A stretch of 49,780 bases of DNA from Deltaproteobacteria bacterium (lineage in GTDB: Bacteria; UBA10199; SPLOWO2-01-44-7), in contig JAHFSU010000014.1 of NCBI GenBank assembly GCA_023265595.1, positions 1 through 49,780 on the forward strand, given 5' to 3'. A program made the translations under genes and the position numbers. The notes under the pieces are model-generated. The model saw nothing but the letters and a program-made list of their open reading frames with translations, ran no database searches and had not been told where the DNA came from. Of the stretch, positions 1 to 49,780 are shown piece by piece. How positions within the stretch are numbered: the first letter of the stretch is position 1; each line of letters starts with the position of its first letter.

Positions 1-1297
1 TTGCGGCCGATTGGGCCCTGTCGAGCGGTTTTGCCTTTCCCTCCATGGTGATGATGAGGATAGTCCGCTGGGGCTCTCCCTCTTGTCTGGCCAATGGGCG
101 GCCAGAGCGCTGGGCATAAAGATTCCATGAATTGGTCTGACCGGCATGCAGGACACCATCTACCCCTAAGGCCCTAAAGCTTAGGGCCAACTTTCGGATG
201 CTGATTAAAACTTTTGCGCCGGTGCCACGGTTGAATGCGTTGCGAATTTCTTCTGTTCGTTGATTGGATGTTTCAGCGGTTATCGCTTCCGCAACCTGCT
301 TGTCATAAATCCTGTTGAAGTCTCTGGCCAGTGCATTGGCATGTTCAATGCTTTCAACAAAAATAAGGGCTTTTTTATCGGAAAGATATTTTTCGTAAGT
401 GTCGATTACCCTCCGGTTATTTTCTGGTGTGTTGCGCATGACCGCCACAGTTTCTTCCCCATCTTTTATTATCTCCGTATCTTCTTCAGAATTTCCATAT
501 GGAACCTCAATGCCGGCAACATCATGAAGATAGCCTTTTTCGATCATGCCGTTTAAACCTCTGCCGGCAAGGAGTCTGTTGCCAAAGACTTCACGGACAT
601 GCCGGCCATCTCCCCTTTCACCGGTGGCCCCCATCCCCAAAAGAAATTTGTTGTGGGAAGAGATGATGGTCCCTTTGTTATCGACAAATCCGAGGCGGGT
701 CAGAATTTTTTGCCAGGAAGGGGCAAGTGCAAAGGTCATCTCATCGATGATCACCAAGCCGAATTGATCGGGATTTAATTTTTTCAAGGCATCAATTTTG
801 GCCAGACTAAAAGCACTGGCCACCACCACATCGCCTGTCAAATCTTTATTGTCCGCATCAAAAAGAGAGACAACACCATCGTAGCCTTCCAGCAAATCAT
901 CCACAAACTGGGAGGAGACGACATCATAGGGAGAAAGAATTAAAACTTTTTTTTCGGGAAAATAATCTTTGGCCAGTTCGGCTAAATGAGGCCCCAGTTT
1001 TGATTTTCCGGTTTGCCACGGGGCAATGAGATAGCCACGATCGTGGGGAACTTCTTTGTTCCATGGAGTAGATGGATCGGTTGTTTTTTCAAATCCTCTC
1101 TTCACCTGATGCAAAAAATCGAGCTGATAATCACGCAGTCGGATAGAGGCGATGCCGCCGTTATTGCCCGATCCGCTGGCCATAGAAAAAGTGCCGTTCG
1201 ATATTGTTGTTCCTACGCCAGCAGCTGCGGTGATTGCAGGGCTATTCACAACAGACACTGAGCCGGTTGCTGAAATAGGATTTACCGGAATGCTCAT
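1..1297 (-). CDS. DEAD/DEAH-like superfamily II helicase (partial, runs off the left edge)
   Basis: Open for 432 codons from ATG at 1297 to the window edge with no stop, so the C-terminus is missing. The order of motifs is that of an SF2 helicase: a GYQL-like 'RDYQLDF' region (residue 56 on), Walker A APWQTGKS (92-99), a DEAH-type box DEMT (185-188), motif III GATGE (223-227) and motif VI QRSGRPLAR (396-404). The first 50 residues are low-complexity (Ser, Gly, Val, Thr) and resemble no domain I know. The start lies 1 nt after the stop of the EF-hand gene, with an AAGGA ribosome site inside that gene's end, so the two are probably translationally coupled. Family membership is clear; whether it acts on DNA or RNA, or in defence or repair, cannot be told. 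Confidence 0.8.
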   Translation of the reverse strand, partial: MSIPVNPISATGSVSVVNSPAITAAAGVGTTISNGTFSMASGSGNNGGIASIRLRDYQLDFLHQVKRGFEKTTDPSTPWNKEVPHDRGYLIAPWQTGKSKLGPHLAELAKDYFPEKKVLILSPYDVVSSQFVDDLLEGYDGVVSLFDADNKDLTGDVVVASAFSLAKIDALKKLNPDQFGLVIIDEMTFALAPSWQKILTRLGFVDNKGTIISSHNKFLLGMGATGERGDGRHVREVFGNRLLAGRGLNGMIEKGYLHDVAGIEVPYGNSEEDTEIIKDGEETVAVMRNTPENNRRVIDTYEKYLSDKKALIFVESIEHANALARDFNRIYDKQVAEAITAETSNQRTEEIRNAFNRGTGAKVLISIRKLALSFRALGVDGVLHAGQTNSWNLYAQRSGRPLARQEGEPQRTILIITMEGKAKPLDRAQSAA

Positions 1298-1298
1298 C

Positions 1299-2369
1299 TT
1301 AAATATCCTTTACACCCGGTGGCAGGGCCGGAGGCAGTGGCGGGGGACAAAAATTATCCGGATCGGGACCGGGAATCATCAAAAAGAAGCGGTACTCTTC
1401 TTCGACTCCAAAATGGCGACCCCCATATTTTTCCTGATCCAATTTTAGCAGGGCTTTTTTAGAGTCGTCATCAAGATGGCTCAGCAAGAACCTAACACCT
1501 TTGATAGTTGTTTCGTTGTCGGCTTCCTGCAATGTGATCAGTATCTCCAAAAAACCTTCCGGATCGAAAACAAATTGGGAACTAAGCATGGCCGTAGCCA
1601 TTGTTTCCTTGTCATCGGTATTTTGATCCCTGTGCGCCTCTACCCCCGCACTAATCGCTGTAGCTGCCCGGAAGACTGTGGGGAGTTCAGTAAAGAGCTG
1701 AAGGGCGGCCACTTTTTGATCGGCTTTGAAAAATCCCCCTGCAATCAGATTAGAGACTTCATTTAGTGGATAATTTTCTATGTGGGTTGTAAGCCTTTCA
1801 AAAAACCGGTCCCTCCACGGTTTGTCTTTTTCATATTTTGTGATTTCGCCAGCCTCTATAAAATGATCTTTGTTGAGATCGGGGGACAAAATATTTCCTG
1901 TGTACGGTATTTTTTTGCGGCTGGAGACAAACTCCGGATTTTTTTCTTCCATTTCATTTAATACAGGAGAGATTAAATTTTTTCCCAAAATGTCAATAAA
2001 TATGGAATCGACCCATTGTTCCGCGCTAATATTTGTACAAACGGAAGCCCCCATTTCCAATATCTCTCCCAAACTCTGTCCCACAAGGCTTGGGTCTTGG
2101 GCCGCCAACTCTTTTAGATAGATTTTTTCAAAAAAAAGATTTGGGAGCCGCCCGTTTTGTACAAGACTTTTGAAAAAAGCGACGCGGTTATTACCGTCAG
2201 CCCCATTTTCAGAATAATAGGCATCATTCAGAAGAAGGGATGTTTGTTCATCCCCCATCGCCCCGGCTTCTTCCGGCGAGATGCCGCCCGATTCGTTGGT
2301 ATCGAATAGCCGATAAGCCTCGAGTGCTTGGGTAATTCTCAGTTCGTTTATGTCGACTTCCAATTTCAT
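1299..2369 (-). CDS. EF-hand domain protein
   Basis: A 356-residue protein with no evident signal peptide or membrane segment. Two calcium-binding loops match the EF-hand pattern. Residues 23-34 (D23, N25, S27, G28, I30, E34) form a near-ideal loop. Residues 164-175 (D164, N166, D168, I171, E175) form a second, more than 100 residues away, so this is not a compact calmodulin-like pair. The rest is helical and charged with no known domain. The gene lies 14 nt after the membrane-protein gene and 1 nt before the helicase gene, so the products are probably made together. Calcium binding is inferred from the loops only; the partner and role are unknown. A second EF-hand protein lies at 13263-14798. 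Confidence 0.75.
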   Translation of the reverse strand: MKLEVDINELRITQALEAYRLFDTNESGGISPEEAGAMGDEQTSLLLNDAYYSENGADGNNRVAFFKSLVQNGRLPNLFFEKIYLKELAAQDPSLVGQSLGEILEMGASVCTNISAEQWVDSIFIDILGKNLISPVLNEMEEKNPEFVSSRKKIPYTGNILSPDLNKDHFIEAGEITKYEKDKPWRDRFFERLTTHIENYPLNEVSNLIAGGFFKADQKVAALQLFTELPTVFRAATAISAGVEAHRDQNTDDKETMATAMLSSQFVFDPEGFLEILITLQEADNETTIKGVRFLLSHLDDDSKKALLKLDQEKYGGRHFGVEEEYRFFLMIPGPDPDNFCPPPLPPALPPGVKDI

Positions 2370-2383
2370 ATTTACCGTTTTTT

Positions 2384-3160
2384 TTAATTGCGTTCTTTTC
2401 TAAGAAGGAATGCCACACTGGGTCTATCGTATGTTGCTGAATATGCTGGAACCCTTTCTTGGGCCATTTGCCTCAAGGCCCGCATAAAATGAATTTGATA
2501 CACCGTGACCTCTTCCGTCGCTGGTGGTATCCAATTTTCCGCTAAATTTCCAAACGTCATTCTTCTGTCGGCCTCTCTTGCGTAAAGCCCCGCCCTTTTT
2601 ACAAGGAGAGAAAGATCATTGTCACTAAAATCCTTTGTTCTGGCAGCAACCGAAGTCAGATCGACATCACCACCCAAAGCCATATTGTGCGTAAGACGTT
2701 TTAGTGTCTGTAATATTTGAATGGGAGGCCGTTGGGCGGAGGATTTTTTACCTTCTTTTTTTTTGGACTGATGGTGATTGGTGAGTGCAACAAGGAGATG
2801 GGTAAACATAGCTGCAATGAGCAGAGTGCCAACCATTAAACCAATACCTATCAAGTAATTGGAATACTCTGTTCCACTTTTCGGAGGGATTATCACCACA
2901 TCTTTTAAATGATTGTCATGATAGGAAGGGGCATCCATATTAATAGCCTGTGCGGCAGAGACCATAAAACTTGTGGCGGCAAAGGCAGCCGAGGTTGCTA
3001 TTGCTCGGAGGGAAACGTTCCCCATCACCTTACGGGAGATATGCGGCACCTCCGGCATTTGGAAAGAATCGGCGGGGGGCGCGACTACATTAGTCGTAAG
3101 TGGCGATAAAACAGTATTTATGGGCCCCACAGGGGGCATTAAAAGGTTAATCGTCGTCAC
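2384..3160 (-). CDS. hypothetical membrane protein
   Basis: 258 residues, unrecognised. A hydrophobic, Ala-rich stretch at about 50-72 ends in AQA and could be a late signal or a membrane segment. A clear transmembrane helix lies at about 103-127. It is followed by a Lys-rich stretch (133-140), which by the positive-inside rule places the C-terminal half in the cytoplasm. The proposed start is GTG at 3160, without a convincing ribosome site; an ATG seven codons later is an alternative. It sits 13 nt after ridA and 14 nt before the EF-hand gene, all on the minus strand, which suggests one operon. A membrane anchor for the EF-hand/helicase pair is possible but is inference. Confidence 0.6.
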   Translation of the reverse strand: MTTINLLMPPVGPINTVLSPLTTNVVAPPADSFQMPEVPHISRKVMGNVSLRAIATSAAFAATSFMVSAAQAINMDAPSYHDNHLKDVVIIPPKSGTEYSNYLIGIGLMVGTLLIAAMFTHLLVALTNHHQSKKKEGKKSSAQRPPIQILQTLKRLTHNMALGGDVDLTSVAARTKDFSDNDLSLLVKRAGLYAREADRRMTFGNLAENWIPPATEEVTVYQIHFMRALRQMAQERVPAYSATYDRPSVAFLLRKERN

Positions 3161-3173
3161 ACCATTATTATCG

Positions 3174-3563
3174 TCAGGTCTCCAGAAAAGTTGCTTGGGC
3201 CTCTATTTCGATGGCAACCCCTTTGGGGAGTTTTGATACCTCTACCGTTGTACGGGCCGGCTTGTGGTTTCCAAAAAATTGGGCATAAACTTCATTCACT
3301 TTTGGGAAATGGGCGAGATCCGTCAAAAAAATCGTTGTTTTGATGACTGCATCTTTGGTCAACTTTTGCGATTTTAAAATCGCCTCGATATTTTTCAAGA
3401 CCCGTTCGGTCTGCTTGGCGATATCGCCATCAAAAAGAGTCGCTTCATCGGTTGTCGGATCGATTGGAGTCTGGCCCGATAAAAATAAAAAATTGCCTAC
3501 TCTTACCGCTTGTGAATAGGGCCCAATCGGTTTGGGGGCTTTGTCGGTAGATATGAATTCCAC
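3174..3563 (-). CDS. ridA: RidA family reactive-intermediate deaminase
   Basis: RidA (YjgF/YER057c/UK114) proteins hydrolyse reactive enamine/imine intermediates from PLP enzymes to keto acids and ammonia in the cytosol. The protein has the family core GPYSQAV, the LSGQ strand and the substrate-binding Arg in PARTTVEV (residue 104 from the GTG start), with a conserved Glu in IEIEA. I chose GTG at 3563, which gives 129 residues, the usual family length. An ATG at 3584 would add seven residues and overlap further toward the divergent gene at 3609. It is the first gene of the minus-strand run that continues into the membrane, EF-hand and helicase genes; no functional link to them is evident. Confidence 0.87.
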   Translation of the reverse strand: MEFISTDKAPKPIGPYSQAVRVGNFLFLSGQTPIDPTTDEATLFDGDIAKQTERVLKNIEAILKSQKLTKDAVIKTTIFLTDLAHFPKVNEVYAQFFGNHKPARTTVEVSKLPKGVAIEIEAQATFLET

Positions 3564-3608
3564 TTGTTGCAGCGTGTAGCACATTTTGACTTTTCTTCAA
3601 GGTGTGAT

Positions 3609-4796
3609 ATGCCGCCGTCTGCCATGCTTTTGGGATCCGACATTCTGCTTCGCGATCAGAAAAATATTCTCAAGGGGAAACGTGTAGGGATTTTGGGACA
3701 TCAGGCGAGTCTTGATTCAAAAGGCCGACACATTCTCGATTTATTAATCGGTGCCAAAGAGTGGAAAGTGACAACCCTTTTTGGCCCGGAGCATGGGCTA
3801 ACCACACAAGCGCAGGACATGGAGCCGGTTTCTTCCGGCGTTCACAAACCGACAGGGCTTCCGATCTACAGCCTGTATGGTCATTCGGAAAAAGAATTGA
3901 AACCGACTGAGGAGATGTTCTCCAACATCGATACGCTCGTGATTGATCTCCAAGATATCGGCGCCCGCTACTATACTTACATTTGGACAACCACGATGTG
4001 TATGGAAGTGGCCACCCAATTCAAAAAAGAGGTGATTGTTTTGGATCGCTCCAATCCGATTAACGGAATCACGGTTGAAGGAGAGCTCAATGAAAAAGGA
4101 TATACCTCTTTTGTGGGGCTTCATCCGTTGCCGGTGCGCCACGCGATGACCATCGGCGAGATGGCCAAATATGTGAATGACATCGACGATATCGGTTGCG
4201 ATTTGACAGTGATACCGATGGAGGGGTGGCGAAGAGAATGGTATTGGGAGGAGACCGGATTAAAGTGGATCAATCCTTCTCCCAACATGCGCTCTCCGAT
4301 GCAGGCCATTCTTTATCCGGGTTTATGCCTTTTGGAAGGGACCAATATTTCCGAAGGGCGCGGCACCGATTTTCCGTTTGAAATTTTTGGGGCCCCTTTT
4401 GTGGAGCCGAACGATGTGATGGACGAATTGAGAGAACAAAAAATAGGCGGTCTTGAAATGGAGCCGGTCGCCTTTACCCCCACGATGCAAAAATGGGCCG
4501 GCAAGTCATGCAAAGGGGTTCGTTTTAAAATTACCGATCGGGAGATTTTCAGACCCTATGTGGCGGGCCTTGCCGTTATTGCGGCCCTCTATAATTTGTA
4601 TCATGACAAAGGTTTTAAATGGCGTGTTGAGGCCTATGAATTTATTGAAGATATTCCAGCTATCGACCTTTTAACCGGCGGCACAACCGTCAGGCAGGGC
4701 CTCGAAAAACATCTCCCTTTGCAGGAGCTTTTAGAATGGGTTGGAGAGCCCTCCTCTCAATTTTTAAGACAACGCAAGCCTTATCTCCTTTATTAA
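3609..4796 (+). CDS. DUF1343 / NamZ-type exo-beta-N-acetylmuramidase (GH171)
   Basis: The DUF1343 family includes Bacillus subtilis NamZ, which removes terminal N-acetylmuramic acid from peptidoglycan fragments. Family hallmarks here are DLQDIGARYYTY, LDRSNPING, LPVRHAMTIGE and GTNISEGRGTDFPFE. The length of 395 residues matches the family. The start is ATG at 3609, with AAGGTG 5 nt upstream; an in-frame ATG at 3564 lacks a ribosome site and overlaps ridA. No signal peptide is visible, so the enzyme may act on recycled muropeptides in the cytoplasm, or export may be non-classical. Divergent to ridA with only 45 nt between starts. Whether this copy is an active muramidase is inferred from the family. 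Confidence 0.85.
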   Translation: MPPSAMLLGSDILLRDQKNILKGKRVGILGHQASLDSKGRHILDLLIGAKEWKVTTLFGPEHGLTTQAQDMEPVSSGVHKPTGLPIYSLYGHSEKELKPTEEMFSNIDTLVIDLQDIGARYYTYIWTTTMCMEVATQFKKEVIVLDRSNPINGITVEGELNEKGYTSFVGLHPLPVRHAMTIGEMAKYVNDIDDIGCDLTVIPMEGWRREWYWEETGLKWINPSPNMRSPMQAILYPGLCLLEGTNISEGRGTDFPFEIFGAPFVEPNDVMDELREQKIGGLEMEPVAFTPTMQKWAGKSCKGVRFKITDREIFRPYVAGLAVIAALYNLYHDKGFKWRVEAYEFIEDIPAIDLLTGGTTVRQGLEKHLPLQELLEWVGEPSSQFLRQRKPYLLY

Positions 4797-4835
4797 CTTG
4801 ACTTTACGGGCATATTAAGCCGAAAATCCCGGCGC

Positions 4836-5720
4836 ATGAACCTTCCGCTGTCTGCCGCTCAAATTGGTATTGGATTGATGCAGGGGGCTTCGACCACATT
4901 GGGTATGGTGGCCGATGTTTTGACCGGAGTACTTCCTTCCGGCCGTGTCGATTCTTATACCTCCCCCGATCTTTCTACCGCACAGCTTTTTCTGAAAACA
5001 TTGGTAGAGCGCAGATTGCCGATTGATGTCCGCCGCAAGCAACTCATACAGCAACTTTTACCAAGAATCGCAGAATTGAGAGTCGAGGGAACCGAGGAAG
5101 AGACTGGCAAACAGGCCCAATGGCTCGGGAGCGGATTTTTTATAAGCAGTCAAGATGTGTTATTGACCCAATATCAACCAAAAACCGGTTACAGTTATCT
5201 CATCACCAACCGCCATGTCGGACGCATAGATGATTCCACAATCAAGGTTGAGGTGAAGGTGTTTGGTGATATCGGCATTTCCGCAAAAATTTTACTGGGG
5301 AGAAGAGAGGATATTCAAACTTTTCCGGCAACCATTTTGGCGAGCGATAAAAATTACGATGTTTCTCTCTTGCAGATCGAAACCGGCAGTCGGGTTGTCC
5401 CAACAATTCCTCTGGAGCTGGATTTGAACAGAATAAACATGGGGGGAGATGTTTTGGTTTTCGGCCAGCCTCTGGGGCTCTCCCAAACGGTGACGAAAGG
5501 GATGATAAGCGGCTTTGAAGAAGTGGGGTCGGGAGTTTGGATGATCCAAACCGATGCCGCGGTTAATCCCGGAAATAGCGGCGGTCCGATGGTCAATATG
5601 GCTGGAAGGGTCATTGGGACAGACAGTATCAAAATAAAAGATGCCGAAGGGATTGCCTTTGCCTATTTTATTACGGATCAGATTGCCGCCCTGCGCCGCC
5701 ACATTATTGGACAAGTCTAA
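4836..5720 (+). CDS. trypsin-like (S1C/DegP-type) serine protease without PDZ domain
   Basis: 294 residues with a complete catalytic triad in order: His127 (TNRHV), Asp175 (NYDVSLL) and Ser248 (NPGNSGGP). The core resembles the HtrA/DegP protease domain, but the protein ends about 45 residues after the active Ser, so there is no PDZ domain. The N-terminal 35 residues are hydrophobic and glycine-rich but lack basic residues, so a normal signal peptide is doubtful. No strong ribosome site precedes ATG 4836. It is followed 87 nt later by a second protease of the same fold; the pair probably arose by duplication and divergence. Substrates are unknown. Confidence 0.85.
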   Translation: MNLPLSAAQIGIGLMQGASTTLGMVADVLTGVLPSGRVDSYTSPDLSTAQLFLKTLVERRLPIDVRRKQLIQQLLPRIAELRVEGTEEETGKQAQWLGSGFFISSQDVLLTQYQPKTGYSYLITNRHVGRIDDSTIKVEVKVFGDIGISAKILLGRREDIQTFPATILASDKNYDVSLLQIETGSRVVPTIPLELDLNRINMGGDVLVFGQPLGLSQTVTKGMISGFEEVGSGVWMIQTDAAVNPGNSGGPMVNMAGRVIGTDSIKIKDAEGIAFAYFITDQIAALRRHIIGQV

Positions 5721-5807
5721 AGCTATAAGAAAATTGGATTTTCTGAAATATGCACTTGACAATTTACGCGCTGCGGCGAGAAAATCCCCCCCTCATGAGG
5801 AGGGGAT

Positions 5808-6824
5808 ATGTGGGGAGCCGACGTAGCATCATCCGTATCGTTTCTGTCGTTAGGTCATTTGCAAGCAGCTCCCATTAATGCAACGCCTGTTGTTAGACCA
5901 ACGGCTACACCGGCCGATGTTTTTTTGACAACCACCCCTTTTTCTAACCTTAGTGTTCTTGCCGCCGCCGGTACTCAAGGCAAAGGTCCCCATTTTGACA
6001 AAAATTTGCGCTGTTATCTTGATGAAGCCCCCAATCACCAACCGGTTAAGTTGGATGTGTTGGGGAGTGAGCTAGGGTTTGCCTCGGAGGCCTTGAAAAA
6101 AACCTACGCGGCCAGTTATGCCGTTACCACCAAATCAGGAGGTTTAGGTTCTGCCGTCGCAGTTTTATCTCTGGCACAACCGGACGGAACCTATCTTACT
6201 TATCTCATGAGCGACCGCCATGTCGTGTTGGATGATGTTATTTGCAAAGATGAAAAAAGCGGCGAAGAAGAGCTTCGAGAGACTTTGGCACGATCCTTTT
6301 TTGTGACTTCCCTCATGACCGGAGAAATATTCAAAGGAGAGGTAGAGGCGATATTGGCAGATGGCTCCCCCGATTTAGCTCTGATTGCCATCCGCTCGGC
6401 TTTTCCGCTCGATACCATTTCGGTTGCGGATTCGAAACAACTCAAGTTTGGCCAACGTGTTTATGCTATCGGAAATCCGATGGGGTTCATCGGGACTGTG
6501 ACCGCCGGAACTATTTCGCACCCTTATCGGATGAAAATTTTTGGAAAAGATGCCGATCCGGAGGGGCCTTTTATTCAAACCGATGCGGCCGTCAACCCGG
6601 GGAATAGTGGTGGCGCGTTGGTTAATAAGTCGGGAGAGTTGGTCGGTCTTGTGACATCGGTCGTTCCGTGGGTACCGGGGAGCAGTAAAGAGATTCCGGC
6701 ACAAAATACCAGTTTTGCCTTTCCGGCCGATATTGCTTTGAGATTATTGTTGGAAGAACTAGCCAAACCGAAAGGGAGACGAGGCTTAGAATCTTTTGAG
6801 GAAGAACTAGACTTGGCGAGTTAA
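5808..6824 (+). CDS. second trypsin-like serine protease
   Basis: 338 residues with catalytic His138 (SDRHVV), Asp189 (GSPDLAL) and Ser267 (NPGNSGGA), in the same arrangement as the gene just upstream. It has a longer N-terminal region (about 100 residues, no recognised domain) and no PDZ domain. A GAGGAGGGG ribosome site precedes ATG 5808 closely. Outside the triad the two proteases differ a good deal, so they likely have separate substrates or separate control. The 3' end overlaps the convergent cdd gene by 18 nt. Localisation is uncertain: the first 25 residues are only weakly hydrophobic. Confidence 0.85.
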   Translation: MWGADVASSVSFLSLGHLQAAPINATPVVRPTATPADVFLTTTPFSNLSVLAAAGTQGKGPHFDKNLRCYLDEAPNHQPVKLDVLGSELGFASEALKKTYAASYAVTTKSGGLGSAVAVLSLAQPDGTYLTYLMSDRHVVLDDVICKDEKSGEEELRETLARSFFVTSLMTGEIFKGEVEAILADGSPDLALIAIRSAFPLDTISVADSKQLKFGQRVYAIGNPMGFIGTVTAGTISHPYRMKIFGKDADPEGPFIQTDAAVNPGNSGGALVNKSGELVGLVTSVVPWVPGSSKEIPAQNTSFAFPADIALRLLLEELAKPKGRRGLESFEEELDLAS

Positions 6825-7193
6825 CTGAAAAGCTTTTGGCAACAGTTCGGATAGGTTTATTTTTTCCGTTTTTCCCTTGGTGTTGGCCAAAATCAGCTCC
6901 AAACCGGGGCTAAATTCGATCAACATCTGACGGCACATGCCACAGGGGGTGACGGCTTCCGGCGTGTCAGCTACAATCGCAAGACGCTTGAATTTTCTGG
7001 CCCCGGCTGAGACGGCTTTCACTAAAGCGGTTCTTTCGGCACAGATCGATAATCCATAAGAGGCATTTTCTACATTGCAGCCGGTAAAAATCTCTCCATC
7101 AACGGTTTCTAGCGCTGCACCAACCGCAAATTTGGAATAGGGAGAATAGGAATTTTCTCTCGCCTCAACGGCTTTTTTCAATAAAGGATTCAT
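6807..7193 (-). CDS. cdd: cytidine deaminase
   Basis: Deaminates cytidine/deoxycytidine to uridine/deoxyuridine in pyrimidine salvage. 128 residues, the size of the homotetrameric enzyme. The zinc site is complete: Cys51 and catalytic Glu53 in CAERTA, and Cys84/Cys87 in PCGMC. The N-terminal SPYSKFAVGAA and GCNVENASYG motifs are typical. The 3' end overlaps the protease gene on the other strand by 18 nt. The secreted-protein gene at 7222-7671 lies 28 nt upstream on the same strand, so they may share a transcript. Confidence 0.93.
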   Translation of the reverse strand: MNPLLKKAVEARENSYSPYSKFAVGAALETVDGEIFTGCNVENASYGLSICAERTALVKAVSAGARKFKRLAIVADTPEAVTPCGMCRQMLIEFSPGLELILANTKGKTEKINLSELLPKAFQLTRQV

Positions 7194-7221
7194 GGCGGGT
7201 CAACATAACCGCCCTCCTTTT

Positions 7222-7671
7222 TTAGTGCAACTCCTTCTTGAGCCGGCGAATCGCCTCAAAATGTTTCGCAACAACCCCGCGAATAAATTCTTTGAGCTCT
7301 TCGGCCCTTTCTCCGGAGGCGTTCATTTTAAGATAAATGCCGACCTTTAATTCATTGGGAAGCGTTGATGTGGCGCTTGCCAGCTCGATAGTATTTTTTG
7401 AATAGATCGTCAAATCACAGTTGATATTTTTGCGCTGGTATTGATAGCGGATCTGGTTGTCCGATATTTCGGCCCGTTTCCATTTTTTGAGTTGGACAAA
7501 ATTTTTGTGCTCTTTGCCGATATCTTGAGCAATGGCACGCATCACCGCTTTTAGATTGTAACGGGCTGCCTTGACCGACAAGGTATTGTCAAAGGTCGTA
7601 TCGGAGGCATGTGCAACGGTGGTAAGAAATAGGAGGATCCAAAAAAAAGGTTTCATTAAGATATGCTTCAT
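7222..7671 (-). CDS. hypothetical secreted protein
   Basis: 149 residues, not recognised. The N-terminus (Lys, then a hydrophobic core FFWILLFLTTV ending in AHA) is a standard Sec signal peptide of about 22 residues, so the mature protein should be periplasmic. The mature part is basic and predicted mostly helical at its C-terminus (AEELKEFIRG onward). A second ATG five codons inside is an alternative start. It is divergent from tryptophanase; the 130 nt between the two starts must hold both promoters, but no clear consensus pair is visible there. Confidence 0.6.
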   Translation of the reverse strand: MKHILMKPFFWILLFLTTVAHASDTTFDNTLSVKAARYNLKAVMRAIAQDIGKEHKNFVQLKKWKRAEISDNQIRYQYQRKNINCDLTIYSKNTIELASATSTLPNELKVGIYLKMNASGERAEELKEFIRGVVAKHFEAIRRLKKELH

Positions 7672-7801
7672 ACATCAAATCTATCGTCTGCCTACCAAAA
7701 AAGTTGCTTGCCGGTCAAAATTTAATTAGTTTTTAAGATCGATGCTGAGTCATTTTTTTCTCTTGCATTCTAGTGGGGCGCGGTTCAAAAATCGGGGCTT
7801 C

Positions 7802-9166
7802 ATGATCCCTTTTCGCATCAAAGTGGTGGAGCCGATCCGGTTTCTCTCTTTAAAAGAGCGGGAACAAAAAATAGGCGATGCCGGCCTCAATGTTTTTCGT
7901 TTGAAATCCTCCGATGTCACCATCGACCTCTTGACCGACTCCGGCACCTCCGCCATGAGCAACGCCCAGTGGGCCGCTATGATGATTGGAGATGAAGCCT
8001 ATGCCGGCTCAACCTCCTTTTTCAAACTCGAAAAAACGGTGCAAGAATTAATGGGGCTCCCTTTTGTCATACCGACGCATCAGGGGCGGGCCGCCGAACA
8101 GCTTTTGGATTTTACACTGGTGAAACCGGGACAGATGGTGCCGGGAAATACCCACTTTGACACAACAAAAGCCCATATCGAATTTCGGGGGGGCCGCTGC
8201 GTCGATTGCACGATCAAAGAGGGAAAAACGCCGGAGGGAGAGCATCCCTTCAAAGGCAATTTGGATATCCAAACTTTGGAGACCTGTCTCAAAAAAGAGG
8301 GATCGGAAAAAATCGCCTATGTCTTGATCACGATGACCTGCAACTCCAACGGGGGACAGCCGGTCTCCTTGGAAAACATCGCCGCCGTGGCTGCTCTTTG
8401 CAAAAAATTTAAAGTAAAACTATTTTTGGATGCCGCCCGCTTTGCGGAGAATGCCTATTTTATCCAACAGCGGGAAAAAGGTTTTTATGAAAAATCGATT
8501 GGAGAAATTGTCCAGAGAATGTTTTCGTTTGCCGATGGATGCACGATGAGTGCCAAAAAAGACGGGCTCGTGCCGATCGGCGGTTTTTTGGCGTTGCGGG
8601 ATAAGATACTTTTTGAGACGATGAAACCCCACGATATTTTGTTCGAAGGATTTTATACCTACGGCGGCATGAGCGGAATGGATATGGAAGCGATGGCGCA
8701 AGGTTTGAAAGAGGTCATTCAAAAAGACTATCTCGAACACCGTGTCGGACAGGTGGCCTATTTGGGGAGGCGATTAAAAAAGGGTGGGGTGCCGGTTGTG
8801 GAACCGTTCGGCGGACATGCCATTTTTATTGACGGACGGGAATTTTATAAAAATGTCCCCAAAGATCAATTTCCGGCACAGCTTGCTTGTGTCGAAATTT
8901 ATAAAGAGGGAGGGGTGAGAGGTGTTGAAGTCGGGGCCTGTCTGGCCGGTCGTGATCCCGACACGGGAAAAAATATTATGCCGGCTTTGGATCTCTGCCG
9001 GCTTGCCATTCCGCGCCGTGTTTACACACAAGAGCATTTCGATTATGTAGCCGAGATTGTTTTAGGCGCCCATGAAAAAGGAAAGGGGCGCAAAACCGGA
9101 CTGAAATTTGATCAAGAGACCCCACAGGGGATACGCCATTTCACCTCGACATTTAAATATGTGTAA
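7802..9166 (+). CDS. tnaA: tryptophanase (tryptophan indole-lyase)
   Basis: PLP enzyme that splits tryptophan into indole, pyruvate and ammonia. Family motifs include IDLLTDSGT, GDEAYAGS, PTHQGR, the strand DAARFAENAYFI and the PLP lysine in MSAKKDG (Lys253 from this start, second Lys). At the position where tyrosine phenol-lyases have a substrate-binding Arg (MERG), this protein reads VEVG, as in tryptophanases, so I prefer tryptophanase. The ATG at 7802 puts PFRIKVVEP at the usual distance from the N-terminus; the upstream in-frame ATG at 7742 would add 20 atypical residues. No Trp-containing TnaC-like leader peptide was found upstream. The end overlaps the next gene by 8 nt. Confidence 0.9.
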   Translation: MIPFRIKVVEPIRFLSLKEREQKIGDAGLNVFRLKSSDVTIDLLTDSGTSAMSNAQWAAMMIGDEAYAGSTSFFKLEKTVQELMGLPFVIPTHQGRAAEQLLDFTLVKPGQMVPGNTHFDTTKAHIEFRGGRCVDCTIKEGKTPEGEHPFKGNLDIQTLETCLKKEGSEKIAYVLITMTCNSNGGQPVSLENIAAVAALCKKFKVKLFLDAARFAENAYFIQQREKGFYEKSIGEIVQRMFSFADGCTMSAKKDGLVPIGGFLALRDKILFETMKPHDILFEGFYTYGGMSGMDMEAMAQGLKEVIQKDYLEHRVGQVAYLGRRLKKGGVPVVEPFGGHAIFIDGREFYKNVPKDQFPAQLACVEIYKEGGVRGVEVGACLAGRDPDTGKNIMPALDLCRLAIPRRVYTQEHFDYVAEIVLGAHEKGKGRKTGLKFDQETPQGIRHFTSTFKYV

Positions 9167-10286
9167 GACGAAATATCTCATTATTTTCTCCCTCTTTTTC
9201 CTTTCTCCCCTTTTTTCGGCATCGGCTGCGGAAACCGGCCCTGAAAAAGTTGTGAAACAGGCACATGCCAAAGAATTGGAGGGGGATTATGAAAGGGCCC
9301 AATCCCTTTACGAAAGTATTATCAAAAATTATCCCGATTATGAACCGGCCCTTGTCGGTCTGGGGCAGGTGAAATATTGGCAGGGGAATTATCAGGGAGC
9401 GATCGACACGTATGCCAAAATATTGAAGATCGATCCCGATCATGTGGGGGCCTTGGTCGGTACCGGCAAGGCCTATCTCGCTTTGGGAAAACAGAGGAAG
9501 GCGCAGGAATATTTCAATCGTGCCGAAAAGCTGGAACCGAACGAAGAAGAGGTGGCGGCGGTCCGGCCGCAATTGGAGCATAAAACCAAAATGGAGATCA
9601 ACGCCGGCTATCTGACGCAAGATATGAATTACGCGTCGGAGGCTCAAGGAGAATATCAGGAGATCCGGGTTACAAAAGAGAAGGGATATGGGTTGGGGTT
9701 GACCGCAGTCTATCTTAATAAATTCAGTCAGACCGGATTGGATACGCGTGTTTACGGCAATTATTATTTTTTTGAGGGGACGCGTCTCGATTTGGGGCTC
9801 GATTTTTCGCCGAAGACCAATCTGTTTCCTGAAGTGGGGGCCGATTTTGGATTGGCGCAAACGGTTTGGAAAATAACGGGAGAGGTTCATTACAATTATC
9901 AAAATTACGCCCAAGCTACGACACAAACGGTGCGGCCGGCCCTTTTTTTTGAACCGTTTGCATTTTTGAAAATCGGCGGCGGATATGAATACCAAAATTT
10001 GCGTTTTGGAAATGTGAGAAGAAATTTGAATGGAGGTTTTGGAGAGGTGAGAGTCACGCCGGTCGAGTGGTTTTCCGTTTATGGCTTTTATTCCCACATC
10101 CAGCGCGGCTTTGAAGCGGGGCGGAGACCCTCTCCCTACATCAATTATACCGCCAATGTCGGCGGCGGCGGTGTCGTATTCGATCTGATGGGAGGGTATC
10201 GTCTTCGGTTTGATGGCAGTTACGAGAAGAGAAATATCAACGAATATCAGGCTACAATTAATATTTCAGCCGGCTATTTATTTTAA
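9159..10286 (+). CDS. TPR-containing outer-membrane beta-barrel protein (YaiO-like)
   Basis: 375 residues from the ATG that overlaps the tnaA stop. A signal peptide (about 1-23, ending in SASA) is followed by roughly three TPR units (about 29-130; A-L-G-Y/Q spacing seen in GDYERAQSLYESI, GNYQGAIDTYAKI and GKQRKAQEYFNRA). The rest is alternating aromatic/hydrophobic beta strands ending in GYLF with a terminal Phe, as in outer-membrane proteins. The TPR-plus-barrel layout resembles the YaiO family, often linked to exopolysaccharide or cell-surface functions. Overlap with tnaA suggests coupled translation. The functional link to indole production is unclear; it might serve transport, but nothing in the sequence shows that. 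Confidence 0.82.
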   Translation: MCKTKYLIIFSLFFLSPLFSASAAETGPEKVVKQAHAKELEGDYERAQSLYESIIKNYPDYEPALVGLGQVKYWQGNYQGAIDTYAKILKIDPDHVGALVGTGKAYLALGKQRKAQEYFNRAEKLEPNEEEVAAVRPQLEHKTKMEINAGYLTQDMNYASEAQGEYQEIRVTKEKGYGLGLTAVYLNKFSQTGLDTRVYGNYYFFEGTRLDLGLDFSPKTNLFPEVGADFGLAQTVWKITGEVHYNYQNYAQATTQTVRPALFFEPFAFLKIGGGYEYQNLRFGNVRRNLNGGFGEVRVTPVEWFSVYGFYSHIQRGFEAGRRPSPYINYTANVGGGGVVFDLMGGYRLRFDGSYEKRNINEYQATINISAGYLF

Positions 10287-10299
10287 CTTATCCACAGTC

Positions 10300-11361
10300 T
10301 CATGCACGCGGTGCCTGGCACCTTATGCATGTTAATCTCTTCGCAAAGCGTCTGAAAATTTTATCGATGGCGCTATATTCTTTTTGTTCCACCTCTTTTG
10401 GCAAAGGCCCATTGGTCAAGGCCACAAGCCATTGCAGCATATTTTGATAATCATTTAGGCTGATATATTCACACGCGTAATTTTTGGGACCGTTGTTGTG
10501 ATAGTTGCCCAGAGGAAAAGCGAGACAGCCGACCGAATACCCTTTTTCCACGTAGAGACTCGCTTCACAGCGTCCCCCTTGCAAAAGGGCCCGTTGAAAT
10601 TGTTTTGGGGCCGAATGCTTTAGCCATAAATCTATCTGGGGAGAAAAAGAAGAAAATCGGTCGCCGACGCGCAATACCGGACCTTGGCCTATTTTAACTT
10701 TGCCGGCCTTTGCAGAGCTCGCCTCCAAAACGACCGTCGGAATTTTTGAGCTCAGAAAATTATGTTTTACCAGTCCGCTAGCGCCGACGAAACCGACCTC
10801 TTCGGCCCGCGTGAAAATACAAATAACGTGCGTTTTTAGTTTTTGCCTCTTGAGCTCTTTGAGGAGGTTCAGCAAGATAGCGACACTGGCTACGTTATCG
10901 ATCGCCTTGCTTTCGATTTTGCCTTTTTTGAGCCTAAATCCCGGGAGATCAAAATAGCCAAAGGCCCCTTTTGGGATAGGCTTTTTTGAAACGGCCCAAA
11001 ATCGGCGCCGTTTTTTGTCGACAATGCGAAGGATGCGCCCTTTAGCGATGAGCGCCTCGTGGCAAAAAATTACTTTGGCTTTGGCAAAGTATCTGTCGGG
11101 GACTCCTCCCAAAAGTTGAACCATCGGTTTTTTTCCGCCGCGAATGACCTCAAAACCGGGATGATCCATGTGAGCGGTAAAAGCGATCGGTTGGAATCGA
11201 CCCCGTTTGTAAATTGCTTTAATGTTGCCAAAAGAATCTTGTTTGCAGTCGATCCCCATTTTTCGGCAAAAATGGAAGACAAAACGAGAGATAAACTCCT
11301 CGTGAAAAGGAGCCGTGGGAAGAGATAAAACTTTTTTGAGAAGTGTTTTATCCGCCTTCAA
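10300..11361 (-). CDS. M42-family metallo-aminopeptidase-like protein
   Basis: 353 residues with the two-metal site of M42/M20-type peptidases: His64 and Asp66 (AHMDHPGF), Asp155 (KAIDNVAS), Glu187-Glu188 (TRAEEVGF), Glu213 (VVLEASS, where Asp is common) and His288 (GNYHNNG). It is probably a cytosolic peptidase removing N-terminal residues from short peptides, part of amino-acid recovery. The last ten residues are encoded by the palindromic repeat at 10301-10331, so the original stop may have been lost. The start overlaps the stop of the upstream YggX-like gene (ATGA, 11358-11361), placing both in one operon. Confidence 0.85.
   Translation of the reverse strand: MKADKTLLKKVLSLPTAPFHEEFISRFVFHFCRKMGIDCKQDSFGNIKAIYKRGRFQPIAFTAHMDHPGFEVIRGGKKPMVQLLGGVPDRYFAKAKVIFCHEALIAKGRILRIVDKKRRRFWAVSKKPIPKGAFGYFDLPGFRLKKGKIESKAIDNVASVAILLNLLKELKRQKLKTHVICIFTRAEEVGFVGASGLVKHNFLSSKIPTVVLEASSAKAGKVKIGQGPVLRVGDRFSSFSPQIDLWLKHSAPKQFQRALLQGGRCEASLYVEKGYSVGCLAFPLGNYHNNGPKNYACEYISLNDYQNMLQWLVALTNGPLPKEVEQKEYSAIDKIFRRFAKRLTCIRCQAPRA
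10301..10331. repeat. REP-like palindrome with GTGCCTGGCAC core
   Basis: Two-tier inverted repeat: CATGCA, 3 nt, GGTGCC, T, GGCACC, 3 nt, TGCATG. It lies between the converging ends of the barrel gene and the M42 peptidase gene and supplies the last codons of the latter. There is no T-run, so it is a weak terminator at best. The same core, with the centre base changed, recurs at 42790-42802. Confidence 0.5.
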
Positions 11362-11591
11362 ATTTTAAGCCCTAAAAATTCTTTCATCTGTTGCTCTAAA
11401 ATTTCTCTGTGCTGCGGCAGAAAGGGGGTGAGCCGATATTCGTTGACTACCATGACACTTCTTTTTTTCCACTCTTCCCAACAGGGGCCGCAGATTTGTG
11501 TTTCGATCGCCTCTTTGAGAGGGCCGGAATAAGGGATAAAATCGGGGGGAGGGGCATCGGCGCCGCAACGGAGACATTTAATATTCGGCAT
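11358..11591 (-). CDS. YggX-like Fe(II)-trafficking / oxidative damage protection protein with two CxxC pairs
   Basis: 77 residues. The C-terminal half (NEYRLTPFLPQHREILEQQM) matches the YggX family pattern of NEYRL, a spacer, and QM near the end; those proteins are linked to iron handling and protection of Fe-S enzymes. Enteric YggX has one conserved Cys. Here there are two pairs, CLRC (residues 6-9) and CGPC (34-37), that could form a zinc-ribbon or rubredoxin-like site. It sits between the SAM hydrolase gene (3 nt apart) and the M42 gene (4-nt overlap). Family assignment rests on the C-terminal motif; metal binding by the Cys pairs is inference. Confidence 0.75.
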   Translation of the reverse strand: MPNIKCLRCGADAPPPDFIPYSGPLKEAIETQICGPCWEEWKKRSVMVVNEYRLTPFLPQHREILEQQMKEFLGLKI

Positions 11592-11594
11592 ACA

Positions 11595-12416
11595 TTATCC
11601 TTTCTTCAAGAGGAGCTTATCACCACGTTTGATTCCAAAAGCCAAGGCGAAACTTCCCTGATTGATGGCCAATTCTATACGGCCAAAGTCATCGGGCAAG
11701 ATGAGAGGATCCCCTTTGGGCACCTCCCCGAATGTTTTCGAAAAGAGCATATGGTAGCAGGTACTATAGGACACTTTTTTGCCGAAGCGGATCGCTTTCT
11801 TAAATTCCTCGGCACGCACATTCAAAAAACAGGAGCCATTTTCATTGATGTGAATCACCTCGCATTCCAACTCCCCATTTTTCCATGTTGCCTCGGGATA
11901 GGGGGAGGCAACCAATGTTTGAACATCGATTGTCGGCCCCAACTCCTTCGGCGCAACCCCATTGGCCAAGTGGGCCGCCACCGGCGCAAAAATATCGCGG
12001 CCGTGAAAAATAGGGGAGATGTTTTTGCGATGATAGTTTGCATGAGTCAATTCCCATGCCCCGACGATCCCCTCCAAAAATTCGGCGGCAGGTCTTAATA
12101 GACCATTATCAGGGCCGATCAAAAAATCGCCCCGTTTTGTTTCGATCGCAATACCGCGTCGTTTGGTTCCGACTCCCGGATCGACCACACCGACATGAAA
12201 ACCGACCGAAATTTTATAGACCCCCTCCAAATTTCTCGCCCCCCCTTTAATGTCGAAACCGTGAGTGGTGTGGCACCAATGGATCACCTTCGCCTCGGGG
12301 CAAATTTCAAAAACGGCCGCCTCCATCGCGCCGCAACCGATGTTGCCCGGGCCAAAATCGCTCGATAAGGTAATGAGAGGGACCGATTCCTTGCGCATTT
12401 TTTCAAAACGTGACAT
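11595..12416 (-). CDS. SAM hydroxide adenosyltransferase (DUF62 / SAM hydrolase)
   Basis: The family cleaves S-adenosylmethionine with water to adenosine and methionine; relatives fluorinase and chlorinase use halide. Motifs are ITLSSDFG at the N-terminus, VGVVDPGVGT, LIGPDNGLL and FHGRDIFAP. Nothing here points to halide use. Start choice is uncertain: ATG at 12437, 12416 or 12398 are all in frame and none has a good ribosome site. 12398 best matches the family N-terminus, and 12437 abuts the divergent start of the next gene. Likely in one operon with the YggX-like and M42 genes. Confidence 0.85.
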   Translation of the reverse strand: MSRFEKMRKESVPLITLSSDFGPGNIGCGAMEAAVFEICPEAKVIHWCHTTHGFDIKGGARNLEGVYKISVGFHVGVVDPGVGTKRRGIAIETKRGDFLIGPDNGLLRPAAEFLEGIVGAWELTHANYHRKNISPIFHGRDIFAPVAAHLANGVAPKELGPTIDVQTLVASPYPEATWKNGELECEVIHINENGSCFLNVRAEEFKKAIRFGKKVSYSTCYHMLFSKTFGEVPKGDPLILPDDFGRIELAINQGSFALAFGIKRGDKLLLKKG

Positions 12417-12437
12417 GGCTTGAAGAGCTGCTAGCAT

Positions 12438-13205
12438 ATGCCACTTATTCTTGTCCATCGCGAAGAGCCGATTGCTGTTGTGCAACTCAACCGCCCCGAG
12501 GCGCTGAATGCCTTGAACCCCGCTTTGATGCAAGAGTTGGTGGTGGCGCTGGAAACGCTCGATGACGACGCAAAAATCCGGGCGATTATTTTGACCGGTT
12601 CCGAAAAATCCTTCGCCGCCGGGGCCGACATTAAAGAGATGGCCGCATTAACCGCTGCGGAAATTAAAAAACAAAATCCGTTACAAGTTTGGGATCGGGT
12701 AGCCACCATCAAAAAACCGCTCATTGCCGCCGTATCCGGTTTTGCCTTGGGGGGCGGCTGTGAATTATCGATGATGTGCGACATCATTATTGCTTCTGAC
12801 ACCGCAAAATTTGGCCAGCTCGAAATCAATTTGGGGATTATTCCGGGCGCCGGCGGGACGCAGCGTTTGACACACGCGATCGGCAAATCAAAAGCGATGG
12901 AATGGATTTTGAGCGGCAATATTTATTCGGCTCAAGAAGCCGCTGAAGCAGGTCTCGTCAGCAAAGTGGTCCCCGCTGCGCAAGTTTTGAATGAAGCCAA
13001 AAAATTGGCATTAACAATTGTCGAAAAATCGCCCATTGCTTTAGCCGCCGCCAAAAAAGCGATTTTGGCCTCTCTCGATCTTCCTTTAACAGAAGGTCTC
13101 CAAAAAGAGCGTCAGCTTTTCTATCAACTTTTTGATACCCAAGATCAAAAAGAGGGGATGCAAGCCTTCCTCGAAAAACGGAAACCGAATTTCACCGGAA
13201 AATAG
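12438..13205 (+). CDS. enoyl-CoA hydratase (crotonase family)
   Basis: 255 residues. Hydrates trans-2-enoyl-CoA in beta-oxidation or related CoA pathways. Oxyanion-hole and active-site motifs are present: AAGADIKEM (61-68), GFALGGGCEL with Glu109, and FGQLEINLG with Glu129, followed by PGAGGTQRL. Both acid/base glutamates of the classical hydratase are kept, which favours hydratase over isomerase. The start ATG is part of CATATG, shared with a possible start of the SAM-hydrolase gene on the other strand, so there is almost no room for a standard intergenic promoter. No other beta-oxidation gene lies next to it. Confidence 0.92.
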   Translation: MPLILVHREEPIAVVQLNRPEALNALNPALMQELVVALETLDDDAKIRAIILTGSEKSFAAGADIKEMAALTAAEIKKQNPLQVWDRVATIKKPLIAAVSGFALGGGCELSMMCDIIIASDTAKFGQLEINLGIIPGAGGTQRLTHAIGKSKAMEWILSGNIYSAQEAAEAGLVSKVVPAAQVLNEAKKLALTIVEKSPIALAAAKKAILASLDLPLTEGLQKERQLFYQLFDTQDQKEGMQAFLEKRKPNFTGK

Positions 13206-13262
13206 CCCAGCAACAAAAAGTGCAAACTTGCCGATAACTATAAAGAGAGGTTAAATCGCCTT

Positions 13263-14798
13263 ATGGTCACAGCCGGCATAAAAGATAGGTTGTTGGAATA
13301 TCTGGACTTTTGGCATACTCATCTCAAAGTCTTCCTTAAGGCCGACTTGGACAACGATTGCACCCTCTCCGCTCTGGAAATAGAAATTGCCCATCTCGAA
13401 GATTCCACCATTTTTTATGATGACGACGGAGACGATGCGGTTTCTCTCAAAGAGGTTTTAAAACATATCGATCAAACAAGCCCCTTCAAGCCCCGTTTCT
13501 TCATCGGCTCCGAGCGGTTTGCAGAAAAACTCCAACAAGCGCCTCTCTATTATCGCGGCGAGGCGGTCAACCTCAGCCGAAAAATTTATGAAAACTATGC
13601 CCTGCTCGATCACTATCATCGCCTTGATGATGTTGTGGCAAGAGTATCTTTTGGATTGGGCAACTTTAGTCTGGACCGGTTTTGTGGGGACATGGAAGAT
13701 CTTGTCGACATCGGTTTTACACAAGAGAAGGCTTTAGCGCTTAGTCTCGATTTTTATTTGAATCCAAAATGGGATTTCTTCAATACACATAATCTTATCT
13801 ATGCCGCCACAAGATTTCATCAAATCGGTTTTTCTGCAGAACGCTCCCTCAAAATGGCCACAAAAACAGATGAACAAATCACCGGCGAATTAAATCGAAT
13901 CTTAATAGACAATTTAAGTCTGATGGACCTAACTGAAATCGCCTATTTGGTTAATGCCGGTTTTTCAAAAAAGCTTCTCGCCGGGTGGGCAGACCTTTTT
14001 GTCCCTGATAACCTTGCCTACTTTGCATCTTTTCTTAAGTTCATTAAAAAATCTCATTGGAACGGATTGGAGGCCGACTATTTTCTCCGGCGGGTATTAC
14101 AGAGCGGGCATTCCTTGAACGAGGTTTTGATTTTGCTGGGTTATAACCTTTTCGATGACAAAAACTATTCACCGGAAGAGGTCTTCACATTGCTCGATTT
14201 TGGGGCGAAAACCTGCAACATAGAATATTTTGGCCGCTATTCCCTAAAAATTCTGGATGCTGCCTATCACCAAAAAGGGGACAAACCGGCCTTTGTCTTT
14301 TTTGCCAAAGGGGACCACAATAATTCCTTCTACTATAAAACCTATATTGTAGAAGATCTGATCGCTCACGGCTACCGGATCACTCTGAGAGAAGCCTCTG
14401 CCGCCGATCAAGTCTATTCCGGCATTAAAACAGGGGATATCTCCTCTCCTTTTCAACTTCTTTTTGGGGTGGGGCATGCCGATTCGGACGGCATTTCCCT
14501 GAATAATTTAGGATTTTTATTGGGGAACGATTCCGATCTCGATATTTTTGACACGGAGCTGGCCCCTCTAAGGGGTTACTTTACACGAACAGCTCAAGCC
14601 GTATTTGCTTCCTGCTCCGCCGCGAAAGGGGGGAAGGGAGCTCATAATATCGCAAATCATATTTTGAACATGCTCGATATCGGTGAGGTGTTTGGTCAGG
14701 AAGAAGACGGTTCTTTCTATCAAATTGATTTTGATGATCAAGACAGGGTCTCATCGCTAGAGTCCGCCACAAAAATTGCCCTTCTCAAAAGAGATTGA
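13263..14798 (+). CDS. EF-hand protein with a putative caspase/CHAT-like C-terminal domain
   Basis: 511 residues, no signal peptide seen. Two adjacent EF-hand loops lie at the N-terminus: D28, D30, D32, E39 and D53, D55, D57, E64. A helical middle (about 100-335) has no recognised fold. The C-terminal 180 residues have the layout of the caspase-haemoglobinase fold: a first hydrophobic strand (PAFVFFAKGD, 342-351), a strand ending in a glycine-flanked His (LLFGVGHADSDG, His405), then a strand ending in Cys followed by small residues (AQAVFASCSAAKGG, Cys451). That is the expected His-Cys dyad. The reading as a calcium-gated cysteine protease is inference and needs a profile search. It lies 57 nt after the enoyl-CoA hydratase; a palindrome overlaps its stop. 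Confidence 0.7.
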   Translation: MVTAGIKDRLLEYLDFWHTHLKVFLKADLDNDCTLSALEIEIAHLEDSTIFYDDDGDDAVSLKEVLKHIDQTSPFKPRFFIGSERFAEKLQQAPLYYRGEAVNLSRKIYENYALLDHYHRLDDVVARVSFGLGNFSLDRFCGDMEDLVDIGFTQEKALALSLDFYLNPKWDFFNTHNLIYAATRFHQIGFSAERSLKMATKTDEQITGELNRILIDNLSLMDLTEIAYLVNAGFSKKLLAGWADLFVPDNLAYFASFLKFIKKSHWNGLEADYFLRRVLQSGHSLNEVLILLGYNLFDDKNYSPEEVFTLLDFGAKTCNIEYFGRYSLKILDAAYHQKGDKPAFVFFAKGDHNNSFYYKTYIVEDLIAHGYRITLREASAADQVYSGIKTGDISSPFQLLFGVGHADSDGISLNNLGFLLGNDSDLDIFDTELAPLRGYFTRTAQAVFASCSAAKGGKGAHNIANHILNMLDIGEVFGQEEDGSFYQIDFDDQDRVSSLESATKIALLKRD

Positions 14799-14819
14799 CA
14801 ATAGCAACGGCTATGTCAA
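14795..14819. promoter_or_regulatory. palindrome between EF-hand/caspase-like gene and MinD-like gene
   Basis: Inverted repeat TTGACAATAGC, 4-nt loop, GCTATGTCAA: ten pairs with one bulged base. It covers the stop codon of the upstream gene and ends 9 nt before ATG 14829, with no T-run. It could be an operator, an attenuator or an mRNA end structure. TTGACA matches a -35 box but no -10 follows at 16-18 nt. Confidence 0.45.
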
Positions 14820-14828
14820 ATAAGTCGC

Positions 14829-15731
14829 ATGTCGGATAAGTTTCTTTTCGCGCAAGCCAAACTTTTTGGGCCCTCCAGCTCTTCCGACATGGCCGAGCGC
14901 CGTCCCACATTGGAAGAAAGGGCGAGGGTCCTCTGTATTGCCAGTGGCAAGGGAGGGACCGGCAAGTCATTTGTCTCCGCATTTTTATCTTCTCAACTGG
15001 CCAAGGAGGGAAAAAAAGTTTTGCTCCTCGATGCCGACTTTGGGCTCTCCGATGCCCATCTTTATCTGGGGATTCGCCCCAAAAATGATATTTCACTTCT
15101 TTTGAAAGATGATTTGCATGCCAACAATTCGGTTATTGAACCGGTTTTTCCGCAACTGGATTATCTCTATGGCGGTTCCGGTCTTTCGCAATTGGCTCAA
15201 CTCACTTCTATCCAGTGGAGCCGCCTTTTAAAATCGCTTTTTCACTATGAACAACTCTATTCCCATATTGTGATTGATTTGGCCGCAGGCATCGGCTCGC
15301 AAGTTTTGCCCTATTTGCTCTCGTCTCCCGAAGTTTTTTTGGTTACCAACGCCGATTCGTTGGCGCTGCTCGATGCCTACGCGGTCTTGAAAGTTTTGAT
15401 CCAAAAGCAATATGAGGGAGTCGTTTATCTCGTCATCAACAGAAGCATGGCTCAAAGGGGAGAGAAGGCGGCAGCTGCTTTAAACAGGGCCGCGGAAAAG
15501 ATGCAGGCCCCCTTCAAAATTTGTTATCTCGGTTCTATTTCAGAGAGCATGGGGCTCCCCGAGGCGCTAAAACATAATCGTGTTTTTTTGGAGATGTATC
15601 CTTACGATCCTGCCGCCATCGATTTGAGAAAAATTTTGAAAAAATGGCTTGAAGAAAATAATAACGAATTTCTTTTCAAAACAGAGATGTCTTATTTCAT
15701 GAAGGTCAAACAACGGGGAGGTTGGGCATGA
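14829..15731 (+). CDS. MinD/FlhG-type ParA-superfamily ATPase
   Basis: 300 residues. Deviant Walker A SGKGGTGKS (39-47), Walker A' LLLDADFGLSDAHL and a Walker B-like HIVIDLAAG identify the MinD/ParA (SIMIBI) class. These ATPases dimerise on ATP and place structures in the cell: division site, flagella, plasmids or polar arrays. The DADFGLSDAHLYLG signature and size are closest to FlhG/FleN and MinD; no obvious amphipathic membrane-targeting helix ends the protein. No minC, minE, flhF, parB or flagellar gene is nearby, so the cargo is unknown. It overlaps the following ParA gene by 4 nt (ATGA), so the two ATPases are made together. Confidence 0.85.
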   Translation: MSDKFLFAQAKLFGPSSSSDMAERRPTLEERARVLCIASGKGGTGKSFVSAFLSSQLAKEGKKVLLLDADFGLSDAHLYLGIRPKNDISLLLKDDLHANNSVIEPVFPQLDYLYGGSGLSQLAQLTSIQWSRLLKSLFHYEQLYSHIVIDLAAGIGSQVLPYLLSSPEVFLVTNADSLALLDAYAVLKVLIQKQYEGVVYLVINRSMAQRGEKAAAALNRAAEKMQAPFKICYLGSISESMGLPEALKHNRVFLEMYPYDPAAIDLRKILKKWLEENNNEFLFKTEMSYFMKVKQRGGWA

Positions 15732-16444
15732 AAATGATCACCGTTGCCAATCCCAAAGGGGGGAGCGGCAAAACGACAACAGCAGTGGAACTCTCGGCCA
15801 TTTTGGCGCTGCGGGGTTTGAATATTCTTTTGATCGACTTGGATCCAAGGCAGGATGCCTTGATCTCTTGTAAAATAAAACCGGAGGGTCTTTCTCTTGC
15901 AACCGATTTGGGAGAGATAGCCGCTATCTACGATTTTGTTTTTGTGGATACACCGACCGCAAAAAATGTGATGACAGAGCAGGCCATCTCTCTTTCCGAT
16001 GCACTCCTGATTCCGGTCGATTTCAGTGTTTCGGCCATTCGGGTTGCCAAACAATTTGCAGAAGAAATCTCTATCCCTTATTGGGTTCTTCCGACCCATT
16101 TTCGCGCCAGAACCCGCTTTGGAAAGGCCTATCTGGAAAATTTGACGCAGGAATTCGGTCCCAAATTACTTTCAAATCCGATTCACTCCTCCGTTAAATT
16201 TGCCGAATCGGCGGCAGAAGGAACTCCCCTTGCCCTTGTAGAGACTGAGGCGCGTGGTCTTGCCGACTATCGGCAGTTGGCAGAAATTTTTGTGAACCAA
16301 ATTGCCGGCCAAATTCAGATGCGCCCGAAAGATCTCTCTTTATTGCATCCGCTGCTTTCAGCAAAACCGGCGACAGAAAAAATCATCCCCGCCGAAGAGG
16401 GAGTTGATTTAAACGAGTTCGATGAGATGATGAAAGGAGTTTAA
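15728..16444 (+). CDS. ParA-family ATPase
   Basis: 238 residues from ATG 15728, which overlaps the preceding stop and has GGGAGG 8 nt upstream. Walker A is [11 protein letters not shown], with the signature Lys of the family; Walker A' is [11 protein letters not shown] and the Walker B strand is FVFVDTP. It is a small ParA-like ATPase without an N-terminal DNA-binding domain. Partner genes (parB or a small dimeric activator) are absent; the convergent neighbour is ispG, overlapped by 4 nt. Two co-translated MinD/ParA ATPases of different subtype suggest a dedicated positioning device. The C-terminal 40 residues, rich in acidic groups, have no match I know. Confidence 0.85.
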
Positions 16445-17649
16445 TTTCCGAATTTCTGTTGGACGTAATCTTCGACCATCTTTTTGAAGGTCATCATCAT
16501 CTGCGGGCCTTCAAGGGTGGTCACTTTTTGGCCATCGATAAAGACCGGTGCCTTTGGGTTTTCACCACTTCCGGGAAGGCTGATTCCGATATCAGCCTGT
16601 TTCGATTCGCCGGGGCCGTTCACAATGCAACCCATCACCGCAATCTTTAATGTCTCCACCCCTTTCAATCCCTGTTTTTTCCAAACCGGCATTTTCTCTT
16701 TGAAAAATTGTTCCATCTCCTGCGTCATCTCCTGAAAAAGTGTGTTGGTGGTGCGGCCGCAGCCGGGGCAAGCGGTGACCGATGGCTGAAATTGGCGTTG
16801 GCCCAGCGCTTGCAAAATAAGTTGACAGACTCTCACCTCTTCGGTTCTGTCCCCATCGGGGGCCGGGGTTAGCGAAACACGAATGGTATCGCCGATTCCA
16901 TTTTGCAAAAGATTAGCCAAGGCCGCCGTAGAAGCGACCGCCCCTTTTGTCCCCATTCCCGCCTCCGTCAAACCGACGTGCAAAGCGTAATCACACTGAC
17001 TTGCCAAAAGGGTGTAGGCCTTAATCACATCCTGCACATGGCTCATCTTGACGCTGATCACAATTTTATTGGGGCTTAATCCATATTCATGCGCCATTTT
17101 GGCAGAGGTGAGGGCCGATTCACACAGGGCATCGACCATGATTTCTTCTGCCGATTTGGGTTTTTTGGAGCGCCCGTTTTCATCCATCAAACGGTTCAAA
17201 ATGCTTTGATCGAGAGAGCCCCAGTTGACACCGATGCGAACCGGTTTGTCATATTTCAAGGCCACCTCGATCATTTGCTTGAAATTTTTATCGTGTGTTT
17301 CGCCAAAGCCGACATTCCCCGGGTTGATCCGGTATTTATCGAGTGCTTCGGCGCAGGCCGGGACTTTGGTTAAGAGTGTGTGGCCGTTGTAGTGAAAATC
17401 GCCGATGATCGGTGTGGTGTAACCTTTGGCCAGCAATTTTTCTTTGATGTGGGGAATGGCAAGGGCCGCCGCTTCCACGTTTACGGTGAGCCGAACCAGT
17501 TCCGAGCCGGCATCGGCCAAGGCCACAACCTGTTGGAGGGAAGATTCAATATCGGCCGTGTCGGTGTTGGTCATCGATTGGATGACAACCGGATGATTCG
17601 CGCCCATTAAGACATTGCCGATTTTAACCTCTAGACTTTTGCGCCGCAT
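16441..17649 (-). CDS. ispG: 4-hydroxy-3-methylbut-2-en-1-yl diphosphate synthase (flavodoxin/ferredoxin)
   Basis: Sixth step of the MEP isoprenoid pathway: reductive ring opening of MEcPP to HMBPP by a [4Fe-4S] enzyme. 402 residues, the usual length for the two-domain bacterial form. Cluster ligands are all visible: Cys294 and Cys297 in CPGCGRT, Cys341 in GCIVNGPGE and Glu348. The N-terminal TIM-barrel motifs [12 protein letters not shown] and VNWGSLDQ are intact. The 3' end overlaps the ParA gene on the opposite strand by 4 nt. No other MEP gene lies in the window. Confidence 0.97.
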
Positions 17650-17677
17650 GGAGGGGGAACTTAAAATGAAACCGCTT

Positions 17678-18439
17678 TTAGTGCAACCTCTTTTCGAAGG
17701 CCTCTTTTACGTTTTTTTGGCCTTGAAACCCAAGGTAGTCCAACACGCTATAAAAACGGTCTTTCATCGCCTGATTTTCCAATGTGCCGAAGCCGACTTG
17801 CCAAGGATTATCTCCCGGTTTGTTGGCTTGGGTGGCTTGGATAAAAAATAGGGAACTTTCTTTGGCGGCGTTTTGAAAGAGATAGAGGGCGCCAATCATC
17901 TCCGGTTGGATGAAGGGGGTTTTGAGCTCTTTGCTGTGGAGGTTCACTTTGTGTTTTTTCACCTCGGCAAGGTAGATTTTTTGCTGTTCCGCCGTTCTCT
18001 GCCATAGGCCTCCTTTTTGATAGAGGACATAAATTTGGGCGCCATCTACCAGAAGATTCCGAACTGTTTTGGCGCGGCTTGAAACGGTCTTTTCTATTGC
18101 CTTATTTTTTTTCAGACGCTCATGGATCAAACCTTCCGAAATGTTTTCTGCCGCAGTGCAAAGGGGGGTAATCGGCGCCGGGGTTAGGAAAACGACCATC
18201 AATTTCGATTGGGGGTCTTTTTTAAGTTCTTGGTCGAAAACATTTTCCATGGCTGTTTGAAGACCGACAAAAACGGCCCTCTTTTCTTCATCACTGCCGC
18301 TTTGTGAATAGACCCCATTTTTTTTGAGTATTTTTATAACATTCGTTGAGGGGATTTTATCCAAGAAGGTTTTTCCGGCTGCATGCAAGTGGGGCGGAAA
18401 AAATAAAAGGGCGATTGTAAAAAGAAGAATTTTTTTCAT
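17678..18439 (-). CDS. hypothetical secreted protein
   Basis: 253 residues, unrecognised. A clear signal peptide (MKK, hydrophobic [10 protein letters not shown], cleavage near HAA at about 21) predicts export to the periplasm. The mature part has alternating strands and helices; it contains four Phe-rich stretches ([37 protein letters not shown]) but no catalytic motif I can name. Its ATG overlaps the stop of the dehydrogenase gene (ATGA, 18436-18439), so it is probably translated from the same message. ispG follows 28 nt downstream on the same strand. Confidence 0.6.
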
Positions 18440-19464
18440 ATCGTTAAAATCACTTTGCCGAATTGTTTGCCCGTTTCGACATATTTGTGAGCCTCGGCGA
18501 TGTCTTTGAGAAGAAATTCCTTATCGATGACCGGTTTTAGTTTTTTCTGGCGGACAAAATTCATGATTTCAAAAAGCTCGCCGCGCGTGGCCATTGTGGA
18601 ACCGATGATTTGCTGGTGTTTGTAGAAAAGATGATTGAGATGAAGGCCCACCTCGGCGCCGGTGGTAGCGCCGCAAGTGACGATTTTGCCGCATTTGGCG
18701 AGACTTTTTAAACTCTCTTCCCATGTGGCTTTTCCCACATGTTCCACAACAATATCGACACCCCTTTTTTCGGTAAATTGTTTGACTGTCTCGGAAATCG
18801 GTTCTTTGTAATGATCGATCACAAAATCGGCCCCTAAAGCCTTTGCCTTTTCCAGTTTATCTTCACTGCCGGCCGTGGCGATCACCTTGGCGCCGTGGAG
18901 TTTGGCAATCTGGATTGCCGCGGAACCGATGCCGGAGCCGGCAGCGAGGACGAGCACAAATTGTTCCGGTTTGACCTGCGCCTTGGTCACCAGCATGTGC
19001 CATGCGGTCATGAAAACAAGCGGGATGGCCGCCGCTTCTTCATAAGTTAAATTTTTTGGGATCGGAATCACGTTGCGGCGATGGAAAACAGCCAGTTCGG
19101 CATCGCAACCGTTGCAGGTTTCTCCAATAATGCCGTATTCGTTACAAAGATTATCGTCGCCGTTGACACAAAATTCGCAATTGCCGCAACTCACATTGGG
19201 GATGATCATTACTTTGTCGCCAACCGTCAAATCTTTAATCCCCTCCCCTTTGCCGGCGATGACGCCGGCCCCGTCGGAGCCCGGAATCAATGGGAGGCTC
19301 ACTTTCCAACCCGGAATCCCCTGCCGAACCCAGACATCGAGATGGTTGATCGATGAGGCCTTCATCTGCACCAGCACATCTTGGTTGCCGCAAGAGGGAT
19401 CGGCCATCTCTTCATATTGAAGAACTTCCGGCCCGCCGTGCTTGTGAATTTGAACCCCCTTCAT
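18436..19464 (-). CDS. zinc-binding MDR-superfamily dehydrogenase/reductase
   Basis: 342-residue medium-chain dehydrogenase/reductase. The structural zinc lobe is complete: Cys93, Cys96, Cys99 and Cys107 (CGNCEFC...C). The nucleotide-binding motif AAGSGIGSAA (174-183) is present. At the place of the catalytic-zinc Cys the protein has Asn40 (SSINHLDVW), as in quinone reductase-like MDR members, so a classical alcohol dehydrogenase reaction is doubtful; a quinone or enoyl reductase role is as likely. It overlaps the secreted-protein gene downstream by 4 nt. The substrate cannot be read from the sequence. Confidence 0.9.
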   Translation of the reverse strand: MKGVQIHKHGGPEVLQYEEMADPSCGNQDVLVQMKASSINHLDVWVRQGIPGWKVSLPLIPGSDGAGVIAGKGEGIKDLTVGDKVMIIPNVSCGNCEFCVNGDDNLCNEYGIIGETCNGCDAELAVFHRRNVIPIPKNLTYEEAAAIPLVFMTAWHMLVTKAQVKPEQFVLVLAAGSGIGSAAIQIAKLHGAKVIATAGSEDKLEKAKALGADFVIDHYKEPISETVKQFTEKRGVDIVVEHVGKATWEESLKSLAKCGKIVTCGATTGAEVGLHLNHLFYKHQQIIGSTMATRGELFEIMNFVRQKKLKPVIDKEFLLKDIAEAHKYVETGKQFGKVILTI

Positions 19465-19553
19465 AAGGGAATCTCTATCGCCACTTAAAAATTTTGTAAA
19501 CTATTATGTTGACAGGCTCGGCGTTTCATTGAAAAAAAACAGGGGAGGGGTCC

Positions 19554-20030
19554 ATGAAACGCTTACTTATTTGTCTCGTCTTCTTTTTAAGCTTGGCCCA
19601 AACTGTTTTGGCCCAGACAAGAGATGGAGAAATTCAGGTTGTTGTCGGCAATGGCGCCGGATTGCGGAGTCCCGTCCGCTACGATCTCGACGGGGCCGTC
19701 GAATATTTTTTGAATGATAAAATCTCGTTCGGCCTCGATTTTGATGTTTTTTTACGTTCTCCCGTCTCCTACGATTTTTTGGGATTTGCCCGTTATCATT
19801 TTGAAATCCCCCGCTGGCCGAAATATTCCCCCTATGTCGGAGGTGGCGTGGGGGCCCTGATCAATACGCGTGGGCAGGGCTGGTTTGATCTGATGCTGCC
19901 CGAACTCGGGTTTTTATATGAATTTACCCCCCATTTTTATCTGGGTCCCAACATGTCGGTCCATCTTTTGAGCGGCACGAATGATACATGGGATGTTCAA
20001 GTACTGGCCCAAGCCGCATGGCGGTTTTAA
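19554..20030 (+). CDS. small outer-membrane beta-barrel protein
   Basis: 158 residues. The signal peptide (1-20, cleavage near VLAQ) is followed by alternating hydrophobic/aromatic strands (FGLDFDVFL, FARYHF, YSPYVGGGVGALI, FLYEF, FYLGPNMSV) and a C-terminal AWRF ending in Phe. The size suits an eight-stranded barrel of the OmpA/OmpW type. A strong GGGGAGGGG ribosome site precedes the ATG. No specific family is recognised. The gene is followed within 10 nt by the promoter of the Phd-like gene, so it seems to be a separate unit. Confidence 0.72.
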   Translation: MKRLLICLVFFLSLAQTVLAQTRDGEIQVVVGNGAGLRSPVRYDLDGAVEYFLNDKISFGLDFDVFLRSPVSYDFLGFARYHFEIPRWPKYSPYVGGGVGALINTRGQGWFDLMLPELGFLYEFTPHFYLGPNMSVHLLSGTNDTWDVQVLAQAAWRF

Positions 20031-20039
20031 AACAGGCCA

Positions 20040-20073
20040 TTGACAGACTATTTTAAAGACTATTATAATAGTC
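20040..20073 (+). promoter_or_regulatory. consensus sigma-70 promoter with palindromic operator, probably giving a leaderless mRNA
   Basis: TTGACA (20040-20045) and TATAAT (20064-20069), both perfect, spaced 18 bp. The -10 box lies inside a perfect 16-bp palindrome GACTATTATAATAGTC (20058-20073), and a further half-site GACTATT lies at 20046-20052. The expected transcription start is at or next to the A of ATG 20076. This is the layout of an autorepressed antitoxin operon. Confidence 0.75.
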
Positions 20074-20075
20074 CT

Positions 20076-20417
20076 ATGGATACGAGCCTTTTGAACATCG
20101 ATTTTGAACCGCTGACGGAGGTGAAGGCTAAATTTTCCGAAAAGGTGGCGCTGGTCAGTCAGAAAAAACGCCTTTTAGCCATTACCCTGAACGGCAAGCC
20201 CAAGGTGATGCTCGTCCCTTACGATGCCTTTTTGGGATGGCTGACTGATCAACAGGCAGCCTATGAGCCGCGTCGGATGACTCTGAAAGAATGGGAGAAG
20301 GAATCAAAAAAATGGCGTGAAGTCGTCGGCTCCGTTAAAAATCTTTTTGATCTTTCCAAGCTGGAGCGAAAAGGCCAAAAACCGCATAAACAAAATGTCC
20401 TTAAAAAATTTAAATAG
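20076..20417 (+). CDS. Phd/YefM-like antitoxin-type protein
   Basis: 113 residues. The core 'LITLNGKPKVMLVPYDAF'-like segment (here AITLNGKPKVMLVPYDAF, about residue 35-52) and the preceding EVKAKFSEKVALVSQ helix match the Phd/YefM DNA-binding fold of type II antitoxins. The ATG at 20076 lies about 6 nt after a perfect -10 box; an in-frame TTG at 20040 would overlap the -35 box and is rejected. No RelE/ParE/Doc-like toxin gene follows; a repeat element lies downstream. It may be a solitary regulator, or the toxin may have been lost. The basic C-terminal 45 residues are longer than in many antitoxins. Confidence 0.65.
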   Translation: MDTSLLNIDFEPLTEVKAKFSEKVALVSQKKRLLAITLNGKPKVMLVPYDAFLGWLTDQQAAYEPRRMTLKEWEKESKKWREVVGSVKNLFDLSKLERKGQKPHKQNVLKKFK

Positions 20418-20434
20418 CCTTCAAAAAGTCTTAT

Positions 20435-20546
20435 GGGTGCCTCTAAAAACCGTTCATGGTTCGACAAGCTCACCATGAGCGGTTATTAAGGCTCACCATG
20501 AGCGGTTATTAAGGCTCACCATGAACGGTGGTTTTTAGAGGCGCCC
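20435..20546. repeat. MITE-like element: terminal inverted repeats with internal 23-bp tandem repeats
   Basis: The left end (20435-20460) and right end (20518-20546) are inverted copies, both carrying GCCTCTAAAAACC and GTTCATGGT and differing by one base and a 3-nt insertion. Between them, a 23-bp unit starting GCTCACCATGAGC is repeated at 20468-20490 and 20491-20513, with a partial third copy from 20514. The core TTCGACAAGCTCA (20460-20472) recurs inverted at 27500-27512. No open reading frame of its own. Confidence 0.8.
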
Positions 20547-20565
20547 TTATGCTAAAACAAAGACT

Positions 20566-22179
20566 ATGTCCATTACCCCGCGTGAAGAGCTTTTAGATTT
20601 ACAAAAAAAACTCTATCGCCAAAATAAAAGGCTGATTGAAGAATCCATTCTGATCAAGGAGCCCGACTTCGCCCGTTATGAAGAGGCCTATAACCGGTTT
20701 ATCAGAAATTATCGCTCCGTTTCGAGCATTGAAGAGATGTTGGCCACCGTCCGAGAGGCCGATATCATTTATGTCGGCGATTATCATACCTGCAACCAAT
20801 CCCAACGCTCTTTTTTGAGGATTTTGAAGGAGATCACGCCAAAATCTAAAAACTACAGGATTGGGCTGGAATTGCTTCACAAACGTCACCAACCGGCCAT
20901 CGATCAATTTTTGAAAGGGAAAATATCCGAAGAGCATTTTTTAAAAAAATCGGGCATTAAAAAACATTGGGTTTTTGATCTTTGGGAAAATTTTAAACCC
21001 CTTTTTGACTTCGCAAAATATCATGAGATCCCCATTTTTGGAATCGATGCGGCCCAAAAAGAGGCCAACCTTAAAGAGAGAGACCGAGAAACCGCAAGGC
21101 TTCTTGCTCGTCTGGTCGAAACAGATCCGGAAAAAAAGATTTTTGTTTTTATCGGCGATTTACATATTGCGCCGTCCCATCTTCCTTTCGAAGTGGCAAG
21201 AGAACTTAAAAAATTGGGACTCCAGAAAAAAGAACTGATTTTGTATCAGAACAGCGAGCCGATTTATTGGCGTTTAGCCAAAGAAGGATTGGAAGATAAG
21301 GTGGAAGTAGTGCGAATAAATGAAAAAAGTTTTTGCCGCATGCACACCCCGCCCGTTGTTTGCCAGCGTTCCTATCTGAATTGGCTCGAACATGAAGAGG
21401 GGGAAATCGATTATGCCGACGCGAAACACAGTTTTGTCGAGCTGATCGACCGGATCAGCCATTTTTTAAAAATCGATGTCGGTGATGAAAAAGAAAATGT
21501 CGAGGTCTTCACCTGCGGCGATCTCTCGTTTTTGAGCCGGATCCAGTCGAGCCGGCGTTTTTCACCGGAAGAAATCAAAATCATTAAACAGCAGATCATT
21601 GCGAGCCAAAGCTATTATATCCCGAAGCTTCGTTTTGTTTACCTCTCCAACATTTCGCTTAATCATGCGGCCGAGGAGGCTGCCCATTTCATCAAGCATA
21701 TCTGTTCCGGTGAGGAGAGGGGACGCGATCCCTTTGACGCCTTTTACGCCAACATTTTACATGAGGCGCTCGGATTTTTCGGATCCAAAATCATCAATCA
21801 CAAACGGAAATGTTATCACGAAAAAGATTTCGAAAAATTGATCCACTATTTTCAATCGATGACGCGGCAGGGGGAGAGACATCTGGAATATGAAACAGCG
21901 CTTCTTGTGGCCCAATGCAAAAAAATGGAAGAGGATGGGGAGGCCTTAAGCGATATGGCTGTTTTCAAAAAACGAAACGATCTTTTTTTCACAGTGACCC
22001 ATGCCTTGGGCTACATGCTCGGCGATAATCTCTATTATGCCCTTTTGGATGGAGCCGTGACAAAAACAGAAGTGCGTCATCTTTTTTATGATCCGTGGAA
22101 AGGCTTTGGCAAACCGTTTCAATCTTACTGGACACTCCTCACCAAAGTGCACACCGTCAAAATTCCTAAGAGGATGTAA
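20566..22179 (+). CDS. ChaN/TIKI-superfamily protein
   Basis: 537 residues, no signal peptide. The first 240 residues carry the ChaN/TIKI (erythromycin-esterase-like) signature: GDYHTC (71-76), GLELLH with Glu102, GIDAAQ with Asp161, and GDLHIAPSH (197-205). ChaN binds haem and TIKI proteins are metal-dependent peptidases; the His/Glu/Asp set here would suit a metal site. The C-terminal 300 residues, with HAAEEAAHFI and an aromatic-rich end, are unrecognised. Known ChaN proteins are exported lipoproteins; the lack of a signal here is odd and suggests a cytosolic enzyme. Isolated by repeats upstream; 110 nt to the next gene. Confidence 0.8.
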   Translation: MSITPREELLDLQKKLYRQNKRLIEESILIKEPDFARYEEAYNRFIRNYRSVSSIEEMLATVREADIIYVGDYHTCNQSQRSFLRILKEITPKSKNYRIGLELLHKRHQPAIDQFLKGKISEEHFLKKSGIKKHWVFDLWENFKPLFDFAKYHEIPIFGIDAAQKEANLKERDRETARLLARLVETDPEKKIFVFIGDLHIAPSHLPFEVARELKKLGLQKKELILYQNSEPIYWRLAKEGLEDKVEVVRINEKSFCRMHTPPVVCQRSYLNWLEHEEGEIDYADAKHSFVELIDRISHFLKIDVGDEKENVEVFTCGDLSFLSRIQSSRRFSPEEIKIIKQQIIASQSYYIPKLRFVYLSNISLNHAAEEAAHFIKHICSGEERGRDPFDAFYANILHEALGFFGSKIINHKRKCYHEKDFEKLIHYFQSMTRQGERHLEYETALLVAQCKKMEEDGEALSDMAVFKKRNDLFFTVTHALGYMLGDNLYYALLDGAVTKTEVRHLFYDPWKGFGKPFQSYWTLLTKVHTVKIPKRM

Positions 22180-22291
22180 TTCACGAGGTATCCCCTCCAT
22201 ACAGCCGGCGGGCAGGCGGTTTCTCATGAAGGGACTGTGGATAGGCAACTTTTTTTGGGATTTGCCGATAATGGTAGTAGGAGAAAATAAT

Positions 22292-22789
22292 ATGGACCCT
22301 ATCACTTTAGGTGCAGGTATTGCGGCCCTTTTAGCTTGGGCTTTTTCGAGCGGCTGTGTAACCCTTAGCAAGGAAGAAAGAGAGGGGGGTGAACCGGTAT
22401 GGAAGGGCCTGAAAAAGGAACAGTTTACAGTAAAAGGGCCTTGCATATCGGAGGATGAATATATGGCGCCAGCTGACATGCGTGAAACAATCGCCCAGAT
22501 GAAAGCGCAAAGTTATGCAACAAATAGGGCCTTGCTTTTGTGGCTGACACAAGAGGACGCCGGGAAATTATGCCGAGGCAAAATAATCGATGGCGGGATA
22601 AGTACAAAATCGTATTTTAGTTTTCAAACACCGGTCGAAATCTGCTCCGACGGGGAAAGTCCGCGTGGCGTTGTCGATGTGACTTCATTTGGTTTTACCT
22701 GTTCAAAAAAACCATGCAGCGAGGCATGGATAAAAAGCACAAACAACATAATTTCCGCCTGTATTCCTCCGGGCGTTAAAGTGGAATAA
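22292..22789 (+). CDS. hypothetical protein, possible lipoprotein
   Basis: 165 residues from ATG 22292, chosen because AGGAG lies 8 nt upstream. The N-terminus is hydrophobic (LGAGIAALLAWAFSSGC), ending in a Cys that could be lipidated, although the lipobox is weak and no basic residue precedes the hydrophobic core. A start at 22226 (MKGLW) would add a basic residue but lacks a ribosome site. Six Cys in the rest (for example KGPCIS, KLCRG, EICSDG, FTCSKKPCS, SACIPP) suggest disulfides in an oxidising compartment. It lies 15 nt before the putative metallopeptidase gene, so the two are likely co-expressed. Confidence 0.6.
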   Translation: MDPITLGAGIAALLAWAFSSGCVTLSKEEREGGEPVWKGLKKEQFTVKGPCISEDEYMAPADMRETIAQMKAQSYATNRALLLWLTQEDAGKLCRGKIIDGGISTKSYFSFQTPVEICSDGESPRGVVDVTSFGFTCSKKPCSEAWIKSTNNIISACIPPGVKVE

Positions 22790-22804
22790 TAAATTGGAGG
22801 TTTT

Positions 22805-23614
22805 TTGACCGTCAAAGCAACAATCAGAGTGCACAATCAGCCGTTCGAAGTTGTTTCCTCGCGTCCATTAACAGAGGGACAAATATCCTATCTTGAGTCC
22901 GCGTTTGAAGAATACAGTCCTTTCGCCGCCAAAGCGTTGTCGCAGGGAAAATTTGCTGAGCCGCCAGTCCGCATTATTGCCGTGCCAAAAAGTGACTGGT
23001 TCCAATTCCCCCGTTATTTTCAGTCCGGGCTGATAGAGCCTTTTCTCCCAAAAAATCATCTGGATTATGAGCGCGCGATGTATCAGTGCATGGACAATCA
23101 ATTATTTTTGGATATCGAGAGAATCCCAAATCTTTCACCGGAAGAGGCGGTAAAAAAGAAGTATCCAAACCTCAATTGGTTAAAAGTATCGCCCGATTCC
23201 TATCAGCAATTAGTGGACCCATTTCTTACTCCACGTCGGGAGATGATGCACGAATTTGCTCATGCCATAGATGACTTCGGGTCGCAGGAAATTGTCCTCT
23301 CCCCTTTGGGCCCATTCGAAATCGGTCGGGCGTCACAAAATGTCAGTCTATTCCCCTACCAAACAGGATGGGTTGACCTTGGGAGCGCGTTATATTTGGG
23401 TAATTACTTCAGTATTGACCAGACGGATTCTCCCGTTGAATGGTTTGCCGCGATTGCTGCCTGTCAACATGACAAATATCGTGATAAAAGGGGATGCGTA
23501 AGCCCAAATGGATCGATGACCGGTTTTGCCACCGCGGTTCAAACTTACTTAGATGGTCTTCCGGATCCCGGCACTGAAACTTGGAGAGGGTCGTGGATCG
23601 ATTTTTCATTTTGA
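22805..23614 (+). CDS. putative zinc metallopeptidase (HExxH)
   Basis: 269 residues, TTG start at 22805 with GGAGG 4 nt upstream. The zinc motif is MMHEFAHAID, with His149, Glu150 and His153. A downstream SPVEWFAAI with Glu212 could supply the third ligand, as in the lethal-factor/Pro-Pro endopeptidase type where a Glu follows in an E-x-F-A context. No signal peptide is seen at this start. The rest of the protein is not recognised. It follows the Cys-rich possible lipoprotein closely. A peptidase role rests on HExxH plus Glu alone; a structural comparison would decide the family. Confidence 0.7.
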   Translation: MTVKATIRVHNQPFEVVSSRPLTEGQISYLESAFEEYSPFAAKALSQGKFAEPPVRIIAVPKSDWFQFPRYFQSGLIEPFLPKNHLDYERAMYQCMDNQLFLDIERIPNLSPEEAVKKKYPNLNWLKVSPDSYQQLVDPFLTPRREMMHEFAHAIDDFGSQEIVLSPLGPFEIGRASQNVSLFPYQTGWVDLGSALYLGNYFSIDQTDSPVEWFAAIAACQHDKYRDKRGCVSPNGSMTGFATAVQTYLDGLPDPGTETWRGSWIDFSF

Positions 23615-23678
23615 GTTTACCTTCTCTTTTCTTATGAGGGCTTGATTTTTCTCTCTTAATGCGTTTTAAGGCGAGCCC

Positions 23679-24542
23679 GTGAATCATTCCAAAACATTTC
23701 GAGAACTGTTGAAGAAAAGGCCGCTCGTTTTACCGGGCATTTTTAATCCTTTGGTGGGGCTGGCCGCCAAAAAAGCCGGGTTCAAAGGTTTATATCTTTC
23801 CGGTGGCGCCCTGTCGGCTTCGCTGGGTCTGCCGGATATCGGGCTTATTACTCTCAATGAGCTGGCCGCGCATGCAAGGGCCATCGTGCGCGCAACGGAA
23901 CTGCCATTACTCGTCGATGCCGATACCGGTTTTGGCGAGGCGGTGAATGTTTATCGAACGGTTCAAGTTTTAGAAGAGTCGGGTGTAGCCGGATTGCATA
24001 TCGAAGATCAAATTTTGCCCAAACGCTGCGGCCATTTGGAAGGGAAAGAGCTGGTCTCAAAAGAGGCGATGTGTGAAAAAATCGCTGCGGCGGTTGCGGC
24101 GCGTAAATCAAAAGATTTTTTTCTGATGGCCCGTACCGATGCGCGCAGCGTCGAAGGTCTGGAAAACGCCGTTGTGCGCGCTAAGGCTTACCTCAAAGCC
24201 GGTGCTGATGGGCTTTTCCCTGAGGGGCTTCAATCGTCGGAAGAATTTAAAAAGTTCGCCGGACACTTTTCTAAAACACCTCTTCTTGCCAACATGACTG
24301 AATTTGGTAAGACCCCTTTCATTGACACGGATCAGTTTGACAAATTGGGTTATTCCATTGTTATCTTTCCTGTCACCGCTTTGCGATTGGCGATGAAGGC
24401 GGTTGAAGAGGGCTTTGACGAGATAAAGAAAAAGGGGACGCAAAAAAATATTGTGAATAAAATGCAGACCCGCAAAGAACTTTATCAATTATTGGATTAT
24501 GAAAAACAGGTGCAGTTGGATAAAAGGGTGAGATACAAATGA
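23679..24542 (+). CDS. prpB: 2-methylisocitrate lyase
   Basis: Last step of the methylcitrate cycle: cleaves 2-methylisocitrate to pyruvate and succinate. 287 residues. Motifs: metal-binding DADTGFG (80-86), HIEDQ (108-112) and the active-site loop PKRCGH with catalytic Cys117, followed by SKEAM, all as in PrpB rather than isocitrate lyase. The GTG start at 23679 has AAGGCGAG just upstream. The gene overlaps prpC by 4 nt (ATGA), so the two are co-translated. Confidence 0.93.
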   Translation: MNHSKTFRELLKKRPLVLPGIFNPLVGLAAKKAGFKGLYLSGGALSASLGLPDIGLITLNELAAHARAIVRATELPLLVDADTGFGEAVNVYRTVQVLEESGVAGLHIEDQILPKRCGHLEGKELVSKEAMCEKIAAAVAARKSKDFFLMARTDARSVEGLENAVVRAKAYLKAGADGLFPEGLQSSEEFKKFAGHFSKTPLLANMTEFGKTPFIDTDQFDKLGYSIVIFPVTALRLAMKAVEEGFDEIKKKGTQKNIVNKMQTRKELYQLLDYEKQVQLDKRVRYK

Positions 24543-25681
24543 CAGCGGAAATTTTGTTGCCCGAAGGCTATTCACCGGGATTGGAAGGGGTCATCGCTTC
24601 CATTTCTGCCATCTCCAAAGTCGATCCGGCCGGAGATGAATTGATCTATTACGGTTACAAAGTGAGTCAGCTTTGTGAACAATCGAATTTTGAAGAGGTT
24701 TCCTATCTTTTGCTTTACGGAAAATTGCCGACACAAAAAGAGTTTAGCGAATTCAAGAAAAAAATGTTGGCGGAGCGGGCGGTCGATAAAAAAATCCTCG
24801 ATTATTTGTGCGGTATGCCGGAGAAAGCCCACACCATGGATATTTTAAGGAGCGGTGTTTCGTTGATGGCCCATTTCGATTTGCAATGCGAGGATAATTT
24901 ACGCGATGCCGAAGTGGCAAAATCGATACGGCTCATCGCCAAAATGCCGACGTTGTTGGCGGCGCGCATTCGGGCGCTGAAGGGACAAAAACCGATAGCG
25001 CCCAACGACAATCTGGGGCATGCCGCCAATTTTCTCTACATGGTCGATGGCAAAGAGCCCGACGCCGATTTTGCAAAGGCGCTCGATGTCTCTCTGATCT
25101 GTTATGCGGAACATGGACTCAATGCATCGACTTTTGCCGCCCGCGTGGCCGCATCGACATTGGCCGATATGCATAGCTGTATCACCGGTGCGGTGGGGAC
25201 ATTGAAAGGGCCGCTTCATGGCGGCGCTAATGAACATGCGATGCATATGCTTTTGGAGATTGGCGAAGCGGCCAAGGCAGAAGGTTTCATCAAAGAAAAA
25301 TTAAAGGCCAAAGCCAAAATCATGGGATTTGGGCACCGTGTTTATAAAAAGAAGGATTCTAGGGCACCGATCGTCAAGGCTTGGGGTTGGAAAATGGCCA
25401 AAAAATTGAAAAATACAAAGTGGAATGAAATTGCTGACATCGTTGAAAAAACAATGATGGATGAAAAAAAACTTTTTCCGAATGTCGATTTTCCTGCTGC
25501 AACGCTCTATTATCTTTTGGGTCTGCCCATTGAGGCCGACACACCGTTGTTTGTAGTTGCTCGCATGCCGGGTTGGTGCGCGCATGTGATGGAACAGAGA
25601 ATCGGCAACCGGCTTTTGCGCCCCGAGAGTTTCTACACCGGCCCCGAGTCCCGCGATTACATCCCGATTAGCAAACGCTGA
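24539..25681 (+). CDS. prpC: 2-methylcitrate synthase / citrate synthase
   Basis: Condenses propionyl-CoA with oxaloacetate to 2-methylcitrate. 380 residues, the length of the short (type I-like) methylcitrate synthases. Active-site residues: His192 (AEHGLNAST), His227 (GPLHGGAN), His266 (GFGHRVYK) and Asp317 (NVDFPAA). Position directly after prpB argues for the methylcitrate function; such enzymes often also accept acetyl-CoA. prpD lies 4.5 kb downstream and not in this operon. Confidence 0.93.
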   Translation: MTAEILLPEGYSPGLEGVIASISAISKVDPAGDELIYYGYKVSQLCEQSNFEEVSYLLLYGKLPTQKEFSEFKKKMLAERAVDKKILDYLCGMPEKAHTMDILRSGVSLMAHFDLQCEDNLRDAEVAKSIRLIAKMPTLLAARIRALKGQKPIAPNDNLGHAANFLYMVDGKEPDADFAKALDVSLICYAEHGLNASTFAARVAASTLADMHSCITGAVGTLKGPLHGGANEHAMHMLLEIGEAAKAEGFIKEKLKAKAKIMGFGHRVYKKKDSRAPIVKAWGWKMAKKLKNTKWNEIADIVEKTMMDEKKLFPNVDFPAATLYYLLGLPIEADTPLFVVARMPGWCAHVMEQRIGNRLLRPESFYTGPESRDYIPISKR

Positions 25682-25683
25682 TT

Positions 25684-25710
25684 TTCACGAAGTATCCGGC
25701 TCCTCGTGAA
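25684..25710. terminator. possible bidirectional hairpin between prpC and the outer-membrane protein gene
   Basis: Arms TTCACGA and TCGTGAA with a 13-nt loop, placed between convergent stops. There is no run of T on either side, so its strength as a terminator is doubtful. Confidence 0.35.
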
Positions 25711-25712
25711 GA

Positions 25713-27416
25713 TTAGAATTCGATCATTGCGGTAAAGCGGACGGCGAAGCCCAAAGATGCTTTGTCGGAGGGGACCGGGTCGATGATATTGCCGGGGTCG
25801 GTAGCGGTTACATCGATATTGTATTCTCTGCCGGGTAGGAGAACCGCCCCCTCAAAACTGGTGTAGAGGTTATGAAAAAAAACCGCCTCGGCAAGCGCGT
25901 CAAATTCCAGACCGTACCATCTTTTCCAAATCGAATTGGCCGTCTCGCTCAGTGTGGGGAGACTTGTGTTGTTTAAAAGTTGGGAGAAATTGAGATTCAC
26001 ATTTTTCTTGGGGGCCCATGCCGTAACCAAGAGTCCGCCAATTTTAAACCAATCAGCTTGCGGGATAGCATCGCTGACATCCAATTTATGTTTGTAACCG
26101 AGTGAGAGATAAAGGGCATTGTTGATAAAATTTCCGGTGATTGGAACCCCTCCGGTTAATTTGCTGGTGACGGAGGGATTGTTGGCAGTGCCACCATAAA
26201 GGGCAGGAGAGGTGCCGAGTGGATAATAAAACATCATGAGCCCCAAGCGATAATCGGGCCGAAATCCGTATTGCGTAATTTTACTGCTGAGCGGAGCAGA
26301 ATCGCCGCTGGCGTAACCGAGCTTTGTCCACCATTCCCCACCCCAATCGTAAATGCCGGTTCCTTCAAAGGCGGCCATGATGACGCCGATATCTTGATCT
26401 TTCGGAAGTTGGATGATGCCGGCGCCGGTGGCGCTGGAGGAAAAGGCGCTGAAGGGGACTGCATTGATTGCAAGGCCGGTCGAAATTTTTCCGCCGAGAT
26501 AGACCCCTTCCAATTGGAAAGTATATTCGTTGTAATTGTATTTGGCGTAGAGGTCGCCAAAATAGACAAGTGTGTCTCCATCAATGCCGGAGGCAACGAC
26601 ATTCCCTTTCGCATCGGTTGCGGTCATGGTGGTTCCGTTGCCGCCGCTGCGATGACGGATTCCGGAAAAAGTTCCCAAGGCCCATTGCGGGTGTTCATAA
26701 TAAAGAACCGCGGCATATTGTTGCGCATCCTGTCCGTTGTCCCGAATGGTGCCGCCCAAACCTTGAGTTCTTGGGTCTTGTTGGGCCTCAAAGGGGATGT
26801 CCCACAGAACACCTGCGGCCAAGGCGCTCCCGTCGTTAAATGGAAATTCCGTCAGAAATAAAATGCGATCTTCCGAATCACCGAAATCCCCCTGTCTCTC
26901 TTCACCGTCATTTTGGAAAATACCCAAACCCCAGTGAGAGGGTTGGCGCCCAAATTTGAATTTTCCGATCGGGGTTAAAACCTCTGCCCAGATCCGTCTC
27001 ACATTAATCGCCCCATTTTCACCGGCCGCGCCGCCGACTTCGCCGATGGTGCCGGCGCCGGAGGGGAGGGTTAAAGTACCAACCACCGGAGAAAGAATTT
27101 GGAGATTGGTATTAGCTTTGGATCCGAAAACGATGTTGTCGAGGAGGTCGAATTCGGAATAGACGCCGATGTTGTCATTGATTTTCAAATTGGGTTGAAG
27201 CCGGAGGCGCATCTGATTGAATTGCAAGAGTCCGAAACGATCGTTGTCGTGGGTAATGCCGGCGTTGTGGGATTGCAGGTCTAAATCATGCGTGACGACG
27301 ATTCTGTCACGATAATATCCTTTGAGACCAAACTCGATTGCGAAAGCGGAAGAAGACGAAAAAAATAAAAGGAGAAAAAAGGAGAATCCCTTGCCCCCAA
27401 AGGACTTACAAAACAT
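25713..27416 (-). CDS. porin-like outer-membrane protein (TIGR04551-like)
   Basis: 567 residues. A signal peptide ends near AFA (about residue 27). The mature protein is a series of amphipathic strands, from an N-terminal FGLKGYYRDRIVV to a C-terminal ending in FTAMIEF with terminal Phe. The pattern (RMRLRLQP-like strand, VRRIWAEVLTPIGKFKFGRQPSHWGLG) resembles the TIGR04551 family of uncharacterised outer-membrane proteins reported mainly from deltaproteobacteria; this assignment is from memory of the motif order. Length suits a 16-18-strand porin. It is downstream of groEL but separated by a strong terminator, so it probably has its own promoter. Solute unknown. Confidence 0.8.
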   Translation of the reverse strand: MFCKSFGGKGFSFFLLLFFSSSSAFAIEFGLKGYYRDRIVVTHDLDLQSHNAGITHDNDRFGLLQFNQMRLRLQPNLKINDNIGVYSEFDLLDNIVFGSKANTNLQILSPVVGTLTLPSGAGTIGEVGGAAGENGAINVRRIWAEVLTPIGKFKFGRQPSHWGLGIFQNDGEERQGDFGDSEDRILFLTEFPFNDGSALAAGVLWDIPFEAQQDPRTQGLGGTIRDNGQDAQQYAAVLYYEHPQWALGTFSGIRHRSGGNGTTMTATDAKGNVVASGIDGDTLVYFGDLYAKYNYNEYTFQLEGVYLGGKISTGLAINAVPFSAFSSSATGAGIIQLPKDQDIGVIMAAFEGTGIYDWGGEWWTKLGYASGDSAPLSSKITQYGFRPDYRLGLMMFYYPLGTSPALYGGTANNPSVTSKLTGGVPITGNFINNALYLSLGYKHKLDVSDAIPQADWFKIGGLLVTAWAPKKNVNLNFSQLLNNTSLPTLSETANSIWKRWYGLEFDALAEAVFFHNLYTSFEGAVLLPGREYNIDVTATDPGNIIDPVPSDKASLGFAVRFTAMIEF

Positions 27417-27440
27417 GAGAGGGTCTATAACATAAAAAAT

Positions 27441-27476
27441 AAAAAGGGGAAGTGGTTTTCGCCACTTCCCCTTTTT
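27441..27476 (-). terminator. strong intrinsic terminator after groEL
   Basis: Perfect 15-bp stem (27441-27455 with 27462-27476) and 6-nt loop. On the minus strand it is followed by a T-rich tract. It is symmetric (A-run and T-run flank the G/C stem), so it could stop transcription from both sides. Confidence 0.9.
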
Positions 27477-27487
27477 CCAATTCTGTT

Positions 27488-27521
27488 CATCCTGAGTCCT
27501 GAGCTTGTCGAAGGATCGAAG
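27488..27521. repeat. dispersed repeat fragment with TTCGACAAGCTCA core
   Basis: Read on the minus strand it contains CCTTCGACAAGCTCAGGA, with local doubling of CCTGAG and GAAGGATC. The 13-nt core (27500-27512) is the inverse of 20460-20472. Strings of this type are scattered through many bacterial genomes. It lies between groEL and its terminator. Confidence 0.5.
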
Positions 27522-27523
27522 GA

Positions 27524-29188
<1,665 letters not shown>

Positions 29189-29199
29189 TCATTAATTGA

Positions 29200-29496
29200 T
29201 TAAGCGATAACACCCAAAACATCATCCTCGCGGATGACCAGATATTCTTCTCCATCCAGCTTGACTTCAGTTCCGGAATATTTTGAGAAGAGAATCTTGT
29301 CGCCGGGTTTGACATCCGGGACTTGAAGCTTTCCATTGTCTAAGACTTTACCTTGACCTACTGCGATGACCTCCCCCTCCTGCGGTTTCTCTTTGGCGGT
29401 ATCGGGGATGATGATACCACCGGCGGTTTTCTCCTCTTCGGTCAGTCTGCGGACGACGAGACGATCCTGAAGGGGACGAATCTTGAGTTTTGCCAT
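29200..29496 (-). CDS. groS: co-chaperonin GroES
   Basis: 98 residues, heptameric lid of GroEL. The mobile loop [19 protein letters not shown] is intact, with the IIIP anchor for GroEL binding. AAGGAGGG lies 7 nt before the ATG. First gene of the operon. Confidence 0.98.
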
Positions 29497-29530
29497 AACT
29501 TCCCTCCTTATTGAGTGTTGGTTTTTGTGA

Positions 29531-29557
29531 TTAGCACTCTAACCACTAGAGTGCTAA
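29531..29557. promoter_or_regulatory. CIRCE operator (HrcA binding site)
   Basis: Perfect consensus TTAGCACTC-N9-GAGTGCTAA, 35 nt upstream of groES and directly downstream of the promoter. HrcA represses groESL by binding this element and is released on heat shock. The hrcA gene is not in the window. Confidence 0.97.
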
Positions 29558-29573
29558 ACCTTTCGGCGCCGGA

Positions 29574-29602
29574 GATATAGTGTTGGCTGTTCAAACTGTC
29601 AA
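29574..29602 (-). promoter_or_regulatory. sigma-70 promoter of groES-groEL
   Basis: On the minus strand TTGACA (29602-29597) and TATATC (29579-29574) with a 17-bp spacer. The predicted start is about 10 nt upstream of CIRCE, so HrcA would bind in the first transcribed region. No sigma-32-type box was seen. Confidence 0.78.
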
Positions 29603-29608
29603 GAGAGA

Positions 29609-29881
29609 TTAAAGCCCTTTTTTGGCAAGTTCTTCGTCGAAGTATTGACGATAAAGGAGGTCCCATTCACGGGAGCCTTCGGGGATATTTCTCTTTAACG
29701 TTCCGATTTTCTTACGAATTTGGGTATCTAATGTGTCTAAAAGGGAGCCAAATTGGTGAATCGCCTGTTTAACACCGGCTAATACTTTAGCCTCATCGGG
29801 AAAATTCGCACCCCCTTTAGCCCTTAGCTCCTTTAATATAAGATGAGATAAATAATTAATTCTGTCGTCGGATAATGTCAT
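29609..29881 (-). CDS. DUF507 family protein (second copy)
   Basis: 90 residues, cytosolic and helical (LSHLILKELRAKG, IHQFGSLLDTLDTQIRKKI, SREWDLLYRQYFDEELAKKG). The closing REWDLLYRQYFDEEL is characteristic of DUF507, short proteins of unknown function usually found as tandem pairs, which is the case here. It overlaps the upstream copy by 4 nt (ATGA). It ends 7 nt before the groESL promoter on the same strand; no terminator separates them, so read-through into groES is possible. Confidence 0.82.
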   Translation of the reverse strand: MTLSDDRINYLSHLILKELRAKGGANFPDEAKVLAGVKQAIHQFGSLLDTLDTQIRKKIGTLKRNIPEGSREWDLLYRQYFDEELAKKGL

Positions 29882-30159
29882 AAAACGAAATTTCTCTCTT
29901 TGGCCAACTGTTTTTTAATCATGGAGAAGGCCTTCTCTTCGTCGATATTTTGGCCGATCTTCTTTTTGTTGAGATCGAGGAGTTTTTGGGACTCTTCGTT
30001 TAGCTTTTGCTCTTGCTCAAAGTTTGTTTTGAAAAGAGTGGCAATAATATTCGCCAATGTCTCGTCGGGAGTTTGGCCAAAATTGGTCAACTTTTTCTCT
30101 TTTAGCGTTTTGATAATGTGCCTTGCAAGCGGCTCCAGTTGGCTGAATTTGAGTTGCAT
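29878..30159 (-). CDS. DUF507 family protein (first copy)
   Basis: 93 residues from ATG 30159, chosen because AAGGTG lies 6 nt upstream and because the extension to 30201 is encoded by a dispersed repeat. Helical and charged; the first helix (SQLEPLARHIIKTLKE) parallels the start of the second DUF507 protein. The function of the family is unknown; a paired arrangement suggests a heterodimer. Confidence 0.8.
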   Translation of the reverse strand: MQLKFSQLEPLARHIIKTLKEKKLTNFGQTPDETLANIIATLFKTNFEQEQKLNEESQKLLDLNKKKIGQNIDEEKAFSMIKKQLAKERNFVL

Positions 30160-30172
30160 GGGCGGCACCTTA

Positions 30173-30200
30173 GATTGCTTCGCTTGCGCTCGCAATGACA
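30173..30200. repeat. dispersed repeat of the 'CATTGCGAGCG...GAAGCAATC' type
   Basis: On the minus strand it reads TCATTGCGAGCGCAAGCG then AAGCAATC, a GCGA-rich imperfect palindrome. Near-identical strings are common intergenic repeats in many genomes and yield false N-terminal extensions such as SLRAQAKQS. It lies between the divergent DUF507 and prpD genes. Confidence 0.5.
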
Positions 30201-30221
30201 AATTGCTAGGAGAATTGCTCT

Positions 30222-31730
30222 ATGCGTCAGTTCAAAGTCAGGGTCTATCCCTCCAAAGAAAAACTCCCCAAAGAAAAACAGCTCGCATGGGCTTTGGCGG
30301 AGATGGCCGCTCAAAATAAAAAAACCGATCCCGAAGCGGCCCAGATGGTGGTCAACCGTCTGATCGATAATGCCTCCGTTGCGATTGCGGCGATCAATCG
30401 AAAACCGGTTGTTGCGGCCCGATTGCAGGCGCTTGCCCATCCGCGTGCAAACGGAGCTACCATTTTTGGTGTGCCGTACGACCAGACTTTTGAATGTGAA
30501 TGGGCCACTTGGGCCAATAATGTTGCCGTTCGTGAATTAGATCAGCACGATACTTTTTTGGCGGCCGATTATTCCCATCCGGGAGACGCCATTTGCGCCA
30601 TTTGCGCCGTGGCGCAGCAGACCGGCCGCACCGGTCGTGATCTTTTGCTCGGTATTTTGACCGCCTACGAAATCCAGATGAATCTCGTCAAAGGAATTTG
30701 CCTGCACGAATTCAAAAAAGATCACATCGCCCATCTGGCCCCCGCCATCGCCGGCGGCATTGGGACTTTGCTACGGCTTGATACCGAAACGATTTTTCAG
30801 GCGATCAACCAATCGGTACATTTGAGTTTTTCGACGAGGCAGTCGCGCAAAGGAGAAATTTCAAGCTGGAAAGCTTATGCCCCCGCGTTTGCCGGAAAGC
30901 TGGCGATTGAAGCGGTCGATCGGGCGATGCGCGGCGAGGGGGCTCCCGCCCCCGTTTATGAAGGAGAGGATTCGGTAATTGCTTGGATGCTCGGCGGAAA
31001 AAATGCTTTTTACACAGTTCCCCTTCCCAACCCCGGCGAACCATTCCGAACAATTTTGGAATCGTACACCAAAGAACATTCGGCCGAATATCAGGCACAG
31101 GCGTTGATTGATGCCGCCTTCAATCTGCATCGCAAAAAAATCGATCTTTTGAAAATCAAGGAAATCGTCATCAACACGAGCCACCATACTCACATGGTGA
31201 TCGGCACCGGCGCCAACGACCCGCAAAAATTCGATCCCGATGCCAGCCGCGAGACACTGGATCACAGCGCAATGTACATTTTTGCGGTGGCGCTGGAAGA
31301 CGGTGTTTGGCATCACGAAAAAAGTTACAGCAAAGAGCGGGCGCATCGTCCATCAACCGTAAAACTCTGGAAAAAAATAAAAACCGAGATGACGAAAGAG
31401 TGGACCGATGCGTATCATCACCCAGACCCTTCGAAGAAAAAATTCGGCGGCGAAGTGGTGATTACAATGAAAGATGGTTCTCAAATTCGCGAGCGCCTCG
31501 ACAATGCCAATGCCCACCCGAACGGTGCGCGACCGTTTGCACACGCACAGTATGTGCAGAAATTTAAAACGCTGACGGAAGGGATCATTACTGCATCAGA
31601 AAGCTCTCGATTTTTAAATCTAGCCCAGAAACTTTCCAAATTATCCGCCGAAGAGGTCAAACAACTCAACGTCGCCTTGCCCGTAGGCAAACTCCAAGGT
31701 GCTACACGGGACCAAAAAGGAATATTTTAA
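30222..31730 (+). CDS. prpD: MmgE/PrpD family 2-methylcitrate dehydratase
   Basis: 502 residues. PrpD dehydrates 2-methylcitrate to 2-methyl-cis-aconitate in the methylcitrate cycle. Family motifs: RELDQHDTFLAADYSHPGDAI (broken here at HDT-FLAAD), HEFKKDHIAHLAPA, STRQSRKGEISSWKA and the C-terminal FAHAQYVQKF. The presence of prpB and prpC 4.5 kb away supports the propionate role rather than another MmgE substrate. AGGAG lies 9 nt before the ATG. The gene is separate from prpBC, with groESL and other minus-strand genes between; an aconitase-type hydratase for the next step is not in the window. Confidence 0.88.
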   Translation: MRQFKVRVYPSKEKLPKEKQLAWALAEMAAQNKKTDPEAAQMVVNRLIDNASVAIAAINRKPVVAARLQALAHPRANGATIFGVPYDQTFECEWATWANNVAVRELDQHDTFLAADYSHPGDAICAICAVAQQTGRTGRDLLLGILTAYEIQMNLVKGICLHEFKKDHIAHLAPAIAGGIGTLLRLDTETIFQAINQSVHLSFSTRQSRKGEISSWKAYAPAFAGKLAIEAVDRAMRGEGAPAPVYEGEDSVIAWMLGGKNAFYTVPLPNPGEPFRTILESYTKEHSAEYQAQALIDAAFNLHRKKIDLLKIKEIVINTSHHTHMVIGTGANDPQKFDPDASRETLDHSAMYIFAVALEDGVWHHEKSYSKERAHRPSTVKLWKKIKTEMTKEWTDAYHHPDPSKKKFGGEVVITMKDGSQIRERLDNANAHPNGARPFAHAQYVQKFKTLTEGIITASESSRFLNLAQKLSKLSAEEVKQLNVALPVGKLQGATRDQKGIF

Positions 31731-31748
31731 TCGAATGCCACACGGTCA

Positions 31749-31779
31749 GGAGCATATGTTACCTGTTAACATATGCTCC
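31749..31779. terminator. hairpin after prpD
   Basis: Perfect 13-bp stem (GGAGCATATGTTA with its complement) around a 5-nt loop, with CCAC/GTGG able to extend it past a bulge. It starts 18 nt after the prpD stop. No T-run follows, so it may be a Rho-aided terminator, mRNA-end protector or repeat. Confidence 0.55.
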
Positions 31780-31838
31780 GTGGTTTGACGCAACTTTTTT
31801 TGCATCCTTCCGACAACCATTATAGAGGTAGAGAAAAC

Positions 31839-32567
31839 ATGGCCACAGAGGCGATAAAAATGGCAGGAATGTCGAGTGTTGATGGAACGAGTGAAGCGGT
31901 GCCGGTGTATGAAGGGGCCGACAAAAAAACAGAATCTCCTGCGGATGTATTTATCCCTCCGCTCCTCCCCCTTGCAGGGAGGGTCAACGATCCTGATCCA
32001 AGGAGAGATGTGTCACCACGATGTCAAGTTGTGTCAACCAATATAAGACTCAAGATACTTTCTATTCCTATCGCTACTCTTGGTGCCTTACTTTCTTATG
32101 AATCTTTTCTATATCATCCTCAGAGTCCTGAGGAGGAGGTGAATAGAAAGATATGGTTTTGTTATGGGCTACTCTTTACCGGAATGGTTCCTATACTCAC
32201 CATGGGTTTTAATTATCTTATGCTTCGGCAGGATCCCGCCTTTGCTGATGTAACCAATCTAAATTTGAAGCAGCAAATCTTGTATTATCACGATAACTGT
32301 CTCGGGGGCGGCGATGGTCCTAAAAAAAGAAGAGAGGTGTCAAAAGCATTTAAAGCAGAACCGGTCCTCGTTCGAAACCCTGTGCGTAATTTTGCGGAAT
32401 CTTCCTCAGAGGCGGCCACTTCAACACTCACAATAGGATCTGCCACCACCACTTTGACTTTGGGAACCTTGGTTTATCTCGCCCTCCCCGAACTCCGTTT
32501 CGCCCCAGTTGCCAACTCTTTTGTCATCACCAACATACAACCCGCCAACACCCCGGAAATGTTTTGA
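31839..32567 (+). CDS. hypothetical membrane protein
   Basis: 242 residues from ATG 31839 (GAGGTAGAG upstream). An earlier in-frame ATG at 31773 lies within the hairpin after prpD and is not favoured. Three hydrophobic segments are seen: about 69-88 (LSIPIATLGALLSYESFL), 107-128 (FCYGLLFTGMVPILTMGFNYL) and 208-225 (TTTLTLGTLVYLALPEL). The N-terminal 60 residues are polar and disordered-looking. No family recognised. It resembles in style the other polar/TM unknowns of the window (2384-3160, 39542-40003). The convergent neighbour ends 17 nt away. Confidence 0.5.
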   Translation: MATEAIKMAGMSSVDGTSEAVPVYEGADKKTESPADVFIPPLLPLAGRVNDPDPRRDVSPRCQVVSTNIRLKILSIPIATLGALLSYESFLYHPQSPEEEVNRKIWFCYGLLFTGMVPILTMGFNYLMLRQDPAFADVTNLNLKQQILYYHDNCLGGGDGPKKRREVSKAFKAEPVLVRNPVRNFAESSSEAATSTLTIGSATTTLTLGTLVYLALPELRFAPVANSFVITNIQPANTPEMF

Positions 32568-32583
32568 CAAAATTTGCGCCCGT

Positions 32584-33837
32584 TCAATAAATTCCCTCTG
32601 CATCCCCATTGATTCGTACCTCGGTGCGTAATTCGCGTGATCGGTCAAGGGCCGACTGGAATGATGGCATCACTGTGAGATAGCAGCCCAAATAATCGAA
32701 CTGACGCTTCGTACTAACAATCTTTGCCCCCGGCGCCATAAAAGTCGTGTGGAACTTCACTTCGGGAGCCGATGGAAAATCGACCGACTCAAATCTATCC
32801 ATCACGGGTGGCAAAAAATATTGGAGGCAGGAAAAGGCCTCCTGTTTCAGATGAGGTACACCTCCAACACCCAGCGCGAAGTCCAACAACATCTCCTCAA
32901 TTCGAAGACCGTAAGCGAAATTAATGGACTGCAAAACGTCTGCGCCGACGAATCGGGGGTTCAGGTCAATAATCTCTACTTCGCCATTTTGACTAACAAT
33001 GACTTCGGTGTGTGTGGGGCCTTCAAGAATTCCAAGTTGTTCATGCGCCCGTTTTACGAGGTCAATAATTTTGTCTTCCAGCGGATGTGGATACGGAAAG
33101 CAGGAACCCATTTCAACTACGGGGTCTTTTGAGTAGAGAATCCGAGAGAGTAATCCAAGTGGACGAAACACACCGCTTCGTGAGAACGCCTCGACCGAAA
33201 GCAGTTCACCATCGAAAGCTTCTTCAAGATGGTATTCATTTTGGGAACGAAGATAATTTTTAACATACGAAGGATCGGATGCAAGACCGTTACGCCATTC
33301 CTCTCGAGCCAAACGAAGGTCGTCCAGCCCGTTGCATTTTTTGACGTAGGCACTAAAAAAACCGCGTACCGGCTTGAAATAGGTAGCGCTTGGCATCGGC
33401 CATGTCTGCCAAGTATCGGCGACCCTTCCCGGTATTGTCTGAAGACGGCTTAGTCCGAGCTCGCGGAGCTTACTCCGTAGCCAATGTTTATCGAGGATGA
33501 GATCAAGAGTCTCAGGATCCGATGTCGGCAGACCATATTTTTTTCTGAGACGTGCTGTGGCTACGGCACAATGGTCCATGCCTGAGTAAATTCCCATAAT
33601 CGGATTCTGAGAGTTCAAATCATCAACCTCTTTTTCGATTGTGGCAATGTCCTGCCAAGATTCGATTTTCAGAGTTACGTCGATCAAGGGAATAGCAGTT
33701 TTATAGGGTGCCGGGGTTTGAAGGAGCAGTGATTCGTCGGAGGTGAGCGCGACAACATGGAACCCACGGCTCTTGGCAGCACGGACAACCTCAAGAATAG
33801 TCCCTTTGGGTTCGAGAAAAACTAGGGTGTCGCTCAT
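32584..33837 (-). CDS. ATP-grasp superfamily ligase
   Basis: 417 residues from ATG 33837, which overlaps the MFS gene stop (ATGA). ATP-grasp landmarks: Lys155 (YFKPVRGFFS), acidic Glu205-Glu206 (YHLEEAFDG), Glu278 (HTEVIV) and the magnesium-binding DLNPR (Asp291, Asn293, Arg295). Such enzymes join a carboxylate to an amine or thiol through an acyl phosphate. The N-terminal FLEPKG/VVALTSDESLL part resembles the pre-ATP-grasp domain of amino-acid and peptide ligases (BacD/carnosine-synthase type). Context with a diiron oxidase and an exporter points to a small peptide- or amide-like product. The substrate cannot be told from sequence. Confidence 0.82.
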   Translation of the reverse strand: MSDTLVFLEPKGTILEVVRAAKSRGFHVVALTSDESLLLQTPAPYKTAIPLIDVTLKIESWQDIATIEKEVDDLNSQNPIMGIYSGMDHCAVATARLRKKYGLPTSDPETLDLILDKHWLRSKLRELGLSRLQTIPGRVADTWQTWPMPSATYFKPVRGFFSAYVKKCNGLDDLRLAREEWRNGLASDPSYVKNYLRSQNEYHLEEAFDGELLSVEAFSRSGVFRPLGLLSRILYSKDPVVEMGSCFPYPHPLEDKIIDLVKRAHEQLGILEGPTHTEVIVSQNGEVEIIDLNPRFVGADVLQSINFAYGLRIEEMLLDFALGVGGVPHLKQEAFSCLQYFLPPVMDRFESVDFPSAPEVKFHTTFMAPGAKIVSTKRQFDYLGCYLTVMPSFQSALDRSRELRTEVRINGDAEGIY

Positions 33838-35069
33838 GGTTGCGCCCTTTCCGAGAGGGAAATCATTTCCGAGCGCTTTCCGATAAACGGGGAGACTCCT
33901 GCCATGAGCACTCCAATCAGAATGATGATCAGAGTGGCAAGAGAGACGCCAAGATATTGGACAAGAGCTGAATAGGTGAGTGTTAAGGTTGCCATTAGAA
34001 AGGCCGCACAAGCAGAAAGAGTAAACTGATATCTTGCCGCTACAGCTTTCGGACTCGTCCTAAAAAAATCCGAGTTGTGATGCAACCAAATCCACTCATA
34101 ACCGAGATTCACGACAAAAAAACCGATCAAACTAATTGATAAAGCACTCGCAGTTACAGAAAACAAAAGCGCCATGCTCGCAATCGCGGCAATTCCAATT
34201 GTACGCAGCGGACGAGTCGGCTGTTTTTCAGCCAGGGCAGTGTTCCTTAACCAGTTGATAAGAAAACCGCCCGTAATGCCTGCGGATGCTGCCAGCTGGA
34301 ATCCGCCCACACCGCCGAGCCCTAGCTTAAAAACCTGAATCGGGAGAAATGAAACGAGAACCGAATAGGTTCCTTGAAACATCGCTTGCGAGAGACAAAC
34401 TATCAGGAAAGAGGTACGCATCACCGGCATTGCGAAAATGGTCGAAAGGGTTTGACGGAGCGACGGCTCAGGAATTTTTGTAGAGGGAGATGATTCGGTT
34501 TGCAGCGCCGGAAGTTGTTGGAGAGTCATCCATACGGCAACACTCAAAAAATAGCTTGCCATATCCAGATAAACGACCGTCCAAATCGATGACCGACTCA
34601 GAACGATTCCGGCCAAGAGTCCCGAGATGGCCGTCGAAAGAAAAAAGCTGAGATAGAAAAGTTTAATTCGGTTGGCCTGAAGCTCATGAGGCGTGATCAC
34701 CTTGAGCCACTTGGTTGCGGCGGCTCTGCCAATGAACATGAGGAGTGAGCGAAAACCGAGGATCATACAGAGCAGAACCAGCGGCAGATGGAGAGCGATG
34801 CTAATCCCTGAAAGCAGGGTTGCGACAACTGAAATTAACTCGTTTCTTGCGATGAACCAACGCGAAATATTTTCATCCACCCAATGCCCGAGGCGCGCAC
34901 TCACAAGAATGGAGGGTAGAAACGAAACGACGAAGATCAGTGCCGATTGAACCGGTGATCCGCTGGTATAAAGAACAAACGCGGCTATTGCCAGTGTCAG
35001 GAAATGGCTTCCCGTTTGAGAAATAAACGAGGCGGCAAGAAGTTTTGTGAATTCTTTGCTGCTATCCAC
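33834..35069 (-). CDS. MFS transporter, probable exporter
   Basis: 411 residues with about 12 hydrophobic helices and an early cytoplasmic loop (SARLGHWVDENISRWFIA) fitting the MFS loop 2-3 motif in weak form. GTG start with GAGGA upstream, overlapping the HDO gene by 8 nt; its stop overlaps the ATP-grasp start by 4 nt. Closest in style to MFS_3/drug exporter (enterobactin exporter EntS-like) proteins. The middle position in a three-gene unit suggests it exports the product of the two enzymes or confers self-resistance. Confidence 0.88.
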   Translation of the reverse strand: MDSSKEFTKLLAASFISQTGSHFLTLAIAAFVLYTSGSPVQSALIFVVSFLPSILVSARLGHWVDENISRWFIARNELISVVATLLSGISIALHLPLVLLCMILGFRSLLMFIGRAAATKWLKVITPHELQANRIKLFYLSFFLSTAISGLLAGIVLSRSSIWTVVYLDMASYFLSVAVWMTLQQLPALQTESSPSTKIPEPSLRQTLSTIFAMPVMRTSFLIVCLSQAMFQGTYSVLVSFLPIQVFKLGLGGVGGFQLAASAGITGGFLINWLRNTALAEKQPTRPLRTIGIAAIASMALLFSVTASALSISLIGFFVVNLGYEWIWLHHNSDFFRTSPKAVAARYQFTLSACAAFLMATLTLTYSALVQYLGVSLATLIIILIGVLMAGVSPFIGKRSEMISLSERAQP

Positions 35070-35967
35070 TCTTTTTGTTCCTCACCATTTCGTGTGAGAT
35101 CACGCTGGTAGCAGTCGTCCAGAACTGTAGCCAAAACTCTAAGCCATGGTCGAAGCCTTTGATAAACAGATGCTTGTCTTTTTCAGTCGTGCAGAATCGC
35201 AGGAAATTAGAAACGGTCAGGCGAACGTGCTCAATCTCGATCTGCCGATGAAGCTTGAAAAATTTATGTTCGTTTAACTTTTTAGCCACCTCTTCGGAAT
35301 AGCACAAGGACGCCAGAATAGTCTCGATATTTTCGACTGCGGGGATTTCAAGGCCCAGAAGAAGGCCGAGAACCTCTGCATCGCTTTGCGAGTCGGAAAG
35401 AGCTGTTCGAAGTAGGGTCAAGGCTTCTGCAGGTTCTTTCGTCGATCGAATCCGTTCCCGCGCTTCGCTAGTAACACCCGCGATCTGTGCTGCGTTCCAG
35501 AACATATTAGGGTGAATCTCACTGGCATCGCGCATTCCCAGCTCTTCAAACGCTGTCTGAATAACATAATGGCGCTTCTCATTACTGGAAACCATTGCTG
35601 CTGCTTGGCAAAGAAACCATGGCATGAAGCCGGAGAAACGGTGCCAGAGGACGCCGACAATCGTTGCTTTTTCCCGTGATGGTTCTGCGTGCAAGGAGGT
35701 AAACAGATCAAAGATTTTCTTCTCTGTTGCTCTCTGTTCAAACTGATGGGTCCACGCCATCACTTCGGGATGTTCCAAAGTATAGGTTGCCTCTTTGGTT
35801 CCGCTGTAGCCTGCTTGTTTTGCCTCGTTACTTTCTACAACTTGATCCAGATCCTTCACCAATATGACCGCACTCATTGCAACACCCTGTTCTCCAGCAA
35901 TTCCCGCTGTATCCTCTCCCCAATTTTGAATGGGTTCAACGTCCTGTACTCCTTGTGTAGATTCCAT
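35062..35967 (-). CDS. haem-oxygenase-like diiron oxidase (HDO) family enzyme
   Basis: 301 residues from ATG 35967, which has AAAGGAG at good distance. The six metal ligands of HDO enzymes (SznF, UndA, BesC type) can be placed with family spacing: Glu142 and His152 ten residues later (FEELGMRDASEIHP), Glu207 55 residues on (LLGLEIP), then His240-x3-Glu244-x2-His247 (LHRQIEIEH; family usually has Asp in the middle). HDOs use O2 and a labile diiron site for N-oxygenation, C-C cleavage or desaturation of amino-acid-like substrates. First gene of the HDO-MFS-ATP-grasp unit. Upstream, 36033-36180 has no clear promoter pair. The specific reaction is unknown. Confidence 0.8.
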   Translation of the reverse strand: MESTQGVQDVEPIQNWGEDTAGIAGEQGVAMSAVILVKDLDQVVESNEAKQAGYSGTKEATYTLEHPEVMAWTHQFEQRATEKKIFDLFTSLHAEPSREKATIVGVLWHRFSGFMPWFLCQAAAMVSSNEKRHYVIQTAFEELGMRDASEIHPNMFWNAAQIAGVTSEARERIRSTKEPAEALTLLRTALSDSQSDAEVLGLLLGLEIPAVENIETILASLCYSEEVAKKLNEHKFFKLHRQIEIEHVRLTVSNFLRFCTTEKDKHLFIKGFDHGLEFWLQFWTTATSVISHEMVRNKKSG

Positions 35968-36179
35968 AAATTTTTCTCCTTTTGTTGTTATTCCCCCATC
36001 GCTTTTGCAATAAATATGCCAAGGCATTCTCAAATAAAATACAGGAGGAGATCGAAAAATGTTTGATTGTGAGACAAGTTGTTGTGGCTATCGGACACAT
36101 AAAAAATCGGACGGATTGGTGGGGATGAGAATTTTTCTCAAAATGATTGATTCTTGACATTCTCTAATTCCTCAATAGC

Positions 36180-36926
36180 ATGCGCCGCATGAATTTTGAG
36201 GCCTTCATCAAAAACAGACCCTTCGTGATTGCGGGGCCGTGCGCGGTGGAATCGCGCGAACAGATTTTGACGACGGCCCGCGCCGTGAAAAATGCGGGGG
36301 CGCAGGCGCTTCGCGGCGGGGCTTTCAAGCCGCGCACCTCTCCCCATTCTTTTCAGGGTTTGGGAGAAGAGGGGCTCAAACTTTTGGCGCAGGCCCGCGC
36401 CGAAACGGGACTGCCGATTGTCACGGAGGTTTTGGATACGCGCGATGTTTTGCTTGTCGCCGAATATGCCGACATTATTCAGATCGGTTCCCGCAGTACG
36501 CAGAATTTTCCTCTCTTGAAAGAAGTTGCCAAGACAAACCGCCCCGTTATTTTAAAACGCGGGATGGCGATGACCGTCGAGGAATGGCTCTCCGCCGCTG
36601 ATTATATTTTGGAATCAGGCCACGACAAAATTATTTTGTGCGAACGTGGTATCCGCACTTTTGAGACAGCCACAAGACACACTCTTGATCTCAATGTTGT
36701 TCCGCTGCTTAAAGAAAAAACAAAATTCTCTGTGATTGTCGATCCCTCGCATGGCACCGGCCGCGCATCATTAGTGGCTCCCATGGCAAAGGCCGCTTTG
36801 GCCTGCGGCGCCGATGGCCTTTTGATCGAAGTTCACCCCGATCCTCATCAGGCGTTGAGCGATGGCCCGCAATCGCTCGATTTTTCAGCCTTCGAAAAAT
36901 TGATGGGGGAAATTCAAAACATATGA
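36180..36926 (+). CDS. aroF: 3-deoxy-7-phosphoheptulonate (DAHP) synthase, type I-beta
   Basis: First step of the shikimate pathway: condenses PEP and erythrose 4-phosphate. 248 residues, the bare catalytic barrel without the N-terminal ferredoxin-like or chorismate mutase regulatory domain. Motifs: [48 protein letters not shown] and EVHPDP. KPRTSP(Y/H)SFQG separates DAHP synthase from the related KDO8P synthase. Being barrel-only, it is predicted to be insensitive to aromatic amino acids. An ATG at 36189 is an alternative start. It overlaps the next gene by 4 nt. Confidence 0.92.
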
Positions 36927-37456
36927 AGTGTTTTATTTCTCTTATCCTTTTTCTAAGCCTCTCCATGTCGGCATACTCTGCCACATTCAAAACCTACGAG
37001 AATAAAAAGTTGAGATTGCGTTTTGATTACCCGGCGGAGAGTAAAATGGCCTTGTTGGGAAAAAGCCAAAAACAAGGCGAGGGGGAATTGTTGTTCCTTT
37101 CAAAACAAGACAATCCATTTGTATCCAGCATTACCATCACGGTTAAACCCAAAACAGAGTTCAAAGATGTCTGGCATTTTTCCGAAGCCTATTTGAGGAA
37201 TCTCACCGCCAGCATGGAGCCCGAACGGCAAAAACTCCGTGTCACTAAAAACAAGCTCAACCTGCATGGCAAAGAGGCGCGCGAAATAGCGCTCTCCCAT
37301 CTGGCAGAAGGGGAACTCCACAAACAGACCCTTCTTTTTGAAGAGGGAAAAAATCAGTTTGTTATTGTGGACTATTCGCGGGTTGCATTTTCCGGCGAAC
37401 AAGACCTCCCCATCTATGAAAAAATAAAGGAAAGCCTGGACGTGGAACAAAATTGA
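36923..37456 (+). CDS. hypothetical secreted protein
   Basis: 177 residues. The signal peptide (hydrophobic [12 protein letters not shown], cleavage near AYSA, about 20) predicts export. The mature protein begins with a [13 protein letters not shown] strand reminiscent of PsbP/DUF1795-like folds, followed by alternating strands and a final helix ([10 protein letters not shown]). No catalytic residues are evident. The ATG overlaps the DAHP synthase stop (36923-36926), so the two are co-translated, an odd pairing of a cytosolic and an exported protein. It ends 35 nt before the truncated gap gene. Confidence 0.6.
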
Positions 37457-37491
37457 TTTGAACGCCACCCAGAGCTAGAAACCCTCCCACT

Positions 37492-37569
37492 ATGACAATA
37501 CGCATTGGAATCAACGGTTTTGGGCGCATCGGCCGCATTGTTTTGGAAAATAGTGTTACAAAGGGCTGA
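37492..37569 (+). pseudogene. gap: 5' fragment of glyceraldehyde-3-phosphate dehydrogenase gene, cut off by the 179-bp repeat
   Basis: ATG 37492 opens MTIRIGINGFGRIGRIVLE, the unmistakable NAD-binding start of GAPDH. From 37551 the sequence is identical to the start of the repeat copy at 39369, and the frame ends at TGA 37567-37569 after 25 codons. Native gap therefore covers 37492-37550 only. The remainder is nowhere in the window, including after the island, so it was deleted or moved, or this is a partial duplicate of an intact gene elsewhere. Confidence 0.78.
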
Positions 37570-37729
37570 ACTCACGAAACCTCGGCTGTTTTTTGACCTA
37601 TTTTGAAGACAGTGTGTCTAACCTGTAGACAGTCAAGGTGAGACCCGTAGCAAAATATCAAAACATTTCAACGCAGTCATCGCCATTTTTATGGTACGCG
37701 AATTGCATTTGATGCATGGCAATATGGTA
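37551..37729. repeat. 179-bp direct repeat, copy 1
   Basis: Aligns base for base without gaps to 39369-39547. About 14 differences fall in the first 160 bases, 12 of them transitions; the last 20 bases diverge more. It contains a small hairpin (TGTCTA, 5 nt, TAGACA). On the minus strand a reading frame from ATG 37708 matches the 34-codon frame of copy 2 but is stopped by TGA at 37660-37658. It replaces the rest of gap and lies just before the gene at 37774. Confidence 0.87.
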
Positions 37730-37773
37730 TAAGAAAGATCATGCGATCGAAATTGCTTGAGAAAGGAAATTTT

Positions 37774-38727
37774 ATGAGTCACACAAATTCAGTTTCACTT
37801 GCAAGGGCCTACTGGGCCATTCGAGAAGTTTATGGAAAAGACGCGCTTGAAAAAACGCGAGGTTTTTTTAAACAATATGGTTGTGAAAGTAATGGCAGGA
37901 TTGAATTGTCGCAGGATACTCCCGGCGACGGAATGGTTTCATTATTATACCAAATAAATTTGCAGGGGCGTCCCATTCAAGGCGTATTGCGGTTTGCAGA
38001 GGATGGAAACGTTTATGATGGCATTGTCAGATCACATCAAACACTTTTGCCCGCGGCCGCTCGCTTGCTGATCGACGAAGCTTTCGGCCCGGACGAATTG
38101 AAAACTAAACCGACCGAAAAAGAGCTTCCGTTTTTTCAGGGAGCCAAAGAAGTCTACGAATGTCATTATCAGGGGAGCGGTACCGCGGCTTTCGAAGCGG
38201 CGTGCCTTTTGCCTGTGAGACAAAAGTTTGCGGAAATGCACAAAGCAGAAGAGGAGGTGGTGAGAGATAAAAATATTCAAAAGACAACAAACCTTGTCAC
38301 AATGGCATATCAAATGTTGGCGGTTGCAAAGAAAAAGGAGAGTATTTGGTTTTGGAATCGCTGGGACTCAAAAGATTTCCAAGATACCGTCATGAGTTAT
38401 TCCGCACAGATCAATACGATTCCCAGCGATACAAAAAAGAGATCCGAAGAGAGACGTCAAAAGGCTGAGGAGATGATCAAAAAATCGTTGGACACTTATA
38501 GTGGTGCTAGGGCGTGTGAAGAGTTGGGTCAGTGTGAGCATGAAGATATCGCCTCCCATTGTCCCCACGACGGGGGAGGGATGGATTTTTATTTAAAGTC
38601 AGAGGATGGCAAAAGAATAGTTCGTAGGGAAGAATATGGTTGTTCGTCGCCTAGCCATGATAGTAGTCCGCACGGGGGCGAGGGCCACTATAATGAGGGA
38701 GGACATGAGCATTGCAGTCATCGCTAG
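37774..38727 (+). CDS. hypothetical protein with His/Cys-rich C-terminus
   Basis: 317 residues from ATG 37774, with AAAGGAAATTTT upstream; an earlier ATG at 37741 lacks a ribosome site. No signal peptide or membrane segment. The first 110 residues look like a small alpha/beta domain; 130-240 is helical and charged (KKRSEERRQKAEEMIKK). The last 60 residues hold a Cys/His cluster (ACEELGQCEHEDIASHCPHD) and a tail with many His (SHDSSPHGGEGHY, GGHEHCSHR), which could bind Zn, Ni or Cu. No family recognised. The leader and the first codons (ATGAGTC) resemble those of the next gene, as if duplicated. Confidence 0.62.
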   Translation: MSHTNSVSLARAYWAIREVYGKDALEKTRGFFKQYGCESNGRIELSQDTPGDGMVSLLYQINLQGRPIQGVLRFAEDGNVYDGIVRSHQTLLPAAARLLIDEAFGPDELKTKPTEKELPFFQGAKEVYECHYQGSGTAAFEAACLLPVRQKFAEMHKAEEEVVRDKNIQKTTNLVTMAYQMLAVAKKKESIWFWNRWDSKDFQDTVMSYSAQINTIPSDTKKRSEERRQKAEEMIKKSLDTYSGARACEELGQCEHEDIASHCPHDGGGMDFYLKSEDGKRIVRREEYGCSSPSHDSSPHGGEGHYNEGGHEHCSHR

Positions 38728-38753
38728 AGCATTTATTAACAAAGGAGAAATTT

Positions 38754-39371
38754 ATGAGTCGTATCGATTCTATTGTCCCTGCACCAAAACCAGAGTGCCA
38801 AGAGCAGAGCGAAGACATTTGCCTGTCAGATTATCCGCAAGAATTTCATGCCTGCGCTCAAAGGGTAGAGGCACACAACAAAGAGTGTCAGCAAGAGCGT
38901 GCTGCAAAAACATTGGCTTGTGAAGAAGCTACCATGGACGAGGATACTTATTGTCATCAATTGCCTCGTGGCATCGTTGGCGCTGGAAGAGATCAAATTG
39001 ATGCGCGCCAAGAGTTTCGCATAGAATGTCAAAAGGCCAAAGCAACTAGAGAACAATTTTGTACAGAAGCCGAGAATCCAATCGAAAAAAATAAAGGAGG
39101 GACTATGGCAAATATAGATCCAAAAACAGTTTCCGGAAGCTGTTTTTCTGACGGAAAATATCTTTATTCCGCGACAGTCGCGGGACAAACCACCGTGATC
39201 GATCCGCAAGCAAAAACAAAAGCGGAAGAATGTGCCGGAACCGGAACTCTCGGCGATACAGTAGAGGGAGTGTCGACAAGCTATACCGGACCGGGCGGCA
39301 CTCTTATCACAGAATTTTTCAATGTTGTGAGTGGTAACAAGTATAAGTTGGAGGGTGGTTGTAGAAAGTAG
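38754..39371 (+). CDS. hypothetical protein with cysteines in strict 11-residue spacing
   Basis: 205 residues from ATG 38754 (AAAGGAGAAATTT upstream). No signal peptide. It has 11 Cys. Cys23, 34, 45, 56 and 67 are each exactly 11 residues apart (C-x10-C four times), and Cys92-Cys103 repeat the spacing; Cys15 precedes. The segments between are polar and helix-forming, and an 11-residue period puts the Cys on one face of a helix. From residue 118 the protein changes to a beta-rich domain (ANIDPKTVSGSCFSDGKYLY onward, Cys130, 160, 203). A strong ribosome site and in-frame ATG at 39105 mark that border, so an 88-residue shorter product is likely too. Unknown family. Confidence 0.66.
   Translation: MSRIDSIVPAPKPECQEQSEDICLSDYPQEFHACAQRVEAHNKECQQERAAKTLACEEATMDEDTYCHQLPRGIVGAGRDQIDARQEFRIECQKAKATREQFCTEAENPIEKNKGGTMANIDPKTVSGSCFSDGKYLYSATVAGQTTVIDPQAKTKAEECAGTGTLGDTVEGVSTSYTGPGGTLITEFFNVVSGNKYKLEGGCRK
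39093..39107 (+). promoter_or_regulatory. internal ribosome site and start codon inside the Cys-ladder gene
   Basis: AAAGGAGG (39093-39100), 4 nt, ATG (39105-39107), in frame with the surrounding gene at Met118. It is a better ribosome site than that of the gene itself. It predicts an 88-residue product equal to the C-terminal domain, or marks two formerly separate genes fused by loss of a stop. Confidence 0.55.
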
Positions 39372-39547
39372 TGTTACAAAGGGCTGAACTCACGAAGCCT
39401 CGGCTGTTTTTTGACCCATTTTTAAGACAATGTGTCTAACTTGCAGACAGTCAGGGTGAAACCCGCAGCAAAATATCGAAACATTTCAATGCAGTCCTCG
39501 CCGTTTTTATGGTATGCGAATTGCATTCACTACACAGCAATATGGCA
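39369..39547. repeat. 179-bp direct repeat, copy 2
   Basis: Counterpart of 37551-37729. Begins at the stop codon of the Cys-ladder gene and ends in the first codons of the next gene. The hairpin is kept with one changed pair. On the minus strand it holds an intact 34-codon frame (39526 to 39422) starting MQFAYHKNG; differences from copy 1 in that frame are mostly silent or conservative, apart from the copy 1 stop. Confidence 0.87.
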
Positions 39548-40003
39548 GACCGATTCACGATTCAAAAAAATTACAATTTTACTCCAAGGCTTTCGGCAGA
39601 GGCGCCACAGAGGATGACCCCCGTCACCATGCCCATTGCAGGGATAGGGAAGTACGATGATGCGACTTTTCAACTAGAACGTTATAAAGATTTTACGAGG
39701 CGCCCCGGAGAGGGAAAAGGTTGGGCTGATATTTATTTGCGCGGCAAAGAGAGAGAGCAGGAATTTCGAATAAGGCAGGCAGAAGATGATGCACGGAATG
39801 CTGCGCTGAAAAATAAGGGGAGCGGTTGCGGCGGCGGGCCCAAGAACGGCCCTGGGACTTCAGGGGATGTGACCACTTCGGTGGTGGCGACAGTTTTGTT
39901 GGGGTTGGCCTTTTTTGTCTCGCGTTTTACACCAGCCGGACTTGCATCAAGTTTTATCCCCTTTGCATCGGTGATAAACAATCAACAAAACGAAATTTTA
40001 TAA
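39542..40003 (+). CDS. hypothetical protein with one C-terminal membrane segment
   Basis: 153 residues from ATG 39542, which lies in the end of repeat copy 2 and has no ribosome site; ATG 39614 is an alternative. The N-terminal 90 residues are polar and charged (RGKEREQEFRIRQAEDDARNAA). A Gly/Pro-rich linker (GSGCGGGPKNGPGTSG) leads to one hydrophobic segment (TSVVATVLLGLAFFVS) and a moderately hydrophobic end. It may be a tail-anchored membrane protein. Unrecognised. 9 nt before the next small gene. Confidence 0.5.
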   Translation: MADRFTIQKNYNFTPRLSAEAPQRMTPVTMPIAGIGKYDDATFQLERYKDFTRRPGEGKGWADIYLRGKEREQEFRIRQAEDDARNAALKNKGSGCGGGPKNGPGTSGDVTTSVVATVLLGLAFFVSRFTPAGLASSFIPFASVINNQQNEIL

Positions 40004-40012
40004 GGAGGCATT

Positions 40013-40207
40013 ATGGGAGATTCAAATGTAGAGAAGGATTGCAGACCGATCTTTGTAAGGCATACAGAGCCCCGTTATATCCACGGGACTGACATCGAAA
40101 TACAAGGGACCATCACCCGCACACCGCCGGGATGCCCTTCCGAGGCAAGTATGCTTTGGCAAGCATTTTTAGATTTATTGGCAGGCAGACTAAACACGAA
40201 ACAATAA
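40013..40207 (+). CDS. hypothetical small protein
   Basis: 64 residues with a near-perfect ribosome site (AAGGAGG, 6 nt, ATG). Polar N-terminal two thirds (IFVRHTEPRYIHGTDIEIQGTITRTPPG) with strand-like pattern, then a short amphipathic helix (ASMLWQAFLDLLAGRL). No family recognised. Last gene of the repeat-associated island; convergent with the methyltransferase/reductase gene 40 nt away. Confidence 0.6.
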   Translation: MGDSNVEKDCRPIFVRHTEPRYIHGTDIEIQGTITRTPPGCPSEASMLWQAFLDLLAGRLNTKQ

Positions 40208-40247
40208 CAATAATTTTAATTAAAATAATTCACGAAGAAACGGCACC

Positions 40248-42101
40248 TCACGCAATCACCTTGATCAACTCCACCACCGCCTCGTATTTGCCGAAGGGGG
40301 GGAAGATGTAGACCCCTTTGACGGCGGGCATGCTTTTTGCATCTTTGAGCGCCTCTTGCGCAACGGCCAATCCGATATCTCTTTGAGCCTCTTTCGTTGC
40401 CGCCTGCCCCAGTTTTTCCATAACCGAAATAGGGATCTGCATTCCCGGAACTTCGTTGTGCAAAAATTCGGCATTTTTTAAACTAGCCAATGGCAAAACG
40501 CCGACGAAGAAGGGGATACTCAAAAAAAGTTTGCACTTGGCTAAAAATGTCTCCAAAAGTCTGGAGTCGTACACAGGCTGTGAAAAAATAAATTCGGCAC
40601 CCGCAGCGATTTTTTTGCGGAGTCGTTCCACTTCCAAATCCATGTCGACAGCGCCCGGATTGCAGCCACAGCCAATCACCAGAGAAGTCTGCTCGCCGAT
40701 AGGCCGGTTGGCAAAATCCAAACCGTGATTCAAATTATTGACAAAATGGATAAGACCAATCGCATCGACATCAAAGACCGCGGTGGCATCGGGATATTCT
40801 CCCATCTTTGGCGGATCGCCGGTGATGACCAGAATATTTTTAAGGTCAATTGCATTGGCGCCGATCAGATCCATCTGCATCCCCAAAAGATTTCGGTCGC
40901 GGCAGCAATAATGAATGACTGTTTCCATGCCGATCTGTTGTCGGATCAAAACTGACATCGCCATGGGACTCATGCGGGCCATCGCTCTGGGGCCATCGGC
41001 AATGTTGATGACATCGACGCCGTGCGCCTTCAAAAATTTGGCCCCTTCGATCGCCTTGCTCGCATCCAAACCTTTTGGCGGATCGATTTCAACACTGATC
41101 GCGAATTTTTTTCCTAAAAGGGCGCCGAATGCACTCCTTTTGTCGAGCGGGACCGGCGTTAATTTTGGGGTCTCCTCTTTTTTTAATTCTTCTGCCCGAA
41201 TCGTCTCGATTTTTTTTGTCGGCTTCAGCGTATGAAGATATTTTTTCATCTCCTTGATCATCGACGGTGTGGTGCCGCAACAGCCGCCAACAAGCGAGGC
41301 GCCGGCTTGTGCCAAGCGGCGCGCGTATTCGGCCATGTATTCGGGAGTGGCCAAATACAAAAGACGGTTTTGTTTTGTTTGGGGAAGTCCGGCATTCGGG
41401 AAGGCCGAAAGAGGCTTGGTTGCAATCGGCTCCATCAATTTGATCGCCTCCAAAACGCCGACCGGTCCGTTGCAGCAATTGACGCCAATGACATCAGCCC
41501 CCCATTCGCACAGGGTCTTGCAGGCATCCATCGGTTGGATTCCTTTAAATCCCTCTTCCCCCTCGTATTTTAAAGTGACTTGCGTGATGACCGGATGGCT
41601 TTTGGAAACCGAACGGACCGACTCATACGCCAATTTCAATTCGTCGAGATTATAAAATGTCTCCAAAATAATGAGATCGACTCCCCCTTCGATCAACGCT
41701 TGAATCTGTTCTTTAAAACAATTTTTAATTTCGTCATTGCTTAATGTTGTGGACGATTTTGCTGCCCAAGATAAAGGCCCGACAGCGCCGGCAACATAGG
41801 CCTGACCTTTGGCCGCATCTTTGGCAATTTTGGCGCCGGCCCGGTTGATCTCTTTGACTTTGTCTTCAAAACCGTACGCGGCGAGGGCCAGACGGTTTGC
41901 GGTAAATGTGTTCGTCTCCAAAAGCTGTGCGCCGGCGTTTAGATATTCAGTGTGGATGTCGCGGATGAGTGTTGGGTTCGACAGATTTAGTTCATCATAA
42001 TTGCGATTGATGAAAATGCCGTGTGCATAGAGCTCTGTCCCCATCGCCCCATCGCCCAAAATGCCGTCTTCAATGAGTGCTTGCAAAAATGGCTTCATCA
42101 A
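40248..42101 (-). CDS. bifunctional homocysteine S-methyltransferase / methylenetetrahydrofolate reductase
   Basis: 617 residues in two enzymes. The N-terminal domain (about 1-290) is the Zn-dependent homocysteine methyltransferase: DGAMGTEL start, Cys209 (GVNCCNGP) and Cys274-Cys275 (GGCCGTTP) as zinc ligands. A linker of about 30 residues rich in Lys, Glu, Pro and Thr leads to a MetF-like TIM barrel (330-617; VEIDPP with Glu338, HYCCRDRN, ITGDPP, FSQPVYD). It would reduce methylene-THF and pass the methyl group on for methionine synthesis. Compared with MetH, the cobalamin and activation domains are absent and must be supplied separately if needed. Overlaps the MBL gene by 4 nt. Confidence 0.95.
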   Translation of the reverse strand: MMKPFLQALIEDGILGDGAMGTELYAHGIFINRNYDELNLSNPTLIRDIHTEYLNAGAQLLETNTFTANRLALAAYGFEDKVKEINRAGAKIAKDAAKGQAYVAGAVGPLSWAAKSSTTLSNDEIKNCFKEQIQALIEGGVDLIILETFYNLDELKLAYESVRSVSKSHPVITQVTLKYEGEEGFKGIQPMDACKTLCEWGADVIGVNCCNGPVGVLEAIKLMEPIATKPLSAFPNAGLPQTKQNRLLYLATPEYMAEYARRLAQAGASLVGGCCGTTPSMIKEMKKYLHTLKPTKKIETIRAEELKKEETPKLTPVPLDKRSAFGALLGKKFAISVEIDPPKGLDASKAIEGAKFLKAHGVDVINIADGPRAMARMSPMAMSVLIRQQIGMETVIHYCCRDRNLLGMQMDLIGANAIDLKNILVITGDPPKMGEYPDATAVFDVDAIGLIHFVNNLNHGLDFANRPIGEQTSLVIGCGCNPGAVDMDLEVERLRKKIAAGAEFIFSQPVYDSRLLETFLAKCKLFLSIPFFVGVLPLASLKNAEFLHNEVPGMQIPISVMEKLGQAATKEAQRDIGLAVAQEALKDAKSMPAVKGVYIFPPFGKYEAVVELIKVIA

Positions 42102-42742
42102 AAAACACCCCTTACATTAAAAAAGTTTTGCTCCCCTTTAAGCGCTGCCGCCAGATAGGGGTTGGTCTTTTTCTGGTGGCCGATGGTATCGGTCGGTGTG
42201 GGGCCGTAGTTGTGGCCGGGATAAATGATTGTCTCATCAGGAAGGGCCGCCAATTTTTTGAGTGTCTGAAACATTTTTTGAGGGTCGCTTCCGGGGAGGT
42301 CGACCCTTCCACAACCATCTACAAACAAGACATCGCCGGTCAAAAGATGATTTTCAACCCAATAGCAAATTTCGCCGGGGGTATGGCCGGGGGTTAAAAG
42401 ACATTTTATCGAGGCATTTTCAAGAGAGATGCAATCGTTATCGACCACCGCATGTGCCGGAATCCTCATCTCTTCCAAAGCCGCAATTTCAATACCCGAG
42501 ACGTAAACCGGAACTTTCAGAATCTCAAAGGCCTTATCCAACTCCTGAATATGATCAAAATGGGTATGGGTGATGAGAATTTTGTCGATAGTCACCCCCA
42601 TTTTTTGAGAACGATCGATCACTTTTTGGGTCTCAAACCCGGGGTCGACATAGGCCGTTTTTTTACTTGCCATATCTATTATGAGATAGGAGAAATTGGC
42701 CATCGGCCCAACCGGAATTTGTTGAATCAAAACCGTTTGCAT
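42098..42742 (-). CDS. MBL-fold metallohydrolase (glyoxalase II-like)
   Basis: 214 residues. The metal motif ITHTHFDHIQ (HxHxDH), later LTPGHTPGEICY, DVLFVDGCGR and PGHNYGPT place it with small glyoxalase II-like hydrolases. These cleave thioesters such as lactoylglutathione, but many members have other substrates. ATG 42742 is preferred; GTG 42751 is possible; neither has a good ribosome site. Its stop overlaps the start of the methyltransferase/reductase gene, so both are in one operon, perhaps linked through sulfur or one-carbon metabolism. Confidence 0.88.
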   Translation of the reverse strand: MQTVLIQQIPVGPMANFSYLIIDMASKKTAYVDPGFETQKVIDRSQKMGVTIDKILITHTHFDHIQELDKAFEILKVPVYVSGIEIAALEEMRIPAHAVVDNDCISLENASIKCLLTPGHTPGEICYWVENHLLTGDVLFVDGCGRVDLPGSDPQKMFQTLKKLAALPDETIIYPGHNYGPTPTDTIGHQKKTNPYLAAALKGEQNFFNVRGVF

Positions 42743-42789
42743 TGGGCTCACGGTTTATGCTAGGAGGGCCCCCTTGTAAAGTATCATAT

Positions 42790-42802
42790 AGTGCCAGGCA
42801 CT
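42790..42802. repeat. palindrome AGTGCCAGGCACT, second copy of the GTGCCWGGCAC core
   Basis: Perfect 6-bp arms about one base, 13 nt before greA. Shares GTGCC-W-GGCAC with 10310-10322 32 kb away. May be an REP-type element or an operator for greA. Confidence 0.45.
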
Positions 42803-42815
42803 AGGTGACGATTTT

Positions 42816-43289
42816 ATGACCAAAGTACCGATGACCCCTGAGGGGCACAAAAAATTGATGGGGCGTTTAAAACATTTAAAGAGTGTCGAACGCCCCAAAA
42901 ATATTCAGGCCATTGAAACGGCAAGAGGGCATGGTGATCTCTCTGAAAATGCCGATTATGATGCCGCCAAAGAGGCGCAGGCCCATTTGAGCCGTGAGAT
43001 TGCCGAAATTGAGGATAAGTTAGCCAGAGCCCATGTGATCGATCCGTCTACTCTGAATCATACGAAAATTACCTTTGGAGCAACTGTTGTTTTAGAAGAG
43101 ATTGAAAATAGCGCTAAAATGACTTATCAAATCGTCGGTGTCTTTGAATCCGACATCAAATTGGGCAAAATTTCCATAGAATCTCCCATTGCTAAAGCCC
43201 TCATTGGGAAAGAAGAGGGGGACGTCGTTCAAGTCCATACCCCAAAGGGTTTGAAAGAGTTCGAAATTTTAGCCATCCAATACAAGTAG
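42816..43289 (+). CDS. greA: transcription elongation factor GreA
   Basis: 157 residues. GreA enters the RNA polymerase secondary channel and stimulates cleavage of backtracked RNA. The N-terminal coiled coil has the acidic tip GDLSENADYDAAKE; the C-terminal domain begins at about residue 80 and ends with the usual VVQVHTPKGLKEFEIL strands. Length and motifs favour GreA over GreB. Followed by a strong terminator. Confidence 0.97.
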   Translation: MTKVPMTPEGHKKLMGRLKHLKSVERPKNIQAIETARGHGDLSENADYDAAKEAQAHLSREIAEIEDKLARAHVIDPSTLNHTKITFGATVVLEEIENSAKMTYQIVGVFESDIKLGKISIESPIAKALIGKEEGDVVQVHTPKGLKEFEILAIQYK

Positions 43290-43366
43290 AGGGGACGTTC
43301 CATCGGTTTTTTGACGATTTTTAGCGCCACCGTCAAAATTTTGGTGGAACGTCCCCTAGTTTTTTT
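43290..43366 (+). terminator. greA terminator with long stem
   Basis: Perfect 13-bp arms at 43290-43302 and 43345-43357 (AGGGGACGTTCCA and complement), then seven T (43360-43366). The 42-nt loop contains its own weaker inverted repeat (TTTTTTGACG ... CGTCAAAA). Further TTGACG/CGTCAA repeats follow to about 43412. The arms resemble a common dispersed 'GGGGACGTTCC' repeat. Confidence 0.8.
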
Positions 43367-43545
43367 GACGCAGTCAAAATTTTGACGTTTTATCGAGAAA
43401 AAGCGTCAAAAATCACCCATATTTCGTTATTCGTCGCATTCCTTTACAATTGTAACCCTTTGTAATCACAAGAATTTTAAGTTTACCTTCTTTTTCAAAG
43501 AGTTGGCATCTTTTTTGCTGTTCCAAAAGAGAGGAGGGTAAATAT

Positions 43546-44160
43546 ATGAGTTTCTTAAAAGCGTTTGGGATCATTACCTTATGGATCCTGATCTCGTTTT
43601 TCTGGGTCAGTCTTGGTCAAGCCGCGCCGAAAAATTGCCTCAGCTACGGTAATGCCGAAACGTGGATGAAACCCTACCCTGTGTTGAGCGAATGGTACAG
43701 ATATTATGTTGATAAGCACGCTTGTGAAACCGACGAGGCCAATTTTTTCAAAATTTTAGCCAGTTCGGAACCGTTAGCCACAAAGCTCAATCAGGTCAAA
43801 GTGAAATTTGACCAGTTTTATATCCCCCTCTCCAATCTGATGGATATTCAGTGGGGCAATGTCAAAGATGGAAAATTGCAAAACATCCAGAGCGATTTGA
43901 CATTAATTGACGGGAATCTTGAAAAAGTCCTTTCCCATATGAAGGCGGCTGACCAAGATTATTTTCGATCCATTGTATTGCTCGATCTTCCGAGCGAATT
44001 TGCGTCGCTCAATGGTCCGCCCATTCCCATTAGGGAAGAAATGATGCTGACGCGGCGCTTGAATACGGACAAATCCGCTTATGCAAAACGCCTTCCTATT
44101 GCTGTCCGCGAAGTAACCCCCCCACCTTACAAAAAGATCTATCCTTACGGACTTGAATAA
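43546..44160 (+). CDS. hypothetical secreted protein
   Basis: 204 residues with GAGGAGGG upstream of the ATG. The signal peptide (LWILISFFWVSLG, cleavage near QAA, about 26) predicts export. Two Cys (Cys31 and Cys60, numbering from Met1) might form a disulfide. The mature protein is predicted helical in its middle (TLIDGNLEKVLSHMKAADQDYF). No family recognised. The 256 nt before it hold the greA terminator and a run of TTGACG inverted repeats. Confidence 0.6.
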   Translation: MSFLKAFGIITLWILISFFWVSLGQAAPKNCLSYGNAETWMKPYPVLSEWYRYYVDKHACETDEANFFKILASSEPLATKLNQVKVKFDQFYIPLSNLMDIQWGNVKDGKLQNIQSDLTLIDGNLEKVLSHMKAADQDYFRSIVLLDLPSEFASLNGPPIPIREEMMLTRRLNTDKSAYAKRLPIAVREVTPPPYKKIYPYGLE

Positions 44161-44197
44161 TTTCTGACGCCACCTTATAGTCCGCGCTTCGATGTGA

Positions 44198-45664
44198 ATG
44201 AACATTATGAATTGGCGTGCCCTTGCAAAATTGATCGGGTTTTTTTCGTGTATCGTCGCTTTTTTGATCGGCATTTCTGCGCTGATTTCCGTTTTTTATG
44301 GTGAGAAAGAGGCCCTGTGGCTCGCCGCTTCTGCCCTCATTCCCCTTTTGGGCGGTCTTACGCTCATGCAATTTTCGTGGAATGCCGATTCAGACAATCT
44401 TTCTCATCGCGAAGCAACACTGCTCATTGCGCTTTCATGGGTGACTGCCATTGTGTGGGGAGCCTTTCCCTATCTCCTCTCAAAATCGTTTGGAGATTAT
44501 ACCCCGTTGGCATTTCTCAATTCTCTTTTTGAAGCCACGGCCGGATTTACGGCGACGGCCGCTTCTGTTTTGGAACCGGGGACGGCACTCGAAAGGTTGC
44601 CGCATGGCCTGCTCTTTTGGCGGGCATTGAGCCAATGGCTCGGCGGTTTGGGGATTATTCTCATGGCGCTTCTCTATCTCCCCTTCATCCGCTCCGGCGG
44701 CATGGAGCTTTTTCAAACCTCCTCCATTGTGCGTGAAAGAATTCGGACCAAAGTGGGTGAGGTTTCCAAAACGGTTCTTTTTATTTATTTGAGCCTGACG
44801 GCTCTTGCGGTCTTTGCCTTGACGGTTGCGGGGATGCCGATTTTCGACTCTTTGTGCCACGGTTTTTCGACAATCTCCTCGGGCGGTTTTTCAACGCATA
44901 CACAAAATGTGGCTGCTTATGACAGCCGTTGGATTGAAATTATTTTAGTTTTTTTCATGATATTGGGGACGACCAATTTCGCACTCCATTTTTCATTTCT
45001 CAAAAAAGATTGGGGGGCATACTGGAACAGTTCTGAACTTCGTCTCTATGTCTCCGTCCTATGTGTTGCCTCTTTATTGATATGGTGGAATCTTCATACA
45101 AATAATCAGGAGGCCGATTTCTTTTCGGTTATATTTAATACCGTTTCCATCGGTTCGACCACCGGTTTTTGGAATACCGACACAAGCCTTTGGCCCCCTT
45201 TTGCAAAGGCGGTTTTGTTGCTGCTGATGTTTATCGGCGGAACGGTCGGCTCTTCCTCGGGCGCAATCAAATGTTTTCGGATGGCGCTTCTTTTTAAATA
45301 TTCCTATCGCGAAGTTTTTCGAATTGTCCATCCGGCCGGTTTTACCCCTGTGAAATTAGAGGGACGAGTCATCGATCGCGAAATTTTGGAGGGAGTCACC
45401 GCCTTTTTTTTCATCTACATTTTTATTTTTACAGCCGGCTCCCTTATTTTACAATCATTGGGATATGATATAACCGTGGCGGTTTCCGGGGTCGCGGCAA
45501 CGTTGGGCGGCGTCGGCCCCGGTTTTGGTGAATTGGGCCCCGCCGGTGGTTATATGCATGTGCCGGTCATCGGCAAAATCACATTGATGTTTTGCATGCT
45601 TTTGGGCCGCGTCGAAATTTTTCCGATTTTGGTCGTCCTTTCAAGAGAATTTTGGAGAAAATAA
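44198..45664 (+). CDS. trkH: TrkH/KtrB-type potassium uptake protein
   Basis: 488 residues, membrane pore subunit of a K+ uptake system. Four pore-loop filter segments are visible: TAGFTATAASV, STISSGGFSTH, SIGSTTGFWNTD and ATLGGVGPGFG, each with the central Gly typical of TrkH. The GEVSKTV and SGAIKCFR loops are also typical. The regulatory partner TrkA is not in the window. It ends 5 nt before the P-type ATPase gene, so the two share a message. ATG 44207 is an alternative start. Confidence 0.93.
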   Translation: MNIMNWRALAKLIGFFSCIVAFLIGISALISVFYGEKEALWLAASALIPLLGGLTLMQFSWNADSDNLSHREATLLIALSWVTAIVWGAFPYLLSKSFGDYTPLAFLNSLFEATAGFTATAASVLEPGTALERLPHGLLFWRALSQWLGGLGIILMALLYLPFIRSGGMELFQTSSIVRERIRTKVGEVSKTVLFIYLSLTALAVFALTVAGMPIFDSLCHGFSTISSGGFSTHTQNVAAYDSRWIEIILVFFMILGTTNFALHFSFLKKDWGAYWNSSELRLYVSVLCVASLLIWWNLHTNNQEADFFSVIFNTVSIGSTTGFWNTDTSLWPPFAKAVLLLLMFIGGTVGSSSGAIKCFRMALLFKYSYREVFRIVHPAGFTPVKLEGRVIDREILEGVTAFFFIYIFIFTAGSLILQSLGYDITVAVSGVAATLGGVGPGFGELGPAGGYMHVPVIGKITLMFCMLLGRVEIFPILVVLSREFWRK

Positions 45665-45669
45665 TTTTT

Positions 45670-47607
45670 ATGCACGAAGGCGACGCACATTGTTGCCATG
45701 GTGTTGACGTTCATTCCGATTCTTACGACAAAGATTTGCAGAATTGGAAAGTTCAGCTTGGTGTCGCCATCCCGCTTACGTTGATTTTGATGTTTGTTCC
45801 CCATCCCCATTGGCTTGGGATTTTTTTGGCGCTGCCGGTTTATCTTTTTAGTGGATTCCCCTTTTTGAAAGGGATGATTCTCTCTTTGTGGCGGCGCCAC
45901 CCCGACATGAATGCCTTGGTTGGGATCGGTGCGACGGCTGCTTTTTTTGCGCGTTATTTTGATACGACCGCCATGCTCATCACATTTTTACTGATAGGCC
46001 GGATGCTGGAGGCCAGGACCAAACGGGCCGCGAGTCGCAGTTTAAGGTTTTTGTACACATCGATGCCGCAAATGGCCCATTGCTTGAAAGAAAAAGAGAT
46101 GGAAGAGGTGCCTGTTGGAAAATTGCAGCCGGGCGATTTGATCTTGATTCGGCCCGGCGAAATCGTTCCGGCCGATGGTGTTGTGATGGATGGCATGTCG
46201 GCCATCAACGAAAGTCTGATGACCGGAGAGCCGCTTCCCAATTTGAAGCGCTATGGAGATACGGTTTATGCGGGGACTCACAATTTAGATGGAAGCGTTA
46301 CGGTTCGGGTGCAAAAAAAAGAGGGGGAGACTTTTTTGTCCCAGATTCAGAAGATGACTGAAGAGGCTTTAACGAACAAAGCGCCGCTTGAAAAAATGGC
46401 CGATAAAATTTCTTCGATTTTTGTTCCGATTGTTTTGATATTATCTCTCATCACTTTTTTGGGCTGGTTTTATTGGGGCAATCTCCATTATTTTGCGTCC
46501 GCACTTCAATTTGCGATTTCTGTTCTTATCATCGCCTGTCCTTGCGCATTGGGATTGGCAACGCCCGTTGCCGTCATGGCTGGCTTGGCCCGCGGGGCGA
46601 CAGAGGGAATTTTGATTAAAGGAGGCGATGTGTTGGAAAAAGTGAGTCGTCTCAAAACGGTTGTTTTGGATAAAACGGGGACGATTACCGAAGGACGCCC
46701 AAAAGTAAAACAGGTGTTGTTGCCTGAGCCGCCGGTTTGCAATGCCGATGAGGTGCTTCGTCTTGCGGCGATGGTTGGCAAATATTCCGAACATCTTTTG
46801 GCAAGGGCCGTTGTGGAGGCCGCTCAAAGAAATCAACTGGAATTGGAGTCTGTTTCGCAATTCAAATCGTATCCAGGTCTGGGATCGAAGGCCCTATGGA
46901 ACGGAAAAACCATTTTTGTCGGGTCCTCCCATTTTTTATCGGAAAATGAGATTCCTTTTTCGAAAATGGGCGATCGGGTTCAGGAAGAACGGGAAAAGGG
47001 GGGTACGATTGTTTTTGTCGCGCTCGATCAGACATTGTTTGGGGCGATTGTTTTGACGGATGAGGTGAAGAGTCGTGCGCAGGAGGCAGTTCAGAAAATA
47101 AAGGGGATGGGGTTGACGATATGGATGATTACAGGCGATCAGAAGGCAACGGCGGAAGGGGTCGCGGAAGAATTGGGGATCACAAAAGTTTTGGCGTCGA
47201 TGCGTCCCGACGAAAAAGTCAAAATAATCGATCAACTCAAAAAAGAGGGGGCTGGTGTTGCGATGGTGGGGGATGGGATCAACGATGCGATGGCGCTGGC
47301 CGCGGCTGATGTGGGGATCGCCTATGCGTCGGGAAGTGATTTAGCCAAGGTGGCAAGCGATATCACCCTTGTTAGAAATGATGCGTTGGGGATTGTCGAT
47401 GCGATTCATCTGGCCAAAAAAACCTATCGGACCATTCTTCAAAATCTGTGGCTCTCTTTCGCCTACAACATCCTTGCAATTCCGATTGCGGCCGGTGTTT
47501 TTTATCCCTCTTTCGGTTTGAAGCTCTCCCCCGAAATCGCCGCGATCGCGATGAGCTTGAGTTCCGTATCGGTGGTGCTCAATAGTTTGCGATTGCGGCG
47601 GGCTTAA
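45670..47607 (+). CDS. copA: copper-type P1B ATPase without N-terminal HMA domain
   Basis: 645 residues from ATG 45670. P-type landmarks: TGEP (185-188), CPC metal site (Cys290, Cys292), phosphorylated Asp334 in DKTGT, MVGDGINDA. Late-helix residues (YNILAIPIAAG, MSLSSVSVVLNSLRL) fit the Cu(I)-exporting P1B-1 group. The N-terminus has no HMA domain with CxxC but a short metal-binding-like stretch, HEGDAHCCHGVDVH. The nucleotide-domain signature SEHPLA reads SEHLLA here (His375 kept, Pro replaced). Follows trkH by 5 nt and overlaps the convergent ATPase gene by 4 nt. Copper specificity is inferred from motifs. Confidence 0.9.
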   Translation: MHEGDAHCCHGVDVHSDSYDKDLQNWKVQLGVAIPLTLILMFVPHPHWLGIFLALPVYLFSGFPFLKGMILSLWRRHPDMNALVGIGATAAFFARYFDTTAMLITFLLIGRMLEARTKRAASRSLRFLYTSMPQMAHCLKEKEMEEVPVGKLQPGDLILIRPGEIVPADGVVMDGMSAINESLMTGEPLPNLKRYGDTVYAGTHNLDGSVTVRVQKKEGETFLSQIQKMTEEALTNKAPLEKMADKISSIFVPIVLILSLITFLGWFYWGNLHYFASALQFAISVLIIACPCALGLATPVAVMAGLARGATEGILIKGGDVLEKVSRLKTVVLDKTGTITEGRPKVKQVLLPEPPVCNADEVLRLAAMVGKYSEHLLARAVVEAAQRNQLELESVSQFKSYPGLGSKALWNGKTIFVGSSHFLSENEIPFSKMGDRVQEEREKGGTIVFVALDQTLFGAIVLTDEVKSRAQEAVQKIKGMGLTIWMITGDQKATAEGVAEELGITKVLASMRPDEKVKIIDQLKKEGAGVAMVGDGINDAMALAAADVGIAYASGSDLAKVASDITLVRNDALGIVDAIHLAKKTYRTILQNLWLSFAYNILAIPIAAGVFYPSFGLKLSPEIAAIAMSLSSVSVVLNSLRLRRA

Positions 47608-48824
47608 GGAAGTGTTGCCAAAAAACAATCCGCCGAACAAATCCACTGCAATTTTTTATTCTCCCGCGATTTGCGCAGAATTTTGGTGGTGTTGATGACC
47701 TGAAACGCAACGGGGGCGTTTAGTTTTTCCTGATAGTATAGCAATGAGGGTGAAAGATTGAGATTGTTGGTTTTTACCTCGACCAAGAATAACGGTTTTT
47801 TGCCTTCCATCACCACAAAATCGACCTCCCGTTTTTCCTTATCGCGGATATAAAACAGTGAACAGGCTTTCTCGCCCATTGCATTCCATGTTTCCACGGC
47901 CTTCATGAGATGCACTGCCATCATATTTTCAAAACGAAAGCTATCGTCTGTCACCTCATTCCAGTCATACAAGTAGAGTTTGGTTTCTTTGCGTAGCGTG
48001 CGGGCAAGACGGCCAGTATAAGGGTATAAACGAAAACAGTAGTAAAGATTTTCCAGAAGCGTAATCCAATCCCGAACAGTTTCAAACGCAGTCCCAATAT
48101 CTTCTTTGAGAGCATTGATAGAGAGGGGGCTGCCTACCCGATCGGGCAAGAGATTGGCTAAAAGCCCCAGCTGAGATAATTCTCGGACATGAGAGATATA
48201 TTGAACATCTTCACGCAAAATGGCTTTTTTTCGTTCCTCTTGCCAGATGCGGTAGTAGCCAGTGTCTTTATGACTTAAGGGGTCTGGAAACCCGCTTAAC
48301 TGCCATAATTTTTCAAATGCACCGGAATAACTGGAGGGTGTTTTTATCTCGTCAACCCATGTGTCCATAAAATCGCTGCGCTTGGCAAGCTGTTCCTCCA
48401 ATTCACCCACCGAAAAAGGCATAAGCTTGAGTGGAATATAACGCCCCATTAAGCTATCGCCTCCGCGCTTCAATAAGTCCAATCGACTGCTACCGGTGAC
48501 GAGAAAATCAAAATCTTTTGCATAGGTGTCATAGACGCCTTTAAGATAGTTTTTCCAGCGAGCGTATTTGTGAATTTCATCGAAAATGACAAGTGGTTTT
48601 TCGGGTGGTGAGCGGTCCATGTTACGAAAGAAGTAGGGATCTTTGAGCAACCGTTTTTGGTCATCAAAGTTGTCCCAGTTGAAATAGATGGAGTGTTGAT
48701 AACGCTTCCGGTACTCTTGGGCGAGCGTGGTTTTGCCTACCTGCCGTGGACCGGAAAGGAAGATCATCTTATTCCAATCCCGATGCACTTTGATCATGAG
48801 ACTTGCAAGCGTCCGTTTCAGCAT
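47604..48824 (-). CDS. AAA ATPase with DUF4143 domain
   Basis: 406 residues. Walker A GPRQVGKT (25-32), Walker B LVIFDEIH (78-85) and a sensor-like VTGSSRLD motif, followed by the DUF4143 C-terminal region with LFLVEVKTNN (a PD-(D/E)xK-like E-x-K strand). This group of archaeal/bacterial ATPases is widespread, mobile and of unknown function; some are linked to DNA or to toxin-like roles. The ATG overlaps the start of the divergent gene by 2 nt. It is a lone gene, typical of the family. Confidence 0.88.
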   Translation of the reverse strand: MLKRTLASLMIKVHRDWNKMIFLSGPRQVGKTTLAQEYRKRYQHSIYFNWDNFDDQKRLLKDPYFFRNMDRSPPEKPLVIFDEIHKYARWKNYLKGVYDTYAKDFDFLVTGSSRLDLLKRGGDSLMGRYIPLKLMPFSVGELEEQLAKRSDFMDTWVDEIKTPSSYSGAFEKLWQLSGFPDPLSHKDTGYYRIWQEERKKAILREDVQYISHVRELSQLGLLANLLPDRVGSPLSINALKEDIGTAFETVRDWITLLENLYYCFRLYPYTGRLARTLRKETKLYLYDWNEVTDDSFRFENMMAVHLMKAVETWNAMGEKACSLFYIRDKEKREVDFVVMEGKKPLFLVEVKTNNLNLSPSLLYYQEKLNAPVAFQVINTTKILRKSRENKKLQWICSADCFLATLP

Positions 48825-49737
48825 GGATTTATTATCTCAATTAGGCTCTAAAAAAGTCAAGACTTTTTTAGAGTATGGTCTAGAAGTGGGCGGACAACTT
48901 TTTTGGGAAATTGCCGATAACTTAAGTGATGAGTTTGCCACTGCATTTGGGACTTGTGTCGTCATTGGAACCGGTATGGGTTTGTATGCGCAGCATGAAT
49001 TAGCCCCATTTTTATCTTCGGAGACAGAGTGGATTCCATTGGCGAGTGGGGTGGCCTTGGGAGCTGTATTTGGTGGGATGTCTGGCGCCTTGACATGGCT
49101 TCTCAAAGATCCCTCTCCATTCAAAAAGAAAAATTATCCAAAAAAAGCGGAAGAGGCTTTTCGTCCATCCCATTGCACCCATACCATTTTCGTCACGGAT
49201 AAGGTGGAAGACAAAAATCTAATCATCCTATGGGACAGACTTGGAAATCTTCTGGAAATGATTCCTCCTCAAGATAATGTTATTGTTCTGGGTCATGAAC
49301 AGCTATTTCTTTCTTTGAAGGAGTCAAAGTTTTTCGCAAGTGCCATGAATGACCTGCGGAATAGCAGACCTTATGTAACCATGCTTCTTGGGGTCTGTCT
49401 TTTTAGTACCAACGGGGCTCATCGCTGGTTAGCCAAAGGGGAAAATCGCAAATCTTTAGAAACATACCCTATTGCCTTTCGAATTTGCGCCGAACTTCAT
49501 CAGTTTGATTTGTCCGACACAAGCGCCCTTTATTTTGTTTCGGCGGCGGCTATTGAAACAGATTCAGATCATCATTCTGTAATCAAAAGACCGGCCCGTC
49601 AAACCATTTACATTAATGATGTAGTAATGGGTCTTCGCCGCATCACTCCTGATTTGGATTCGGGATGGCTAGCCTCATCGGAAATAGCGATTTGGGACGA
49701 TCCGACTCATCGACATTATGCGGTATCGTTGGGTTGA
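48823..49737 (+). CDS. hypothetical protein with hydrophobic N-terminal region
   Basis: 304 residues from ATG 48823; an upstream in-frame ATG at 48727 would run deep into the divergent ATPase gene and is not favoured. Two hydrophobic segments lie at about 44-62 (FGTCVVIGTGMGLYA) and 76-102 (LASGVALGAVFGGMSGALTWL). The C-terminal 190 residues are soluble-looking alpha/beta with Cys at SHCTHTIFV and LLGVCLFS, and FVSAAAIETDSDHH near the end. No family recognised. A 28-nt palindrome lies in its first codons, so the true start could be later. 43 nt of non-coding sequence follow to the window edge. Confidence 0.5.
   Translation: MDLLSQLGSKKVKTFLEYGLEVGGQLFWEIADNLSDEFATAFGTCVVIGTGMGLYAQHELAPFLSSETEWIPLASGVALGAVFGGMSGALTWLLKDPSPFKKKNYPKKAEEAFRPSHCTHTIFVTDKVEDKNLIILWDRLGNLLEMIPPQDNVIVLGHEQLFLSLKESKFFASAMNDLRNSRPYVTMLLGVCLFSTNGAHRWLAKGENRKSLETYPIAFRICAELHQFDLSDTSALYFVSAAAIETDSDHHSVIKRPARQTIYINDVVMGLRRITPDLDSGWLASSEIAIWDDPTHRHYAVSLG
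48846..48873. promoter_or_regulatory. 28-nt palindrome at the divergent start region
   Basis: Arms CTCTAAAAAAGTC and GACTTTTTTAGAG around AA, perfect over 13 bp. It lies 22 nt upstream of the DUF4143 ATPase start and within the first codons of the divergent unknown gene. It may be an operator for the ATPase gene or a terminator-like hairpin. Confidence 0.5.
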
Positions 49738-49780
49738 TCACTGGCTGTTCATGCAATCCAGCCGGGAATCTTGCAAGCCA

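Follow-up and report, generated by a model that had tools for sequence, protein, structure and literature searches.

Two copies of a predicted sigma-54 enhancer-promoter unit upstream of orphan gene pairs at a gene-order junction in a deltaproteobacterial genome

Described sigma-54 systems and accessory-gene hotspots

PilR-type activators recognize TGTC elements located upstream of the sigma-54 promoter. The locus described here likewise presents TGTC half-sites upstream of a predicted sigma-54 promoter, but they are arranged as a dyad with fixed spacing and no pilin gene lies downstream. A second reference is the sigma-54 regulome of Desulfovibrio vulgaris, which comprises -24/-12 promoters with upstream activator sites (PMC4641369). 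The locus shares with it -24/-12 elements whose GG lies ten bases from the GC, an upstream enhancer-binding-protein dyad, mostly within ~100 bp, and a genome encoding both RpoN and NtrC-type activators (bEBPs). It differs in that the dyad, TGTCT-N7-AGACA, is matched to no named activator, and in that the predicted targets are orphan accessory genes served by a locally duplicated unit. Sigma-54 control has also been described for natural-product genes (PMC7910581), and the locus is similar in having an operon for a redox enzyme, a transporter and an ATP-grasp protein behind the same kind of promoter, and dissimilar in that no family search marks any of its four island genes as biosynthetic. Finally, the locus resembles accessory-gene hotspots between conserved genes, since two species of one genus carry different cargo at one place, with toxin-antitoxin-like genes in one of the two. 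Unlike such hotspots, the place appears to have been created by a rearrangement and no integrase was seen.

The window, that is, the whole stretch of 49,780 nucleotides that was analysed, belongs to a draft genome of 1.87 Mb in 70 contigs (G000). It was compared with a sister genome from another species of the same genus (G001) and with relatives outside the genus (G002-G005). Gene names in neighbourhood comparisons were read by eye from translations, except where a family search is cited.

The island genes, the gene order and the gap stub

The island is flanked by two conserved neighbours, the gene for DAHP synthase (DAHPS; 36180..36926, + strand) on the left and a gene encoding a homocysteine S-methyltransferase/methylenetetrahydrofolate reductase fusion (metF; 40248..42101, - strand) on the right. 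It contains four genes on the + strand: ORF1 (37774..38727, 317 aa), the Cys-rich ORF2 (38754..39371, 205 aa), ORF3 (39614..40003, 129 aa from the ATG at 39614, with a hydrophobic C-terminal segment) and ORF4 (40013..40207, 64 aa). When each ORF was scored in six frames by codon usage, its own frame was the best in all four cases, weakly so for ORF3 and ORF4. The frame of ORF3 is open from 39542, but the 24 codons before 39614 are not gene-like, making this ATG the likelier start. Within ORF2, an in-frame strong start (AAAGGAGGGACTATG, 39090-39107, with the start at 39105) would give an 88-aa protein; either translation may begin internally here, or two small genes may have fused.

The earlier note had described four unrecognised genes in one direction, with neither transposase nor integrase, and our searches agree on both counts: ORF1-ORF4 yielded no significant match in Pfam, PHROGs or NCBIfam and no transposase or integrase domain. 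Homologues of ORF3 and ORF4 were searched for and not found, and no protein similarity was detected between ORF1/ORF2 and ORF3/ORF4. ORF1 belongs to an orphan family with homologues in G003 (four paralogues), G005, G024 and G039; the family is present in 5 of the 46 genomes of the class that were searched and is not in G001, a patchy distribution of the kind expected of accessory genes. The ORF1 sequence profile had no match in the PDB, and its AF2 model (pLDDT 77), in which an alpha+beta part at the N terminus is accompanied by a long helix and a tail with Cys, matched no PDB entry or viral fold with E<0.001; the AF2 model of ORF2 has a pLDDT of 51. ORF1 was detected neither by pattern nor by tblastn in GTDB contigs, phages or IMG/VR, and ORF3 was detected in neither plasmids nor IMG/VR, which led us to discard a prophage or plasmid fragment as the identity of the island.

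Four relatives, G002, G003, G004 and G005, place gap immediately after DAHPS or one gene further on, with pgk behind it, an order that speaks against the earlier note's proposal of an insertion into gap. In these four, an intact gap adjoins the flank and the repeat is absent nearby, which is the arrangement that the earlier note had named as refuting its reading. In two of them, G004 and G005, metF converges with a gene for a HAD-family phosphatase-like protein. The relatives keep DAHPS-gap-pgk and HAD-metF apart, and both of these old junctions lie on one contig in G004, ~32 kb from each other. In G000 and G001, HAD adjoins gap, and only variable DNA is found between DAHPS and metF. The junctions are reciprocal and fit one inversion, and we infer that a single event of this kind in the genus ancestor made both. 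The comparison of gene orders thereby defines the site of the island as an accessory-gene hotspot at the rearrangement junction between DAHPS and metF. In G001, the cargo of this interval consists of an orphan gene and two gene pairs, one RelE-like and the other PIN-like, and the interval has neither a gap stub nor a lipoprotein gene. The toxin-antitoxin-like genes of that genome are bordered by a 35-bp repeat of the metF 3' end (L080:7945-7978, 9446-9480), which suggests an insertion at the metF end.

The 5' stub of gap (GAPDH) lies at 37492..37545 on the + strand. Starting from the ATG at 37492, MTIRIGINGFGRIGRIVL aligns with positions 1-20 of Gp_dh_N in a partial Pfam match (E 1.1e-5), and homology persists to about codon 18, ending at ~37545, shortly before the repeat begins at 37550. 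The truncated start and the missing remainder are hence as first noticed, and an intact gap sits on contig C53 of the same genome (G000:C53:36296-36598; open frame of 337 aa). The comparison does not support the idea that the arrival of the island truncated gap, since the rearrangement common to both genomes of the genus accounts for the missing remainder; the stub is best read as marking a change in gene order and not a gene interrupted by the island.

An in-place relic and an arrival together with the island, through recombination with a relative keeping the DAHPS-gap order, have about even chances as the origin of the stub. The stub retains the family states R4 and L18, whereas the gap genes of G000 and G001 carry K4 and M18, and its best match is the gap gene of G005 (49 of 54 bases identical, the differences being synonymous), compared with 44 of 54 for its own intact gap. 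These features count for import together with neighbouring DNA. Import would also be in line with the drop in identity between the G000 and G001 DAHPS genes from ~0.83 to 0.75 at the 3' end, a weak sign. Against it, 54 bases are few, no donor was seen, and the in-place relic is the simpler account because the reciprocal junctions fall exactly at the stub position. The origin of the stub is a question independent of the promoter reading.

The repeat and its predicted enhancer-promoter

The repeat search returned the segments 37540-37727 and 39358-39545, with 88% identity. Between 37550..37727 (copy 1) and 39368..39545 (copy 2), both on the + strand, 157 of 178 positions are identical, and 18 of the 21 differences are transitions. 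These results corroborate the reported 179-bp repeat with a second copy between the second and third genes, and a search of the whole 1.87-Mb genome, as the earlier note had proposed, found only these two copies. Copy 2 runs from the ORF2 stop codon to a point just short of ORF3, and a weak match (9 of 12 bases) extends left of the repeat into the 3' end of ORF2. The island cannot be called repeat-bounded, since a copy precedes each gene pair and the right end has none. The predicted RNA fold of the repeat was no more stable than those of shuffles, an Rfam search of the window gave no matches and a terminator scan detected no terminator-like site on the + strand.

Each copy contains the dyad TGTCT-N7-AGACA followed, after exactly 60 bp, by TGGYAYGCGAATTGCA, which has the form of a -24/-12 element, and is thus predicted to be a sigma-54 enhancer-promoter module, copy 1 for the first gene pair (operon 1) and copy 2 for the second (operon 2). 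In copy 1, half-sites have the arrangement AGACA-N3-TGTCT-N7-AGACA (37607..37631, +). They include a perfect dyad of 17 bp, TGTCTAACCTGTAGACA (37615-37631, +), which is predicted to be the activator site (UAS), and the predicted -24/-12 element is TGGTACGCGAATTGCA (37692..37707, +). In copy 2, the UAS dyad TGTCTAACTTGCAGACA (39433..39449, +) lies 60 bp before the predicted -24/-12 element TGGTATGCGAATTGCA (39510..39525, +). None of the differences falls in a dyad arm or in the GG/GC of the -24/-12 element; conservation is highest in the 50 bp upstream of the UAS, with 2 differences, which is outside what the promoter model explains. A third predicted enhancer-promoter of the same type, TGTCTCACAATCAAACA followed after 38 bp by TGGCATATTTATTGCA, maps to 36006..36076 on the - strand, with its -24/-12 element at 36006-36021. 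All three elements present TGG...TTGC, again with ten bases from GG to GC, and dyads at loop distance, here 60 or 38 bp upstream of -24, occur above controls.

The third site precedes an operon encoding an iron-containing redox enzyme (Haem_oxygenas_2), an MFS transporter and an ATP-grasp protein (32584..35967, - strand), which is absent between PrpD and DAHPS in G001, G003, G004 and G005. All three sites in the window thus appear to serve accessory DNA. Together with an orphan membrane-like protein, the operon forms a second block absent from relatives (31773-36150).

In the genome as a whole, the -24/-12 pattern TGGYAYRNNNNTTGCW was matched 32 times, against one match for the reversed pattern used as control. 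Many matches lie 15-80 bp before a start codon, those of SctV, ComEA-like and lipoprotein-like genes included, and a few fall inside genes or far from them. Four of the 30 such promoters that were read have TGTCTN9ACA no more than 100 bp upstream; shuffles average 0.04 and the flanking background predicts 0.08. The composite pattern TGTCTN9ACA-N30-60-TGGYRYN5TTGC, scanned in 6 genomes, yielded only 7 sites in total and none in any control: four in G000 (spacers of 60, 60, 60 and 38 bp), one in G001 (38 bp) and two in G003 (37 and 35 bp). The two spacer classes, 60 versus 35-38 bp, differ by about two helical turns. The genome also encodes one RpoN (one Sigma54_DBD) and seven strong bEBP matches (Sigma54_activat); bEBP genes are located on contigs C1 (three), C29 (one), C37 (two) and C48 (an FHA-type one).

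One of the sites in G003, which belongs to another genus, consists of TGTCTCAAAACAGGACA, 37 bp and TGGCATGTCCTTTGCA on contig C11, upstream of an ORF1 homologue with 27% identity, pointing to a pairing of promoter type and gene family that recurs across genera. The strict scan gave no such promoter upstream of the other ORF1 homologues examined. Chance may account for the composite site that G003 has upstream of a gyrA/parC gene. Those on G001:C21 and on the window genome's C35 precede other Cys-rich proteins, and the C35 pair has no Pfam match. A second promoter copy at C35:17153 was not counted as evidence, since an assembly gap of 10 N lies directly beside it; these ten N (L074:5126-5135) denote a scaffold join, at which a false repeat is possible. 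An FHA-type bEBP (G000:C48, L202 5933-7204) was considered as the activator and set aside, the evidence for it being of neighbourhood: its ortholog in G003 (62%) lies ~1.7 kb from the ORF1 homologue.

Predicted sigma-54 promoters were also seen 16-63 bp before five IS200-like Y1 transposase (RAYT-type) genes (L033, L034, L038, L042 and L055; contigs C19, C21, C25, C31 and C55 of G000), as well as before an ORF6N gene and a ComEA-like gene; a literature search for RAYT with sigma54 returned no paper on RAYT genes behind sigma-54 promoters. The type III secretion gene SctV (L089:9358-11517; TIGR01399 above cut-off) has one 42 bp upstream, and FHA/YscD-like genes lie near it. Type III secretion of the island products was considered, but nothing ties SctV to the island.

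Origin of the repeat and proposed regulation

The reading that we favour, with a probability of about 0.8, is that the island represents accessory cargo at the DAHPS-metF junction, and the repeat a single sigma-54 enhancer-promoter unit present twice. The absence of protein similarity between the gene pairs, set against 88% identity in the non-coding unit, suggests that copying took in the promoter unit and none of the genes. It is unlikely that the whole promoter-gene-gene module was duplicated in tandem and its genes then diverged beyond recognition or were replaced; the identical layout of the two halves and the weak match into the 3' end of ORF2 would fit, but that same lack of similarity and the unequal gene lengths argue against it. 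The earlier note had left a choice between cassette-like gain and duplication of a 5' module, and the data favour the latter.

If it were the terminus of a mobile element or gene cassette, or a site at which one recombines (a MITE, an integron-like attC or an integrase att), with the pairs gained singly as cassettes, the repeat would account for a position that varies between genomes, with different cargo in G001, and would have a parallel in the 35-bp metF-end repeat of that genome. This is nevertheless very unlikely, since the repeat occurs only upstream of the gene pairs and contains a complete predicted enhancer-promoter. Its restriction to two genome copies and the lack of a transposase in the island run counter to an insertion sequence, transposon or MITE, and its absence after ORF4, with no integrase domain in the island, to an integron cassette array. 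An assembly artefact at 37550 is hardly credible: the draft state of the genome and the doubtful duplicate at the C35 scaffold gap call for caution, but 36800-41200 contains no N, the DAHPS-metF neighbourhood is also present in G001, the reciprocal HAD-gap junction is found in both genomes and the copies differ at 21 sites.

Under the enhancer-promoter reading, which builds on the observed elements, their recurrence and spacing, the presence of RpoN and bEBPs and the changed gene order, an NtrC-type activator would bind the TGTCT-N7-AGACA dyad ~95 bp before the transcription start, loop to RpoN-RNA polymerase poised at -24/-12 and use ATP to open the promoter. This would switch on both gene pairs jointly with the Haem_oxygenas_2/MFS/ATP-grasp operon, which lies 1.5 kb further left. 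If copying proceeded in this direction, duplication of the unit would have put ORF3-ORF4 under the same control as ORF1-ORF2. The proposed function is that an activator signal brings the two orphan operons and a redox/transport operon to joint expression, with a presumed benefit from co-regulation.

The component parts are of known kinds, and the combination of an orphan regulon with local promoter copying is of moderate interest. A more tentative idea, which we consider possible without deeming it probable, is that the compact unit acts as a copyable plug-in, duplicated beside newly gained orphan genes and bringing these into a single regulon of proteins specific to the lineage, which might be surface, secreted or antagonistic factors; such a regulon would grow by promoter copying and not only by in-place evolution. 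Otherwise unreadable orphan genes of uncultured Deltaproteobacteria gain a predicted shared switch from this analysis, and its motif may be used for listing further regulon members and for finding the activator. The locus would also offer a case in which the recruitment of new genes to a regulon, through promoter duplication at a hotspot, can be tested.
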